Shown here: positions 1 to 64,000 of the stretch, piece after piece
Layout: the number at the start of each line of letters is the position of its first letter
Numbering within the stretch: position 1 is the first letter of the stretch
Origin: Fibrella aestuarina BUZ 2
GTDB lineage: Bacteria; Bacteroidota; Bacteroidia; Cytophagales; Spirosomataceae
Reading direction: 5' to 3'
DNA length: 64,000 bases
NCBI RefSeq assembly: GCF_000331105.1
Contig: NC_020054.1
Coordinates: 6,711,445 to 6,775,444, forward strand
The notes under the pieces: model-generated
What the model saw: the letters and a program-made list of their open reading frames with translations, nothing else
Database searches by the model: none
Told to the model about the DNA's origin: nothing
Position numbers and translations under genes: made by a program

Positions 1-792
1 CTACCTGCGCTGGCGGCGTTGCTATTGCTAGCTGGCTGTGCCCCGAGCACATCGCAACTCATCACGCTCAGCAGCAATAACCTGACGGCCTCGCCCAAAC
101 AGGGGTTCGTGTATGACAACGATACCCTGCGCCTGAGTTACCAGTTCTTCAGTGAACGTGGTACCATCCATTTCACCATCGAGAATAAACTGAACAAGCC
201 GCTCTACGTCGACTGGAAACGATCGGCGTTTATCGTTGGGAAGGCGAAGCTGGATTACTGGCGCGACGAAGCCGAGGTAAACCTGACAGGAACGAGCAAC
301 GCGCTCGCCTACACGCGCTACTGGAACCGCAGTTATTTCGATGTTAACGGCACCATCCGCAAGGCCAACGCCGTTGATTACATCCCGCCGGGGACAAAGC
401 TGGAACGTGATCAATTCGTTGTCGTTCCGGGTTCAGCGCTGGTCTTGCCAGGGCAGTTTTCAACCCAAAAAGTGGCCTCGACCAATCCCTACAAGTCCAA
501 GCCCGTCGACGTGCAGGTTTACGAATACAACGCCCAGAATTCGCCGCTGTCGTTTCGGAATTACCTGACGCTGGCAGTTGACAAAGAGTTCAAGCAGGAG
601 TTTGTGCTGGATAGCCAGTTCTGGGCATCGGGCGTGCAGGTGATGCCCTTCAAACAACTAACTGGCGGGCAGGAGCTACTAGGCACCGAGCAGTACACCG
701 GCAATATGCTTCGCAACCTTCCTTATTACCGCGCCGATGGGTTCTTTCTGACTTACACGCCGGTTACGGGCTTGAGCAACGCGCCCAGGTAA
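1..792 (+). CDS. Secreted lipoprotein of unknown function, 5' end outside window
   Basis: The reading frame is open from the first base, so the true start lies upstream. The visible N-terminus is a hydrophobic stretch ending in a lipobox (LAGC), with the cysteine near residue 13 of the visible part, so the mature protein should be lipid-anchored in the envelope. The remaining ~250 residues are rich in beta-type sequence with many Tyr, Phe and Asn residues and no catalytic motif I can recognise. It is followed by a REP-like inverted repeat and faces gmhA convergently. Function unknown; the lipoprotein call is good, anything more is not supported. Confidence 0.75.
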   Translation, partial: LPALAALLLLAGCAPSTSQLITLSSNNLTASPKQGFVYDNDTLRLSYQFFSERGTIHFTIENKLNKPLYVDWKRSAFIVGKAKLDYWRDEAEVNLTGTSNALAYTRYWNRSYFDVNGTIRKANAVDYIPPGTKLERDQFVVVPGSALVLPGQFSTQKVASTNPYKSKPVDVQVYEYNAQNSPLSFRNYLTLAVDKEFKQEFVLDSQFWASGVQVMPFKQLTGGQELLGTEQYTGNMLRNLPYYRADGFFLTYTPVTGLSNAPR

Positions 793-816
793 TGTTTTAA
801 TTGCAGTTGGTTAGGC

Positions 817-910
817 TTTTTGTCATCCCGACGACAGGAGGGATCCTGGGTTGTCCTTGCTTGTGATTGAGACGCCTCGAGCTCCTTCCTATCGTCAGGA
901 TGACGAAAAA
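817..910. repeat. REP-like imperfect inverted repeat between convergent genes
   Basis: The arms around GTCATCCCGACGACAGGA (about 821-838) and its near reverse complement ending in GTCAGGATGACG (about 894-905) are flanked by T and A runs, so either strand can form a hairpin followed by U residues. The right arm reaches the last codons of gmhA. The GTCATCC...GGATGAC wording is like repeat elements seen widely in Bacteroidota genomes (knowledge). It probably also serves as a two-way terminator (inference). Confidence 0.6.
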
Positions 911-913
911 ACC

Positions 914-1492
914 TTACGCCAAACCCAACTGCTGTTCGATCAGCAGAATGAAGAGGTGGATCACTTTGATGTGCACTTCCTGAATGCGGTCGGCAAAACC
1001 AAAATGCGGCACCCGCACTTCCACGTCGGCCTGCCCGGCGAGTTTGCCGCCGTCTTTGCCGGTTAGCAGTACCACCTTCATGCCTTTGGCGCGGGCCGCT
1101 TCTACCGCCCGGATGATGTTGCCCGAGTTGCCGCTCGTGCTCAGGCCCAGCAACACGTCGCCGGTCTGACCGAGGCCTTCCACAAATCGTGAAAACACCG
1201 ATTCATAGCCGTAATCGTTGCCTACGCACGACATGTGGCTGGGGTCCGACACGGCAATGGCAGCCAATGAACGGCGTTCGCCCCGGTAGCGACCCGATAG
1301 CTCTTCGGCAAAATGCATGGCATCGCAGTGGGAACCGCCGTTGCCGCAGGAAATAATCTTATGCCCATCGCGCAGGGCGTCGGCCATCAGCCGCGCCGCC
1401 TGAGCAATAGCGTCGATATGGGCCGGATCGGCCAGAAAGGTATCCAGTACCGACCGGGCCTCGGTCAGTTCAGTCAGTATGATGTCGTGCAT
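914..1492 (-). CDS. gmhA: Phosphoheptose (sedoheptulose-7-phosphate) isomerase
   Basis: Cytoplasmic SIS-domain enzyme converting D-sedoheptulose 7-phosphate to glycero-manno-heptose 7-phosphate, the first step of LPS-core or S-layer heptose synthesis. The 192-residue product matches the usual GmhA length when started at the ATG at 1492 (MHDIILTEL); an upstream in-frame extension to 1549 has no family match. The substrate loop [20 protein letters not shown], the STSGNS motif and the C-terminal RVPHFG...[12 protein letters not shown] helix with the metal/catalytic His and Glu are all present. No other heptose gene is nearby. Identification is secure from the motifs. Confidence 0.95.
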
Positions 1493-1583
1493 GGAAATGT
1501 CGTCTGACGGTTCGGATTCAACGTTTTGCGGTCCTGCCCATTGAAGCAACCTTAAACGTCAAACTCGACACGTCAAACCCGAT

Positions 1584-3359
1584 TTAAAAAACCCAACTCC
1601 GATACGGGGCGTTCCAGCGGATGGCGACGTTGACGATCGACGTCTTGTACGTGTCGGGAATGTACTGGCTGTCCTGCATGCGGTTGAGGTAACGCCCTTC
1701 CAGAAACAGGTTGTGTTTCAGCATATAGGTAAGCCGCAGATCGGTGTAGGTCGTAATGGTTTTGCGGCCCTGCCCGATGAAATTATCGTAGTCGCGCAGC
1801 CGTTCTTCGTAGTCTTTCAGCACGTTGCCACCGTAGTTGCGGCCCGGAGGATCGGTGCCGTACATCATCAGCGAAAACGTGCCGTTGACCGACAGCCGTT
1901 TGTTCTGGTAGCGTAACGTACCCAGCCCTTCCATGAAGTTGGCCCCCAACGGCGACGCCATTGGCTGGTTGAAGTGGGCGTAGTTTGTCTGTCCCGATTT
2001 GTGCGCGTAGGTATACGGCCGGGCCATGTTGAACTCGCCCTGCAAGTCGAGGTTGGGAACGCCCAGCACGTCGATGTATTTCAGGCCGGCCTGCACCGCA
2101 ATCTTGTTCGTCCACGACCCACGCGCCGCCCGGATCTCCTTGATCAGGAATTCGTCGAGCATCAGTTGGCTGTAGAAAAGCAGGTGCTGCGCCGCGTTCA
2201 CCTTCAGGTCGAGCCCAACGAACGCATTGTCGGCACTACCCCGCGAGGCTTCCACGTAGCGATACAGGATAATCGGGTTCAGGTAATTAATGTCGAACCG
2301 ATCGCGGCTGTACACTTCGGCCTCAAACAGACCCAGATTCACCCGGCGGCTGATATTGACGCTCAGGTGGTGCATGGTCGTGAATTTCTGGGGCAGCAAC
2401 TCGATACCCGATAGCGTCACCTGTCCGTTCTGTAACTCGGTAAACAGGTTGGTGTACTGGAATCGCTTGCCAAAGCGGGTCGATAGCTTCAGGAAGAGGT
2501 AGGGCGCCGCGTTGTCGGACAGCAGCAGCGACCGAATGCCATTGCCGAAGAAATTACGGTCGTGGCCAAACTGAACATTGATGATTTTCAGCGTATTGAA
2601 GGTAATATACCCCCGCGCTTCGAGGAAATCGGCGGCGTTGTTGTTGAACAGCTTCACCACACCCTGCCCCGGCGATGACCCACCGCCAGCGGCCGTCAGC
2701 CGGTAGCTTTGGCCGTAATCCTGCACGTATTTGGGGTAATAGGCCTGATTATCGGCGAAGTACGAATAGAAGCCCAACTTGCCGCCGATGCTACCCCGCA
2801 CCTCGATACCGCGCGTGTTGGTATAAAGCGGGTCAGTCAGCACCTGATCGCGGCCATAGCCGACGTATACAACGGGGTTGATGTGCAGGTCGTATTCTTT
2901 ATTCTTGACGCTGTAGAAATCGCTTTTCTTTCGGTAAAAAAAGCCCAGAAGCGGCCGTTCGCTGTTGCCCGGCTCTTCGTAGCGGAGCACCACCGGCTGC
3001 GTGGCCGACGAATCGGTCGACTGCCCGAAAGCAACCGATACCCGCGGAAACTGCGCTTTTACGGGCTGCGGCGAGGCCCACTCCCAGCTGTCGTCGCGCA
3101 GGTAGTTGATGTTGAAGCGGTCGGTGGGTGACAGGCTAATTTCCTGATCGGGGTCATTTTCGAGCGTATCAACCAGTTGCATCACCGCCTGCCGGTTGTA
3201 GGGTTTTACGGTACTATGGTGCTGATCGGCCCACCGGCCCAGCCGAATTTCGTAGCGGTCGATGAGGTGGTAGTAGTCCTGATTAAGCGGGATGAAGGGG
3301 CTTTGCGCATAAACCAGCGAAAGGGGCAGCAAACAAAACAGGCTCAGCAAATAGCGCAT
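1584..3359 (-). CDS. Outer-membrane beta-barrel of the Wzi / RemB-like type
   Basis: 591 residues with an N-terminal signal peptide (MRYLLSLFCLLPLSLVYAQS) chosen at ATG 3359. The body is rich in alternating aromatic/polar strands and contains a segment of the kind found in Bacteroidota capsule-assembly Wzi-like and gliding-motility RemB-like barrels (INVQFGHDRNFFGNG near residue 265, then LSDNAAPYLFLKL). The last residue is Phe (RSWVF), the usual outer-membrane insertion signal. Likely role is surface polysaccharide attachment or motility-associated display (inference). It sits between gmhA and upp without an obvious operon partner. I cannot separate the Wzi and RemB possibilities from sequence alone. 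Confidence 0.6.
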   Translation of the reverse strand: MRYLLSLFCLLPLSLVYAQSPFIPLNQDYYHLIDRYEIRLGRWADQHHSTVKPYNRQAVMQLVDTLENDPDQEISLSPTDRFNINYLRDDSWEWASPQPVKAQFPRVSVAFGQSTDSSATQPVVLRYEEPGNSERPLLGFFYRKKSDFYSVKNKEYDLHINPVVYVGYGRDQVLTDPLYTNTRGIEVRGSIGGKLGFYSYFADNQAYYPKYVQDYGQSYRLTAAGGGSSPGQGVVKLFNNNAADFLEARGYITFNTLKIINVQFGHDRNFFGNGIRSLLLSDNAAPYLFLKLSTRFGKRFQYTNLFTELQNGQVTLSGIELLPQKFTTMHHLSVNISRRVNLGLFEAEVYSRDRFDINYLNPIILYRYVEASRGSADNAFVGLDLKVNAAQHLLFYSQLMLDEFLIKEIRAARGSWTNKIAVQAGLKYIDVLGVPNLDLQGEFNMARPYTYAHKSGQTNYAHFNQPMASPLGANFMEGLGTLRYQNKRLSVNGTFSLMMYGTDPPGRNYGGNVLKDYEERLRDYDNFIGQGRKTITTYTDLRLTYMLKHNLFLEGRYLNRMQDSQYIPDTYKTSIVNVAIRWNAPYRSWVF

Positions 3360-3556
3360 ACAGTAATGGGCAACGGTCGGTGGGTGCAAGGTCCCTTTTA
3401 GCCAAAATAAGTCGATTCCGTTGGCATTCCGACAATGAGCGGGCTAAATTACGCAAAGCCGATGGCAGTTTTCGGTCTACCGTTTGGCGTTGCGTTGCAT
3501 ATTAGCCTGCGGATTTGCCGGTTGGCACGACCTGACACCCCAAAACTCATTACCCT

Positions 3557-4225
3557 ATGTTTGTTTTTGCCCAGCAGGCTTCCATTGCCAACCAATACAT
3601 CGCCGAGCTCCGCGACTTGCGCCTTCAAGCTGATCGGGCGCGCTTTCGCCGGAACCTCGAACGGCTGGGTGAACTGACGGCCTACGAAATCTCCCGGACG
3701 ATGGCCTACCAGAACGGTACGGTACAGACGCCGTTGGCCGTGGCGGAGTCGCAAACGTTGCTACAACAGCCGGTGCTGGCCACCATCATGCGGGCGGGGC
3801 TTCCCTTTCACCAGGGCTTTCTGAACGTGTTTGACCAAGCCGACAACGCCTTTGCGGGGGCTTATCGAACAGCGGCCCGCCGCCAGCCCGATACCGACGA
3901 ACTGGACGAAAATGAGTTCGATATCGTGATGGAGTACATCAGCAGCCCTGATCTGAGCGGCCGCACGCTCATCCTGATCGACCCGATGCTGGCCACGGGG
4001 CGGTCGCTCGAGCAGGTGTATCACTCGCTGCTGCGCTACGGTATTCCGGCCCAAACGCACATTGCCGCCGCCATTGCCAGCCCCGAGGGCGTCAGGTACG
4101 TGCAAACCCAATTACCGCAGTGCCACCTCTGGCTGGGTGCCATCGACTCCCACCTCAACGCCCACTACTACATCGTGCCGGGCCTCGGCGACGCGGGCGA
4201 TCTGGCGTTTGGCGGAAAAATCTGA
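3557..4225 (+). CDS. upp: Uracil phosphoribosyltransferase
   Basis: Salvages uracil to UMP using PRPP, in the cytosol. 222 residues, close to the 208-218 usual in the family. The PRPP loop LIDPMLATGRSL (about residues 138-149) and the uracil-binding GLGDAGDLAFG near the C-terminus are visible; the latter has Leu where many homologues have Arg. The start at 3557 (MFVFAQQASIANQYI) gives the expected N-terminus. It is transcribed alone, divergently from the Wzi/RemB-like gene and convergently with the OmpA-family gene. Confidence 0.93.
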   Translation: MFVFAQQASIANQYIAELRDLRLQADRARFRRNLERLGELTAYEISRTMAYQNGTVQTPLAVAESQTLLQQPVLATIMRAGLPFHQGFLNVFDQADNAFAGAYRTAARRQPDTDELDENEFDIVMEYISSPDLSGRTLILIDPMLATGRSLEQVYHSLLRYGIPAQTHIAAAIASPEGVRYVQTQLPQCHLWLGAIDSHLNAHYYIVPGLGDAGDLAFGGKI

Positions 4226-4254
4226 TCGCTGACGGATCGTCAGGTACGTTCCCG

Positions 4255-5577
4255 TCACCGGCTGACAATGAACTCGACCCGCTGGTTGGTCGCTCGGCCC
4301 TCGGGGGTGTCGTTCGGGGCGATCGGTTGCGCTTCGCCCTGTCCGTCGGTGGTAAGGCGGTCGGCCCGGATGGCAAACTGACTGACCAACGCCGCCCGCA
4401 CTACATCGGCCCGCCGTTTGGCTAGCAATCGGTTGGCTTGTTCGTCGCCGTCTGAGTTGGTATGGCAAACGATCTGCACGTGCCGCTGTGGCGCCTGAGT
4501 TAGCCAGTCGGCTACTTCCTTCAACGATGCATAGGCGATCGGTTTAAGCGTGGCGTCACCGGGTTCGAACTGAATGCCACCGGCCGTGCATCGCCCCTCG
4601 GTGCGTAGGTGCTGTTGCATGGCCGGGTCGCCCACCGCAAAGCGCAGGTTGCCGAGGTAATAACTGTCTTCATCGCGGTGCATAGCGCCTATACCAAACA
4701 CCAGCGAATTGTAGGGCACGCCCGGCTGGAAAGCCTCAGGTACGTCCCAGACCTTCTCTTCGTTGACATACACGCGTAATCGCTGCTGTTGCCGGCAAAT
4801 CGAGACAGTCACGATGTTTCGGCCCAACGCCCAGAACGTACTGACGGGTTTCTCGCGGTGTAGCACCGGCTCACGATTGGCCCGGACCGTCAGCTCGCTC
4901 ATGCCCTGCCGACCAGCGGCGTTCATGGGGTGCAGCAGCAACGTCACACCCCGGTCACCGCCCGCCATTGCCCCCCATTGGGTATACTCGTTGGCGGGGT
5001 TGGTCAGGGCGGCGAAGGTGACGTACAGGCCTGTGGAGTAAAAGCTAAAAGCATGGGAACAGGCCAGGTCAAATTGCAGGGTGAACTGATCGGGCAAGTC
5101 GGTGATGGCTTCCGGAGAAAACTGACCCGCCTTACCCAACGCCAGCCAATGCGCCGGATCGTCGTCTAGGGTCACGATTTCACCCATGCTGTTGGTACGC
5201 CAGCGTGCCGGAAATTCGCCGACGGGGGTTTGGGCGAAATCGTCGAGCAACCGCAGTTGTTTGGCCTGCACAAAATCGACCTGCTCGTACGTTTTAAACG
5301 CCGCGGGCACGCCCGTGTTGGGGTCGTAGGTGGGTGGTTTGACTGGCGCAGTGACCGTCGGCGCCAGCGAAGCCACCCCATTATCGGCCGCTACCGGAGC
5401 CAGATGAGGCGCTGTTTCGGTTACCCGGAGTTGACTGGTCTGATGAATAGGTCGGCTGGCTGGGGGCCGTCTATTAGCAGATGGTGGATCGCTTTTGGGC
5501 GACAGAGAAATACGTAGTTGTGCCTGCATCGTACCAGTGGTTACAACGCACAGCACTGCACCAACAAGAAACTTCAT
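4255..5577 (-). CDS. OmpA-family envelope protein with lectin-like middle domain
   Basis: 440 residues. The start at ATG 5577 gives a signal peptide (MKFLVGAVLCVVTTGTMQAQ). A Pro-rich linker follows; then about residues 110-320 form a jelly-roll, laminin-G-like region (beta-rich, with GQFS...LPDQFTLQFDL). The C-terminal ~110 residues are an OmpA peptidoglycan-binding domain: IQFEPGDATLKPIAYASL, then HTNSDGDEQANRLLAKRRAD and the terminal RATNQRVEFIV. It should tether the outer membrane to peptidoglycan. The middle domain may bind a polysaccharide (inference). Lies 29 bases from the end of upp, convergent. Confidence 0.85.
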   Translation of the reverse strand: MKFLVGAVLCVVTTGTMQAQLRISLSPKSDPPSANRRPPASRPIHQTSQLRVTETAPHLAPVAADNGVASLAPTVTAPVKPPTYDPNTGVPAAFKTYEQVDFVQAKQLRLLDDFAQTPVGEFPARWRTNSMGEIVTLDDDPAHWLALGKAGQFSPEAITDLPDQFTLQFDLACSHAFSFYSTGLYVTFAALTNPANEYTQWGAMAGGDRGVTLLLHPMNAAGRQGMSELTVRANREPVLHREKPVSTFWALGRNIVTVSICRQQQRLRVYVNEEKVWDVPEAFQPGVPYNSLVFGIGAMHRDEDSYYLGNLRFAVGDPAMQQHLRTEGRCTAGGIQFEPGDATLKPIAYASLKEVADWLTQAPQRHVQIVCHTNSDGDEQANRLLAKRRADVVRAALVSQFAIRADRLTTDGQGEAQPIAPNDTPEGRATNQRVEFIVSR

Positions 5578-5679
5578 ATAAGGCTGATTTCTAGCCAAAT
5601 GTAAGTATCAGTACCGCTAGTAAGCTACCTGATTAAGGCAGCGGTCAGGCCGACCGTTCTGGTGGCTCTGCGTGCGTAG

Positions 5680-6702
5680 TTATGCCTGCTCCACGGGCGG
5701 CGATTCGATGGGCTTTTTCAGAAACCGCAGGGCCGCGACAAAACCCAGCGCGCTGAACAGCAGGTTGACGAGCGTGATGACAGCGTGCGAAAACGTAGCC
5801 CAGATGGTGCCGGTCAGGAGGGGCACCCCATACGCCAGCAGGCCCCGGCTCGCCAGGAAATGATAGGAGCCAATGTTGGCCTGAGTCGGGATGGTAAGGC
5901 TGCCCATTGACGTGAGCGCAAAGGTGGTCAGCGAGGCTGAAAGGGGTAGTTTGGCCGTGATGGGCAGGGCCCGAAACAGCGACGCCAGCACCACCAGCGA
6001 TAGGGCATGGATGGTGCCGGTGATCATCCAGTACAGAGCTGGGTTGTCCACCCGCCGGATGCTCAATAACCCCCGCCGGAACCCCTCGAACCGCTCGCGA
6101 AGCCGCAGGCGGTCGTTGAGGCGAGCGCCCAGCCCACGGTCCAGCAGGTAACGCAGGCCTAGGTACGTTACGGCGGCCAGCATTAGCCCGGCAACGCCCA
6201 CACCGACCCACTGCCCAGCCGACAGGGCAGATAACCAGGTCGGGAGTTGCAGGTACGTTTGGGCGTAGGCCAGCAACCGGCCCGACTCGAGCAGCAAAGT
6301 GACCGTCAGGAAAACGGCCGTGGCCAGCAGATCAACCAGCCGCTCGGTGATGATCGACCCCACACTTTCGGTGATGGGTACGTTGTCGGAGCGTTGCAGC
6401 AGCGTGCAGCGCAGCAGTTCGCCCGAGCCGGGAATCACCAGCCCCGATGCACTCCCCGCCAGCATCGCCGACAGAGCCCGGCCCGTTGAGGGCTGATGGC
6501 CCAGCCCTTGCAGCAGCATTCGCCAGCGTAGCGCACGCAGGACCGTTTGCAGGCCCATCGTTAGGGTGGTCAGGGCAATCCAGGCTGGGGCGGCCTGCCG
6601 CAGCTGATCAAGCAGACTGGTGAGCGGCATTCCCCGCAGGGCGTAAATCAGCAGGCCCAGCGCCAGCGCTACCGCCAGTACTTGTTTCAGCGTTTTGTTC
6701 AT
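5680..6702 (-). CDS. Integral membrane protein of the LPG-synthase-like flippase family (UPF0104/YbhN type)
   Basis: 340 residues with eight or so hydrophobic helices. The start at ATG 6702 (MNKTLKQVLAVALALGLLIYALRG) follows an AGAAA-type leader; an upstream extension to 6747 is unsupported. The RWRMLLQGLGH segment after helix 2 and the IPGSGELLRCTLL and GSLTIPTQANIGSYHF motifs are typical of the lysylphosphatidylglycerol synthase transmembrane family, whose members move or build lipid-linked molecules. It is divergent from the large membrane protein at 6807, which suggests shared work in polysaccharide or lipid export (inference). The substrate is not predictable. Confidence 0.8.
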   Translation of the reverse strand: MNKTLKQVLAVALALGLLIYALRGMPLTSLLDQLRQAAPAWIALTTLTMGLQTVLRALRWRMLLQGLGHQPSTGRALSAMLAGSASGLVIPGSGELLRCTLLQRSDNVPITESVGSIITERLVDLLATAVFLTVTLLLESGRLLAYAQTYLQLPTWLSALSAGQWVGVGVAGLMLAAVTYLGLRYLLDRGLGARLNDRLRLRERFEGFRRGLLSIRRVDNPALYWMITGTIHALSLVVLASLFRALPITAKLPLSASLTTFALTSMGSLTIPTQANIGSYHFLASRGLLAYGVPLLTGTIWATFSHAVITLVNLLFSALGFVAALRFLKKPIESPPVEQA

Positions 6703-6763
6703 TTTCTCATACTTGGCACAGCCTTTGTGAACGAAGGCACTGTTCACCTACCGGCAAAATTGG

Positions 6764-6771
6764 TAAATTTG
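6764..6771 (+). promoter_or_regulatory. Bacteroidota -7 promoter box for the 6807 gene
   Basis: TAAATTTG fits the Bacteroidota sigma consensus TAnnTTTG exactly and lies 35 bases before the ATG at 6807. The -33 TTTG partner is weak (TGTT at the right distance). Confidence 0.5.
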
Positions 6772-6806
6772 TCTGATTAGGCCCTAAACGCCACTTGACC
6801 CAACGA

Positions 6807-8918
6807 ATGAGTAAGAAAGGCAAAAAGCCCGTTCAACCCACTGAACGCCCCCGCCCGATGGCGACGCCAGTGAGTACGGTTTCGCCCACCCAGCCCGTTG
6901 TTTCCACACCAACTGCCCCCCCTGTTTCTGCATCAACCCCACCGCCCCCGTCGGATGGCCTTATCCAATTCGACCGGCGCGTCAAGATCACCCTGGGCAT
7001 CTTTGTTGGCCTGTTCCTGCTGTTTGTGCTGTTCAAATGGCATTACATATCGCTCTCGGCCTGGAATGAGATTCTGCCTGATGGTGGACCGGCGAAGCGT
7101 GGTTTGGTAGCCGGTACGCCCAAACGCATCCGGATGGATGATTATGCCGTGGGCGCGCCCTGGATTTTGTCCAACGCCAATACTGGCTTCCAGACCGAAA
7201 ACGAAGCCATTGGCGGCTTGAAAACACCCCTGATGACGGTGCCGGTAAAGCACCCAGTCACTCTCTTTAAGTTCGGCCACTGGGGGTTCCTGTTTCTGGA
7301 TGTCGAGCGCGGGTACAGTTGGATGTACAACAGCAGTCCGTTAATTCTGCTGCTGGGTACGTTCCTGTTTTTCCTGCTGGTCACCAAAAACCAGTACTGG
7401 CTCTCCCTGACGGGTACGTTGGTGCTGTTTCTCTCGTCGGGTACAGTCTGGTGGTCGTTTATACCCTCGTCGATGATCGGGTATTGCGGGGCAGCCTTCG
7501 TGGCGGCGGTCTACCTGTTGCGGAGCCGCAAGCCAACCGTCATTATCCCCGTTGCGGCGGCGCTGATCTGGATTGCCGCTTCCTACGCGACGGGACTTTA
7601 TCCGCCGTATCAGGTGCCGATGGCCTACCTGTTCATCTTCCTGCTGATTGGGTACGTTGCCAATGAGCGGGCGGCCATTTTTCCGCTGAAAGCCGTTCCC
7701 CTGAAGCTGGTGAGTCTGGTTGGGGCGGCGGCGCTGGCAGGCGTGGTTGCCTACCTGTTCAAAAACGACATCGAAGAGACGATCAAGGCCGTCACCAGTA
7801 CGGTCTATCCCGGCAAACGGAGCGAGACGGGCGGCACGGGCTTCATTGCCAACTGGTATTCCGAATATTACAGCTGGTTCTGGTCGGATCAGAAGTTCCC
7901 GAAAGGCTGGCTCAACATCTGCGAACTCTCGCACTACCTCAATTTTGCGCCGGTCATTATCCCGCTAGCAATTGCCCTATTCGCCTTTACGCGCCGCATC
8001 GACTGGATGCTGGTGGGCGCGATGGTCTTTGTGGTGCTGATGTGGCTCTGGATGGAAGTAGGGTACCCCGAAGCCATTGCCAAAGCCACACTGATGAGCA
8101 TGGTGCCCACCCGACGGGCGCAGATTCCCATGGGCGTGGGCGGTATTGTCTTGCTGTTCCTGTACCTCGGCTACCTGCGCTCGGTCGACCTGGCCCAGTT
8201 GAAAGCCAACGTACCTGGCTGGTTCACGCCCGTGGCAGGGCTGGGCGTGGTGGCCTTTGTGATTTACACGGCTTCGGTCAACATCGATGATTCGGAAGGC
8301 CTGCTCACCTCGAACCAGGTGTTCATGCCGGTGCTGTTTTTCATCCTGATGAACGGGCTGCTGCTTTTCTCGCTCAATATCCGCTACCGGGTGGGGCTGT
8401 TCTGCGCGGGCATCGTGCTGTTCTTGCTGCCCAACCTGAAAGCCAACCCGCTGTCGAAGGGCCTGGCCCCGCTGACGGAAAACATCGTTTACCAGAACGT
8501 GAAGGCGATCGTCGACCGCGACCCGAATGCCCGCTGGGTTGTCAACGGCAATCAGTTTATTACGTACATGGTCACGGCGACGGGCGCGAAACAGATTACG
8601 GGCGTGAAGTACATTCCGAACCGGAAGCAGATTTTCAGCGTGCTCGATCCGCAGATGAAGCGCGACTCGGCCTACAACCGCTACGCGCACGTCACGTTCC
8701 AGACGTATATCAATCCCCAGCAGGGCGATACCACGATTCTGGCGCAGCAATACGAAGACGGGTACGTGATTGCGGGCGACCCCTGCTCTCCCAAATTCAA
8801 GAAGCTGAACGTCAAGTACATGCTCTACGACCATGCTCCGCAGATACCCTACGAGGTACGTTGTATGAAGAAAGCCGTCGAGCTTGGCTCGATGACCATT
8901 TACGAACGCGTTGATTGA
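6807..8918 (+). CDS. Large multi-pass membrane protein, probable GT-C type glycosyltransferase
   Basis: 703 residues from ATG 6807 (MSKKGKKPVQPTERP); an in-frame TTG at 6795 is less likely. There is a Pro/Thr/Ser-rich cytosolic N-terminus of about 60 residues, then roughly 13 hydrophobic helices and a soluble C-terminal domain of about 140 residues beginning near NIVYQNVKAIVDRDP. The overall shape (many helices, then an outside-facing domain) is that of lipid-linked-sugar glycosyltransferases, but I see no decisive catalytic motif. It is followed after a repeat-containing 98-base gap by GT2 and DUF2304 genes, which resembles three-gene sugar-modification sets (inference). Confidence 0.6.
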   Translation: MSKKGKKPVQPTERPRPMATPVSTVSPTQPVVSTPTAPPVSASTPPPPSDGLIQFDRRVKITLGIFVGLFLLFVLFKWHYISLSAWNEILPDGGPAKRGLVAGTPKRIRMDDYAVGAPWILSNANTGFQTENEAIGGLKTPLMTVPVKHPVTLFKFGHWGFLFLDVERGYSWMYNSSPLILLLGTFLFFLLVTKNQYWLSLTGTLVLFLSSGTVWWSFIPSSMIGYCGAAFVAAVYLLRSRKPTVIIPVAAALIWIAASYATGLYPPYQVPMAYLFIFLLIGYVANERAAIFPLKAVPLKLVSLVGAAALAGVVAYLFKNDIEETIKAVTSTVYPGKRSETGGTGFIANWYSEYYSWFWSDQKFPKGWLNICELSHYLNFAPVIIPLAIALFAFTRRIDWMLVGAMVFVVLMWLWMEVGYPEAIAKATLMSMVPTRRAQIPMGVGGIVLLFLYLGYLRSVDLAQLKANVPGWFTPVAGLGVVAFVIYTASVNIDDSEGLLTSNQVFMPVLFFILMNGLLLFSLNIRYRVGLFCAGIVLFLLPNLKANPLSKGLAPLTENIVYQNVKAIVDRDPNARWVVNGNQFITYMVTATGAKQITGVKYIPNRKQIFSVLDPQMKRDSAYNRYAHVTFQTYINPQQGDTTILAQQYEDGYVIAGDPCSPKFKKLNVKYMLYDHAPQIPYEVRCMKKAVELGSMTIYERVD

Positions 8919-9002
8919 ATGAATAATGGATAGTGACCTTAAAAGTCCAGGCACATTGAACCCGCAAGGCCATCATCCATTGTACATTATCCGTTATTCA
9001 TT
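8918..9002. repeat. Imperfect inverted repeat in the 6807-9017 spacer
   Basis: The 18-base arms (AATGAATAATGGATAGTG at 8918-8935 and CATTATCCGTTATTCATT at 8985-9002) pair at 16 of 18 positions. The arm begins on the last base of the upstream stop codon. The ATTCATT/CATTGTACATT wording recurs in the spacers at 17870-17965 and 25106-25223. Confidence 0.6.
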
Positions 9003-9016
9003 ACAGTACCCTCCCC

Positions 9017-17965: not shown

Positions 17966-18480
17966 ATGAAGCCCAGATCCCGCTCGGATATGTCCGTTAC
18001 GGGGAGGGGCCAGTTGATGGTTAGTTTCGGGTCGTTGTAGCGGATACCGGCTTCGTGTTCGGGCGCGTAAGCCGCGCTGTGGCAGTAGACCAGTTCGCAG
18101 TTAGGTTCGAGCGTCTGGAAACCGTGCGCACAGCCTTCGGGAATATACAGCATCTGCTGATTTTGGGCGGATAGCTCGGTGCCAAACCACTGCCAACGCG
18201 TGGGCGAGTCGGGCCGCAAATCGACCAGCACGTCGAATACACGGCCAGCTACGCAACGCACCAGCTTCACTTCGGCGGCGGGCGCGTGCTGGTAATGCAG
18301 CCCCCGGATGCTGCCTGGTTTGGCCGTCATCGACTGGTTCATCTGCACCCAGTCGGCGCACAACCCACGCGCCAGAAACGCGTCCCGATCGAAGGTGCGC
18401 ATAAACCAGCCCCGGTGATCGCCACGGGGGGCGGGCGTAATCAAAAATGCGCCGTTGATAGGAGTTTCGGCAAACGTCAT
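17953..18480 (-). CDS. dTDP-4-dehydrorhamnose 3,5-epimerase family protein
   Basis: 175 residues with the RmlC cupin plan: GDHRGWFMRTF, QMNQSMT, GSIRGLHYQ (with the catalytic His), VRCVAGRVFDVLVDLR, PEGCAHGFQTLE. In this context the substrate is expected to be the CDP-linked 4-keto-6-deoxyglucose made by RfbF/RfbG, not the dTDP form (inference from neighbours). Its ATG overlaps the last bases of rfbG (ATGA-type, 4 bases), so the two are translationally coupled. Confidence 0.88.
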   Translation of the reverse strand: MTFAETPINGAFLITPAPRGDHRGWFMRTFDRDAFLARGLCADWVQMNQSMTAKPGSIRGLHYQHAPAAEVKLVRCVAGRVFDVLVDLRPDSPTRWQWFGTELSAQNQQMLYIPEGCAHGFQTLEPNCELVYCHSAAYAPEHEAGIRYNDPKLTINWPLPVTDISERDLGFINVQ

Positions 18481-19565
18481 AAGGCCCAGGGAAGGTTAGT
18501 GGCACGCGCCCCGTCGACGTAAGCGGCCAGATCGGCGGCGGTATTAACGCTCCGGTTTTCGTACTGATCGCGGTACCAGAGCACCGAGCGCCGGATGGCC
18601 GTGGATGTATCCCAAACGGGTTGCCAGCCCAACCGCTGACGCGCTTTGGTGGCGTCGAGGCTCAGCAGGTGCGCTTCGTGCGGGTTTTCGGCCGATGGCT
18701 CTTCTTGCACCTGAATGAGCGGCCACACCGACCGGGCTTCCCGTACCACCGCCCGAACGGGTAACACATCAGCGGCATCAGGCCCAAAATTCCAGCCTTC
18801 AGCCGCCGTAACGTCGCCTTCCAGCAGGTGTTGGCTTAGCCGCAGGTAGCCCGACAGCGGTTCGAGCACGTGTTGCCAGGGCCGCACCGCCAGCGGGTTT
18901 CGGATGGGTACAGGTACGTGGTTCTGCACGCTACGGATGAGGTCAGGAACAAGCCGGTCTACGGCCCAGTCGCCCCCACCGATCACGTTGCCCGCCCGAC
19001 CACTCGCCACCAGCACCTGATGTGTTTGGCCATACTGCGCCGGGTTGAAAAAGGAATTTCGGTAACTGGCCGTAATGAGTTCCGCCGCTCCTTTCGATAC
19101 ACTGTAAGGGTCGAAGCCGCCCATCGGGTCGGTCTCGCGCAGGGGTTGGCCATCTTCGGGGTTTTCGTAGCACTTATCACTGGTCACCACCAGCACGGCC
19201 CGCACCGACGGCGTCTGCCGAACGGCTTCCAGCACCCGCGCCGTGCCCAGCACGTTGGTCTCGAGCGTATCGAGCGGTGTCCGGTATGATTCGCGCACCA
19301 ATGCCTGCGCCGCCATGTGAATGACCAGGTTGGGCTTTGCCGCCTGCATGGCCCCTATCAGGCTGGGTACGTCGTTGATGTCGGCCAGCGTTTCGGCTAC
19401 GTCGAGGTCCAGCAGCGCATAATGGCTGGGCGTGGTTGGGGCGGGTAACGAATAGCCGACCACCGTGGCGCCTAACTGCCGCAGCCAGTAGGCTAGCCAC
19501 GAGCCTTTGAAGCCCGTATGCCCCGTCAGAAAAATCGTTTTATGTCGATAAATGTCGTTGAACAT
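18477..19565 (-). CDS. rfbG: CDP-glucose 4,6-dehydratase
   Basis: 362-residue SDR enzyme converting CDP-D-glucose to CDP-4-keto-6-deoxy-D-glucose. Visible: the NAD loop GHTGFKGSWL at residues 15-24, VVTSDKCYEN with the catalytic Asp/Lys region, the YSVSK Tyr-Lys pair, and RAGNVIGGGDWA. Length and motifs match RfbG/DdhB. It lies between rfbF and the 3,5-epimerase gene with which it overlaps. No RfbH-type 3-dehydratase is nearby, so 3,6-dideoxy sugars are not the expected product. Confidence 0.93.
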   Translation of the reverse strand: MFNDIYRHKTIFLTGHTGFKGSWLAYWLRQLGATVVGYSLPAPTTPSHYALLDLDVAETLADINDVPSLIGAMQAAKPNLVIHMAAQALVRESYRTPLDTLETNVLGTARVLEAVRQTPSVRAVLVVTSDKCYENPEDGQPLRETDPMGGFDPYSVSKGAAELITASYRNSFFNPAQYGQTHQVLVASGRAGNVIGGGDWAVDRLVPDLIRSVQNHVPVPIRNPLAVRPWQHVLEPLSGYLRLSQHLLEGDVTAAEGWNFGPDAADVLPVRAVVREARSVWPLIQVQEEPSAENPHEAHLLSLDATKARQRLGWQPVWDTSTAIRRSVLWYRDQYENRSVNTAADLAAYVDGARATNLPWAL

Positions 19566-19661
19566 CGTTGTCAGCTTGATGGTTGGCGTCTACCGCTGCT
19601 GTTGCTTCGCGCTCAGCATGGGCGTTCCTTGTACAGATAACGTCATACAGTAAACACCAGG

Positions 19662-20438
19662 CTAATTATCCCACACCTTCCAGTCGGCTTGGCCGGTGGC
19701 CCAGGCGGTTTCGAGTTCGGTTTTGTCGCGGAGGGTGTCCATCGGTTTCCAGAAACCATGGTGGCGGAAGGCCATCAATTCACCCTGCGCCGCGAGCGTC
19801 TCCATCGGGTACCGCTCCCAGGTCGTATCGTCGCCGTCGATAAGGTCGATCACCGACGGATCACAGACAAAGAACCCCCCGTTGATCCAGGCGCCATCGC
19901 CCTTAGGTTTTTCTAGAAAGGAACGAACCCCGTTGCTATCCAGCACGTCGAGCGCGCCGAAACGGGCCGACGGCTGCACCGCCGTCAGCGTGCATTTTTT
20001 GCCGTGCTGCTGATGAAAGTTGACCAGTTCGGTGATGTCGACATCACCCACGCCATCGCCATAGGTCATCATAAACGACTCGTTGCCGATGTGGTGACGT
20101 ACCCGGCGCAGACGCCCGCCCGTCATGCTCGTCAGGCCTGTATCGACGAGTGTCACTTTCCAGGGCTCGGCATGCGAGTCGTGAATATCGATCCGGTTGG
20201 TCGACAGGTCGATGGTGACGTCGGACTGATGGAGGAAGTAGTTGGCGAAGAACTCTTTGATGATGTAGCCCTTATAGCCGAGGCAAACGATGAACTCATT
20301 GAAGCCATGGGCCGAATAGATTTTCATGATGTGCCACAGGATAGGCATCCCACCAATCTCGACCATCGGTTTGGGCTTAACGACCGTCTCTTCGCTCAGG
20401 CGCGTGCCGAGGCCGCCGGCCAGAATCACTACTTTCAT
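19662..20438 (-). CDS. rfbF: Glucose-1-phosphate cytidylyltransferase
   Basis: 258 residues; makes CDP-glucose from CTP and glucose 1-phosphate, the entry to CDP-deoxysugars. The nucleotidyltransferase loop GGLGTRLSEETVVKPKPM at the N-terminus, EIGGMPILWHIMKIYS, the GDGVGDVDI metal site and the C-terminal PMDTLRDKTELE tail are those of RfbF/DdhA. It is the first gene of the minus-strand operon; a 96-base gap separates it from rfbG. The 204-base region upstream, shared with the divergent 20643 gene, is AT-rich and should contain both promoters. Confidence 0.95.
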   Translation of the reverse strand: MKVVILAGGLGTRLSEETVVKPKPMVEIGGMPILWHIMKIYSAHGFNEFIVCLGYKGYIIKEFFANYFLHQSDVTIDLSTNRIDIHDSHAEPWKVTLVDTGLTSMTGGRLRRVRHHIGNESFMMTYGDGVGDVDITELVNFHQQHGKKCTLTAVQPSARFGALDVLDSNGVRSFLEKPKGDGAWINGGFFVCDPSVIDLIDGDDTTWERYPMETLAAQGELMAFRHHGFWKPMDTLRDKTELETAWATGQADWKVWDN

Positions 20439-20642
20439 GAATATGCGTGGCTATCTACGCGATGGGTTAGGCCCGGCAAGTTAAGGCAACTTCGCGCAGG
20501 TCAGAAAGCACCGTCCCAATTTTCATGCCAGCCGTTGATATGACTAATACAGCATATATTACCCGTTCAGAAATGTAACCAAATTGATTACTTACCTTAT
20601 CCAGTCGTAGCTGATCAAGCGGTCAAAAACCATCAAACGTTT

Positions 20643-21440
20643 ATGAAAGCCTACTCACTCCGCGCTTGGCTCCTGCTGCTGCTTCCCCTTTGTGCCGCCT
20701 TTACCTGCTCTGATCACCGCGAGCCTCAACCACTGCGGTATCGGTTAAAAACAGTCAAATACTCAGTAGGCCCTCCACCAAATTACACGCCACAGACTTT
20801 TACCCTTACTTACGATAGTAATGGTCGGATAGCAAGCTATGACTACGGAAGTAATGCCACGAATTGGACTGTCGGATACGACAACCAGAATCGGGTAGCT
20901 TCGATCTTTTTTCTAGACCGAGGTCAGAATGGCAATTACTTCAATGCGTATACCTATAATCAGCAAAGTCAGCTGACGCAGGTTACCCGTACCAGATATC
21001 CGGGTCGGTCAACCGAGCCAATAACGCCTCGGTTACAGAGTACGTACGACCTCAATTACGCATCAACCAGTGCTACAGTTCCCAGTAAGCTGATTACTAC
21101 GTACCTGGATCCGAACTCTTCACTGGAGCAGATTTATACGTTTAGCGGGGGTAATGCCATCCAGGTTGGCGACAAGACCTATACGTATGACAACACGCCA
21201 AATCCTTACAAAGGCTTGTTTGGTCTGAATTTGTATTTCAGCCTGGATCAGGGGTTTGGACTGCCCGTACCGATTAGTCCTTTCAGGCCTAGCCAGCGCT
21301 TTACAGATCTTGGCGTGAAGGTGTATAACCAGAATAACATCACGACCGATGCGACGCTAACCTATAATAGCGATGGACTCGTTACGAAAATCGATTACAA
21401 CGACGGGGCTTCCGAAGAATTTACCTACGAGGCATACTAA
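20643..21440 (+). CDS. Secreted protein with YD-like repeats, unknown function
   Basis: 265 residues with a signal sequence (MKAYSLRAWLLLLLPLCAAF) followed by Cys 22; the residue before the Cys is Thr, so lipidation is possible but not typical. The mature part has several units resembling YD/RHS repeats (FTLTYDSNGRIASYDYG, VGYDNQNRVASI, AYTYNQQSQLTQVTR, LTYNSDGLVTKIDYND), a beta-rich pattern common in Bacteroidota extracellular proteins. No toxin or cleavage domain is attached. Stands alone between rfbF and the helicase. Confidence 0.7.
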   Translation: MKAYSLRAWLLLLLPLCAAFTCSDHREPQPLRYRLKTVKYSVGPPPNYTPQTFTLTYDSNGRIASYDYGSNATNWTVGYDNQNRVASIFFLDRGQNGNYFNAYTYNQQSQLTQVTRTRYPGRSTEPITPRLQSTYDLNYASTSATVPSKLITTYLDPNSSLEQIYTFSGGNAIQVGDKTYTYDNTPNPYKGLFGLNLYFSLDQGFGLPVPISPFRPSQRFTDLGVKVYNQNNITTDATLTYNSDGLVTKIDYNDGASEEFTYEAY

Positions 21441-21486
21441 CCATCTTACCCCATTTCGACAGCCAACTTCTGGGGCAATTATTTCG

Positions 21487-21494
21487 TATTTTTG
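21487..21494 (+). promoter_or_regulatory. Bacteroidota -7 promoter box for the helicase gene
   Basis: TATTTTTG matches TAnnTTTG and lies 100 bases before the helicase ATG. Transcription from here would place the inverted repeat at 21509-21571 in the 5' untranslated leader. Confidence 0.45.
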
Positions 21495-21508
21495 AGTGTT
21501 ATTTTAAC

Positions 21509-21571
21509 GATGCTGGATGGTAGACCATGACCACTGTACGAGCAGTGATCGAAGCTCTACTGTCCAGCATC
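21509..21571 (+). repeat. Inverted repeat in the helicase 5' leader
   Basis: The outer 9-base arms GATGCTGGA (21509-21517) and TCCAGCATC (21563-21571) are perfect and extend imperfectly inward. A nested CACTG/CAGTG hairpin occupies 21532-21547. It sits between the predicted promoter and the start codon and may affect expression (inference). Confidence 0.55.
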
Positions 21572-21593
21572 TACCGTCTATAGATAGCACACA

Positions 21594-23894
21594 ATGATCG
21601 ATTATATAGCTGGGTTGAACGATCCGCAGCGTGAAGCGGTGGTCCACGGCAACGGGCCGCTGATGATTATCGCGGGGGCGGGTTCGGGCAAAACGCGCGT
21701 TCTGACGTATCGCATTGCGCACCTTATCGACAAGGGGGTTGACCCCTTTCGGATTCTGGCGCTTACCTTCACCAACAAGGCCGCCGGCGAGATGCGTCAC
21801 CGCATCGAGAAGGTAATTGGCAACGAGGCCCGCAACATCTGGATGGGTACGTTCCACTCGGTGTTTGCCAAGATTCTGCGCATCGAAGCGCAGGCCCTGG
21901 GTTATACCAGTAACTTCTCCATCTACGATACCGACGATTCGAAGTCGCTGCTGCGGAGCATCATCCGCGAGATGGGCCTCGACGATAAACAGTACCGCGC
22001 CAACGCCGTTTTCAACCGGATTTCAGGCGCAAAAAACCGGCTGGTCGGCGCCGAAGAATATCTGCTCAACCCGATTATTCAGGCCGATGATTCCTCGGCC
22101 AAGATGCCGGAGGTTGGTCGGATTTATAAGGAATACGCCCGGCGGTGCTTTGCGGCTAACGCCATGGATTTCGACGATCTGCTGTTCAACACGAATGTGT
22201 TGTTCCGCGATCACCTCGACATCCTACATAAGTATCAGCACAAGTTTCAGCACGTGCTGGTCGATGAGTTTCAGGATACCAACGTGTCGCAGTACCTCAT
22301 CACGCGCAAGCTGGCGGCGGTGCATCAGAACATCTGCGTGGTGGGCGACGATGCCCAGAGTATCTACGCGTTCCGGGGCGCCAACATCGAAAACATCCTG
22401 AATTTCCAGAAAGATTACGGCAAAGACACCGTCAAGATCGTCAAGCTGGAGCAGAACTACCGCAGCACCAACACCATCGTGCAGGCGGCCAATTCAGTGA
22501 TTGCCCGCAACCGGAATCAACTGGAGAAACGCGTTTTCACCGACAACGAAACCGGCCCGCTGATTGAGGTGATCAAAGCGGCCTCGGACAATGAAGAGGG
22601 GCGGCTGGTGGCCAACGGCATTTTTGAAGCGAAGGTGCAACAAGGCCTGCGCAACAACGACTTCGCCATTCTGTACCGCACCAACGCCCAGTCGCGGGCC
22701 TTCGAGGAAGCCCTGCGGAAACTGAGCATCAAGTACCGGATCATCGGGGGTCTTTCGTTCTACCAGCGCAAAGAGATCAAGGATCTGATCGCCTATTTGC
22801 GTTTTACGGTCAATCAGGCCGACGAAGAAGCGTTTAAGCGGATTATTAACCTACCCAAACGCGGCATTGGCGATACCACCCTGGCCAAGATTGCGGTGTT
22901 GGCCAGCGAAAAGAACGTACCCATCTGGGAGATCGTCAGTAACATTTCGCTCTACGTTGCCGGGCGAGCCATGATGGCCATTGAAGGCTTTGCCGAATTG
23001 ATCAAGAGCTTCGGCCTGATGCTCGACAAGAAAGATGCTTACGAGGTAGCGGCCCACGTGGCGAAGTCGTCGGGCATCCTGAAAGAACTGTACGAAGACA
23101 AAACCGTGGAAGGGCTGGCCCGCTACGAAAACGTGCAGGAATTGCTGAACGCCATTAAGGAGTTTGTCGACAACCCCGAAACGGAAGACAAAAGCCTCAG
23201 TTCGTTCCTGCAAACGGTGTCGCTGCTGACTACCGCCGACGAAAAAGAAGATGACGGCGACAACGACAAGGTAACGCTGATGACCATCCACGCCGCCAAA
23301 GGGCTGGAGTTCAAAAACGTACACATCGTGGGGCTGGAAGAAGACCTGTTTCCGAGCCAGATGATGCTCGAAAGCCGCGCCGATCTGGAGGAGGAACGTC
23401 GACTGTTCTACGTGGCCATCACCCGCGCCGAAAAGAAGCTGACGTTCTCCTTTGCCGAGTCGCGCTACCACTATGGCCGCCTGAAACTCTGCGAACCCAG
23501 CCGGTTCCTGATGGAAGTCGATCAGACGTACCTGAGCATGGCAAAAACGCCGACGCCGCCCAAACCGCGCTTCAACGGCGACGACAATTACGCCAGCCGC
23601 AACCGCGACGAAATGCCCTCTGCCGGTTCGATGAATTTCGTGCGGACGCTGGCGCAGAAAACGGCACAGCGGCAGGTACCCCAGCCAACCGTCACGCATA
23701 CCCCCTCGGCCGATTTTGCCCCCAGCAACACCGCAGAGCTAGCCGCCGGGCAGCGGGTCGAGCACGCCAAATTCGGTTTCGGCACCGTTAAATCCATGGA
23801 TACCAACGGCACCGAACGCAAAGCCGTCATTCAGTTCGACGTAGCTGGTGAGAAGACGCTCCTGCTCAGTTTCGCCAAGCTGCGAATTGTATAG
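21594..23894 (+). CDS. UvrD/PcrA-type superfamily 1 DNA helicase
   Basis: 766 residues; ATP-dependent 3'-5' helicase used in excision repair, replication restart and removal of RecA or RNA polymerase. Motifs in order: Q-motif LNDPQREAV; Walker A IIAGAGSGKTRVL; Walker B VDEFQDTN; VGDDAQSIYAFRGA; LEQNYRST; LMTIHAAKGLEF; FYVAITRAEKKL. The C-terminal ~45 residues (GQRVEHAKFGFGTVKSMD...SFAKLRIV) are the Tudor-like PcrA tail that contacts RNA polymerase. Length is normal for PcrA. Chromosomal, single gene, with a leader inverted repeat. Confidence 0.95.
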   Translation: MIDYIAGLNDPQREAVVHGNGPLMIIAGAGSGKTRVLTYRIAHLIDKGVDPFRILALTFTNKAAGEMRHRIEKVIGNEARNIWMGTFHSVFAKILRIEAQALGYTSNFSIYDTDDSKSLLRSIIREMGLDDKQYRANAVFNRISGAKNRLVGAEEYLLNPIIQADDSSAKMPEVGRIYKEYARRCFAANAMDFDDLLFNTNVLFRDHLDILHKYQHKFQHVLVDEFQDTNVSQYLITRKLAAVHQNICVVGDDAQSIYAFRGANIENILNFQKDYGKDTVKIVKLEQNYRSTNTIVQAANSVIARNRNQLEKRVFTDNETGPLIEVIKAASDNEEGRLVANGIFEAKVQQGLRNNDFAILYRTNAQSRAFEEALRKLSIKYRIIGGLSFYQRKEIKDLIAYLRFTVNQADEEAFKRIINLPKRGIGDTTLAKIAVLASEKNVPIWEIVSNISLYVAGRAMMAIEGFAELIKSFGLMLDKKDAYEVAAHVAKSSGILKELYEDKTVEGLARYENVQELLNAIKEFVDNPETEDKSLSSFLQTVSLLTTADEKEDDGDNDKVTLMTIHAAKGLEFKNVHIVGLEEDLFPSQMMLESRADLEEERRLFYVAITRAEKKLTFSFAESRYHYGRLKLCEPSRFLMEVDQTYLSMAKTPTPPKPRFNGDDNYASRNRDEMPSAGSMNFVRTLAQKTAQRQVPQPTVTHTPSADFAPSNTAELAAGQRVEHAKFGFGTVKSMDTNGTERKAVIQFDVAGEKTLLLSFAKLRIV

Positions 23895-23925
23895 TGTAGG
23901 TACGTTGGCCTTGTAATTAGTGCCA

Positions 23926-24318
23926 TTACCAGATGACATTGACTAGATCAGTATAGTGCCTGACGTTTGCATCAGCACTAATGAACGGTAACTGCTCATT
24001 AAGCGCAACAGCTATTAGTATTCGGTCAAATGGATCGCGATGTTGGGGTAAGAGTGGTATAGCACTGTATTGGTCAATATGTTGAATAGTTAACGGTAAC
24101 AGTATAAATCCGTCGTTCTGCATCCGTTCAGCTATGTCACGAATCGCGACAGGAAGATCAGGTAACTTGTCGATTTTCTGCTTAATGGCTATCTCGAACA
24201 AGCTAATTTCACTGACGTACACAGTGTCGCTTTGTAGCAGGCGAAGCGCCGCCCCTGACAGTTTAGAGGGACTGACCAAAGACCATATCAAAATTTGCGT
24301 ATCAATCAGGCACGCCAT
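23926..24318 (-). CDS. PIN-domain toxin (VapC-like)
   Basis: 130-residue PIN ribonuclease. The acidic metal site includes Asp6 (LIDTQILIW), Glu about 42 (SEISLFEIAIKQ), and the C-terminal DPFDRILIAVAL and ISADANVRHY. Such toxins cut tRNA or rRNA when not bound by their antitoxin. The start codon shares one base with the stop of the upstream antitoxin gene (TAATG), as usual for toxin-antitoxin operons. Convergent with the helicase gene. Confidence 0.88.
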   Translation of the reverse strand: MACLIDTQILIWSLVSPSKLSGAALRLLQSDTVYVSEISLFEIAIKQKIDKLPDLPVAIRDIAERMQNDGFILLPLTIQHIDQYSAIPLLPQHRDPFDRILIAVALNEQLPFISADANVRHYTDLVNVIW

Positions 24319-24536
24319 TACATGTAGTCAGCTAAATCGTCGATCGGGTCATTAAAATCATCAGGAACCTTGTACTTTCCTTCCCAACTTCCTAAACGTA
24401 CCCCTTTTCGCTCAGTTGGCAGCTGGGTCGTTTCCTGCAAAAAGGTGACCAGCACCGGCACTTCGTGATCAATCTGCGGAGCTTCATCCAGAAAGATCGT
24501 CCCATCTCGGTAAGTACCCGAAAGTGTTGTGAGCAT
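24318..24536 (-). CDS. Probable antitoxin partner of the PIN toxin
   Basis: 72 residues starting at ATG 24536 (MLTTLSGTYRDGTIFLDEAPQI); an in-frame extension to 24629 is not supported. The N-terminal beta-rich part (GTYRDGTIFLDEAP...EVPVLVTFLQ) resembles DUF2281-type proteins often paired with PIN toxins. The acidic C-terminus (DDFNDPIDDLADYM) is a plausible toxin-binding tail. No clear ribbon-helix-helix or AbrB DNA-binding motif is seen, so autoregulation is uncertain. The call rests on size, position and the one-base overlap. Confidence 0.7.
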   Translation of the reverse strand: MLTTLSGTYRDGTIFLDEAPQIDHEVPVLVTFLQETTQLPTERKGVRLGSWEGKYKVPDDFNDPIDDLADYM

Positions 24537-24675
24537 ACTGTTCTTCTTTGCTAGTAAAACGGAATTATTTACCTCGTAACCAAATATAGCCAAGTCTGGC
24601 CTTAGTACGGTTAAACCACTCGTCACCAATAGCAGCGTGCCGTCAGGCCTTTAAAGTTTCAGAAACTGGATAGGT

Positions 24676-25098
24676 TTACCCCCCGAACGTACCCAGCCAC
24701 TCGTCTTCTTTGGCGCGCATAGTGGCAGCGTCTTCATCGGTTTTGTCGCCGTAACCACAAAGATGAAGCAGGCCGTGGGCTAAGACGCGGCGCATCTCCT
24801 GCTCGGCCGACGTACCTAGCTGGGTAGCGTTGTCGGCTACACGGTCGACGCTGATGTAGATATCACCTTCGATGGGATCGTCGGCAAATTCGCGATTGTC
24901 GAAAGTGATAATGTCGGTGTAATAGTCGTGCTGCAAATAGTCGCGGTTGACTTGCAGGACGTATTCATCCGAGGCAAAAATGTAATTCAGATCGCCCAAT
25001 TCATGCCCCTCAGCCTTGGTTTGAGCCGTTAGCCAGCGTTTCACCGCCAGCTTCTGCGGCAGCTTGAAATCAACGTCTTCAGTGAAAAAGCGAATCAT
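24676..25098 (-). CDS. ybeY: Endoribonuclease YbeY, 16S rRNA maturation
   Basis: 140 residues from ATG 25098 (MIRFFTEDVDF); a longer frame to 25203 reads through an inverted repeat and is rejected. The metal site HGLLHLCGYGD (His-x3-His and a third ligand Asp in place of His, as often in Bacteroidota) is present near residues 107-117, with DIITFDNRE and GDIYISVDRV before it. YbeY trims the 3' end of 16S rRNA and takes part in ribosome quality control. It lies downstream of the thiamine-type TonB receptor gene, separated by a long inverted repeat. Confidence 0.95.
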   Translation of the reverse strand: MIRFFTEDVDFKLPQKLAVKRWLTAQTKAEGHELGDLNYIFASDEYVLQVNRDYLQHDYYTDIITFDNREFADDPIEGDIYISVDRVADNATQLGTSAEQEMRRVLAHGLLHLCGYGDKTDEDAATMRAKEDEWLGTFGG

Positions 25099-25105
25099 TG
25101 GAGCA

Positions 25106-25223
25106 TGTATAATGTACGATGAACAATGCGGTCCGCCGCCGCGGTACAATGGTTGCTGACGCAGCACACTAGCCAGTTGTACCGCGGCGGCGGCGGACCG
25201 CATTGTTCATCGTACATCATACA
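25106..25223. repeat. Long near-perfect inverted repeat between TonB receptor and ybeY
   Basis: Left arm 25106-25149 (44 bases) and right arm 25177-25223 (47 bases) are reverse complements apart from one mismatch and one 3-base GCC length difference. The inner part of each arm is GC-rich (GGTCCGCCGCCGCGG), the outer part AT-rich with GTACGATGAACAATG. There is a 27-base loop. It fills the space between two genes read in the same direction. Confidence 0.9.
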
Positions 25224-25228
25224 CTCCC

Positions 25229-27613
25229 TTAAAGTTTCACCCGCACACCGATCAGCACGTTCCGGGTGGCTTGGGGGAAGTAGTAATTGTCGGAGGCGAC
25301 GCGGCCTTCGCTGACATAGGCGTAGGTATAGCCGTTCGACTCGTACAGTTCGTTGAAGGCGTTGTTGAGCAGCACCGTAAACGCCATTTCCTGCACAAAC
25401 CGGGGCTTGATGGTATAAATCAGCCGCAGGTCGTTTACGAAATAAGCGTTCAGTTTGCGGGCGTCGCTGCTGGTGTTGTCCAGAAACTGCTGACCCACGT
25501 ATTTGCTCAGCAAGCCCACCTCCAGCCCTTTGGCGGGCGTCAGCAGCAGTTGCGAACCGGCAATCACGTTGGGTGAGAACGCGATGTCGGTCGTACCCAG
25601 TCGCTGAAGGTCCTGGTTACCTGTATCGAAATTGTCGAGGTAGAACGTGGCGTTGCGCACCTTGTTCTGGCTGATGGTCGCGTTGGCATTCCAGCGCAAC
25701 GCCTTCGTCAGTACCAGCGTGCCATCGAGTTCAATGCCCGCCCGATAGCTGCTGGGTACGTTGATGCGGTTGTACGCCCCCACATCGTTGATCTGCCCAT
25801 TCAGCACAAGCTGATTCCGGTAGTCCATGTAATAACCGTTGACGTTCAGGGCGTAGCGGTCACTGCGGATCTTGATACCGGCCTCGTAGTCGTACAGCGT
25901 CTCGGCCAATGGGCGGCTCCCCGGCGTCGACTGCGTGTAGTCATCGCGGTTGGGCTCTTTGTTACCCACACCAAAAGAAGCGTAGGCCGTTAGCTGATCG
26001 CTAACCGTATATGTCAGGCCGGCTTTGGGGTTAAAGAACGTGAGCGCCGCCTGCTGCGTGACGTTCCGCTGCTGGTTGTCAAAACCCAGAAACGAGTAGT
26101 CAACGGTACGTACCTGAAGATCCACGTAGGCGTTCAGTTTGGGCGTGAACTGGTAGTAGGCTTTGGCGTAAAGGTTGGCGTCGGTTTTCGTCGCGTCGTC
26201 TTCGTAATAGCGCTGGCGGATGTTGCTCGTCGACGCAAACCGCGCCCAGATTACCTCGCCAAAGTGCTTGCCCTGATAGCGGTTCCAGCCGCCACCGATG
26301 TTAGCGGTCAGCCGTCCGCTGCCGGTGTAGTCGAACGAGAAAACGGTGCCATAGAAATCGTTGTCGAGCCAGCGCCGCCGGATCAGGTCGGTGCGGCGAA
26401 TGGTTGAATCACCGATAACCACGTTGGGTAACCCATACCGGCTAAGCTGGTCGTTTTCCCGGTATTGCTCATAATAGCCCCGCCCTTTGGTGTAAAACGC
26501 CGACACGTTGGCCCGCCACCGCCGACTCAGTTCAGTCGAGGTGATGAGCTGGTACTGATCCTGCTGGTAGTTATCGGTTTCGTTGTCGTAGGTCAGGCTG
26601 TTGTACGTACGGTTAGTGGCCAGCAGCGCCTCCGGCACGCCATTCCAGGCCTGATACGTTTTTTCCATCCCGGAGAACACGTTGAGCCGCACGTAGTTCT
26701 TCGCCCCGTAATAACCACCCGATACGTAAAACGATTTCAGGTCCGACGACGCCCGATCGATGTAGCCGTCAGACGCCACTTTGGACAACCGCGCATCCAC
26801 CACGAAATGATTGTTGAGCAACCCCGATCCGGCCGAAACCGTAGCGCGCCGGGTATTGAACGACCCACCCGACAGGTTCACTTCGGCGTATGGCTCTTTC
26901 TGAAGCGCGTTGGTCTGCACGTTCAGGCTGGCCCCGAAGGCCCCGGCCCCGTTGGTCGACGTACCCACGCCCCGCTGAATCTGTACGCTGCTAACCGACG
27001 ACGCAAAATCGGGCATGTTCACCCAGAACGTCCCCTGCGATTCGGCGTCGTTGTAGGGAATGCCGTTGAGCGTGACGTTCACCCGCGTGGCATCAGAACC
27101 CCGGATGCGAATGCCCGTGTAGCCAACGCCTGCACCCGCATCGGAAGTCGTTACCACCGATGGCGTGAAGTTGAGCAGCAGGGGCAGATCCTGCCCCAGG
27201 TTGAGCTTGGCCAGCTCTCGGCGGGTTACGTCGGTGTAGGCGACGGCCGTTTTTTCGTTGGCACGCGTAGCCAGCACCACTACTTCGTCCATGACGGTTT
27301 CGCTCTGGCGTAGGGAAATGGTGACGGGGCCATTGGCTGGCACATTAACAGACTGATCAACAGGCGCGTACCCCACCAGCGATGCACGGAGCTGGTATGT
27401 ACCAGGCCGTAGATTAGTGAGCTGAAAATTACCGTTGGCATCGGTGTTGGTTCCCTTCAGCGAGCCGTCGAGCGTGATGGCTGCGCCCACCAGCGCACCG
27501 CCGCCAGCGTCACGTACCTGACCCGATAAGGTTGTTGATTGCTGCGCCCAGGCAGTCAGCGTGAGTAGCCACAGCAGAAAGCTGCAGGCCAGTCGATAGG
27601 TTGTTGTTTTCAT
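25229..27613 (-). CDS. TonB-dependent outer-membrane receptor, predicted thiamine uptake
   Basis: 794 residues from ATG 27613 (signal peptide MKTTTYRLACSFLLWLLTLTAWAQ); a frame extending to 27733 would read into the riboswitch. Residues ~28-110 are the carboxypeptidase-like domain (LSGQVRDAGGGALVGAAITLDG), then a plug (GYTGIRIRGSDATRVNVTLNGIPYN) and a 22-strand barrel ending in VRVKL. The TPP riboswitch upstream points to thiamine or a precursor as the ligand. THI-element-controlled TonB receptors are known in Bacteroidota. No inner-membrane thiamine transporter is next to it. Confidence 0.92.
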   Translation of the reverse strand: MKTTTYRLACSFLLWLLTLTAWAQQSTTLSGQVRDAGGGALVGAAITLDGSLKGTNTDANGNFQLTNLRPGTYQLRASLVGYAPVDQSVNVPANGPVTISLRQSETVMDEVVVLATRANEKTAVAYTDVTRRELAKLNLGQDLPLLLNFTPSVVTTSDAGAGVGYTGIRIRGSDATRVNVTLNGIPYNDAESQGTFWVNMPDFASSVSSVQIQRGVGTSTNGAGAFGASLNVQTNALQKEPYAEVNLSGGSFNTRRATVSAGSGLLNNHFVVDARLSKVASDGYIDRASSDLKSFYVSGGYYGAKNYVRLNVFSGMEKTYQAWNGVPEALLATNRTYNSLTYDNETDNYQQDQYQLITSTELSRRWRANVSAFYTKGRGYYEQYRENDQLSRYGLPNVVIGDSTIRRTDLIRRRWLDNDFYGTVFSFDYTGSGRLTANIGGGWNRYQGKHFGEVIWARFASTSNIRQRYYEDDATKTDANLYAKAYYQFTPKLNAYVDLQVRTVDYSFLGFDNQQRNVTQQAALTFFNPKAGLTYTVSDQLTAYASFGVGNKEPNRDDYTQSTPGSRPLAETLYDYEAGIKIRSDRYALNVNGYYMDYRNQLVLNGQINDVGAYNRINVPSSYRAGIELDGTLVLTKALRWNANATISQNKVRNATFYLDNFDTGNQDLQRLGTTDIAFSPNVIAGSQLLLTPAKGLEVGLLSKYVGQQFLDNTSSDARKLNAYFVNDLRLIYTIKPRFVQEMAFTVLLNNAFNELYESNGYTYAYVSEGRVASDNYYFPQATRNVLIGVRVKL

Positions 27614-27690
27614 CGCAGTGCGCGAAAGCAACGAACAGGTAAAGGGGCTGTTACCTACCGTTTTGGTTTGTATGGTTGTCTTGTATTGCC

Positions 27691-27712
27691 GCAGCGAACA
27701 CCCGTTCGCTGC
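27691..27712 (-). promoter_or_regulatory. Perfect hairpin between riboswitch and start codon
   Basis: A 9-base perfect stem, GCAGCGAAC / GTTCGCTGC, with a 4-base loop, lies immediately downstream of the TPP aptamer. It has no clear U-run after it on the minus strand, so it could be part of an expression platform acting on translation or an intrinsic pause instead of a classical terminator (inference). Confidence 0.45.
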
Positions 27713-27715
27713 GCC

Positions 27716-27790
27716 TATTCCCTGCTGCGGCATTACCCGTGTACAGGTTCTATGGGTATAATCTCAGCCCGTTGTTATAAGGCACCCCTA
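27716..27790 (-). promoter_or_regulatory. TPP riboswitch (THI element)
   Basis: On the minus strand the conserved blocks occur in order: AGGGGTGCC, GGCTGAGA, ACCC, GAACCTG, GGGTAATGCC and CAGGGAATA. These are the thiamine pyrophosphate aptamer signatures (P1 closing strands, the CTGAGA pyrimidine-sensing bulge, and the GAACCTG/GGGTAATGCC helix). It precedes the TonB receptor ATG by about 100 bases and should lower its expression when TPP is plentiful. Confidence 0.95.
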
Positions 27791-27806
27791 TTAAGATTAG
27801 CAGGCG

Positions 27807-27814
27807 CAAAGATA
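27807..27814 (-). promoter_or_regulatory. Bacteroidota -7 promoter box of the riboswitch-controlled receptor
   Basis: On the minus strand this reads TATCTTTG, an exact TAnnTTTG box. It is placed so that transcription would start about 10 bases before the TPP aptamer. The -33 element is weak. The rest of 27815-28094 holds no gene that I can see. Confidence 0.6.
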
Positions 27815-28094
27815 CAGCAGCCAACGCCAGAAATGGAAGCCATGCCACCTTTCTGGCACTTATTTCCTGGCTACGCCATCGGCGGCTTTCCGCACACGGC
27901 ACGGCAACAGGCGGGTAGGCTGCTTCGGGGTAGCATGTCTAGACCAGCCACTATTCTTTATCTATAGGATAAAAGAAAATAGCGGATTCCCACGTTTTGT
28001 TATAAGAATTGTACTTGAGCAATTCGTTTTGGTACAGAACTTGCTTAAAACCAGATAGACCCGATTCGGCTTCTGATCTTACAATTGTAAACTC

Positions 28095-28244
28095 ATGAAA
28101 AGTCTAATACTCTTTGTCCTGACTTGCCTTGCCTTTGTTGGTGTATTTCTGACGGTTACGGCCAGCGTATTTCTGATCGCCGGTATGGCCGTTTACGTGT
28201 TAGGGCGCCGCTTGTTCGGCTTCTCACGCCCCGTCTCCGCGTAA
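28095..28244 (+). CDS. Possible 49-residue hydrophobic protein
   Basis: An ATG at 28095 opens a 49-codon frame ending in TAA at 28242-28244. The product begins MKSLILFVLTCLAFVGVF, continues with a second hydrophobic run and ends with a basic patch (YVLGRRLFGFSR), like a small membrane peptide. It overlaps the convergent DUF4249 gene by about 20 bases. There is no family I recognise and no strong ribosome binding site, so this is tentative. Confidence 0.35.
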   Translation: MKSLILFVLTCLAFVGVFLTVTASVFLIAGMAVYVLGRRLFGFSRPVSA

Positions 28245-29153
28245 AAATTCTTTCGTCACCGTCGCCGTTCGCGTTCTGACCGGCGACACCAGAAAGAAAC
28301 CGACAGCGGCCGGGCCGTTGGTCCGTACATTCCGAATATTGCTGGGTACGTTAGCAGGTGGCGTCGCAAAGAGGCCCGCATTCTGCAACTGTGCTTTCAA
28401 TAACTCCCAAAACGTATAACCCTCCACCGTTATGGCGCGCATCTCGATCCGAACCGAATCGTTCAGTGCGTATAGCTTCTCGGGGTTGGCCGATTGGCGA
28501 ATGGGCCGGATAAACTGAAGGCCATCGGTATCAGCGCTCCCCCGAAAGGCTCCGTTGTAGGCCAGAATAATGTCCTGCGGGCGATTCTGAAGCTGCCCGT
28601 TCCGGAAATACCGGATGTAGTAATAATCAGCAGCCCCGGCGATGTCGGTGGCGTAAAACTCAGCCCTGTAGCCCGTTTCGCTGGATACAGGGTTTATTTT
28701 TTGCTTCGAAAACGTGAGCGAGTCGATAGGCGGGATGCGCGGCATCTGCGCGATGGCCACGTACGATTCGCTGCCATACGTAATACTGAGCGCGTAGGTA
28801 CGGCCGATCACGCCCAATTTGGCGGTATCGCTGCTGTTCGCGGGCTTCCATTTGTACACACCGTCATTGTCGGGGTCGGTAAACGCAAAGCGCCGCGTAA
28901 TGCTGTTACCGGCCGCCGATACTTCGCCAACCAGCACCGACGCGCTCGTGACGGGCGTAGCCGGGCCATTATCGAAATAATTGCGGGTTTGTGTCAGCCG
29001 GATTTGCTGTTCGCCAGGCTGATCGGTGAGCCAGGCATCAATAGCCAGTTGGCTCGGGGCCGAGTCGATTTTGGTGTCAATGACCGTTTCGCAACTGGTC
29101 AGGACCAACGTACCTAGCAGGACTAGGGGCAAGTAAAGCAAACTCGTTTTCAT
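28224..29153 (-). CDS. DUF4249 family outer-membrane lipoprotein
   Basis: 309 residues with a lipoprotein signal and lipobox (LVLTSC, Cys 21). The mature start (DTKIDSAPSQLAIDAWLTDQPGEQQIRLTQT) is typical of DUF4249, a family nearly always encoded next to a TonB-dependent receptor, presumably as a surface-exposed lid or accessory lipoprotein. Its ATG overlaps the stop of the receptor gene by one base (TGATG), so the pair is translationally coupled. Substrate unknown. Confidence 0.88.
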   Translation of the reverse strand: MKTSLLYLPLVLLGTLVLTSCETVIDTKIDSAPSQLAIDAWLTDQPGEQQIRLTQTRNYFDNGPATPVTSASVLVGEVSAAGNSITRRFAFTDPDNDGVYKWKPANSSDTAKLGVIGRTYALSITYGSESYVAIAQMPRIPPIDSLTFSKQKINPVSSETGYRAEFYATDIAGAADYYYIRYFRNGQLQNRPQDIILAYNGAFRGSADTDGLQFIRPIRQSANPEKLYALNDSVRIEMRAITVEGYTFWELLKAQLQNAGLFATPPANVPSNIRNVRTNGPAAVGFFLVSPVRTRTATVTKEFLRGDGA

Positions 29154-31582
29154 CAGAATTTGAAGTTGTAGGTCACGGAAGGGATGAGGGTGGCAAACAC
29201 CGAATAGCGGATCGCCTGCGTCTGGGCGATGTTGTCGGGGTTGGGCCGGTAGAACTCCGAGAACGGGTTTTTGCGGGCATACACGTTATAGACCGAGAAT
29301 ACCCAGTTGTCTTCTTTCTTCTTACCGGGCCGCTTTTTCCCCTGCAGCGTGGCGGCCAGATCAAGCCGGTGATAAGGCTGAATGCGGTAGTTGTTGCGTA
29401 CATTTTCGGGATTGGTCCCTGCGGCGATATTCTGGAAATCGAATCGGTTGCCGAAGAAGGTGGCGGGCGTGCCACTCGCCAACACAAACGTGGCCGAGAA
29501 ATTCCAGCGCGAGACTGAGCCATCAGCCCGTTTGGCGGGGTCATACAGCACCACGGCGTTGAGCGTGTGGCGTTTGTCGAACCGGGTCGGGTACCATTGG
29601 TTTTCGTTGATGCCCGTCACCAACCGTTCGGTTTTGGCCAGCGTGTAGCTCAACCAGCCGTTGATAACGCCCTTATTCTTGCGCAGGTAAAATTCGGCCC
29701 CATAGGCCCGGCCCTTACCCACCACCACGTCGCCTTCGAGGTACTGATTCAGCACCAGGTTGGCCCGGTCAATGTAATCGATCTGGTTTTGCAGCGATTT
29801 GTAGTACACCTCCACTGACGCCTCAAAGTCGTTGCCCGAGACTCCCCCAAAGTTACGGAAGTAGCCCGCCGCCACCTGATCCGACAGCTGCGGGGCAATA
29901 TTGTTGGTCGATGGCGTCCAGACGTCGAGCGGGGTCGAGGCGGTTGTGTTCGAGAGCAAGTGCACATACTGCGCCAGCCGGTTGTAGCTCAGTTTGACCG
30001 AGCTGCCGGGCGCCAGATCGTATTTCAGGGCAAAGCGCGGCTCCAGATTACCATAGGTCTGAATGGTCTCGCCGGCTTTGTAGGTACGTGTCTCCTGCAG
30101 GGGCCGACGTACCCGGCCCGGCTGCGGCGAGTCGCCAAACGTATAGGCTTCACCGGGGCCGAGGTACTGGTAAAACGAGTAGCGCAGGCCATATTGGAGT
30201 TGTACACGCGGCGACACCTGCTGTTCATTGCCCACGTAGAGCGAGCTTTCCAGCGCGTATTTACTCTTTAGCCCAAACGACCGCACTACCCCGGCGCTCG
30301 CGGCCGTAGCCACACCGGGCTGGAAATCGTAGAGTAGCGCCTGCCCGCCAAACGTTACCGTGTTCTTGTTCCAGAACAGCGTGAAATCGGGCTTGATGCT
30401 GTAATTAACGATCTTGGCGTTGGTGCGGAAATAGTCGTTTCGGTTCTCGGCTTTCTGCCGCAGATCCGAGTCGAGCGAGTAGTCGTAGTTGCTGTAAAAC
30501 GCCGTCGTGTTCAGAAACAGCTTGTCGTTGAAGACGTGGTTCCAGCGCATCGAGGCGGTGGCGCTGCCCCAGTTGAAGCCGAAATCGGCGCCAAATACGT
30601 CGCGCCCAAAGTACCCCGAAGCAAAAAGCGTGTTCTTGTCGTTGATCCGCAGGTTGGCTTTGGCCGTCAGGTCGTAGAAATAGAATTGGGAGCCTTTCAG
30701 ATCGCCTTTCAGAAACGGTTGCGCCAGCACATCGGCGTATGACCGCCGGCCCGCCACGATAAACGACCCACGCGCCGTGCCGTCTTTGCCTTTAAATAGC
30801 GGCTGCTCATACGACAGGCGACTGAAAATCAAGCCAATACCACCATTAATCTCGCGCTTTTTGGCGTTCCCTTCTTTCAGCCGCACGTCCAGAATCGACG
30901 ATACCCGTCCGCCATACAGCGCCGGAATCCCGCCTTTGACGAGCTTGACGTCTTTGACGGCGTCGGGGTTGAATACCGAGAAAAACCCGAACAGGTGGCT
31001 CGAGTTATAAACGGGTGCTTCGTCGAGCAGCACCAGGTTTTGATCGATACTACCGCCCCGCACGTTGAAGCCCGTTGCTCCCTCGCCGACCGTCGACACG
31101 CCGGGTAGTAGTTGAATGCTCCGCACAATGTCGACCTCACCCAACAGCGCCGGAATGCGCTGAATCGTTTTGATATCGACCTTATTGACGCTCATCTCGA
31201 TGTTCGTCACGTTGTCGTCTTCACGGCGGGTCGATACGACCAGTTCTTGCAAATCCCGGCCTTCCTCCTTTAATTCAAGGTCTAATCGAACGTTCTGCGT
31301 CGTCAGATCAACAGTGCGGGTAAGGCGCTGGTAACCAACGTACGTAATCACCAGACCGTAGCTGCCTTTGGGGAGCGTGATCGAATAAAAGCCGTAGTTG
31401 TTGGTGACGGCCCCGGTGCCGGTTTCTTTGTTGTACACCGACACCCCAATGAGGCCTTCGCCATCAGACGCGTCTTTGACGTAGCCACTAACGGTGAATT
31501 TTTCCTGAGCGAAGGTGCTCAGTGAAAGCAACCAAAAGAGGCAGAACAAGGGTACTTTTAGTAACGTAGTTGAATGGTTCAT
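29153..31582 (-). CDS. TonB-dependent outer-membrane receptor paired with DUF4249
   Basis: 809 residues. Signal peptide (MNHSTTLLKVPLFCLFWLLSLSTFAQ), a carboxypeptidase-regulatory-like domain (FTVSGYVKDASDGEGLIGVSVYN, about 29-115), a plug (FNVRGGSIDQNLVLLDEAPVYN near 165-190, then GGIPALYGGRVSSILDVRLKEG) and a barrel ending in VTYNFKF, with the usual terminal Phe. This plug variant with LLDEAPVYN...LFGFFSVFNPDAVKDV is the FecA/SusC-side branch common with DUF4249. The ligand cannot be predicted. Confidence 0.92.
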   Translation of the reverse strand: MNHSTTLLKVPLFCLFWLLSLSTFAQEKFTVSGYVKDASDGEGLIGVSVYNKETGTGAVTNNYGFYSITLPKGSYGLVITYVGYQRLTRTVDLTTQNVRLDLELKEEGRDLQELVVSTRREDDNVTNIEMSVNKVDIKTIQRIPALLGEVDIVRSIQLLPGVSTVGEGATGFNVRGGSIDQNLVLLDEAPVYNSSHLFGFFSVFNPDAVKDVKLVKGGIPALYGGRVSSILDVRLKEGNAKKREINGGIGLIFSRLSYEQPLFKGKDGTARGSFIVAGRRSYADVLAQPFLKGDLKGSQFYFYDLTAKANLRINDKNTLFASGYFGRDVFGADFGFNWGSATASMRWNHVFNDKLFLNTTAFYSNYDYSLDSDLRQKAENRNDYFRTNAKIVNYSIKPDFTLFWNKNTVTFGGQALLYDFQPGVATAASAGVVRSFGLKSKYALESSLYVGNEQQVSPRVQLQYGLRYSFYQYLGPGEAYTFGDSPQPGRVRRPLQETRTYKAGETIQTYGNLEPRFALKYDLAPGSSVKLSYNRLAQYVHLLSNTTASTPLDVWTPSTNNIAPQLSDQVAAGYFRNFGGVSGNDFEASVEVYYKSLQNQIDYIDRANLVLNQYLEGDVVVGKGRAYGAEFYLRKNKGVINGWLSYTLAKTERLVTGINENQWYPTRFDKRHTLNAVVLYDPAKRADGSVSRWNFSATFVLASGTPATFFGNRFDFQNIAAGTNPENVRNNYRIQPYHRLDLAATLQGKKRPGKKKEDNWVFSVYNVYARKNPFSEFYRPNPDNIAQTQAIRYSVFATLIPSVTYNFKF

Positions 31583-31649
31583 GAAGTATAAGAACGTCCC
31601 GGTGAATCAGATTGGTAACGGCGCAGGCATGCTATTTGTTAACTGGCAA

Positions 31650-31657
31650 CAAAGGTA
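31650..31657 (-). promoter_or_regulatory. Bacteroidota -7 promoter box for the TonB receptor/DUF4249 operon
   Basis: On the minus strand this reads TACCTTTG, matching TAnnTTTG, 68 bases before the ATG at 31582. The -33 element is not clear. Confidence 0.45.
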
Positions 31658-31754
31658 CCTAACCAGCGTGGGGGTCGTTTATTAACAATGAGTAAAACAC
31701 GTTTTGGTAGGTATGAACGGTCTATATTGAGGCCGAAACTCTCCATCCAACGCT

Positions 31755-32651
31755 ATGCATCTGTCTCGTCTGTTTTTGCTGCTTACCTGTCTGTTGGCAA
31801 CGGGCGCCCAAGGGCAGTCGTTGCTATGGGAAGTGTCAGGTAACGGGTTGACCAAACCGTCGTATCTGTTTGGCACTTACCACATCCTGCGCGACAGCTA
31901 CTTGCAGGGCGACACGCTGACGTGGTCTTATTTCAAACGGGCAGAAGGCGTCGTTGTGGAGATGGTCTTCGACTCGACGGAGGTGAACAAAGTGGCGCAG
32001 TACGGCACCATGGCCGATAAGAACCTCATTCACCTGATCAACGCCAGCGATTACAAACTGGTGGCCGATGAGTTCAACGCCATGACCGGGCAGGAACTGT
32101 CGTTTTACAACCAGATCAAACCGATCATTATCGCCACGGCGCTCAGCGTGGCCTATGCCCGCAAGCAGTCAGATACCCTCACGCGGTTTACAGGACAGCC
32201 CATCGACATGTACTTTGTGAATCAGGCCAAACTGCGACGCAAGCCACTACTAGGCCTAGAAACACTGGAAGAGCAGTTGAAACTGCTCTATGACCGCCAG
32301 CCCGTTGAGCAACAGGCCCAGCAACTCGTACGGCTGGTAAAACGCAAATCGTACGAAAAGCCCAAAGGCCCCAGCCTCACCGACCTCTACCTGAAGGCTG
32401 ATCTGGAAGGCATGTGGAACCTGTTTCAGCGTGAGAGCGAAAGCAGTAGCGACCTATACGCCCTGATCGACGACCGGAACATGCGCTGGATGGGGCAGCT
32501 ACGGCTGGCGATGGCGGGCCGCTCAACGTTCATCGCCGTGGGGGCGGGCCACCTGCCCGGCCCCAATGGGTTGCTCAACCTGCTCCGTGAAGCGGGGTTT
32601 AGCGTTCGGCCTCTTACCAACAAGGTGGCGTTTGCCCAGACAGCCCGATAG
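31755..32651 (+). CDS. TraB/GumN family secreted protein
   Basis: 298 residues with a signal peptide (MHLSRLFLLLTCLLATGAQGQ). Family features are the N-terminal LWEVSGNGLTKPSYLFGTYHILRDS block (first conserved His), EMVFDSTE, the central VNQAKLRRKPLLGLETLEEQL and the C-terminal FIAVGAGHLPGPNGLLNLLREAGF block. TraB/GumN proteins are predicted metal-dependent peptidase-like proteins; in bacteria their substrates are not established. It is convergent with the first PPK2 gene, 6 bases apart. Confidence 0.88.
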   Translation: MHLSRLFLLLTCLLATGAQGQSLLWEVSGNGLTKPSYLFGTYHILRDSYLQGDTLTWSYFKRAEGVVVEMVFDSTEVNKVAQYGTMADKNLIHLINASDYKLVADEFNAMTGQELSFYNQIKPIIIATALSVAYARKQSDTLTRFTGQPIDMYFVNQAKLRRKPLLGLETLEEQLKLLYDRQPVEQQAQQLVRLVKRKSYEKPKGPSLTDLYLKADLEGMWNLFQRESESSSDLYALIDDRNMRWMGQLRLAMAGRSTFIAVGAGHLPGPNGLLNLLREAGFSVRPLTNKVAFAQTAR

Positions 32652-32657
32652 CCCGCC

Positions 32658-33539
32658 TCAGGCGTCTTCCGACTGGCTTTTCAACTTCCGAATCAGCCGT
32701 TTGGCTTCTTTGTCGTCGCGCTCGGGAAAATCGGCCGGGATGCTTTCAAGCAGTTCCGTCATAACGTGCGCGATAATCAGTTGCTGGTTGGCCCGGTCAT
32801 CGCTGGGAATCACATACCAGGGGCAGTCGGGTGTGGCGGTGGCGTTGATGGCGTCTTGGTAGGCTTTCATATAATCGGGCCAGTATTCGCGCTCCTTCAG
32901 GTCGTTGTCACTTAGTTTCCACTGCTTTTCGTCGTCGTTGAGGCGAGCCAGGAGCCGCTGTCCCTGTTCTTCCTTCGACACATGCAGGTAGAACTTCACG
33001 ATCCGAAAGCCATTCCGGTGCAGGTACGCTTCCATGTTGGCCATGTCGGTGTAGCGCTGTTCCCAGAGCTTGGCCTGGCTGCGCAGAAACTCGTCAGGTA
33101 CGTTGCCCTCATCCAACCGGTCAGGGTGGACTTTCAGCGCCAGGACTTCTTCGTAATACGTCCGGTTGAAAATGCCGATAAATCCCCGCTCGGGTAGCTT
33201 TTTCCAGAAGCGCCACAAATAATCGTGGGCCATGTCTTCTTTGCTCGGTTTCTTGAAGGCTGCCACCTGAAACCGCGACGGGTTCACTCCTTTGAATACG
33301 TGCCGGATGCTACTGTCTTTGCCGGCGGCATCCATCGCCTGAAACAGGACCAGCACGCCGTATTTCTCGTGGGCATGCATGCGATTCTGCGCCTGATCCA
33401 TGCGGTCGCTGAGGGCATCAAGTTGGGCGGCCCGGTCAGTTTCGTCGGTATAAAAGGGCTCGACACGGGTGGGTGTCGATTTGTGAGCATAGGGCGTTTT
33501 CCCGTCGTAACGGAATTGGCTGGTGTTGATGCGTTTCAT
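32658..33539 (-). CDS. Polyphosphate kinase 2 family protein (copy 1)
   Basis: 293 residues from ATG 33539 (MKRINTSQFRYDGKTPY); upstream extension to 33599 has no family match. PPK2 enzymes transfer phosphate between polyphosphate and nucleotides. Present are the Walker A motif FQAMDAAGKDSSIRHV near residue 75, the Walker B-type IGIFNRTYYEEVL, and the lid segment RFQVAAFKKPSKEDMAHDYLWRFWKKLP. The single PPK2 domain and length fit the type using AMP or ADP, but the class is not decidable by eye. A paralogue lies 2.1 kb downstream on the same strand. Confidence 0.92.
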   Translation of the reverse strand: MKRINTSQFRYDGKTPYAHKSTPTRVEPFYTDETDRAAQLDALSDRMDQAQNRMHAHEKYGVLVLFQAMDAAGKDSSIRHVFKGVNPSRFQVAAFKKPSKEDMAHDYLWRFWKKLPERGFIGIFNRTYYEEVLALKVHPDRLDEGNVPDEFLRSQAKLWEQRYTDMANMEAYLHRNGFRIVKFYLHVSKEEQGQRLLARLNDDEKQWKLSDNDLKEREYWPDYMKAYQDAINATATPDCPWYVIPSDDRANQQLIIAHVMTELLESIPADFPERDDKEAKRLIRKLKSQSEDA

Positions 33540-33730
33540 GGGCTGGGTACGGTTTCGCGCGTTGCCGGTCGCCGGACCGGTGCTACAGGAATCAACCACC
33601 CCTTGTCCAATTTGTTTACCGGGCAGCTCATTGGCCCTAGCTAAGAATTGACTGAGTAACCACTTGATTTACAATAAGTCACGATTGGCAATTAGTAGCC
33701 TCCATCTGGCCCTCTCCGACTACATATAGC

Positions 33731-34011
33731 TCAAACCAGCCAGGTTAGGCCAGTTAGAAACCCTTCCTCCCTCATTGGCACACCTTCCATCACGAGGGGA
33801 ATGATTGGAGCGGTCGGGTCAAACCGTTGCGTCAGCAGGCCAATCTGGTAGCGGGTTTTCATCAGGGCAGCTGGATGCCCGCCCCAACGGCTTGATCAGT
33901 GGTTCTGTCATACCAATAGCCGGATCGTTTGACAAACACCCACCAATCAATAACAATCTGTTCATTTGAAAATAGCGATCGGCCAAATGGCGGTACATTC
34001 CAGTCTGTTCA
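33731..34011 (-). pseudogene. Frameshifted C-terminal remnant of a probable outer-membrane barrel gene
   Basis: Two consecutive frames on the minus strand read like one damaged protein. The first (34008-33862) encodes NVPPFGRSLFSNEQIVIDWW and continues to GIQLP before a TGA. The second (33862-33731) starts at the overlapping ATG and encodes MKTRYQIGLLTQRFDP and a final GFLTGLTWLV. Both have the alternating aromatic pattern of beta-barrel strands and the last ends like a barrel terminus. The 5' part is gone, cut off next to the FAD oxidoreductase gene. Otherwise the 490-base gap 33540-34032 shows no gene. Confidence 0.5.
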
Positions 34012-34032
34012 CTGCTTCGCTATTTTCTCTTT

Positions 34033-35634
34033 ATGCAAACTGCATCTGCTAACATACCCACCTTACCCGTAAACGGCGTTACCTTCTACCTGCCCCAATC
34101 CATCGACGACGTCAAGGCATTGCTCCGGCAGGCCAGGCAGGCCAACCAGTCGGTTTCGGTGCGTGGCTCGGGCCACTCGTTTCCACTCACGCCCCAAACC
34201 GAAACGTCTGCCAACACGATGCACATCATGCTGTCGCATCTGAATGCCGTTTCGCTCGACAAAACCACCGGTATCGTGACAGTACAGGCGGGCTGCCACC
34301 TCGGTCTCGACCCGTTTGACCCCACCAAAATCTCCACGACCGAAAACTCACTCTGTTACCAGCTCGACCCCCTCGATGCGCAGGGCCGACGTACCCAGCC
34401 CCCCGGCTGGGCCTTACCCGACCTGGGTGGCATCACCCACCAGACCATCGGCGGGTTCATGGCTACGGGCTCGTCGGGTGGTTCCACCAAATTTGCCTTT
34501 GAAGACGCCCTCCTGAGCGTTCGGGTGGTGTATCACGGCGAAACCGACGTGGAAGAACGCGTCTTTGAACGACCGGCCACCAATGACCCCAACGATCCGT
34601 TCTACGGAGCGGCGTTTGCCAGCATGGGCCTGATGGGCATCGTGGTCGAGGCCACCTACCAGTGCATTCCGGCCTTCAACATCGTCGGGAGCGAGCAGAC
34701 CTTTTCACAGAGCGACTGCTCGATGGTCGATCTGTTTGGTCCGGGCAGCGGCGATACACCCAGCCTGCAACAGTTTCTGAACAAAACCGATTACACCCGG
34801 CTGATGTGGTGGCCGCAGGCCTCAGAACAGGAGATGGTAATCTGGCAGGCCGCGCGGGCCGACGCGTTCAAGGACTGGCAGACGTTTGTGCCGAAGCCCT
34901 ACCTGGAAGTACCCAAGCCCTTTGGCTCGCAGACCTTACAAGACGTGATCGAGTGGCTGGCGGGTAAACTCTTTGAAACCATCGATCGCCTGCCCTTTTT
35001 CATCGAGCTGATCATCAAACGCATCTTCCCCAAGGGCAACCCCACCCGCGAGGAACTGATTCGGGAACTCGAAAAAATGCAGGATGGCATGCTCCTCCGC
35101 ATCCTGAAATTCTTTGTGAGTCAGGGCGAAGACCAGCAGTTTCAGGACATCTGGTGGAATGGCCTGCCTATGGACAATCAGATGAGCGACGATCTCTTTC
35201 CCGTCTGGTTTACCGAACTCTGGATACCGATCGAACAGACCGAAGCGGTCATGCAGTTTCTGAAGAAATTCTACCAGAATCCCGAAAACGCGGGCATCTT
35301 TTCGGTGGAACTCTACGCCGCCAAGGCCAGTGAATTCTGGCTTAGCCCGGCCTACGGCACCGATGTGTTCCGGGTCGATGTGTTCTGGTTTGCCAAAAAC
35401 GAGGAAAACCCCGTCGACTACTACGACCGCTTCTGGAGAGCCCTGCCCGCCGCCGGGTTCTATTTCCGGCCACACTGGGGCAAATACCTGCCTGATCCCA
35501 ATGGCCCGCAGGGCATAACGTACCTGCAGGCACAATACCCTCGCTGGAATGACTTCATGACCCTGCGCCAGCAGATGGACCCACACAACCTGTTTGTAAC
35601 CCCCTACTGGCAGAAGCAATTAGGCTTGTCATAA
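34033..35634 (+). CDS. FAD-dependent oxidoreductase of the aldonolactone oxidase type
   Basis: 533 residues without a signal peptide. The N-terminal PCMH-type FAD domain (about 15-200) shows YLPQSIDDVKALLRQAR, SVRGSGHSFPL, IVTVQAGCHLG, and DLGGITHQTIGGFMATGSSGG. The C-terminal ~300 residues form the substrate cap, ending RQQMDPHNLFVTPYW, the typical end of gulonolactone/arabinonolactone oxidases (DPxxxF). The substrate is unknown; sugar-lactone or alditol oxidation is likely. It lies between two PPK2 genes, but I see no metabolic link. A strong terminator overlaps its stop. Confidence 0.85.
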   Translation: MQTASANIPTLPVNGVTFYLPQSIDDVKALLRQARQANQSVSVRGSGHSFPLTPQTETSANTMHIMLSHLNAVSLDKTTGIVTVQAGCHLGLDPFDPTKISTTENSLCYQLDPLDAQGRRTQPPGWALPDLGGITHQTIGGFMATGSSGGSTKFAFEDALLSVRVVYHGETDVEERVFERPATNDPNDPFYGAAFASMGLMGIVVEATYQCIPAFNIVGSEQTFSQSDCSMVDLFGPGSGDTPSLQQFLNKTDYTRLMWWPQASEQEMVIWQAARADAFKDWQTFVPKPYLEVPKPFGSQTLQDVIEWLAGKLFETIDRLPFFIELIIKRIFPKGNPTREELIRELEKMQDGMLLRILKFFVSQGEDQQFQDIWWNGLPMDNQMSDDLFPVWFTELWIPIEQTEAVMQFLKKFYQNPENAGIFSVELYAAKASEFWLSPAYGTDVFRVDVFWFAKNEENPVDYYDRFWRALPAAGFYFRPHWGKYLPDPNGPQGITYLQAQYPRWNDFMTLRQQMDPHNLFVTPYWQKQLGLS

Positions 35635-35666
35635 AAAGAGCGCGCTACGGGGCAGCGCGCTCTTTT
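35634..35666. terminator. Bidirectional intrinsic terminator
   Basis: Perfect 13-base stem AAAAGAGCGCGCT / AGCGCGCTCTTTT with a 7-base loop, flanked by A and T runs, between two convergent stops 34 bases apart. Confidence 0.9.
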
Positions 35667-35668
35667 AG

Positions 35669-36547
35669 TTATTCTTTCAGTTTCGGAATCAGTTTCTTCA
35701 GCGCCTCGAACCGCTCAGGGTCAGGCTTCATCTCTTTGAGAGGTAGCTTTTTCAACTCCTCGATCAGGATGCGGCCCACCAGCAGGCGCATGTTCTTCTT
35801 ATCGTCGGCGGGGACCACATACCAGGGTGCGTGGTCGGTTGCCGTTTTGTTGATGGCTTTCTCAAATGCCTCCTGATAATCGTCCCAGAATTCGCGCTCG
35901 TGCAAATCGCCCTCCTCAAATTTCCAGTTTTTGTCGGGCTCTTCAATCCGGGCTAGTAGGCGCTCGGCCTGTTCTTTTTTGGAGACGTGCAGAAAAAACT
36001 TAATCGTGCGGAAGCCATTCCAGTGCAGGTGTTTCTCCATGTCGGCAATGGCTTCGTAGCGGTGCTTCCATACTTTGTCCAGGTCATCGATAAACTCGGC
36101 GGGCACCCGTTGGCTCTGGGTCAGTAGCTCGGGATGCACTTTCACCACCAGCACCTCTTCGTAATATGACCGGTTGAAAATCCCGATCATGCCCCGCTCG
36201 GGCAATTCGCGGTAGCTGCGCCAGAGCCAGTCGTGATCCAGCTCCTGCTCGGTTGGGCGTTTGAACGAATAGACCCGCAACCCGAGCGGATTAGTCCCCC
36301 TGAACACGTGCTGAATGGTGCCGTCTTTGCCGGCGGCATCCATCGCCTGAAATACAGCCAGCACCCCATACCGGTTGTCCGAAAACATGCGCGTCTGTAA
36401 CTCGTCGATCTCGGCCGCGTTGGCGCTCAGTTGCGCATCATAGTCGGCGTCGTCGGCATAATAATCATCGACTTTGGTCTTCGCTTTTTTGATCGAAAAC
36501 TTGTCAGAACCATCAAACCGAAAGGGGCTGGTGTCAATCTTGCTCAT
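35669..36547 (-). CDS. Polyphosphate kinase 2 family protein (copy 2)
   Basis: 292 residues from ATG 36547 (MSKIDTSPFRFDGSDKFS). The Walker A motif FQAMDAAGKDGTIQHV, GIFNRSYYEEVLVVKVHPE, and the WYVVPADDKKNMRLLVGRIL tail match copy 1 position for position. The divergence is strong enough to suggest old paralogues or different nucleotide preference. Upstream frame to 36646 is rejected because homology starts at MSKIDTS, matching MKRINTS in copy 1. Divergent from msrA. Confidence 0.92.
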   Translation of the reverse strand: MSKIDTSPFRFDGSDKFSIKKAKTKVDDYYADDADYDAQLSANAAEIDELQTRMFSDNRYGVLAVFQAMDAAGKDGTIQHVFRGTNPLGLRVYSFKRPTEQELDHDWLWRSYRELPERGMIGIFNRSYYEEVLVVKVHPELLTQSQRVPAEFIDDLDKVWKHRYEAIADMEKHLHWNGFRTIKFFLHVSKKEQAERLLARIEEPDKNWKFEEGDLHEREFWDDYQEAFEKAINKTATDHAPWYVVPADDKKNMRLLVGRILIEELKKLPLKEMKPDPERFEALKKLIPKLKE

Positions 36548-36703
36548 AAAGTGTTGGCAGGCGTGAACGGCTGTACCTGAGATAAAAGTAAGCCAAGTGA
36601 CCGAATGGTGGCTGCTGTTTTGTCGGCGCTCCCATCCTATCGGCAAACTAATGCGTAGATGAGAATGTTAAGTTAACAGGCAACTAACTTGCTTTCATCG
36701 CAA

Positions 36704-37378
36704 ATGACAACTGCCCCGTTTCGTTTTGCTGTCACGCTCCTGGCCATCTGGTTCAGTGTTGGCGCCACAGCCCAAACGCTCCCCCAATCAACTAAATCAA
36801 AACGAATGACTTCTGAATCAGCTTCATCGGCAACACTCGAAAAAGCGACGTTTGGCACTGGTTGCTTCTGGTGTACTGAAGCCATGTTTGAAACACTCGA
36901 CGGTGTTAAATCGGCGGTATCGGGCTACGAAGGTGGTCAAACCAAAAACCCGTCCTACAAAGACGTTTGCAGCGGCGAGACCGGCCATGCCGAGTGCGTG
37001 GAGGTGACCTACGACCCCAGCAAAGTAACCTACGCCGAATTGCTCGAAGCGTTTTTTCGTAGCCACGACCCTACCAGCCTCAACCGGCAGGGAGCCGACG
37101 TCGGCACGCAATACCGCTCGGTGGTCTTTTACCACAACGATGAGCAAAAACGGCTGGCAGAAACGGCCAAAGCCGAGCTGGACAAATCGGGTGCGTATAG
37201 TAAACCCATCGTGACGGAAATTAGCCCCGCCACCACCTTCTACGAGGCCGAAGCCTATCACCAGAATTACTTCGCCAATAACCCCGACCAGGGCTATTGC
37301 GCCTTTGTGATCGCGCCCAAGCTCGACAAATTCAAAAAAGTATTTAAAGAGAAGCTACGCGCCGACGTTAGCCACTAA
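36704..37378 (+). CDS. msrA: Secreted peptide-methionine (S)-S-oxide reductase
   Basis: 224 residues; reduces methionine-S-sulfoxide in proteins. The start at ATG 36704 (MTTAPFRFAVTLLAIWFSVGATAQ) gives a signal peptide, so this copy should act in the periplasm. The catalytic GTGCFWCTEAMFE, GYEGGQTKNPSY, GHAECVEVTYDP and QYRSVVFYHNDEQ motifs are all present; a C-terminal GYC may supply the recycling Cys. No MsrB domain is fused or adjacent. A terminator follows directly. Confidence 0.95.
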   Translation: MTTAPFRFAVTLLAIWFSVGATAQTLPQSTKSKRMTSESASSATLEKATFGTGCFWCTEAMFETLDGVKSAVSGYEGGQTKNPSYKDVCSGETGHAECVEVTYDPSKVTYAELLEAFFRSHDPTSLNRQGADVGTQYRSVVFYHNDEQKRLAETAKAELDKSGAYSKPIVTEISPATTFYEAEAYHQNYFANNPDQGYCAFVIAPKLDKFKKVFKEKLRADVSH

Positions 37379-37396
37379 CGCTGGCTGCTTGTCTTG

Positions 37397-37430
37397 AAAA
37401 GCCCCAATTCAGCGCTGGATTGGGGCTTTC
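37397..37430 (+). terminator. Intrinsic terminator after msrA
   Basis: Stem AAAGCCCCAAT / ATTGGGGCTTT with a 10-base loop followed by TTC runs, 19 bases after the msrA stop. Confidence 0.85.
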
Positions 37431-37632
37431 TTCGTTAGTCAGCCGCTTTTTTCGTGCTGTACACCTGCGGTTCTTCAGCCGACGGAATTCGCCCCATCCT
37501 AATTTTGTCCTTAATCTGCAACGTTTCGTCGCGCTATATATAACCCTACAGGTAAGTACTGAGTTAATGAAAGGACTACTTGCAGTGCCGCTGATCTATG
37601 CTGCAATAACCACCGGATAAATCAGCCCATTC

Positions 37633-39030
37633 ATGCCCGCTACCACTACAACCACACCTGATCTGCTTGATGAGGCCAATCGTCTTGAGGCGGTGAAAAG
37701 CTACAACATACTCGACACCCTGCCCGAGCAGGAGTATGACGAGTTGACCCAGTTAGCGTCGCACATTTGCCAGACACCCATTGCGCTCATCAGCCTGATC
37801 GACGAACGTCGACAGTGGTTCAAATCAACCCATGGGCTGGCTATTCAGGAGTCGCCACGGGCAGTTGCCTTTTGCAATCACACTATCCAGAGCCCGCAGG
37901 ACGTGTTCGTGGTTCCCGATTCGCGCCTCGACGAACGGTTTGCCGAAAACCCACTGGTGACCGACGACCCCAACGTTGTTTTCTATGCAGGCGTACCGCT
38001 GGTTGATGATCAAGGGTATGCACTTGGCTCCTTGTGTGTTATTGACCGTAAGCCCAATCAACTAAGTGCGGCTCAACTGTCGGCTCTCAAAGTACTGGCC
38101 AAGCAGGTTGTGAATCTGTTTATTCTACGCAAGCAAAACCAGTTGCTGAATGCCCATCAGGCAGAAATGCAACAGACCATCACGTACCTGGCTGATACAC
38201 AGCACCATCTAACCCAAAGCGAGACCAGCTATAGGCAGCTTGCCGAAGAGCTGGAAGAACGGGTACAGCAACGTACCCAGGAACTGGAACAAGCTAACCG
38301 CGAACTCAAACGGTCAAACGATAACCTTCAGCAGTTTGCCTACGTGGCCAGCCACGATTTGCAGGAGCCGCTGCGGAAGATCCAGTCGTTTGGTGCGCTG
38401 CTACAGGAACACCTTGGCAAACACGTTGACGAGCAAGCCGCCGATTACCTGAATCGGATGATTTCTGCGGCTACCCGGATGTCGCTCCTGATCACTGACC
38501 TGTTAACGTTCTCGCGTTTGTCTACCCGGCAGCGACCACCCGAATCGGTTGATTTACAAAGAATTGTAGCGAATACCCTGGACACGCTATCGTTGCAGAT
38601 TAGTCAGCGGAATGCCCAGATTACGGTACAGCCATTACCCACTGTGCTGGGCGATGAAACGCAACTGACGCAGTTACTCCAGAACCTGTTGTCGAATGCA
38701 ATCAAGTTCACCCCGCCGGAGCAAACACCGCAGATTCAGATTAGCCATACGCTCCTGAATAGAGCAGAATTACCGGCTCAATTACGCCCCACAAGTAATG
38801 CCGAGCGCTTTCATCAGATCGATGTCCGCGATCAGGGCATTGGGTTTGACCCCAAATACTTGGATCGCATCTTCCAGGTATTTCAGCGGCTGCACACAAA
38901 GCATCAATTTGCGGGTACCGGCATTGGCCTCGCTATTTGCGAGCGTGTGGCTACCAATCATAGCGGTTGCTTAACTGCCCATAGCCAACCAGGGCAGGGA
39001 GCCACTTTTTCGATCTATTTACCCGCTTAA
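37633..39030 (+). CDS. Cytosolic GAF-domain sensor histidine kinase
   Basis: 465 residues, no membrane segment. The N-terminal GAF domain (about 20-165) contains [19 protein letters not shown] and [23 protein letters not shown] coiled-coil linker follows (about 180-230, with [21 protein letters not shown]), then the HisKA H-box [20 protein letters not shown] with the phospho-accepting His about residue 240. The HATPase domain has the N-box [13 protein letters not shown]1 DQGIGFDP and G2 [12 protein letters not shown]. No response regulator is adjacent, so the output is unknown. Phytochrome-like kinases share this layout but no chromophore site is evident. Confidence 0.92.
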
Positions 39031-39479
39031 TTAAGGTAGTTGCTGCTCATAGCCTAGCCGGTCATGTCAATGAGTAGCAGAGATTGACGTATATGGCATA
39101 CCGTTCAACCAGATACTTAGCCTGGCATGACCCAATCGTAATGTAGCCCGATCAGGCTTTAGTTGTCCTGGCTTACTGATAGCGGCCGGTTTGCCAATGA
39201 GCACCTGCCTATCGGGTGAGTTTGAGCAAGTTGCCGCTCGTAGCGCATTGTGTGACAAAAAAGCGCTATGCTGACAGGTCACTGGTAGCGCATTTCGTTT
39301 GACAAAAACGACCAGTAACGGGTTGTACACAATTCGGCGTTGATACAATCATTAGGCTATCACTTACTTTCAAGTATAATTTCAAAACAATGAAGTTATA
39401 TGACAATACCAATATCATTTGTTAACTTGCTAAATAGTACACATTATTGTCAATATATCACGTCAATGGCTTGGTGCGG

Positions 39480-39650
39480 GCAATAACGCACAGATGCTTA
39501 AACCGTTGAAACGGCCCTCTTTTGCCAGAGTTCTGCCCTTTCTGATAGAGCAACTAGTAGCAGGTATACTAAACGGTTATTGTCTATCAATAGCCTCATA
39601 AAACATAAGATGGGCTGCTGCTGGTAGCAACAACCCATCGTTTCTTTTTA
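39480..39650 (+). ncRNA. Candidate small RNA ending at the first tandem terminator
   Basis: The only reason for two good plus-strand terminators 580 bases beyond the last gene is an unlabelled transcript. A possible RNA of 130-170 bases would start in or after the AT-rich stretch and includes a GTGCGGGCAATAACGCAC hairpin near 39473-39490. The start and class are unknown; no known RNA family was recognised. Confidence 0.3.
39608..39650 (+). terminator. Intrinsic terminator without upstream gene (1)
   Basis: GATGGG / CCCATC outer stem with inner TGCT/AGCA pairing, then GTTTCTTTTTA. Confidence 0.75.
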
Positions 39651-39668
39651 GTTGGATAAAGTAAATTG

Positions 39669-39702
39669 AAAAGCTTCGGTCGTGATGAACTGAAGCTTTT
39701 TT
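39669..39702 (+). terminator. Intrinsic terminator without upstream gene (2)
   Basis: AAAAGCTTC / GAAGCTTTTTT stem with a 14-base loop; the second of a tandem pair, 19 bases after the first. Confidence 0.8.
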
Positions 39703-39830
39703 GTTACTGTGTGATTCATAATAACAATCGCAAATATGAGCTATTAGTTAACAAAGGCAAGTCTCCTATTGAGAAAATTATTGATTGAGTGGTCGGTTGC
39801 ACACTCATGTTCCACAGCAACCAACTGACT

Positions 39831-39852
39831 AACGTACCTGGCCAGGTACGTT
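39831..39852. repeat. Perfect 22-bp palindrome built from two AACGTACC/GGTACGTT octamers
   Basis: AACGTACCTGG is followed directly by its exact reverse complement CCAGGTACGTT, placing two copies of the window-wide over-represented octamer head to head. Located in non-coding DNA 112 bases from the manC stop. Outer CAGCAA/TTGCTG bases add partial symmetry. Confidence 0.9.
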
Positions 39853-39963
39853 GCTGATTCCCTATACAAACAAAGCGTACCGGAACAGGCAATCAGCTAG
39901 AGGCTCCTCTACACTGACGACCCGTTTCAGTACGCTTCCAATGTAACACGTAGCTACTGGCTA

Positions 39964-41040
39964 TTAGACAAACTCGACGCCCCGCTCTTTGGCGTCGGCA
40001 ACGAATTCTTTCACCTTTTGCTCTTCCTCTTTCCGGCAGATCATCAGTACGTTGTCATACTCGGCCACAATGTATCCGTCGAGGCCGTTGACCACAACGA
40101 GGCGATCTTTGGGTGTTTTGATAATGCAGTTGCGCGTATCATAGAGCATGATATGCCCGTCGATCACGTTCAGCTCGTCGCTCTTGTCGGATACTTCATA
40201 CAATGATTTCCACGTACCCAGATCCGACCAACCGAAGTCGCTCAGCACCACGTAGACATTATCGGCCTTTTCCATCACGCCATTGTCGATGGAAATACTT
40301 TTGCAAAGCGAGTACGCCTTGTCAACAAACGCCTGCTCATCGCCGGTGTAATAAATCGATTTCCCCTCGGTGAAAATCTCGGCGACTTCGGGCAGGTATT
40401 CGTTGAACGCTTTGCAGATGCTCTGTACATTCCAGACGAAGATACCCGCGTTCCAAACGAATTCGCCGCTTTCCACAAACTGCTTGGCTAGTTCGAGGTG
40501 GGGCTTTTCGGTAAACGTTTTTACCTTCTTCACCTCGCTTCCCGACTCATCGTCGGCGATGTATTGGATATACCCGTATCCGGTATCAGGGCGGCTGGGC
40601 TGAATTCCGAGCGTTACCAGCACGTCGTTATCCTTCGTGGCGGCCAACGCCGTCCGGATCGTGCGCTGAAACTCATCCTGCTTCAGAATGATATGGTCGG
40701 CCGGCGCCACTACGATATTGGCCTGCGGGTCGCGCTCGGCAATTTTATAACAGGCGTAAGCAATGCAGGGGGCCGTATTGCGCGCGACTGGTTCGCACAG
40801 AATCTGATCGTCAGACAGCTGCGGTAGCTGTTGCTGGCACAGATCCTTGTATTTGTCGCTGGTAACGATGTAAATGTTTTCGGGCGGGCAGATCCCGTCG
40901 AACCGATCAGCAGTTTGTTGCAGCAGTGTACGGCCCGTGCCAAGTACATCGTGGAACTGCTTGGGGTAGGTACTGCGGCTGAATGGCCAGAAACGAGTTC
41001 CGACGCCACCTGCCATTATGATAACATATGTGTGATTCAT
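39964..41040 (-). CDS. manC: Mannose-1-phosphate guanylyltransferase
   Basis: 358 residues from ATG 41040 (MNHTYVIIMAGGVGTRFWPFSRSTYPKQF); makes GDP-mannose for cell-surface glycans. The pyrophosphorylase signature is at residues 10-30, TFTEKPHLELA and WNAGIFVWNV in the middle. The C-terminal phosphomannose isomerase domain of the bifunctional enzymes is absent, as usual in Bacteroidota. Stands alone; the region upstream (41041-41398) is AT-rich, holds no gene and separates it from a divergent TonB receptor. Confidence 0.93.
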   Translation of the reverse strand: MNHTYVIIMAGGVGTRFWPFSRSTYPKQFHDVLGTGRTLLQQTADRFDGICPPENIYIVTSDKYKDLCQQQLPQLSDDQILCEPVARNTAPCIAYACYKIAERDPQANIVVAPADHIILKQDEFQRTIRTALAATKDNDVLVTLGIQPSRPDTGYGYIQYIADDESGSEVKKVKTFTEKPHLELAKQFVESGEFVWNAGIFVWNVQSICKAFNEYLPEVAEIFTEGKSIYYTGDEQAFVDKAYSLCKSISIDNGVMEKADNVYVVLSDFGWSDLGTWKSLYEVSDKSDELNVIDGHIMLYDTRNCIIKTPKDRLVVVNGLDGYIVAEYDNVLMICRKEEEQKVKEFVADAKERGVEFV

Positions 41041-41398
41041 GAGCAAAAGTCGACTTATCGCGCCTACTAAACTGCCGACAAGAAAGTTGATACCACAAAA
41101 GTAAGCTAAAGGGCTGTTGACCCGGGGTAGCCAGTGGATAATTACGAGCGTACGAACCGCTAGTGAGCTCAGAGACAGTCCAATGAAGGAGCGGATATAT
41201 TATTATTTCATCATAAATTAGGATTTGTTACCAATATTTGACTTAGGTAACCGAAAAATAAATTGCTGATTAACAATACATTAACAAAAAAATCAGGCAA
41301 CTCAACACGTAAATATTTCAATATAAAATTGTACAAAGTGCATATTGTCAGTATGTTTATCCACCTAATCAGGTTTAACTCACTACAACAAACATCCT
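41041..41398. other. AT-rich divergent promoter region
   Basis: This spacer between manC and the TonB receptor at 41399 has no coding frame. It becomes clearly AT-rich from about 41190 on and should contain promoters for both genes. I could not fix an exact TAnnTTTG box. Confidence 0.5.
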
Positions 41399-44300
41399 AT
41401 GCTGAGACACTTACACCTAAAGGCCACGCTTGCTGGCCTGTTTTTTTTGCTGACTCTCACGGCAGCCTGGGCTCAGACTAAACTATCGGGGCGCATCAGT
41501 GACGCCAGTGGTCAGCCGCTGCCCGGTGTCAGCCTGACCGTCAAGGGGCGGGTATCGGGCACGATTACCGACAGCCGGGGCAATTTTTCGCTGACCACCA
41601 ACACACCCCCACCGTTTGTGTTGCTGGTAACGTCGGTTGGTTTTAAAGGGCAGGAGTTAACCGTAAACAGCTCCAACGCCACCTTCGACATAAAACTGGA
41701 CGAACAACCCCTGCTCGGGCAGGAAGTGGTCGTGGCGGCATCACGCGTGGAAGAGACCGTGCTCAAATCGCCGGTAGCGGTCGAGAAAATGGACATTCGG
41801 GCCATTCGTGAAACTCCCGCCGCCAGCTTTTACGACGGCCTGGCCAATTACAAAGGTGTCGACATGGCGGCGCAGGGCCTGCTATTTAAATCCATCAACC
41901 TGCGCGGCTTCGGGGCGACCGGTAACCCACGTACGGTGCAGATGATCGATGGAATGGATAACTCAGCCCCAGGCCTGAACTTCCCGATCGACAACATTGT
42001 GGGCATGCCCGAACTAGATGTTGAAAGCGTGGAGATTCTGCCCGGCGCGGCCTCGGCCCTCTATGGCCCCAACGCCATCAACGGCCTGGTGCTGATGAAC
42101 AGCAAAAGTCCGTTTCTGTATCAGGGCCTGAGCGCCAACGTACGAGGTGGGGTAATGAGCGCCAGCAACCGCACGACCGCCAACACGCCTTTCTACGACG
42201 GGTCAATCCGGTATGCCAAAGCGTTCAATAACAAGCTGGCGTTTAAAATCAACCTGTCGTACATCAAAGCAGACGACTGGCAGGCGACCAATTACAGTAA
42301 CCTGAACGTAGCGGGTGCCCAAACGGGGATCAACGACCCGGCTCGTGGGCTAGGCGTAGCCCCTAACTACGACGGCGTCAACACGTACGGCGACGAAGCG
42401 CAGGCCAACATACTCACGGTTGCCAATAGCCTTATTTCGGCGGGTCGGTTGCCGGCTTCAGCGGCAGCACTGTTCCCGAACCGGAGTGTGAGCCGCACGG
42501 GCTTCCGCGAAATCGACATGGTCGATTACAACACCAAGAGTTTCAAGTTCAACGGCGCTGTGCATTACCGCCTCACCGAAAAGGCTGAGCTCGTGGGTCA
42601 GTTCAACTATGGCTACGGCACGACGGTCTATACGGGCACGGGCCGCTATTCGCTGCGAGGCTTCAGCCTCAGCCAGGCTAAAGTGGAGTTGCGGGGCAGC
42701 AACTACACCTTGCGGGCTTATACCACGCAGGAACGCTCGGGCGACTCCTACACGGCCGGTCTAGCCAGCGTATTTATGAACGAGGGTATCAAACCCAGCA
42801 CGCAGTGGTTTGGCGAGTTTGCCGGGGCATTTGCGCAGGCCCGTGGCGGTGGTCAGTCTGAAGAGCAGGCTTTCGTGACTGCCCGGACGTTTGCCGACAA
42901 CAACCCGTTTGCCAGCGGTTTCAACAACGGGGTACGTCCTCAAGCGGGTACGGCGGCCTATCAATCGCTGCTCGATACGTACCGCAACCGGCCCATTACG
43001 CAGGGTGGCGGCGCTTTCCTCGACAAATCGAATCTGTACCACGCAGAAGGTGTCTATAACCTGAAAGACAAAATCAAGTTTGTCGACATTCTGCTGGGGG
43101 CCAACTACCGCAATTACAGCCTCGGCTCGGAGGGTACGTTGTTTGCCGATCAGGTAGAGAACCGTAACGGGCGCATCAGCATCAACGAATACGGCGCCTT
43201 TGCGCAGGTGGGCAAAAACCTGTTCAGCAACCACCTGAAATTGACGGGTTCACTCCGCTACGACAAAAATCAGAACTTCGACGGTCAGTTTACGCCGCGG
43301 GTATCGGCCGTGGGTACGTTCGGTGAACACAACATCCGGCTGTCGTACCAGACAGGCTTCCGCATCCCGACTACGCAGAACCAGTACATCGATCTGCTGG
43401 TACCTAATGCCCGCCTGATCGGAGGCCTACCCGAGTTCTATAATCGCTATAATCTGGCCAATTCCTATCCCTTGACCAACGTGCAGGCAGTAGGCGCCGC
43501 GATTGAAGCAACCCGCGCTAACCCGGCGACGGAGGTACAGGCCAGAGCCGTAATTACCCAACAGGTAACGGCCCAGGTAACCGGTGCCGTTCAGCAACTT
43601 GTTGCTGCCGGCACTGTCCCAGCTAGTGCATCTGCCGTTGTCATTCAGCAGCAGGTAGCCGCCGCGCTACCCGCCGCCATTTCAGCCAACGTAGGCAATG
43701 TCACGCAACTACTGGCAGTATCAGCCAATTACAACAACCTGAAACCCTACCAGCGGAAGCCTTTCAAGCCGGAGCGCGTGGCGAACTACGAGATCGGTTA
43801 TCGGAGCGTATTTGGCAAGAAACTGTTTGTCGATGCCTACTACTACTACAGCGTATACACCGATTTCATTGGTAACGTAATTCTGCTACAGCCTAAAGCG
43901 TCGGTCGCTCCTGGTTTGCTGGAAGAGAAAAGCGGGGTATTTAGCGGCAATACCCGGCAGGTGTATTCATTACCCGCCAATAGCAGCCAGGATATTACTG
44001 CCTCGGGCTGGGCACTGGGCCTGAATTACGCACTTGGCCAGGGCTACACGATCAACGGTAATATCTCGAACAACAAACTGAACAACTTCACCGCCTCCGA
44101 CGAAGTGCAGTTTGCGCAGTTCAACACGCCCGCATACCGCTGGAACCTGGGCTTTACCAAACGCGCCAGCAACAGCTCAAAAATCGGCTTTAGTGTCGCC
44201 TTCAAGCATCAGGACGCCTTTGTGTGGGAGGCAGGCTTTGTGCAGCCGTCAGAAACGGGCGTTCCGTTCTTCTCCAACACGATCGTACCGGCCATCAACA

Positions 44301-44461
44301 ACCTCGATGCGCAGGTTAGCTACAAGGTGAGCAGTCTGAAATCGTTGATCAAGATCGGCGCGACCAACATCGGCGGAACGCCTTACATTCAGGCTTATGG
44401 CAGCCCGGCGATTGGGTCGATGTATTATGTTGGCCTGACTTTTGACGAACTGATGCAATAA
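41399..44461 (+). CDS. TonB-dependent outer-membrane receptor with Ala/Gln/Val-rich insertion
   Basis: 1020 residues. Signal peptide (MLRHLHLKATLAGLFFLLTLTAAWAQ), carboxypeptidase-like domain (LSGRISDASGQPLPGVSLTVKG, about 28-115), plug (SINLRGFGATGNPRTVQMIDGMDN; VEILPGAASALYGPNAINGLV), and a barrel ending TFDELMQ. Residues ~695-780 form an unusual low-complexity loop rich in Ala, Gln and Val (for example ITQQVTAQVTGAVQQLVAAG), predicted helical and unlike the rest of the barrel. No SusD-like partner follows, so a peptide, siderophore or vitamin ligand is possible. Single gene with its own terminator-like hairpin. Confidence 0.9.
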   Translation: MLRHLHLKATLAGLFFLLTLTAAWAQTKLSGRISDASGQPLPGVSLTVKGRVSGTITDSRGNFSLTTNTPPPFVLLVTSVGFKGQELTVNSSNATFDIKLDEQPLLGQEVVVAASRVEETVLKSPVAVEKMDIRAIRETPAASFYDGLANYKGVDMAAQGLLFKSINLRGFGATGNPRTVQMIDGMDNSAPGLNFPIDNIVGMPELDVESVEILPGAASALYGPNAINGLVLMNSKSPFLYQGLSANVRGGVMSASNRTTANTPFYDGSIRYAKAFNNKLAFKINLSYIKADDWQATNYSNLNVAGAQTGINDPARGLGVAPNYDGVNTYGDEAQANILTVANSLISAGRLPASAAALFPNRSVSRTGFREIDMVDYNTKSFKFNGAVHYRLTEKAELVGQFNYGYGTTVYTGTGRYSLRGFSLSQAKVELRGSNYTLRAYTTQERSGDSYTAGLASVFMNEGIKPSTQWFGEFAGAFAQARGGGQSEEQAFVTARTFADNNPFASGFNNGVRPQAGTAAYQSLLDTYRNRPITQGGGAFLDKSNLYHAEGVYNLKDKIKFVDILLGANYRNYSLGSEGTLFADQVENRNGRISINEYGAFAQVGKNLFSNHLKLTGSLRYDKNQNFDGQFTPRVSAVGTFGEHNIRLSYQTGFRIPTTQNQYIDLLVPNARLIGGLPEFYNRYNLANSYPLTNVQAVGAAIEATRANPATEVQARAVITQQVTAQVTGAVQQLVAAGTVPASASAVVIQQQVAAALPAAISANVGNVTQLLAVSANYNNLKPYQRKPFKPERVANYEIGYRSVFGKKLFVDAYYYYSVYTDFIGNVILLQPKASVAPGLLEEKSGVFSGNTRQVYSLPANSSQDITASGWALGLNYALGQGYTINGNISNNKLNNFTASDEVQFAQFNTPAYRWNLGFTKRASNSSKIGFSVAFKHQDAFVWEAGFVQPSETGVPFFSNTIVPAINNLDAQVSYKVSSLKSLIKIGATNIGGTPYIQAYGSPAIGSMYYVGLTFDELMQ

Positions 44462-44473
44462 AATTTAGTGATC

Positions 44474-44541
44474 GGCTAAGGGCTGATTCTTACGGCTACG
44501 TATCCATAGGGCTATGTAACCGTATGGATCAGCCCTTAGTC
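44474..44541. terminator. Long hairpin after the TonB receptor
   Basis: The arms GGCTAAGGGCTGAT (from 44474) and ATCAGCCCTTAGTC (to 44541) extend inward by imperfect pairing through TACGTA and CTATGTAACC words. Probably terminates the receptor transcript. The remaining spacer to 44743 holds no gene. Confidence 0.6.
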
Positions 44542-44743
44542 ATTGATGATCAACCATTTTTCTCGTGACGCGCCGCTTTTCAGTTCGTCATAAAGCTGAA
44601 TGGGCGGCAAGCGGAGATCGAATGTCGATTACCCAGGATAAGTATGTAGCAATTTTAATCTCCGCCCAAAGCAGGGAAAATCGTACTGGCTTTCTTTTTG
44701 TTTTTCGAAGCTTGCAGCCTGATTACCATACGTCTTTATCCAT

Positions 44744-46765
44744 ATGAAAAAATCTATTTACACTCTGCTGCTGCTCTGTGCACTCCTGCCAACCGCAGGA
44801 CGGGCCCAGGTCACGCAAAAGTTTGCCTGGACAGCGCGGCTGCCTGCTCGACCCATTGCCATCGCCACCGACGCTGGGCGCGGCGCCTACGTGCTGCTGG
44901 AAGGCAATACCATTCTTCAGATCGACGCGCAGGGGCGCGAACGCTGGAAACAAACCTTTACCGATTGGCCAACGATCCGGCGCATCACGACGACGTCGAC
45001 CGGTCAACTCGTGATGGCGGGGCCCTTCACGGGGCAGTTCACCATCAGCGACTCCACGTATAAGCTCAACGAGGACTACGAAACCAGCACGTTTGTAGCC
45101 GCCCTCGACAGCAACCACGCCCAGCGCTGGACAACCTACATCATTACGCCCGACGGGCTGATGAGCCAACCCACCACCCTGGCGACCGACGCCAGCGGGG
45201 CCATTCTGGCCTTTGGGCGCCGCTCTGAAAGTGGGAATCCGTTTCTCTGCCGGTTTGATATGGACGGGCGTTTTCTGGGATCGCGCGTATATGGTGGTCC
45301 GGTGGTGCCGGCGCCCGACGCCGTAGCGATGGTAGCCAACTCGGAAGGGCAGGCGCTGCTGAGCATTACCGAACGCACCCGACAAAGTAGTTCGGGCGTC
45401 CTGACTAAAGTGACTGACGATTCGCTTTATTGGACGGCCTACATCGGCGAGAGCCTCGGCTCCGTGCCCGATCGCCGCTTCGATACCAACCCACTTGACC
45501 TGAGTGTCGATCGGCGCGGCAATACGGTCGTATTATCGAACTACACACTTACCGACCGGGCCGAAGGGCTGCGCGTCGAGCAGGGGCAGGCGCTGCTCCG
45601 CTACGACGCCAGCGGCAAGAACACCTGGTTGAAAACGGGCGTCGTCCGGCCCGATTCGGCCATGGCAACGGGCCTGGTTGTTGACCCGAGCGGGGCCTTT
45701 GTGGTCTTTGGCGGCTATGAAGGCGAGTACACGCCCGAAACCAACACGTACAGCAAAGCCGACTACATCAGCCTGGCCGGTTACTCGCCCGAAGGGAACT
45801 TGCGCTGGACCACCCGCCTCAACGCCAGCAGCGGCAATGATCACCTCGTCGACGTGGTTCGACTGAACAACGGCTCGCTGCTCCTGCTGGGTAGCACCAC
45901 CGGTACGTTGACGTCGTTGTCAGCCACAGGTACGTCAGAGACTCCGGCTTATTTCCTCACGAACTTCCAGCCGTTTGACCTGCAACCGACGACCGCTCAA
46001 TCGGTGGTGTTGTGCGCCAACGGCCAAACCACGTTACGGGGCAACTACGCTGGTTATTTTGAACAGCCGCTGACGCTTCAACTGTCCGACGCGACGGGCA
46101 GCTTTACCAACCCGCAGACGCTGGCCAACGTACCCATCGGGGTATCGGGCAGCCTGTTCTCGGTAACGAATTTCGCCGTGACGGTACCCGTTCCAGCGAG
46201 TGTGGCTGCCGGCACGTCGTATCAACTTCGGGCCGTATCATCGGTACCGGAGTATTTGGGCGCGACCATCACGGCTACGGTAGCCCAGGCGCCAGCCATT
46301 CCGATGGTGCAACAGGTGGGTGATGAGTTGCTGGCGTCGACCACAGGTACGTCAGGTGTGACCTATCAATGGTACACGAGCGGTCAGCAGCCCGTTTCGG
46401 GCGCAACCGGGGCGCGTTTCCGGCCCACGCAGCCGGGTGCTTATTACGCAGTCGCGATGGCAGGCGGTTGTCCGTCGCTCGCCTCCGAGGCGCTGCAATT
46501 CCTGTTGTTAGCCAACGAACCTACGGTTACGATCTCGGTCTATCCGAACCCGGTTTCTGACCGTCTGCTGGTTCAATGGCCCGCCGCCATCGCTACCAAC
46601 GGTCAGCTGGAGCTTACCGACCTGACCGGCCGGACGGTTCGGCAGCAGGCCCGCACCGGCGAGGTAACCGAACTGAATGTGCGCGACCTTACCACCGGCG
46701 TTTACCTCCTCAGCCTGCAAGCCGACGGCCAACCCCGTCAGGTGCATAAGGTGATGGTGAAGTAA
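44744..46765 (+). CDS. Secreted protein with type IX secretion C-terminal tail
   Basis: 673 residues. Signal peptide (MKKSIYTLLLLCALLPTAGRAQ), a large N-terminal region (~25-425) with beta-propeller-like units (ATDAGRGAYVLLEGN, ATDASGAILAFGRR, VDPSGAFVVFGGYEG, VVRLNNGSLLLLGSTTG), an Ig-like part (~430-590, with ATTGTSGVTYQWYTSGQQPV) and the T9SS sorting domain (TISVYPNPVSDRLLV...GVYLLSLQADGQ...KVMVK). It should be exported through the Por system and anchored or released at the surface. The function of the propeller-like part is unknown. Confidence 0.85.
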   Translation: MKKSIYTLLLLCALLPTAGRAQVTQKFAWTARLPARPIAIATDAGRGAYVLLEGNTILQIDAQGRERWKQTFTDWPTIRRITTTSTGQLVMAGPFTGQFTISDSTYKLNEDYETSTFVAALDSNHAQRWTTYIITPDGLMSQPTTLATDASGAILAFGRRSESGNPFLCRFDMDGRFLGSRVYGGPVVPAPDAVAMVANSEGQALLSITERTRQSSSGVLTKVTDDSLYWTAYIGESLGSVPDRRFDTNPLDLSVDRRGNTVVLSNYTLTDRAEGLRVEQGQALLRYDASGKNTWLKTGVVRPDSAMATGLVVDPSGAFVVFGGYEGEYTPETNTYSKADYISLAGYSPEGNLRWTTRLNASSGNDHLVDVVRLNNGSLLLLGSTTGTLTSLSATGTSETPAYFLTNFQPFDLQPTTAQSVVLCANGQTTLRGNYAGYFEQPLTLQLSDATGSFTNPQTLANVPIGVSGSLFSVTNFAVTVPVPASVAAGTSYQLRAVSSVPEYLGATITATVAQAPAIPMVQQVGDELLASTTGTSGVTYQWYTSGQQPVSGATGARFRPTQPGAYYAVAMAGGCPSLASEALQFLLLANEPTVTISVYPNPVSDRLLVQWPAAIATNGQLELTDLTGRTVRQQARTGEVTELNVRDLTTGVYLLSLQADGQPRQVHKVMVK

Positions 46766-46768
46766 AAA

Positions 46769-46847
46769 GACCTTCAACGTAAAACGGCCAAGTGGCTGAC
46801 GCGCTCTGTGAATGCGTCAGCCACTTGGCCGTTTTACGTTGAAGGTC
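46769..46847. terminator. Perfect 34-bp inverted repeat between convergent genes
   Basis: Arms 46769-46802 and 46814-46847 are exact reverse complements (beginning GACCTTCAACGTAAAACGG) with an 11-base loop. It fills almost all the space between the stops of the T9SS gene and purF. It is much longer than a normal terminator stem. Confidence 0.9.
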
Positions 46848-46850
46848 CTT

Positions 46851-48758
46851 CTAGTAGGCTCGTACTACCTTGCCTTCCATAAAGTTGACGAATGATTTGT
46901 TGACGACTTTGTTGCCGCCCGGCGTGGGGTAGTTACCCGTGAAGTACCAGTCGCCCGAGTGGTTGGGGCAAGCCTTGTGCAGATTCTCCACAGTCTGGTA
47001 GATCACCGCGACTTCGGCTTTCAGATCGACCTGATCGTTACGGCGGGGCGTGATGATGTCGGCCACTTTCCGCGAAATCTCGTCGTGCGTAAACGGTTCG
47101 AACAGCGCCTTCACGTAGTTCTCGGCAGTCGCGTTGCCCGTTTCAACGGCGGCAACGGCCTGCCCATAGACTTCGTCGACGATGTTGTTCAGGCCGCGTT
47201 CGTTGAGCAGTTGAAGCACCGCCCGGAACGCTACGAAATCCTTCACCTTCGACATATCGATGCCATAGCAGTCGGGGAAGCGGATCTGCGGCGCTGACGA
47301 AACGATCACGATTTTCTTCGGTTCCAGCCGGTCCAGCATGCGCAGGATACTCTTCTCCAGCGTCGTGCCGCGCACAATCGAGTCGTCGAGCACGACCAGT
47401 GTATCCACGCCTTTGCGCACCACCTCGTAGGTCGTGTCGTAGACGTTGGCCACCATTTCGTCGCGGTGGGTATCGTCAGTGATGAACGTGCGGAGCTTGA
47501 CGTCTTTAGATACCAGTTTTTCAATCCGCGGCCGGAACGACAGTACCCGCTCGAGGTCCTTCTCAAACAGAATACCGTCCATTATCGCCTTCTTGCGCTG
47601 CTTGAAGAGGTAATCTTCCAGCCCTTCAACCATACCAAAGAAGGCGGTTTCGGCCGTATTGGGAATGTAGCTGAAGACGGTGTTCTCCAGATCGTAATTC
47701 ACCTCTTCCAGAATCTGCGGCACCAGCAGGCGGCCCAGCATTTTCCGTTCGTTGTAAATATCGGGGTCAGTCGCGCGGGAAAAATAAATGCGCTCGAAGC
47801 TACACGACCGTTTTTCGATGGGTTCGATGAACTGGTATTCGTCGTACTCACCGTATTTGTCGACGATCAGCGCATGACCCGGCTTGATCTCCTGAATCTG
47901 GCTGTAATCGGCGTTAAAGGCCGTTTTGATGGCGGGTTTCTCCGAAGCCACCACGACCACCTCATCATCGGCGTAATAATAAGCAGGGCGGATACCGGCG
48001 GGGTCACGGGCCACAAACGACGCGCCGTAGCCCGTCATACCGACCATCGCATAACCACCGTCGAAATCACGGCACGAGCGGTGCAGTACCCGCTGAATAT
48101 CGATGTTATCCTCGATGATATCCGACAGATCGGGGTTTTCGTAGATACCCTTGAACCGGTCGAATACGCGCTGATTTTCTTCGTCGAGGAAGTGCCCGAT
48201 TTTCTCCATCACCGTTACGGTATCGACGAAGTCTTTCGGGTGCTGCCCAAGCGAGACCAGTTTATCAAACAACTGATCCACGTTGGTCATGTTGAAGTTA
48301 CCGGCCATCACGAGGTTACGGCTCCGCCAGTTGCTTTGCCGCAGCATGGGGTGGCAGTTCTCGATTTCGTTGGCTCCGTGGGTGCCGTAACGCAGGTGAC
48401 CCATCCAGACTTCGCCCGTGAAGGCTACGTTTTCCTGAAGCCACTTAGCATCGCGGGCATTTTCCTTGTTTTTTTTGAGGGCCTTGGCAAACTTCTTATT
48501 GATCTTGCCAAAGACGTCGGCCACCGGCTGATGATCGACGGAGCGGTAACGGCTGATGTAGCGATGACCGGGGGGTACGTCGAGCTTGATGTTGGCAACC
48601 CCGGCCCCATCCTGGCCCCGGTTTACCTGTTTTTCCATCAACAGCATCAGCTTGTTGACCGCGTAAAGGGGCGTACCATACTTATCGATGTAGTATTGAT
48701 ACGGTTTACGAAGACGCAGCAGCACGATGCCGCACTCGTGTTTAATAGCGTCGCTCAT
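46851..48758 (-). CDS. purF: Amidophosphoribosyltransferase, long Bacteroidota form
   Basis: 635 residues; first step of purine synthesis (PRPP plus glutamine to phosphoribosylamine). The start at ATG 48758 (MSDAIKHECGIVLL) puts the nucleophile Cys at residue 9 behind a short propeptide that must be cut off. The Ntn-hydrolase part has NRGQDGAGVANI (RGQESAG in the classical enzyme) and HLRYGTHGANEIENCHP; the PRTase part has TLVVLDDSIVRGTTLEKSI and APQIRFPDCYGIDM. The ~150 extra residues relative to the classical enzyme are typical for this phylum. The upstream frame to 48899 is rejected. Confidence 0.9.
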   Translation of the reverse strand: MSDAIKHECGIVLLRLRKPYQYYIDKYGTPLYAVNKLMLLMEKQVNRGQDGAGVANIKLDVPPGHRYISRYRSVDHQPVADVFGKINKKFAKALKKNKENARDAKWLQENVAFTGEVWMGHLRYGTHGANEIENCHPMLRQSNWRSRNLVMAGNFNMTNVDQLFDKLVSLGQHPKDFVDTVTVMEKIGHFLDEENQRVFDRFKGIYENPDLSDIIEDNIDIQRVLHRSCRDFDGGYAMVGMTGYGASFVARDPAGIRPAYYYADDEVVVVASEKPAIKTAFNADYSQIQEIKPGHALIVDKYGEYDEYQFIEPIEKRSCSFERIYFSRATDPDIYNERKMLGRLLVPQILEEVNYDLENTVFSYIPNTAETAFFGMVEGLEDYLFKQRKKAIMDGILFEKDLERVLSFRPRIEKLVSKDVKLRTFITDDTHRDEMVANVYDTTYEVVRKGVDTLVVLDDSIVRGTTLEKSILRMLDRLEPKKIVIVSSAPQIRFPDCYGIDMSKVKDFVAFRAVLQLLNERGLNNIVDEVYGQAVAAVETGNATAENYVKALFEPFTHDEISRKVADIITPRRNDQVDLKAEVAVIYQTVENLHKACPNHSGDWYFTGNYPTPGGNKVVNKSFVNFMEGKVVRAY

Positions 48759-49015
48759 GGAAGCGTTACCTGGTTTGGCACCGGCGCGAACCAGCGCAGT
48801 TGGACTCAGTTCGTTGTATGAGGGTAACACCACGCCCCGTCGGAAACGTTCGGTGTACAGACACACAAAAGTACAGAGTTTCTGAGTCGGGGTGGCCAAA
48901 CCACCGGACGATACCCCTTACTTTAATCGGATGTAACCATACCATTGCGGTGTGTGGCAGACGTGTGACTAGGTGGTAAAAAGCTGACGCGCGGCTACAC
49001 ATTCGCCTGCGATAA

Positions 49016-50032
49016 CTACGCTGCTCTACCTAACAAATACCCCGCTTCCCGGAACCAGGCGTAGGCTTCTTCGATCGCCTGCCGGATGTGCGTCTGTGGT
49101 AATTTCAATTCATCGATAGCCTTTTGCGACGAAAAATAATGGCCGTCGTTGGCAATGAGCGTCATGGGTACGTTCACCAGACCGGGCCGACCCGTCAACC
49201 GGGCTTTCCAGTCGGAAAAACGGCCGTACCAGTGGGCAACATTGGGTGGCAATTCAAACCGCGGCGGACGTACCCCAGCAACCTCGGCCATGAGCGTGAA
49301 CGCCTCTCGGTAGGTCAGGTTTTCGTGCCCCAGGATGTACGACTGCCCAATGCGGCCCATCGTCAGGGCGTTGACGGTAGCCACCGCTGCATCCCGGACG
49401 TGGACGTAGTTTTTGCCCCCCACCGGATAGCCGGGTACGTTCCGTTTGGCAATCGCCAGTAGCATCGCACCCGACGTGGGCTTGACATCGAGCGGCCCGA
49501 GTAGAAACGACGGATGCACCGACAACGCCGGTACGTCGTGGTTATGGGCGGCATCGCGCACCAGTTGCGTGGCTGCCACTTTGCTATCCATGTAATCGAG
49601 GCCGTAGACCGCGCCCGTGTAGGGCAGTTTCTCGGTGCCGGGCTGCTCCTTCGTGCCGAAGCCAAAGACATTGGCCGTACCGACATAGACTAGCCGACGT
49701 AGGTTCTCAGCCCGCACGGCGGCAATCACGTTTTCGGTGCCGGTTTTGTTAACCGCCCAGATGTCGGCGCTACGAGCCGGGTTGACCTGCGTGTTGGCCG
49801 CTACGTGAATAACGGCGGCGCACCCTTTGGCGGCACGGCGCAGATCGGGGGCGTTGAGGATGTCGCCCTCGGCAAACTCGATGGGTAGGGAACTGGCTCC
49901 ACTCAGCAGCGCCTTACGGTCGCTGCCCGGCCGCACAAACGCCCGGACGTGGTAATTCCGGGCCAATAATTCACGCGCCACGTGGCTCCCCAAAAAGCCG
50001 TTAGCGCCCGTTAACAGAATAGTAGCTGGCAT
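49016..50032 (-). CDS. NAD(P)-dependent reductase of the dihydroflavonol-4-reductase-like SDR type
   Basis: 338 residues from ATG 50032 (MPATILLTGANGFLGSHVARELLARNY). The cofactor loop TGANGFLGSH, the Tyr-x3-Lys pair YMDSK (about residue 150) and the substrate-side HPSFLLGPLDVKPTSGAMLL are visible. Extended SDR enzymes of this kind act on sterols, flavonoid-like or terpenoid alcohols, or acyl groups; the bacterial substrate is unknown. Divergent from the cassette-like array. Confidence 0.82.
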   Translation of the reverse strand: MPATILLTGANGFLGSHVARELLARNYHVRAFVRPGSDRKALLSGASSLPIEFAEGDILNAPDLRRAAKGCAAVIHVAANTQVNPARSADIWAVNKTGTENVIAAVRAENLRRLVYVGTANVFGFGTKEQPGTEKLPYTGAVYGLDYMDSKVAATQLVRDAAHNHDVPALSVHPSFLLGPLDVKPTSGAMLLAIAKRNVPGYPVGGKNYVHVRDAAVATVNALTMGRIGQSYILGHENLTYREAFTLMAEVAGVRPPRFELPPNVAHWYGRFSDWKARLTGRPGLVNVPMTLIANDGHYFSSQKAIDELKLPQTHIRQAIEEAYAWFREAGYLLGRAA

Positions 50033-50231
50033 AGACCACAAAGGACGCAAACCACCCGCAACCTCGCTACCTACGCTTAATAAATAGCAAGGTTCTGCTT
50101 TACAGCTTTTGTATTCATTTAATTAGCTTGACATGCGTACCCGAAGAAGCATAGCAATCAATCCCGGCACCTAATATCAATACACTCACAATCAGTAACT
50201 TACTATTAATCGACTTTACGCTCTTTATTAT

Positions 50232-50238
50232 GTTGGGT
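50232..50238 (+). other. Lone GTTGGGT core at the left edge of the cassette-like array
   Basis: The heptamer matches GTTRRRY and equals the right-hand cores of the repeat elements at 51059 and 51612, but no left partner (RYYYAAC) lies before it. It marks the switch from the normal chromosome to AT-rich DNA, as an attI-like or first-junction site would (inference). Confidence 0.5.
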
Positions 50239-50320
50239 GAAGGGTCCAAGCTGCTGTTCGTATCTCAGCATATGACGACAGACAGCGCGGGTCACAGGGC
50301 AGGTTTTAGGCTTTCATTTC

Positions 50321-50402
50321 GGGGCCACCTGCGACAATTGGTACGTCTCGGTTTGGTAGGTCTTTTTTCGAGTCGGGCGGGCCACTTGTCGCAGGTGGCC
50401 CC
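50321..50402. repeat. 17-bp perfect inverted repeat in the first cassette leader
   Basis: GGGGCCACCTGCGACAA at 50321-50337 and its exact complement at 50386-50402, separated by 48 bases, just upstream of the 50425 start. Confidence 0.85.
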
Positions 50403-50424
50403 AGTTGGGGATATTTGTAATTGC

Positions 50425-50943
50425 ATGAATAAGCTGTCATCGTACTATAAACCGCAAGAACTAAAATGGTTTGACATCATCGGTTGGTATCAAATTATTG
50501 GTGGTTCAACCGGAATTGTGTGGCTGTTATGGGCTTTGACCCAAAGCACCAATCTTTTATTATGGCTGGCCATTGCGCTCGGTTTAGGACTAAACAGTTT
50601 TTCGATATACGCAGGCAGGCAACTGTTGAAGAACCGTGATTTTGGGCCAACTTACCTCATTCAGGCGATTCAGATTTTAAGCTTTATTGGATTGGGCTTG
50701 ACTTATCAGGTTGTTATTGGCTTAGCCTTAGGCGCGGGCTTCGAATGGATTGAGAATGCTGATATAGTTGCTAATTTCAAAATTTTATCCCTTTATGAAT
50801 TTAAGTACAGTCCTGCCCAGACAGACAAGATTCGGGTCGTAATCAATTTTATTCCTGTGTTCATTATCAACTATTTAATAAAGCGGAAGGAAGAAGCAGA
50901 AGATAGAAAGCGTTTAGCTGAGTACTCGTCGGCAAACGTTTAA
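50425..50943 (+). CDS. Cassette gene 1: small membrane protein, unknown
   Basis: 172 residues from ATG 50425 (MNKLSSYYKPQELKWFDIIGW); the frame is open back to 50230 but that part covers the junction core and an inverted repeat. About four hydrophobic segments (34-50, 52-70, 85-110, 145-160) and a charged C-terminal tail (KRKEEAEDRKRLAEY). Visibly AT-rich codon use compared with flanking genes. No family recognised. First of four genes in an attC-like array. Confidence 0.7.
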   Translation: MNKLSSYYKPQELKWFDIIGWYQIIGGSTGIVWLLWALTQSTNLLLWLAIALGLGLNSFSIYAGRQLLKNRDFGPTYLIQAIQILSFIGLGLTYQVVIGLALGAGFEWIENADIVANFKILSLYEFKYSPAQTDKIRVVINFIPVFIINYLIKRKEEAEDRKRLAEYSSANV

Positions 50944-51002
50944 ATCGCTCCGCGTGTGTCGCTCTTCGGCGACAGGCAGCGCGTCCCGTGTTCGGGCCGA
51001 CA

Positions 51003-51065
51003 GCCCAACCGGGCGTGTGTGTAAAGGTTCGCTACGCTCACCATCACCACACGCGGTCGTTGGGT
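51003..51065 (+). repeat. attC-like element A
   Basis: Left core GCCCAAC (51003-51009, fits RYYYAAC) and right core GTTGGGT (51059-51065, fits GTTRRRY) are complementary. Inside are GTGTAAAGG (51019-51027) and CACCATCA (51039-51046). GACAGGCAGCGCGTCCCGTG precedes it at 50971-50990. A 63-base imperfect hairpin with unpaired bases, as in integron attC sites. Confidence 0.6.
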
Positions 51066-51236
51066 GCGGGTTCATAATGGGAGTTCAAGGTGGGTTACTC
51101 GCGACAGTGGAGCCGCCCCGACAGGCAAGTTTAGGCTCATTTGCCCGATTCCGGTCGACAGATTGCACGGCTCGACAGGTTAGCTTTGGGCTCGTTTTGC
51201 GGCTTAGGTTGACACAAGAAATTAGAGCAGTTGATA

Positions 51237-51455
51237 ATGAAAAAAATAAGTAAACCGATACTGATTCTTATCATAGTTGAGCTTGCTTTGTTAGCCTATT
51301 ACTTTTACCAACAGCCTCTTTGTGAGCCATGTTTATCGAACACAGATTGTCCGCCCTGTAGAAGTAATGAACAAATTGGAGCAATCTGGGTGGGAATTTT
51401 TATTGGGGTCCTTGCAGTAGGTTATTTATTTTTAGTTCGTCGACATACAAAGTGA
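51237..51455 (+). CDS. Cassette gene 2: short double-helix membrane protein, unknown
   Basis: 72 residues from ATG 51237 (MKKISKPILILIIVELALLAY). Two hydrophobic helices flank a Cys-rich loop (CEPCLSNTDCPPC, a CxxC...CxxC arrangement) that would face the periplasm and could form disulphides or bind metal (inference). Basic C-terminal RRHTK. AT-rich; preceded by a leader with repeated GACAG words. No recognised family. Confidence 0.65.
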   Translation: MKKISKPILILIIVELALLAYYFYQQPLCEPCLSNTDCPPCRSNEQIGAIWVGIFIGVLAVGYLFLVRRHTK

Positions 51456-51533
51456 CAGAATGTGATTGCCCTTTTTGGTTCCGCGTGGGGTTGCTTCCCG
51501 TTGACAGGCAGCACGTCCCGTGGGCAAGGAGCA

Positions 51534-51618
51534 GCCCAACATGATGAGTGTGTAAAGGTGCAGGTACCTGTGTTCAGGTAGCTAATTCACTCACCATCAA
51601 CATCTGCGGGCGTTGGGT
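51534..51618 (+). repeat. attC-like element B
   Basis: Left core GCCCAAC (51534-51540), right core GTTGGGT (51612-51618), with GTGTAAAGG at 51550-51558 and CACCATCA at 51592-51599. TGATGAGTG on the left can pair with CACT...CATCA on the right leaving a 3-base bulge. GACAGGCAGCACGTCCCGTG precedes it. 85 bases long. Confidence 0.6.
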
Positions 51619-51848
51619 GACCCGTCTAAGTAAGCGGGTATGCCACGTAACGGGTGACAGAATAACGAGTTGATAGCGAACATTCTTTATTGGTTCGCCA
51701 CGTACTTGTTGACAGTTTAGTCACCGTTCGACAGCACGATTTTTATGGTGTTTGACATCTGCTTGGACAGGTCGGTCACTGCTGGACAGAACGAAAAAAT
51801 GCGTTTGGGGCACGGGAGGGACTATCCTGATAAATTAGTTTTAGAAAT

Positions 51849-52250
51849 ATGGACAAGAGGGCTTTTGAAACTTTAAACCAATACCTTGAAAGAGTGCCAG
51901 CCATTGAAAAACCGATCGCCTTTGGCTCAGACGACAAGGAATTTTGGTGGGTAAAATTTAGTATCGACATTACCCACAAATTGGCTTGGCAAGCCGTCCA
52001 AGAAATTGGTTTTGTCTGTAATTATTTGTCTGTCAGTGAACGCTTACCCACCGTGTTTTATCCAGTTTCACCACCGCCTTACCTAAACGGTGGACCGAAA
52101 GACTACTTGTCATGGGTAATTGAAACAAAAGATAAGGATTTTAAACCGGGTACGCTGATGAAATGGTTGGAGGGGCGTCTTCCTCAGCCCGTTGACGACT
52201 TAACACAGTGGGTATCTGGCGAAGCAGAGGAAGGTGATGAAGATGATTAA
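51849..52250 (+). CDS. Cassette gene 3: small cytosolic protein, unknown
   Basis: 133 residues (MDKRAFETLNQYLERVPAIEKP), soluble and acidic, with a WWVKFSIDITHKLAWQAVQEIG helix-strand region, a proline-rich middle (YPVSPPPYLNGG) and a very acidic end (GEAEEGDEDD). It resembles small uncharacterised proteins of Bacteroidota but I cannot name a family. The 393-base gap before it contains element B and a leader with five GACAG words. AT-rich. Confidence 0.65.
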   Translation: MDKRAFETLNQYLERVPAIEKPIAFGSDDKEFWWVKFSIDITHKLAWQAVQEIGFVCNYLSVSERLPTVFYPVSPPPYLNGGPKDYLSWVIETKDKDFKPGTLMKWLEGRLPQPVDDLTQWVSGEAEEGDEDD

Positions 52251-52309
52251 ACTTACCGCTCTGTGGGGGCCACTTACCCCGCACAGGAAAACGGCTGGAT
52301 AGGCCAGCG

Positions 52310-52392
52310 CGGCAACCCTACGCAGGCGAAGGTGTAACGTACCTGATTGTGGCTTATCTTATTTCCACCATCAGCCTTTTCGTTCGTTGGTG
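52310..52392 (+). repeat. attC-like element C, degenerate
   Basis: The inner boxes GTGTAACG (52332-52339) and CACCATCA (52366-52373) are conserved and in the same order, but the left core is worn (CGGCAAC, 4 of 7) and the right core is shortened (CGTTGGTGC in place of CGTTGGGTGC, at 52385-52393). Placed after gene 3 exactly where A and B lie after genes 1 and 2. Confidence 0.45.
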
Positions 52393-52570
52393 CAGCCAAC
52401 AGATAACGTGTGTTTGCCGGGCTTCGTGCGACCTGCCGCACGGCTCGGATAGACAGGCGGTTTACTCGTTAGGCCGATTTCGGTCTGCAAGTGGACTGCC
52501 ACGTTATGCTGGCTCAGAGATGCATTTCAAATTATCAGCTGACAAGTCGAATTGATGTAGAATAATTGAA

Positions 52571-52978
52571 ATGATGAAAACATATCAATCCAAATTAGGC
52601 CCAGAATTATTCCTTATTCTTTTAGTAGCACTAGGAGGACCTTTCTTGTTAATGGTTTACGACAGAAATTGGCCTGGAATAAGTATTGTTTTTGTGAGTA
52701 TCGTATTCGTAGCTCATGTAATTATGACTACCTATTACCAAATTTCAGGCAACGAGTTAACCATAAAAGCGGGATTTGTTTTTAATAAAACAGTGGACAT
52801 AACTACAATCAGACGGGTGGTATCTACTCGTAACATTCTTAGTGCACCAGCTACCTCGCTTGATAGACTTGAGTTAGTTTACAATCGCTATGACAGTGTG
52901 CTTATATTTCCAAGTGATAAGGCGGGTTTCATTAAAGATTTATTGGCGGTGAAGGCGGACATAGAAGTAAAACTATAA
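52571..52978 (+). CDS. Cassette gene 4: small membrane protein with PH-like domain
   Basis: 135 residues (MMKTYQSKLGPELFLILLVALGG). Two N-terminal hydrophobic helices (12-30, 36-54) are followed by a beta-rich domain: YYQISGNELTIKAGFVFNKT, TTIRRVVSTRN, LELVYNRYDSVLIFPSDKAGFI. This is the pattern of bacterial PH / YyaB-type (DUF1200-like) domains. Function unknown. Last gene of the array, AT-rich, followed by element D. Confidence 0.7.
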   Translation: MMKTYQSKLGPELFLILLVALGGPFLLMVYDRNWPGISIVFVSIVFVAHVIMTTYYQISGNELTIKAGFVFNKTVDITTIRRVVSTRNILSAPATSLDRLELVYNRYDSVLIFPSDKAGFIKDLLAVKADIEVKL

Positions 52979-53041
52979 AATTCCGTTGCGCATAGGACCA
53001 CTTTTGAGTGACAGGAAGCACGTCCTGAAGGCAAAGTTTCA

Positions 53042-53117
53042 ACCCAACAAGCAAAGGTGTAAAGGCCGTGGTACGTTCGTTCAGGAAAGTATTCAGTGCG
53101 CCATCAGCCCTTTGGGT
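53042..53117 (+). repeat. attC-like element D, partly degenerate
   Basis: Left core ACCCAAC (53042-53048) fits RYYYAAC; GTGTAAAGG (53057-53065) and CGCCATCA (53099-53106) are kept; the right core is TTTGGGT (53111-53117), with T replacing the first G. GACAGGAAGCACGTCCTG precedes it. Beyond it, 53118-53384 shows no gene. Confidence 0.5.
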
Positions 53118-53384
53118 CATTAGATGGAATTAAACGCCTCTCATAGCGCTTGGGCTTGGTGACTCTAACGTACCTGCCGGTTAGGCCGTCTCTGCTATTC
53201 CTGTTATCAGGCATTCAGTGGGTCAGTCTACTTCTTTTCCTACCTCCTTGTAAGTCCTCATCATTTGCTATATCCGTAGTTGAATTTACGAAAACACGGC
53301 CTGCAAGGCTGTAGACGGTGGTGTTGGGATTAACTTGTGGGGCGTTCCCTCGCTGGGTACGTTATACAACCTCCCTAATTCTTC

Positions 53385-56300
53385 ATGCAACGCCTGTTTC
53401 TTTTGCTAGGCGGCTGGCTGATGGCTGCTATGGCCCTCGCCCAGTCACCGGTACCAGTGTCCCAAAAACGCTCGCTCAACGCCGCCGACTATGACCGCTG
53501 GCAGAATGTCAGCTCCGAAAAACACGCCCCCAACGGTCAATGGCTCGCCTACCAGATCGACCCGCAGGAGGGTGATGGCCAATTGCTGGTCTCGGCTGTT
53601 GGTACCGCATCACCCCGCTATCGGCTGGCGCGTGGCTACGACGCCCGCTTTTCGGCCGACAGCCGGTTTCTGGTTGCCAAGCTTAAGGCGCCACTAGCCG
53701 ATACCCGTAAGGCCAAGCTCAAAAAGAAAAAAGCCGACGAACTGCCCAAAGACTCTCTCGCGGTCGTCGAGCTGGCGTCGGGCAAGATTACTCGATTCGC
53801 CAACGTGAAATCGTATGTGCTGGGGAAAGATGGCGGTTCGTGGGTAGCGCTGTTGCAGGAACGCAAACCCGATGCCCCGGCGCCCCGCCCCACGGCCGCC
53901 GCGAAAGACGCCACCAACCCGGTCACGATTAGTCCGGCCTCAACGACAGCCACGGCGAAAAAGGCGGCGCCGAAAAAACCAAAGGCCGACGATATGGTGC
54001 TGTTCAACATGGCCGACGGCGCGCAGCAGCGGGTCAGGTACGTGTCAAGCGTCGTTATGTCCGACAACGGGCAGCGGGTGGCGTTTGCCCGCGAGTCGAT
54101 TATCGATAGCCTAAAATCGGGCGACGTGCTGCTGCCGGGCGTTTTCACCTTCCGCACCGATACGCGGCAACTGACCGTCATCGACACGTCGGGATTGCAC
54201 AAGGTATACAAAGGGCTGGCCGTCGACAAAGCGGGCGATCAGCTCGCCTGGATGGCCTCGGCCGACTCCGCCGGTGCCGAACAGAAGGTTTTTCGGCTGT
54301 ATTACAAAAACCTGGGCAACAAACCGGTGGTTGGGCAAGCCAAAAAGGGTAGCAAGATCAAGTCCGGGCAGACCAAACTGCCCTTTATCCAGACGACGAG
54401 CGGGGCGGGGACCATCGTCGCCGATACCACTACGGCCGCGCTACCTAAAGGCTGGTCGGTCAATGAATACGCGCCCGTTCGGTTCGCCAACGATGGGCAG
54501 CGGCTTTATTTCGCGACGTCGCCCGTGCCGCCCCGCATCAAAAAAGACACGCTGACACCTGACGATGAGAAGGTGAAAGTGGACGTCTGGACCTGGAACG
54601 ACAGTCGGATTCAGCCCATGCAGCAAAAACGGCTGAAGGACGAGAAAGAGCGCGGCTTCACCACCGTCTGCGACCTCACCACCGGCGCCGTGGTGCCCCT
54701 CGCCAGCCGCGACGTACCCACCGTCGCCATCGATTACAAGACCAACCAACGCTATTGGCTGGGCGTGAGCGACGTGCCCTATCAGGTGAGTAGCTCGTGG
54801 GACCCCGGCCACCTTGATCTGTACCTCATCGACAGTCAGACCGGCCAGAAAACCCGCATTGCCCACGACCTGATTGCCTCGGAGGCCAAACTCTCGCCGG
54901 GCGGCAAGTACGCTTACTGGTTCGACGAACGCGATACACTCTGGCGGGCGTGGTCGGTGGCCGACGGCAAACGCATCGACCTGACGCGCGGCCTGCCGGA
55001 CAAGTTCTTCGACGAAGAGCACGACACCCCCAGCTTACCCGGTAGCTACGGCGCGGCAGGCTGGACGACCAACGACCGCTACATCTGGGTATATGATCGC
55101 TATGACCTCTGGCAAATTGACCCTACTGGTCGCGAAAAACCGCGTAACCTCACCAACAGCTGGGGCCGCACCAACAAGGTTCGCTTACGCCGTGTTGCGC
55201 TCGAACGCACCGACGGCCCTACCGACGAGCGGGCCATCAAACCCACCGACGACCTGTACCTGACGGGTTTCTGGGAGGGCGACAAGCATACGGGTATCCT
55301 GCGCAAACGACCGGGTATGACCTCAGCGACCCAAATCAACCCGGGCGGTGAGCTACAAATCCTGCTCAACAGCGGCCACCGCTATTCGAATATGACCAAG
55401 GCGAAAAACGGCTCGACGATTACCTACCACCGGGGAAATTTCCGCGAGCCCAATAACCTGTTCCAGACCGATACGACGTTCAGCACACAGCAGCAGTTGA
55501 CGCAGATCAACCCGCAGCAGGATAGCCTCCGCTGGGGTTCGGTCGAACTGGTCAAGTGGACGGGGACCAACGGAATCGAGCTGGAAGGGCTACTCTACAA
55601 ACCAGAGGGCTTCGACCGTAACGACAGACCGCCCGGCACCAAATACCCCATGCTGACGTACTTCTACGAACGCAGCGCCGAAACCCTGCCCGACTACAAA
55701 GCGCCCACGCCAAGCCGCTCGACCATCAACATTCCCTATTGCGTATCGAATGGGTACGTTGTCTTCGTGCCCGACATCGTGTACACCACGGGCAACCCCG
55801 GCCAGAACGCCTACGACTGCATCGTGCCGGGCGTGCTGAGCCTGCTCAACCGGGGTTACATCGACCGCGACCGGCTGGGTATTCAGGGGCAAAGTTGGGG
55901 CGGTTACCAGACAGCCTACATCATCACGCGCACGAACCTGTTCCGGGCGGCGATGGCGGGCGCTCCCGTGGCCAACATGACGTCGGCCTACGGCGGTATC
56001 CGCTGGGGAACGGGGCTGGTCCGGCAGTTTCAGTACGAGAAAACGCAAAGCCGCATCGGTGGTACACTTTGGGAGAAACCCATGAATTACCTCGAAAACT
56101 CGCCGCTGTTCTATGCCAATCGCGTGGAAACGCCGCTGCTGATGATGCACAACGACGCCGACGGATCGGTGCCGTGGTATCAGGGGATCGAGATGTACTC
56201 GGCGTTGCGCCGGTTGCAGAAGCCCGTCTGGATGCTGGTCTATAACGGCGAAGACCACAATCTGACCCAGCGCCACAACGCCAAAGACCTCAGCATCCGG

Positions 56301-56405
56301 ATGTATCAGTTCTTCGATCACTACCTCAAAAACGCGCCTGCCCCCAGTTGGATGACCGAGGGCCGCAGCGCCGTCGAGAAAGACCGGGGCGAACTGAAGT
56401 ATTAA
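53385..56405 (+). CDS. Secreted S9 family (prolyl-oligopeptidase-like) peptidase
   Basis: 1006 residues with a signal peptide (MQRLFLLLGGWLMAAMALAQ). The N-terminal ~650 residues form a WD40/propeller-type domain with a Lys/Ala/Pro-rich insertion near 165-205. The C-terminal alpha/beta-hydrolase has the nucleophile Ser in GIQGQSWGGYQTAYI (about residue 830), the acid in HNDADGSVPWYQ and His in YNGEDHNLTQRHN. Dipeptidyl- or acylaminoacyl-type cleavage in the periplasm is expected. Longer than classical DPP-type enzymes because of the propeller insertion. Confidence 0.9.
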   Translation: MQRLFLLLGGWLMAAMALAQSPVPVSQKRSLNAADYDRWQNVSSEKHAPNGQWLAYQIDPQEGDGQLLVSAVGTASPRYRLARGYDARFSADSRFLVAKLKAPLADTRKAKLKKKKADELPKDSLAVVELASGKITRFANVKSYVLGKDGGSWVALLQERKPDAPAPRPTAAAKDATNPVTISPASTTATAKKAAPKKPKADDMVLFNMADGAQQRVRYVSSVVMSDNGQRVAFARESIIDSLKSGDVLLPGVFTFRTDTRQLTVIDTSGLHKVYKGLAVDKAGDQLAWMASADSAGAEQKVFRLYYKNLGNKPVVGQAKKGSKIKSGQTKLPFIQTTSGAGTIVADTTTAALPKGWSVNEYAPVRFANDGQRLYFATSPVPPRIKKDTLTPDDEKVKVDVWTWNDSRIQPMQQKRLKDEKERGFTTVCDLTTGAVVPLASRDVPTVAIDYKTNQRYWLGVSDVPYQVSSSWDPGHLDLYLIDSQTGQKTRIAHDLIASEAKLSPGGKYAYWFDERDTLWRAWSVADGKRIDLTRGLPDKFFDEEHDTPSLPGSYGAAGWTTNDRYIWVYDRYDLWQIDPTGREKPRNLTNSWGRTNKVRLRRVALERTDGPTDERAIKPTDDLYLTGFWEGDKHTGILRKRPGMTSATQINPGGELQILLNSGHRYSNMTKAKNGSTITYHRGNFREPNNLFQTDTTFSTQQQLTQINPQQDSLRWGSVELVKWTGTNGIELEGLLYKPEGFDRNDRPPGTKYPMLTYFYERSAETLPDYKAPTPSRSTINIPYCVSNGYVVFVPDIVYTTGNPGQNAYDCIVPGVLSLLNRGYIDRDRLGIQGQSWGGYQTAYIITRTNLFRAAMAGAPVANMTSAYGGIRWGTGLVRQFQYEKTQSRIGGTLWEKPMNYLENSPLFYANRVETPLLMMHNDADGSVPWYQGIEMYSALRRLQKPVWMLVYNGEDHNLTQRHNAKDLSIRMYQFFDHYLKNAPAPSWMTEGRSAVEKDRGELKY

Positions 56406-56413
56406 GTGAACAT

Positions 56414-56494
56414 GGGGCTAAGGGAATGGGGCTGCGTCCGGCACAAGCTAAACAACGTACCCAGGCATTGCCCCCAGCCCCATGCCCCTAGCCC
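56414..56494. repeat. Imperfect inverted repeat between peptidase and NTF2-like genes
   Basis: GGGGCTAAGGGAATGGGGCTG (arm, 56414-56434) and CAGCCCCATGCCCCTAGCCC (arm, 56475-56494) pair with few mismatches. Likely a terminator-like or REP-type element. Confidence 0.6.
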
Positions 56495-56525
56495 TTCGCC
56501 TCCTATTTTTTCCTACCTTTTGCCT

Positions 56526-56990
56526 ATGAAATCGATACAACTTTTCCTGATTGCGCTGCTGTGCGTACCCGTAGCGGCTTTTTCACAGACCATGTCGGCG
56601 TCGGCGCTCGACGAAGCCGCGATTATGCAGACGGTCGATGACCTGTTTGAAGGCATGAAAAACGCCGATGCCGCGAAGGTAAAGGGCACGTTCGCGACCG
56701 GCGCCAGCCTCCAGTCGGTGGTGAACAAAGATGGCGTTGTGAGCGTCCGCACGGAGTCGATTGACGGGTTTGCTGAATCCATTGGTAAAGCCAAACCCAA
56801 CGACCTGATCGAGGCCATCGACCCCTACCAGATCCTGATCGACACGGATCTGGCGACGGCGTTTATCCCCTACAAATTCACCTACAAAGGGAAACTTCAC
56901 CACTGCGGTGCCAACGCCTTCACGCTCGTGCGGCTTAACGGCGCCTGGAAAATTCAGGCCATCATCGACACCCGCCGGGAGTGCCAGTAG
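56526..56990 (+). CDS. Secreted NTF2-like (SnoaL/DUF4440-type) protein
   Basis: 154 residues from ATG 56526 (MKSIQLFLIALLCVPVAAFSQ, a signal peptide); the frame extending to 56406 runs through an inverted repeat and is rejected. The NTF2-like cone fold is indicated by AIMQTVDDLFEGMKNADAAKVKGTFATGASL at the start and FIPYKFTYKGKLHHCGANAFTLVRLNGAWKIQAIIDTRR at the end. These proteins bind small ligands or act as isomerase-like domains; no catalytic residue can be assigned. Confidence 0.82.
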   Translation: MKSIQLFLIALLCVPVAAFSQTMSASALDEAAIMQTVDDLFEGMKNADAAKVKGTFATGASLQSVVNKDGVVSVRTESIDGFAESIGKAKPNDLIEAIDPYQILIDTDLATAFIPYKFTYKGKLHHCGANAFTLVRLNGAWKIQAIIDTRRECQ

Positions 56991-56996
56991 GACTAT

Positions 56997-57125
56997 AGTC
57001 TGGAAAGTCGTTTAGGAACATAAGTCAATAGTCTGGACAGTCATTTAACGTTTGGTTTCGCAGAAGCGACCATAAAAACGACTGTCCAGACTATTAACTT
57101 ATGTTCCTAAACGACTATCCAGACT
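56997..57125. repeat. 46-bp inverted repeat (44/46 matched) between convergent genes
   Basis: Arms 56997-57042 and 57080-57125 differ from perfect complementarity at two positions. The 37-base loop contains a second hairpin (TGGTTTCGC / GCGACCA). Each arm starts and ends with AGTCTGGA.AGTC-like words, so direct repeats are nested. It ends one base before the panC stop. Confidence 0.92.
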
Positions 57126-57126
57126 G

Positions 57127-57969
57127 TCAGAACACCACGTTGTCGATGAGTCGCACGGGGCCGAGTTGAGCCGCGAGGCAAAGGGCTGTCTGGCCGGGAG
57201 CCTGTAGCTCATCGACCGGTTGAAGCGTATCGGCGTTGACCACCTCGATGTAATCAAGCGTGAACGCGGGGCGGGCGGCCAGGTACGTTGCCACGGCGAC
57301 CTGGGCCTGTTGGGGCCTTTCACCAGCCAGCAATTTCGTTTTGGCCAGCGTTAGCGCCTCGAACAGCGCCGGCGCCTGGGTACGTTCGTCGGGTGAGAGG
57401 CGTACGTTTCGCGACGACATCGCCAGCCCATCGGCTTCGCGAATGGTATCGCAACGGATCAGGTCGATCGGAAAACTCAGGTCGCGCACCAGCCGCCGAA
57501 TCACAGCCACCTGCTGCAGGTCCTTCTGACCGAAATAGGCGCGGTCGGGTTGGACCATATGGAATAACTTACTGACAACCAGCCCCACACCGTTGAAATG
57601 ACCCGGCCGGGAGGCGCCTTCCATCACCGTTTCCAGGTCGCCAAAGTCGAGGCGTAGCGTGGCGGGGTGCGGGTACATTTCGGCCACCGACGGCGAAAAA
57701 AGTACATCGGTTCCAACGCTTTCGAGCTGCGCCGAGTCCTGTTCTAGCGTGCGGGGGTATTTGGCCAGGTCTTCGGGGTTGTTAAACTGCGTGGGGTTGA
57801 CAAAAATGCTGACGACGACGAGGTCGCACTCCTGACGGGCGCGTTCGACCAGGGCTAGATGGCCCGGATGCAGCGCACCCATCGTCGGGACGAAGCCAAT
57901 CGTCTGACCCGCAGCGCGCTGTTGAGTAAGGTATTGACGGAGGGAAAAAACAGTATCGAAGGTATGCAT
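57127..57969 (-). CDS. panC: Pantothenate synthetase
   Basis: 280 residues from ATG 57969 (MHTFDTVFSLRQYL). Joins beta-alanine and pantoate using ATP in coenzyme A synthesis. Signatures: FVPTMGALHPGHLALV (HIGH-type ATP site), VSIFVNPTQF, GVGLVVSKLFHMVQPDRAYFGQKDLQQ, MSSRNVRLSPDER (KMSKS-like). Divergent from the GT5-domain gene; the 163-base spacer is AT-rich and carries promoter-like boxes for both directions. Confidence 0.95.
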   Translation of the reverse strand: MHTFDTVFSLRQYLTQQRAAGQTIGFVPTMGALHPGHLALVERARQECDLVVVSIFVNPTQFNNPEDLAKYPRTLEQDSAQLESVGTDVLFSPSVAEMYPHPATLRLDFGDLETVMEGASRPGHFNGVGLVVSKLFHMVQPDRAYFGQKDLQQVAVIRRLVRDLSFPIDLIRCDTIREADGLAMSSRNVRLSPDERTQAPALFEALTLAKTKLLAGERPQQAQVAVATYLAARPAFTLDYIEVVNADTLQPVDELQAPGQTALCLAAQLGPVRLIDNVVF

Positions 57970-58078
57970 GACAACGGCTAAAAGGCGCGTAAAAACGGGC
58001 TGTTTTGGGAGGCACAACGCACCGGGGGAAATTGTAATTTTTAGGGCAAAATGTATTGAAATGCGGTATTTTTTTGCT

Positions 58079-58086
58079 TAATTTTG
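58079..58086 (+). promoter_or_regulatory. Bacteroidota promoter for the GT5-domain / DUF4270 operon
   Basis: TAATTTTG fits TAnnTTTG, with TTG at 58056-58058 about 20 bases upstream serving as the -33 element, 46 bases before the ATG at 58133. Confidence 0.55.
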
Positions 58087-58132
58087 CAAGTTTTTTAGGT
58101 GAATTCGTCCAACCCATTCTTCTCTTGCCTCT

Positions 58133-58945
58133 ATGAGCAAACTTCGCATTTTGTACGTTGCCAGCGAAATCACACCCTTCCTCAAGACTACCGACGTGGC
58201 CGATTTTGTGCGCAAGTTACCGCAGGACATGCAGGAACGGGGCATGGAAATTCGGATACTGGTGCCCCGCTTTGGCCTGATCAACGAACGCAAAAACCGG
58301 TTGCATGAAGTTGTCCGCTTATCGGGCATCAACATCTCGGTTGGCGACGAAGAAAAGCCGCTGATCATCAAGGTCGCGTCGATTCCAACGGCCAAGTTAC
58401 AGGTGTATTTTATTGACAATGAAGATTACTTCCACCGTAAGTATGTATTTCACGACAAAGAAGACCGTTTCTACGACGACAACGACGAACGGGCGATCTT
58501 CTTTTGCAAGGGTGTCCTCGAAACTGTGAAAAAACTCGGCTGGTCGCCGGATATTGTGCACTGCAATGACTGGATGACCTCGCTGATTCCGTTGTATTTG
58601 AAAACCACCTATAAGAACGACCCGATGTTTAAAGACACGAAGTCGGTCTTCACAGTGTACAATAACTCGTTTGAGCACCGTTTTAATGCCAACGATCTGG
58701 TTGAAAAGGCCAAGATGATGGACATTGACAACACCATGCTCAGCCACCTCGAATCGGGTGATTTCACCGGATTCATTAAAATTGGTTGCGCCTACGCCGA
58801 CGCCGTTGTGGACGCGGGCGAAACTGAACACGAAAGTCTGACTGCCATTTTGAATGAAATTGCCGAACACAAACTCGACCTCGCCCAGGCGGAAACCAAC
58901 GTTACCGACCGTTACTACAACATCTACACGCAACTGGTTAGCTAG
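58133..58945 (+). CDS. Stand-alone GT5 starch-synthase catalytic-subdomain protein
   Basis: 270 residues, only the N-terminal half of a glycogen/starch synthase (normally ~480). Family features: LRILYVASEITPFLKTTDVADF at the start, RILVPRFGLIN, FYDDNDERAIFFCKGVLE, DIVHCNDWMTSLIPLYLKT. The ADP-glucose motif KTGGL is altered to KTTDV and the donor-binding second half is missing, so glycogen synthesis is unlikely. Such short forms beside panC and DUF4270 genes are seen in related bacteria (knowledge). The role is unclear, perhaps regulatory or structural. Confidence 0.8.
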   Translation: MSKLRILYVASEITPFLKTTDVADFVRKLPQDMQERGMEIRILVPRFGLINERKNRLHEVVRLSGINISVGDEEKPLIIKVASIPTAKLQVYFIDNEDYFHRKYVFHDKEDRFYDDNDERAIFFCKGVLETVKKLGWSPDIVHCNDWMTSLIPLYLKTTYKNDPMFKDTKSVFTVYNNSFEHRFNANDLVEKAKMMDIDNTMLSHLESGDFTGFIKIGCAYADAVVDAGETEHESLTAILNEIAEHKLDLAQAETNVTDRYYNIYTQLVS

Positions 58946-60347
58946 ACTTGCCGTCGTGGCCAGCATGCTGGCGGCGGTAGTAGCCTGCGAAGAGCCGAAG
59001 GAAATTGGCCTTGCGCCCACCAACGAGGTGGGCGTTCTTTATACCGATACGCTCACCATCACCCGCACCACGGCTCAGTTCGATTCGGTGCGGAGCAATG
59101 ACCAGAGTACGTTGCTGGTAGGGCGCTATACCGATCCGGTTTTTGGTCAGGTGCAGGCGAAGAGCTACGCCGCCCTACAGCAATCGGCCGCTTTCGTCGT
59201 ATACGATTCTAACACAACAAATCCGACGCCTGCCAGCCGAATTATCCTGGACTCAACGCGACTGATCGTTAGCCTGAACGGGATTTGGTACGGCGACACG
59301 ACAGTACCACATGAGCTTGTGGTAACCCGAATGACCGACAGTTTACGGCGGTCTCAGAACTACGACATCAGCACGGTTGTGCCAGTTGGCAGTCAGATCA
59401 TTGCCCGGCGGACCATTCGGCCCCGCCCTTTAAGCGCCGATACGTCGACGATCATTCCAATCGACAACAGTGTCGGTCGGGAGCTGTTAGCGTTGGCCAA
59501 TTCCAGCGCCAGTACACTGACCTCCACAGGTACGTTTATTGATCCGAACGGTTTTCGCCAACAGGTCACGCGTGATTTTCAATTTTCGCTGGGCGGAACG
59601 AGCCCAGCGTCGGTATTGGGTTTGTCACTATCGAGCACAGGTATCCTTGTCTATTACCACGTAGAAGGTGAAAAAACTGCGTTCCGCGAACCTCAGTATT
59701 TTCCCTTCTCGGGCAAACGGTTCAACCAAATTACGGCCAGCCGGGCAAGCACACCGCTTTCGACGTTACGACCCGGCCAAAGCCTGACAGCCACCGTGAC
59801 GGGACGTACCTACGTGCAACCGGGCACGGGCATCACGACCAAACTGGCCTTTCCTTCGCTGAAAGCACTGCTCCAGTCGGGTCGGATTGCTATTAACCGA
59901 GCTGATCTGGTGGTTACGCCGCTGGCTGCTGACGACGCCAAACGGCCCTTACCACGCTTCTTAGCACTGTCTGAAATAGACGGTAACAACCGGTTGGTTC
60001 GATCAGATCTTTCTACGGGTGCCGTGCGCCTGTTTACGGTGCAGACTCAGGGTCCGGTATCGCGTAGCCCGGTTTATTACGCTGCCGCGCAGGTACAGCA
60101 GCTTGACCCTCGTACCAACTCCTACACATTTCAGGTAGCCGGTTATTTGCAATCGATCGTGTCGGGCGTCAGTCCTAACAACGACCTCGCTATTCTGACG
60201 CCGAGTGGCAGCTTATTTGGACAAAGCCAAACGACCGGTGCCCTGATTGACCAGACGCAGGCGGTTTTGAGCGACCGGGTTTGGCGCATGGTGCTTGACG
60301 GCAAAGCCAGCGTGAAACTGGTGCTGTTTTATACGAAGTCAAACTAG
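58854..60347 (+). CDS. DUF4270 family lipoprotein
   Basis: 497 residues. The ATG at 58854 lies inside the GT5 gene (92-base overlap) and gives a basic N-region, then a hydrophobic stretch and lipobox (LAAVVAC, Cys 45). No better in-frame start exists before the hydrophobic core, though the long N-region is unusual. The mature part (IGLAPTNEVGVLYTDTLTITRTT, LLVGRYTDPVFGQVQAKSYAAL) is the DUF4270 pattern. The family is widespread in the phylum without known function; an envelope role is assumed. Confidence 0.85.
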   Translation: MKLPNTNSTSPRRKPTLPTVTTTSTRNWLARLAVVASMLAAVVACEEPKEIGLAPTNEVGVLYTDTLTITRTTAQFDSVRSNDQSTLLVGRYTDPVFGQVQAKSYAALQQSAAFVVYDSNTTNPTPASRIILDSTRLIVSLNGIWYGDTTVPHELVVTRMTDSLRRSQNYDISTVVPVGSQIIARRTIRPRPLSADTSTIIPIDNSVGRELLALANSSASTLTSTGTFIDPNGFRQQVTRDFQFSLGGTSPASVLGLSLSSTGILVYYHVEGEKTAFREPQYFPFSGKRFNQITASRASTPLSTLRPGQSLTATVTGRTYVQPGTGITTKLAFPSLKALLQSGRIAINRADLVVTPLAADDAKRPLPRFLALSEIDGNNRLVRSDLSTGAVRLFTVQTQGPVSRSPVYYAAAQVQQLDPRTNSYTFQVAGYLQSIVSGVSPNNDLAILTPSGSLFGQSQTTGALIDQTQAVLSDRVWRMVLDGKASVKLVLFYTKSN

Positions 60348-60548
60348 TTGATTACCTTACCAGATACGGGGTATCTTTCAGGCACGACATCGCTTCGCCA
60401 ACCGGCGGCGACCAGTCTGAAGGGTACCCCGTACATCCTTTTAGTTATCAGCAACCCTAAAATCGGGCGTTCTCTGTTACCTTTCGGTAACGAACGTTAT
60501 TTCACCCACCTCTCCTTCTTAACAGTTCATTCTTAACTACGAATACCT

Positions 60549-62387
60549 ATGTGCGGCATTGTAGCTTATGTAGGGCATCGGGAAGCATGCCCCCTCGTGA
60601 TCAAAGGTTTAAAACGACTCGAATACCGGGGGTACGATAGCGCCGGCGTGGCGTTGCTCAATGGCGAAGGGCTGAAAGTGTACAAGAAAAAAGGCAAAGT
60701 ATCGGCCCTTGAGCACGAACTGGCCGACAAGTCCCTGCATGCGACCATTGGCATGGGGCATACCCGCTGGGCCACGCACGGCGAACCCAATGACGTCAAC
60801 GCGCACCCGCATTATTCCTTTCACAAAAAGCTGGCGATCATCCACAACGGGATCATCGAGAACTACGCGACCATCAAGGAAACGCTGCTTCGCAAAGGGC
60901 ATACCTTTGCCAGCCAGACGGATACCGAGGTGCTGGGGCAGTTTATCGAAGACATCTGGGAAAACGCGGGCGGTACGCTGGAAGAAGCCGTTCGAGCCGC
61001 GTTGCAGGAAGTGGCCGGGGCCTACGCTATCGTGGTCATGAACGCCGAAGACCCCACCCAACTGGTGGCCGCTCGCAAAGGCAGCCCGCTGGTGATTGGC
61101 GTGGGTGAGGGCGAATATTTCTTTGCCTCCGATGCCTCGCCCATTATCGAATACACCAAGGATGTGGTTTACCTCAACGATTACGAGGTGGCCAACGTGC
61201 AGGCGGGTAAACTGAGCATCGTTACGCTCGACAACACGAAGACAACGCCATACATCCAGAAAGTAGAAATGGAACTCGCAGCCATCGAAAAAGGCGGTTT
61301 CGACCATTTCATGCTGAAGGAAATCTTCGAGCAACCCCGCTCCATTGCCGACTCCATGCGCGGTCGGGTCAACGCCGACGAAGGCACGCTCCAACTGGGT
61401 GGCCTCCGCGATTACATGGATAAGCTGGCCAAATCGAAGCGGATCATTATCGTGGGTTGCGGCACCTCCTGGCATGCTGGGCTGGTGGCCGAATACATTT
61501 TTGAGGAACTGGCCCGTATCCCGGTTGAAGTCGAGTACGCCTCGGAGTTCCGCTACCGGAACCCGATCATCAAAGAGGGCGATATCGTCATTGCCATCTC
61601 GCAGTCGGGTGAAACGGCCGATACGCTGGCGGCCATCGAACTGGCCAAGTCGAAAGGGGCTACCATTTTCGGCGTTTGTAACGTGGTAGGCTCGTCCATT
61701 GCGCGGGCTACCCACGCGGGAGCCTACACCCACGCGGGCCCCGAAATTGGCGTAGCCAGCACCAAGGCCTTCACGGCGCAAGTGACGGTGCTCACGCTGA
61801 TGGCTCTGGCCGCCGCCCAGCGCAAAGGCGCTATTTCCGACACTCTGTTCCGGCAGTTGCTGGCCGAGTTGGAAACCATTCCGGCCAAAGTGGAGCGGGT
61901 GCTGGAGAGCGCCGAAAAGATCAAGGAAATCGCCTATATCTTCACTTACGCCCGCAACTTCATTTACCTGGGTCGGGGCCTCAACTTCCCCGTGGCGCTG
62001 GAGGGAGCGCTGAAACTGAAAGAAATCAGCTACATCCACGCCGAGGGATACCCCGCCGCCGAGATGAAGCACGGCCCCATTGCCCTTATCGACGAAGACA
62101 TGCCGGTGGTGGTAACAGCCACGCAGGATAGCTCGTACGAAAAGGTCGTTTCAAACATTCAGGAAGTCAAAGCCCGCAAGGGCCGCGTGATTGCCGTCGT
62201 AACGGAAGGCGACACCCACCTGCCCTCGATGGTCGATTTCACCATCGAGATCCCGAAGGTGCACGAGATTCTGATGCCGCTGGTGTCGGTGGTGCCGCTG
62301 CAACTGCTGGCCTACGACATCGCCGTGATGCGTGGTCGTAACGTCGATCAGCCGCGTAACCTGGCCAAATCGGTGACCGTGGAGTAA
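60549..62387 (+). CDS. glmS: Glutamine-fructose-6-phosphate aminotransferase
   Basis: 612 residues; makes glucosamine 6-phosphate for peptidoglycan and LPS. Cys2 (catalytic after Met removal) opens the glutaminase domain (MCGIVAYVGHREACPLVIKGLKRLEYRGYDSAG), followed by GHTRWATHG and HNGIIENYATIK. Two SIS domains hold VGCGTSWHAGLV, SQSGETADTLAAIELAK and the C-terminal KSVTVE. A likely terminator follows at 62411-62451. The 200-base leader contains no glmS ribozyme that I recognise. Confidence 0.97.
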   Translation: MCGIVAYVGHREACPLVIKGLKRLEYRGYDSAGVALLNGEGLKVYKKKGKVSALEHELADKSLHATIGMGHTRWATHGEPNDVNAHPHYSFHKKLAIIHNGIIENYATIKETLLRKGHTFASQTDTEVLGQFIEDIWENAGGTLEEAVRAALQEVAGAYAIVVMNAEDPTQLVAARKGSPLVIGVGEGEYFFASDASPIIEYTKDVVYLNDYEVANVQAGKLSIVTLDNTKTTPYIQKVEMELAAIEKGGFDHFMLKEIFEQPRSIADSMRGRVNADEGTLQLGGLRDYMDKLAKSKRIIIVGCGTSWHAGLVAEYIFEELARIPVEVEYASEFRYRNPIIKEGDIVIAISQSGETADTLAAIELAKSKGATIFGVCNVVGSSIARATHAGAYTHAGPEIGVASTKAFTAQVTVLTLMALAAAQRKGAISDTLFRQLLAELETIPAKVERVLESAEKIKEIAYIFTYARNFIYLGRGLNFPVALEGALKLKEISYIHAEGYPAAEMKHGPIALIDEDMPVVVTATQDSSYEKVVSNIQEVKARKGRVIAVVTEGDTHLPSMVDFTIEIPKVHEILMPLVSVVPLQLLAYDIAVMRGRNVDQPRNLAKSVTVE

Positions 62388-62410
62388 ATCGACTTCATTG
62401 CCTTATCTGC

Positions 62411-62451
62411 AAACGCCCGCTTCGATCGGAAACTGATGGAAGCGGGCGTTT
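62411..62451. terminator. Bidirectional terminator between glmS and mutA
   Basis: Perfect 13-base stem AAACGCCCGCTTC / GAAGCGGGCGTTT, 15-base loop, followed by TCTT. It ends just before the convergent mutA stop at 62454. Confidence 0.88.
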
Positions 62452-62453
62452 TC

Positions 62454-63758
62454 TTATTCGAATGATTCGGCCAGCCGCCGCGTGGGTAAGCCTGATGCCT
62501 GGGCAGCGATGGGGGCGGGCGTCGGGGGTGTACTTCCTTCGTCGTGCCGGAATTTGGTCACACCAACCAGGACACGGCCCTGCTGCACAGCCGTTCGCTT
62601 CGCCTCATAAGCCGCGTCGATCGCCTCTCGGACGTACCCTGCCGCGTTGGCATAGCCGCCTTTTTGCTCAACGGCTAGAAATAACGCCCAGGCTGCTTCG
62701 ACCAGCTGGTGCGTCAGTGTTTCGATGTAATAACTCCCCGCCGATGGATCGGCCACGCGCCCAAACTGACTTTCTTCCAGCAGCAGCGTCGATACATTAC
62801 GGGCAATGCGCTGACTGAACTCGGTCACCGACTCGGCTAGCACGGCATCGTAGGGGCGCACGGTGAGCCAATCGCAACCGCCAATCACAGCCGCCATCGC
62901 CTCCGTCGTGTTGCGGAGCAGGTTGGTGTAGGGTGTAGCGGCTGCCTCGTAGAAAGCCGACGTTTCGCCGTGTACTAAAAACGGCGTGGCAGTGAGCCCA
63001 TACCCTGCCCCAAATCGGGCCAGCAACACGCGCAGCGCCCGCAGCTTGGCGATTTCCAGAAAATAACTAGTACCCACAGCCAGCCGAATGGTCGTTTTAG
63101 CGGCTAGTTGCTCGGCCGCAAAGCCGGCTTCGGTAAGCTGATCGAAGGTATCGGCAAGCTGAGCCAGCGTAAACGCCAGCTCCTGCGTAGCCGTGGCCCC
63201 AGCATTGTGGATAACTACCCCATCTATGTGGATAACTCGAAACTGCGGCGATTCTTCTGCCTTTTTCAGGCTGTTCACCAGCTGACTTACCGGCTGATTA
63301 GGTGGGCCCATCAATCCGCCCCGCAACTGGTAGGGTGCCACGTTTTGCAGGGCTGCCATGAAGGCCTCCCCATTGCCCGTTACGGCGAAGCAAACCGGCG
63401 TGTCGCTCAGTTTTATCCCGTTCAGCAAGAGCGACAGGTTGATGTCGGCCGGTACGTGTAACAGCAGCGCATCGGCGCCATTGGCAATCGCCTCGCGCAA
63501 TACGGTATTTTGAGCCCGTACATCAGTGGCGTCGATGGTGTAGGCCGGGGCGTTGAGCCAGCCCGGCTGGGTACGTTGCGCCGCCTGTATCGCTGCCAGC
63601 GGCAACGTACCCACGTGCTCAGCCGTGTAATACGGTTCAGCCGTAAACCCTTCCGGCGTTGCCCAGCGAAGCGTTTCGTAGGCACCGGGATCTTTCAGGT
63701 CTTTCTGCACCTGCGCCAGCCAGTCGACATAGGTGAGAGATGGAAATGTATGTTGCAT
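62454..63758 (-). CDS. mutA: Methylmalonyl-CoA mutase small subunit
   Basis: 434 residues starting MQHTFPSLTYVDWLAQVQKDL. The beta/alpha barrel of the MutA family is visible (LRWATPEGFTAEPYYTAEH, LLLHVPADINLSLLLNG, PSAGSYYIETLTHQLVEAAW). No B12-binding domain is present, as usual for the non-catalytic small subunit that pairs with MutB in the conversion between succinyl-CoA and methylmalonyl-CoA. MutB normally follows in the same operon, but here the next gene downstream is glmS on the other strand. Upstream, 63759-64000 is an AT-rich, gene-free stretch. Confidence 0.88.
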   Translation of the reverse strand: MQHTFPSLTYVDWLAQVQKDLKDPGAYETLRWATPEGFTAEPYYTAEHVGTLPLAAIQAAQRTQPGWLNAPAYTIDATDVRAQNTVLREAIANGADALLLHVPADINLSLLLNGIKLSDTPVCFAVTGNGEAFMAALQNVAPYQLRGGLMGPPNQPVSQLVNSLKKAEESPQFRVIHIDGVVIHNAGATATQELAFTLAQLADTFDQLTEAGFAAEQLAAKTTIRLAVGTSYFLEIAKLRALRVLLARFGAGYGLTATPFLVHGETSAFYEAAATPYTNLLRNTTEAMAAVIGGCDWLTVRPYDAVLAESVTEFSQRIARNVSTLLLEESQFGRVADPSAGSYYIETLTHQLVEAAWALFLAVEQKGGYANAAGYVREAIDAAYEAKRTAVQQGRVLVGVTKFRHDEGSTPPTPAPIAAQASGLPTRRLAESFE

Positions 63759-64000
63759 CGTTTGTTGATTACGGGTTGGCTCGACTAAGTAATTCTGCGG
63801 CTTACCGGTTGAGGTCGGGCGGCACCTGGGCTTTCGTCAGTCAAAAATCCATCAAAATCGGCGATGTACAATCCGCCTTCGTTCTATAAATTCAATGCCC
63901 AACGTCTAACTTACTTTCTTACTTTTGTCTCCCTTTTTAACAGCCGTACCTCCGTCTTGACGTTAGTTATTCAGTGAATCCCTTCCCATCGCCCGGCCCT

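Follow-up and report, generated by a model that had tools for sequence, protein, structure and literature searches.

We found that the window, a stretch of 64,000 nucleotides from the genome of Fibrella aestuarina BUZ 2, contains an array of four gene cassettes that we regard, with a probability of roughly 85%, as a satellite array of an integron-like, non-IntI system; its likely builder is a tyrosine recombinase from a clade within the Bacteroidota. The system works like an integron, yet it is not an IntI integron. Sequence comparisons demonstrate a family of elements, arrays that run one way, covariation in the element arm, and many arrays headed by a recombinase and an attI-like site. The earlier note on this DNA had described four genes with shared elements and had read them as an array made by site-specific recombination, possibly through an enzyme encoded at another locus of the genome or through a non-IntI system specific to the phylum. 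We confirmed the observation, which proved to extend further than the note had described, and the results given below support the reading.

Four cassettes behind an attI-like site

The array is on the forward strand and is headed by an attI-like site at 50168-50239, identified by a match to an attI profile (29.4 bits, E = 1.1e-6; profile from 22 relatives, 1.98 Mb of loci). The sole further match to the profile within the window had an E value of 8.4. The core of the site, GTTGGGTG, is at 50232-50239, and position 50232 is where the stretch described in the earlier note began. The first element begins 765 nt and the second 1296 nt downstream.

Cassette 1 (50232-51058) is 827 bp from core to core, with GTT cores at 50232 and 51059. 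Its gene (50425-50943) encodes 172 aa from the start chosen by the earlier reader, in an open frame that begins at 50230 and corresponds to 237 aa, and it matched no Pfam family over the cut-off. Element A (51003-51065), an attC-like site of the short class, scored 66.4 bits with the R1 covariance model at 51000-51069. Cassette 2 (51059-51611, 553 bp, GTT cores at 51059 and 51612) has a gene for 72 aa at 51237-51455 and ends in element B (51534-51618), an attC-like site of the long class (75.1 bits at 51531-51622). Cassette 3 (51612-52385, about 774 bp) extends from the core at 51612 to a degenerate core, GTTGGTG, at 52386. It contains a gene for 133 aa at 51849-52250, which like that of cassette 2 was without a Pfam match, and the attC-like element C (52310-52392), which has degenerate cores and scored 25.1 bits at 52312-52395 (E = 6e-4 for the window alone). 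Cassette 4 (52386-53110, about 725 bp), with a degenerate core at either end, closes the array. Its gene (52571-52978, 135 aa) encodes a bacterial PH domain (PF06713, 70 bits), and the attC-like element D (53042-53117) has a degenerate right core and scored 49.6 bits at 53039-53129. Rfam gave two matches, each below its gathering score.

The four elements are where the earlier note had placed them, on the forward strand and each 3' of an AT-rich gene of the same strand, and the unit sizes that it gave are correct. Of the right cores that it described, those of elements C (GTTGGTG) and D (CATTAGA) are degenerate. The GC content of the four cassette genes is 0.37-0.44, compared to a median of 0.57 for the 39 ORFs of at least 200 aa in the window.

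A family of elements with a covarying arm

The box pattern GTGTAAMG-N8-38-CRCCATCA occurs four times in the window, compared to a mean of 0.00 in 100 shuffles. It occurs five times in the whole host genome, always on the forward strand, and the reversed control gave none. We took the fifth match, at 3.40 Mb, as chance, since it is absent from the matches of the covariance model. The pattern was also present in at least 120 stretches of viral contigs, and these too were read as chance because the pattern is so short.

The element alignment and covariance model were made from 56 hand-picked rows, nearly all out of 179 pattern matches that include a few misplaced or spurious ones. A genome-wide search with the model, a check that the earlier note had suggested, gave three matches in the window, where elements A, B and D are training rows and C is not, and ten elsewhere in the host genome. 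Of 200 genomes from the host's family, 48 gave element matches with the model. The element cores fit RYYYAAC and GTTRRRY, and the inner boxes GTAAAGG and CCATCA are kept in sequence across elements. The arm covaries: there were 113 double-changed cells, compared to 35.8 ± 8.4 in shuffles (none of 500 reached the observed value) and at most 24 in slid controls. Double changes, in which pairing is kept and the sequence altered, were found in six of the eight arm pairs. Wobble pairs showed no clear strand preference.

All 168 pairs of neighboring elements less than 4 kb apart have the same orientation. The arrays comprise 161 units with a median length of 840 bp, and the longest ORF runs in the element direction in 117 of the 124 units whose longest ORF is at least 100 aa. 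The cassette genes are diverse, with 124 proteins falling into 107 families. In another genus, a diverged integrase is at the head of arrays whose elements have the core TCCAAC/GTTGGA and the same GTAAAGG and CCATCA boxes; this core is a compensatory change.

Array heads: a recombinase followed by an attI-like site

The earlier note saw no integrase in view, which is true of the window; elsewhere in the genome, at 2.07 Mb, there is an integrase gene of the array family. It is the only copy found in the host genome, and its coding sequence falls into two frames, which could mean either an inactive system in this strain or a frameshift introduced by the assembly. The search for tyrosine recombinases that the note had called for yielded a candidate non-IntI enzyme at the head of many arrays. 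Members of this one clade are present in 41 of the 200 host-family genomes and occur together with elements in 36, a count that ignores kinship; 24 of the 36 belong to a single genus (g5). The integrase is absent from 12 of the 48 element-bearing genomes. R1 elements are absent from five of the 41 integrase genomes. Two of these carry a diverged element type, and in the other three (L302, L303 and L305) the contig stops less than 1.4 kb past the integrase, so that they say nothing about a lack of elements.

We counted 33 integrase loci, from which those three were omitted because of their short contigs. At 27 of the 33 loci, a first element in the orientation of the integrase follows 0.6-4.3 kb downstream; the pattern gave none at the other six. 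A match to the attI profile was present at 29 loci and absent from four, with 22 of the 33 loci having been used to build the profile (which omits L297 and L299). Some loci were chosen because an array was near; among those chosen for the integrase alone (L286-L300, 15 kept), 12 had an element and 14 an attI match. The attI core (GTTGGGTG) is 340-420 nt past the integrase stop codon, typically about 380, at 24 of the 33 loci, compared to an expectation of 0.05 per locus. The attI-like site carries an inverted repeat and ends in the same core as the elements.

The right half of the attI-like site, TGCGTACAA..TATGTT, may resemble a dif site, in favor of a reading in which the arrays would be the work of host XerCD acting at dif-like sites, as in pdif-type modules, with the array recombinase incidental. 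We consider this very unlikely. The sites that bound pdif modules are short dif sites rather than hairpins of 70-95 nt; the distance between the dedicated recombinase and attI is almost constant; and Xer-like best matches were present in each of the 18 genomes searched, whereas the arrays track the dedicated enzyme.

Farther afield, a search of genome contigs with the integrase alignment listed, as its best 80 loci, sequences whose identity does not exceed 48% and whose titles name neither Spirosoma nor a near genus. These loci gave 17 hairpin matches compared to 16 in the reversed control, and so have no arrays. Among the plasmid (at least 5000) and phage records counted, there was no integrase match of 60% identity or more.

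The array recombinase is outside the IntI clade

The array integrase P0001, an intact enzyme of Spirosoma radiotolerans, scored 187 bits against TIGR02249 (cut-off 265) in two stretches, with profile positions 179-238 missing. The 14 control genomes gave no match over the cut-off, so a known IntI, which scored 394 bits in a single stretch, serves as the positive control. Where the IntI structure 2A3V has 60 residues, the array enzyme has 14, and it is without the IntI extra domain (the I2 helix). In a tree of 61 hand-picked rows, in which the long branches of IntI and Xer meet, a warning on topology, the array clade (17 of 17) and IntI (16 of 16) each stayed together and apart from the other with support of 100/100, and the array clade grouped with other Bacteroidota enzymes with support of 98/91. 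Judged by this tree, the array recombinase is outside the IntI clade. It has an additional N-terminal domain of about 110 aa that matched no Pfam family and for which a HARP-like domain was considered. Foldseek gave recombinase folds among the 50 matches listed, none of which accounted for the N-terminal domain, the top PDB matches being 2A3V (IntI4, or VchIntIA) and 5HXY.

These results bear on the possibility that the array is a remnant of a classical IntI integron (CALIN), with true attC sites left behind after loss of IntI. Its one-way units of cassette size and its RYYYAAC/GTTRRRY cores are what such a remnant would have, but none of the 48 element-bearing genomes had a TIGR02249 match over the cut-off, the recombinases form separate clades, the inner boxes are conserved in sequence, and the system has its own attI-like site. 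A CALIN seems highly improbable.

A more serious alternative, though still a doubtful one, is that the system is as we propose and recombines double-stranded DNA only, with the hairpin arm having another role. The lack of the I2 helix, which is regarded as a requirement for single-strand recombination, is consistent with this, as PMC7790495 treats that helix as exclusive to the integron integrases that recombine single strands. Against it, pairing is kept under sequence change in the arm, as recognition of a folded strand would predict. There is also one core at each end of an element, as in attC sites.

Cassette boundaries at the core

The earlier note had also suggested comparing the locus between relatives. 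Orthologous loci of two related species (G038 and G002) differ by cassettes, and the left break is exactly at the GTT core: the left flank is collinear through the final base of the attI core, past which the pattern counts eight cassettes in one species against three in the other, one of them detected by R1 alone. On its right side, the variable block is not delimited to the base. One cassette is identical at 608 of 611 positions from core to core in two species, and its flanks are unrelated, with the break at either end falling at the 8-nt core. These alignments establish variation between two species from the attI core onward and a near-identical cassette between unrelated neighbors. In the G004 pair, some 15 nt directly 3' of the left core differ.

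A first boundary test on 346 homologous unit pairs was blurred by conserved non-coding leaders common to unlike cassettes. We then kept the 30 pairs in which 60% or more of the longer body was covered; the boundary was clean in two, with divergence leaving the edges of the other pairs close to background. In a search across the genus, the neighboring peptidase was present in five of five genomes. In the four relatives, the gene beyond the other side of the array was not found near the peptidase, and no empty-site comparison was obtained.

The earlier note had said that its reading would be undermined by the same four genes in all related strains, by a lack of elements elsewhere, or by breaks outside the right core. 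We saw none of these in our comparison, which was of related species rather than of strains of the host species.

The elements could instead be transcribed hairpins or dispersed repeats, with units spread by homologous recombination and the recombinase a mere neighbor. A conserved covarying hairpin would fit RNA too, the elements stand 3' of genes, and the long leaders confuse unit edges in some genera. We nevertheless think this improbable, given the strict one-way order, the breaks of the shared cassette at the core on both sides, the attI-like site ending in that same core, and the presence of the recombinase at array heads in two diverged genera that each have a separate variant of the element.

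Proposed mechanism and significance

In the integron-like system that we favor, the attI-like site in the window would be the dock for four cassettes with an attC-like site at the end of each, and a non-IntI Bacteroidota tyrosine recombinase would have catalyzed their assembly. Cleavage is predicted inside the GTTGGG core. The attC-like site would react as a folded single strand and attI as a double strand, and satellite arrays such as that of the window would be filled in trans.

Capture and shuffling of small genes by a recombinase from outside the known clade of integron enzymes would mean that integrons arose more than once. We lean toward the view that they were invented at least twice, with a Bacteroidota enzyme that has no I2 and its own N-terminal domain joining folded single-stranded cassette sites to double-stranded attI, and serving several docks per genome in trans, including that of the window. 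In PMC7790495, the I2 helix is described, together with single-strand recombination, as exclusive to integron integrases and as their underlying innovation. This claim becomes testable by comparison with a cassette system that shares the architecture and has a candidate enzyme lacking I2. The occurrence of intI genes in the Bacteroidetes/Chlorobi group and of integrons in Bacteroidota is recorded in earlier surveys (PMC2426708, PMC8618304). Tools keyed to IntI would likely miss the present system, and among the titles and openings of abstracts listed, a literature search that reached neither most subscription journals nor bioRxiv showed no description of it.

Comparison with known systems

The nearest relatives of the array clade in the tree are Bacteroidota XerA/XerD-like recombinases, many of which have a similar N-terminal domain. 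Of 19 such loci in the phylum (238-298 bits to the profile), 18 are without an adjoining array, the exception being L349. The catalytic and SAM-like domains of IntI4 (2A3V) and XerA (5HXY) align with the array enzyme. In pdif modules, genes are likewise mobilized between Xer-type sites, but these XerCD sites are dif sites of about 28 bp without a covarying hairpin.

The closest likeness is to sedentary chromosomal integrons and CALINs, which share the integrase, the attI site and arrays in which small, diverse genes run in one direction, with an imperfect palindrome 3' of every gene that has RYYYAAC/GTTRRRY cores and conserves structure over sequence. Variation that starts at the GTT core and arrays without an adjoining integrase are also common to both. 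The window has four sites and no integrase, as a CALIN would, but its sites belong to a family associated with a non-IntI enzyme and are headed by an attI-like site. By the usual definition of an IntI integron, the system has attI beside the integrase, attC-type sites and a one-way array of diverse genes; its integrase is below the TIGR02249 level for an extra-domain enzyme and is placed outside the IntI clade. The inner sequence of attC sites is in general not conserved, and in most integrons the integrase and cassettes do not point in the same direction. In contrast, the elements described here have conserved GTAAAGG and CCATCA boxes, attI has an inverted repeat, the integrase, with no I2 and an N-terminal domain, is transcribed toward the array, and satellites without an integrase retain the attI-like site.

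An array of four gene units with attC-like elements

We found four genes on the same strand between positions 50425 and 52978 of the window (172, 72, 133 and 135 aa), each followed by a related attC-like element. The earlier note had described these genes as AT-rich and mostly of unknown kind, and both descriptions held. Their GC content was 0.37-0.44, compared to a median of 0.57 for the 39 window ORFs of at least 200 aa; the fourth contains a bacterial PH domain (Pfam, above cut-off), and the first three had no Pfam family above cut-off. The two element boxes occurred in order four times in the window (0 expected) and five times, always forward, in the whole host genome, where the reversed control gave 0. 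An attI-like site heads the array at 50168-50239 (attI profile, 29.4 bits, E 1.1e-6), with a gap of only ~180 bp between the neighbouring ORF and its core.

Of 200 genomes from the host's family, 43 contained the strict box pattern and four matched the reversed-pattern control. Once arrays had been fetched from relatives, 33 sources yielded 179 distinct pattern matches, including a few misplaced or spurious ones. The elements, which fall into a long and a short class, consist of CCCAAC, usually 9 or 10 nt, GTGTAAAGG, a middle of ~9-44 nt, CCATCA, usually 12 nt, and GTTGGGT. Cores of attC sites follow the rule RYYYAAC / GTTRRRY, and the outer cores obeyed it.

We counted covariation on a named structure in an alignment of 56 elements. 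The core stem (six pairs) was invariant, the arm (eight pairs) was 94% paired with both-side changes in six pairs, and the structure also holds a GG/CC pair. All 113 double-changed cells were within the arm; shuffles gave 35.8 ± 8.4, with 0 of 500 as high, and slid controls at most 24. RNAalifold independently gave a nearly identical fold. The internal loop between the arm and GG/CC has conserved letters, GTAAA opposite ATCA. Such elements would recombine by folded single-strand chemistry.

Arrays and cassettes in the family

A covariance-model search, of the kind suggested earlier, found elements in 48 of the 200 family genomes (E ≤ 1e-6). At E ≤ 0.01, 57 sources gave 317 matches, 300 of them listed; some of the sources overlap, with some sites counted twice. 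Neighbouring elements less than 4 kb apart had the same orientation in all 168 pairs. Units had a median length of 840 bp from core to core (161 units, 26 genomes), and the longest ORF ran in the element direction in 117 of the 124 units in which it was at least 100 aa. The 124 cassette proteins of at least 90 aa formed 107 families, of which 97 had a single member. In the Pfam results for 70 of 126 cassette proteins the most frequent family, PDDEXK_2, had three members; PADLOC matches included AbiLi at 7e-85, and those listed had a single member each.

In arrays of genera g1 and g5 (e.g. loci L163 and L168), unlike cassettes have common conserved non-coding stretches near the core. These stretches, with GACAGG-type motifs that are also present in the window spacers, might carry expression signals.

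A tyrosine recombinase linked to the arrays

In 15 of 18 array-bearing relatives, a Pfam search placed one kind of recombinase upstream of an element, on its strand and at most 8 kb away; the exceptions were G040 (41 kb away), G157 (a fragment only) and G079 (distant). The search for tyrosine recombinases raised in the earlier note yielded a non-IntI enzyme. A profile built from eight array recombinases (threshold E ≤ 1e-80) detected this integrase in 41 of the 200 family genomes. Of these, 36 also had elements and five did not; 12 genomes had elements only and 147 had neither (Fisher p 6e-24, ignoring kinship, with genus g5 supplying 24 of the 36). Two of the five integrase-only genomes have a diverged element type, and in the other three the gene is followed by at most 1.4 kb of contig. 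Among 395 genomes sampled across the phylum, all profile matches of at least 350 bits were within the host's family, the next best scoring 304.

The best 120 of 3254 homologues are named 'tyrosine-type recombinase/integrase', 'site-specific integrase' or XerD, and their hosts are Spirosoma, Fibrella and Nibrella. Arg247, Lys272, Lys275, His337, Arg340, His363 and Tyr372 were invariant in a 12-row integrase alignment; we take the catalytic residues to be these, with either Lys272 or Lys275. The enzyme would catalyse cassette recombination.

In two diverged genera, a small, conserved-looking ORF (70-92 aa) is convergent with the integrase and overlaps the 3' end of the integrase gene (L301 8995-9207; L302 9500-9739; L303 1174-1389; L304 13919-14167; L213 10880-11125; L181 5788-6066).

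An attI-like dock and satellite arrays

A GTT(A/G)GG(T/C) core lies 340-420 nt past the integrase stop in 24 of 33 loci (0.05 per locus expected from density). The core-bearing loci, except L297 and with L299 only weakly, have a common layout of an inverted repeat, a TTGCGTACAATANTAT-like stretch and then GTTGGGTG, beyond which sequences diverge. A profile built from 22 of the integrase loci matched downstream of the integrase in 29 of 33, those 22 included. It also matched beside integrase remnants in G157 and G196, and at the heads of arrays with no integrase in the fetched stretch (the window, and satellites in G004, G169, G130, G175, G056 and G040). The satellite and main attI are nearly identical within G130 (L177/L178) and within G169 (L172/L173), and these docks may have been recently copied or homogenised.

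At E ≤ 0.01 the covariance model had 13 host-genome matches, of which the window holds three, the stretch at 2.0786-2.0827 Mb five and other places the remaining five; degenerate element C was picked up when the window was searched alone. In the host, the integrase gene at G000:C2:2073692-2074887 is split between frames, with residues 1-185 in one and 185-390 in the other, and is followed by an attI (56.9 bits) and the five elements; the profile found no other integrase pieces in this genome at E ≤ 1e-80. Because integrase, attI and five elements are near 2.07 Mb and the window's array is at 6.76 Mb on the same contig, the window's array is a satellite. It may have been filled by an integrase acting in trans, as we infer for the system, or may have lost its own.

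A lone element match (G000:C2:6711241-6711333, 57.7 bits) ends 112 bases before window position 1, with a weak attI-like match (15.6 bits, E 0.02) ~0.5 kb upstream. A comparable pair is at 4.22 Mb. Both are possible one-cassette docks.

Cassette movement

Relatives G038 and G002 have one common locus. Its integrase-side left flank is 89-95% identical and collinear to the last attI core base; beyond it are eight cassettes by pattern versus three, one of the three by the covariance model only. The left break lies at the core; the right edge, where the flanks join again past the cassettes, is not base-exact. One cassette common to both is identical at 608 of 611 positions, from core to core+8, between unrelated sequences. 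G004 carries one cassette twice, in arrays that contig coordinates place 3.8 Mb apart, and the copies align with 767 identities, 8 mismatches and 9 gaps; their similarity ends on the right at the core, and ~15 nt differ past the left core. Of the 30 homologous unit pairs with good coverage, these two alone are clean; the others have diverged enough that their edges hardly stand out from background (0.62-0.69 identity).

Other element types

Genus g27 has a diverged integrase at its array heads (~410-420 bits), which with its nearest kin is 43-46% identical to the first row of the integrase alignment. Its arrays (six elements in L301, two in L304) have the core TCCAAC/GTTGGA, a compensatory change, and most elements have an AGCATT../..AATGCT arm and GTAAAGG and CCATCA boxes. 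Upstream of the integrase, L301 1-2892 is a tandem repeat (216 nt x 13 copies).

Among 19 other phylum loci (L334-L352), one from another family, L349, possibly holds a further integron-like array type: at 9722-17104, a 308-aa recombinase precedes small ORFs on its strand, and between these lie long imperfect palindromes that have GCTAAC/GTTAGC cores, along with a ACGTTATGTGCA that recurs.

Comparison with IntI integrons

Our data demonstrate the architecture, site structure, boundaries and dock of this system, and by the structural features tested it works as integrons do. It fails both enzyme-side tests that define IntI integrons. The IntI profile TIGR02249 matched the array integrase in two stretches, skipping profile positions 179-238, and scored 187 bits, below the cut-off of 265; a genuine IntI, the positive control, gave 394 bits in a single stretch. 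None of the 48 element-bearing genomes had a match above cut-off. In a 61-row recombinase tree the array enzymes form one clade (17/17, 100/100) that groups with other Bacteroidota enzymes (98/91), and IntI forms another (16/16, 100/100), whose position is unsure because the long IntI and Xer branches meet (tool warning). The earlier suggestion of a non-IntI system agrees with both results.

An AlphaFold model of the array integrase (mean pLDDT 82.8, pTM 0.47) shows residues 1 to ~95 as an additional N-terminal domain and lacks a helix between H283-296 and H314-327. Compared to IntI4 (2A3V), the array integrase has 14 residues where the 2A3V chain has 60, and Foldseek ranked XerA first and IntI4 next. 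Because an integron-like structure is combined with failed IntI enzyme tests, we do not class the system as an IntI integron or as a CALIN (an attC cluster without integrase); we regard it as a second integron type with a root of its own.
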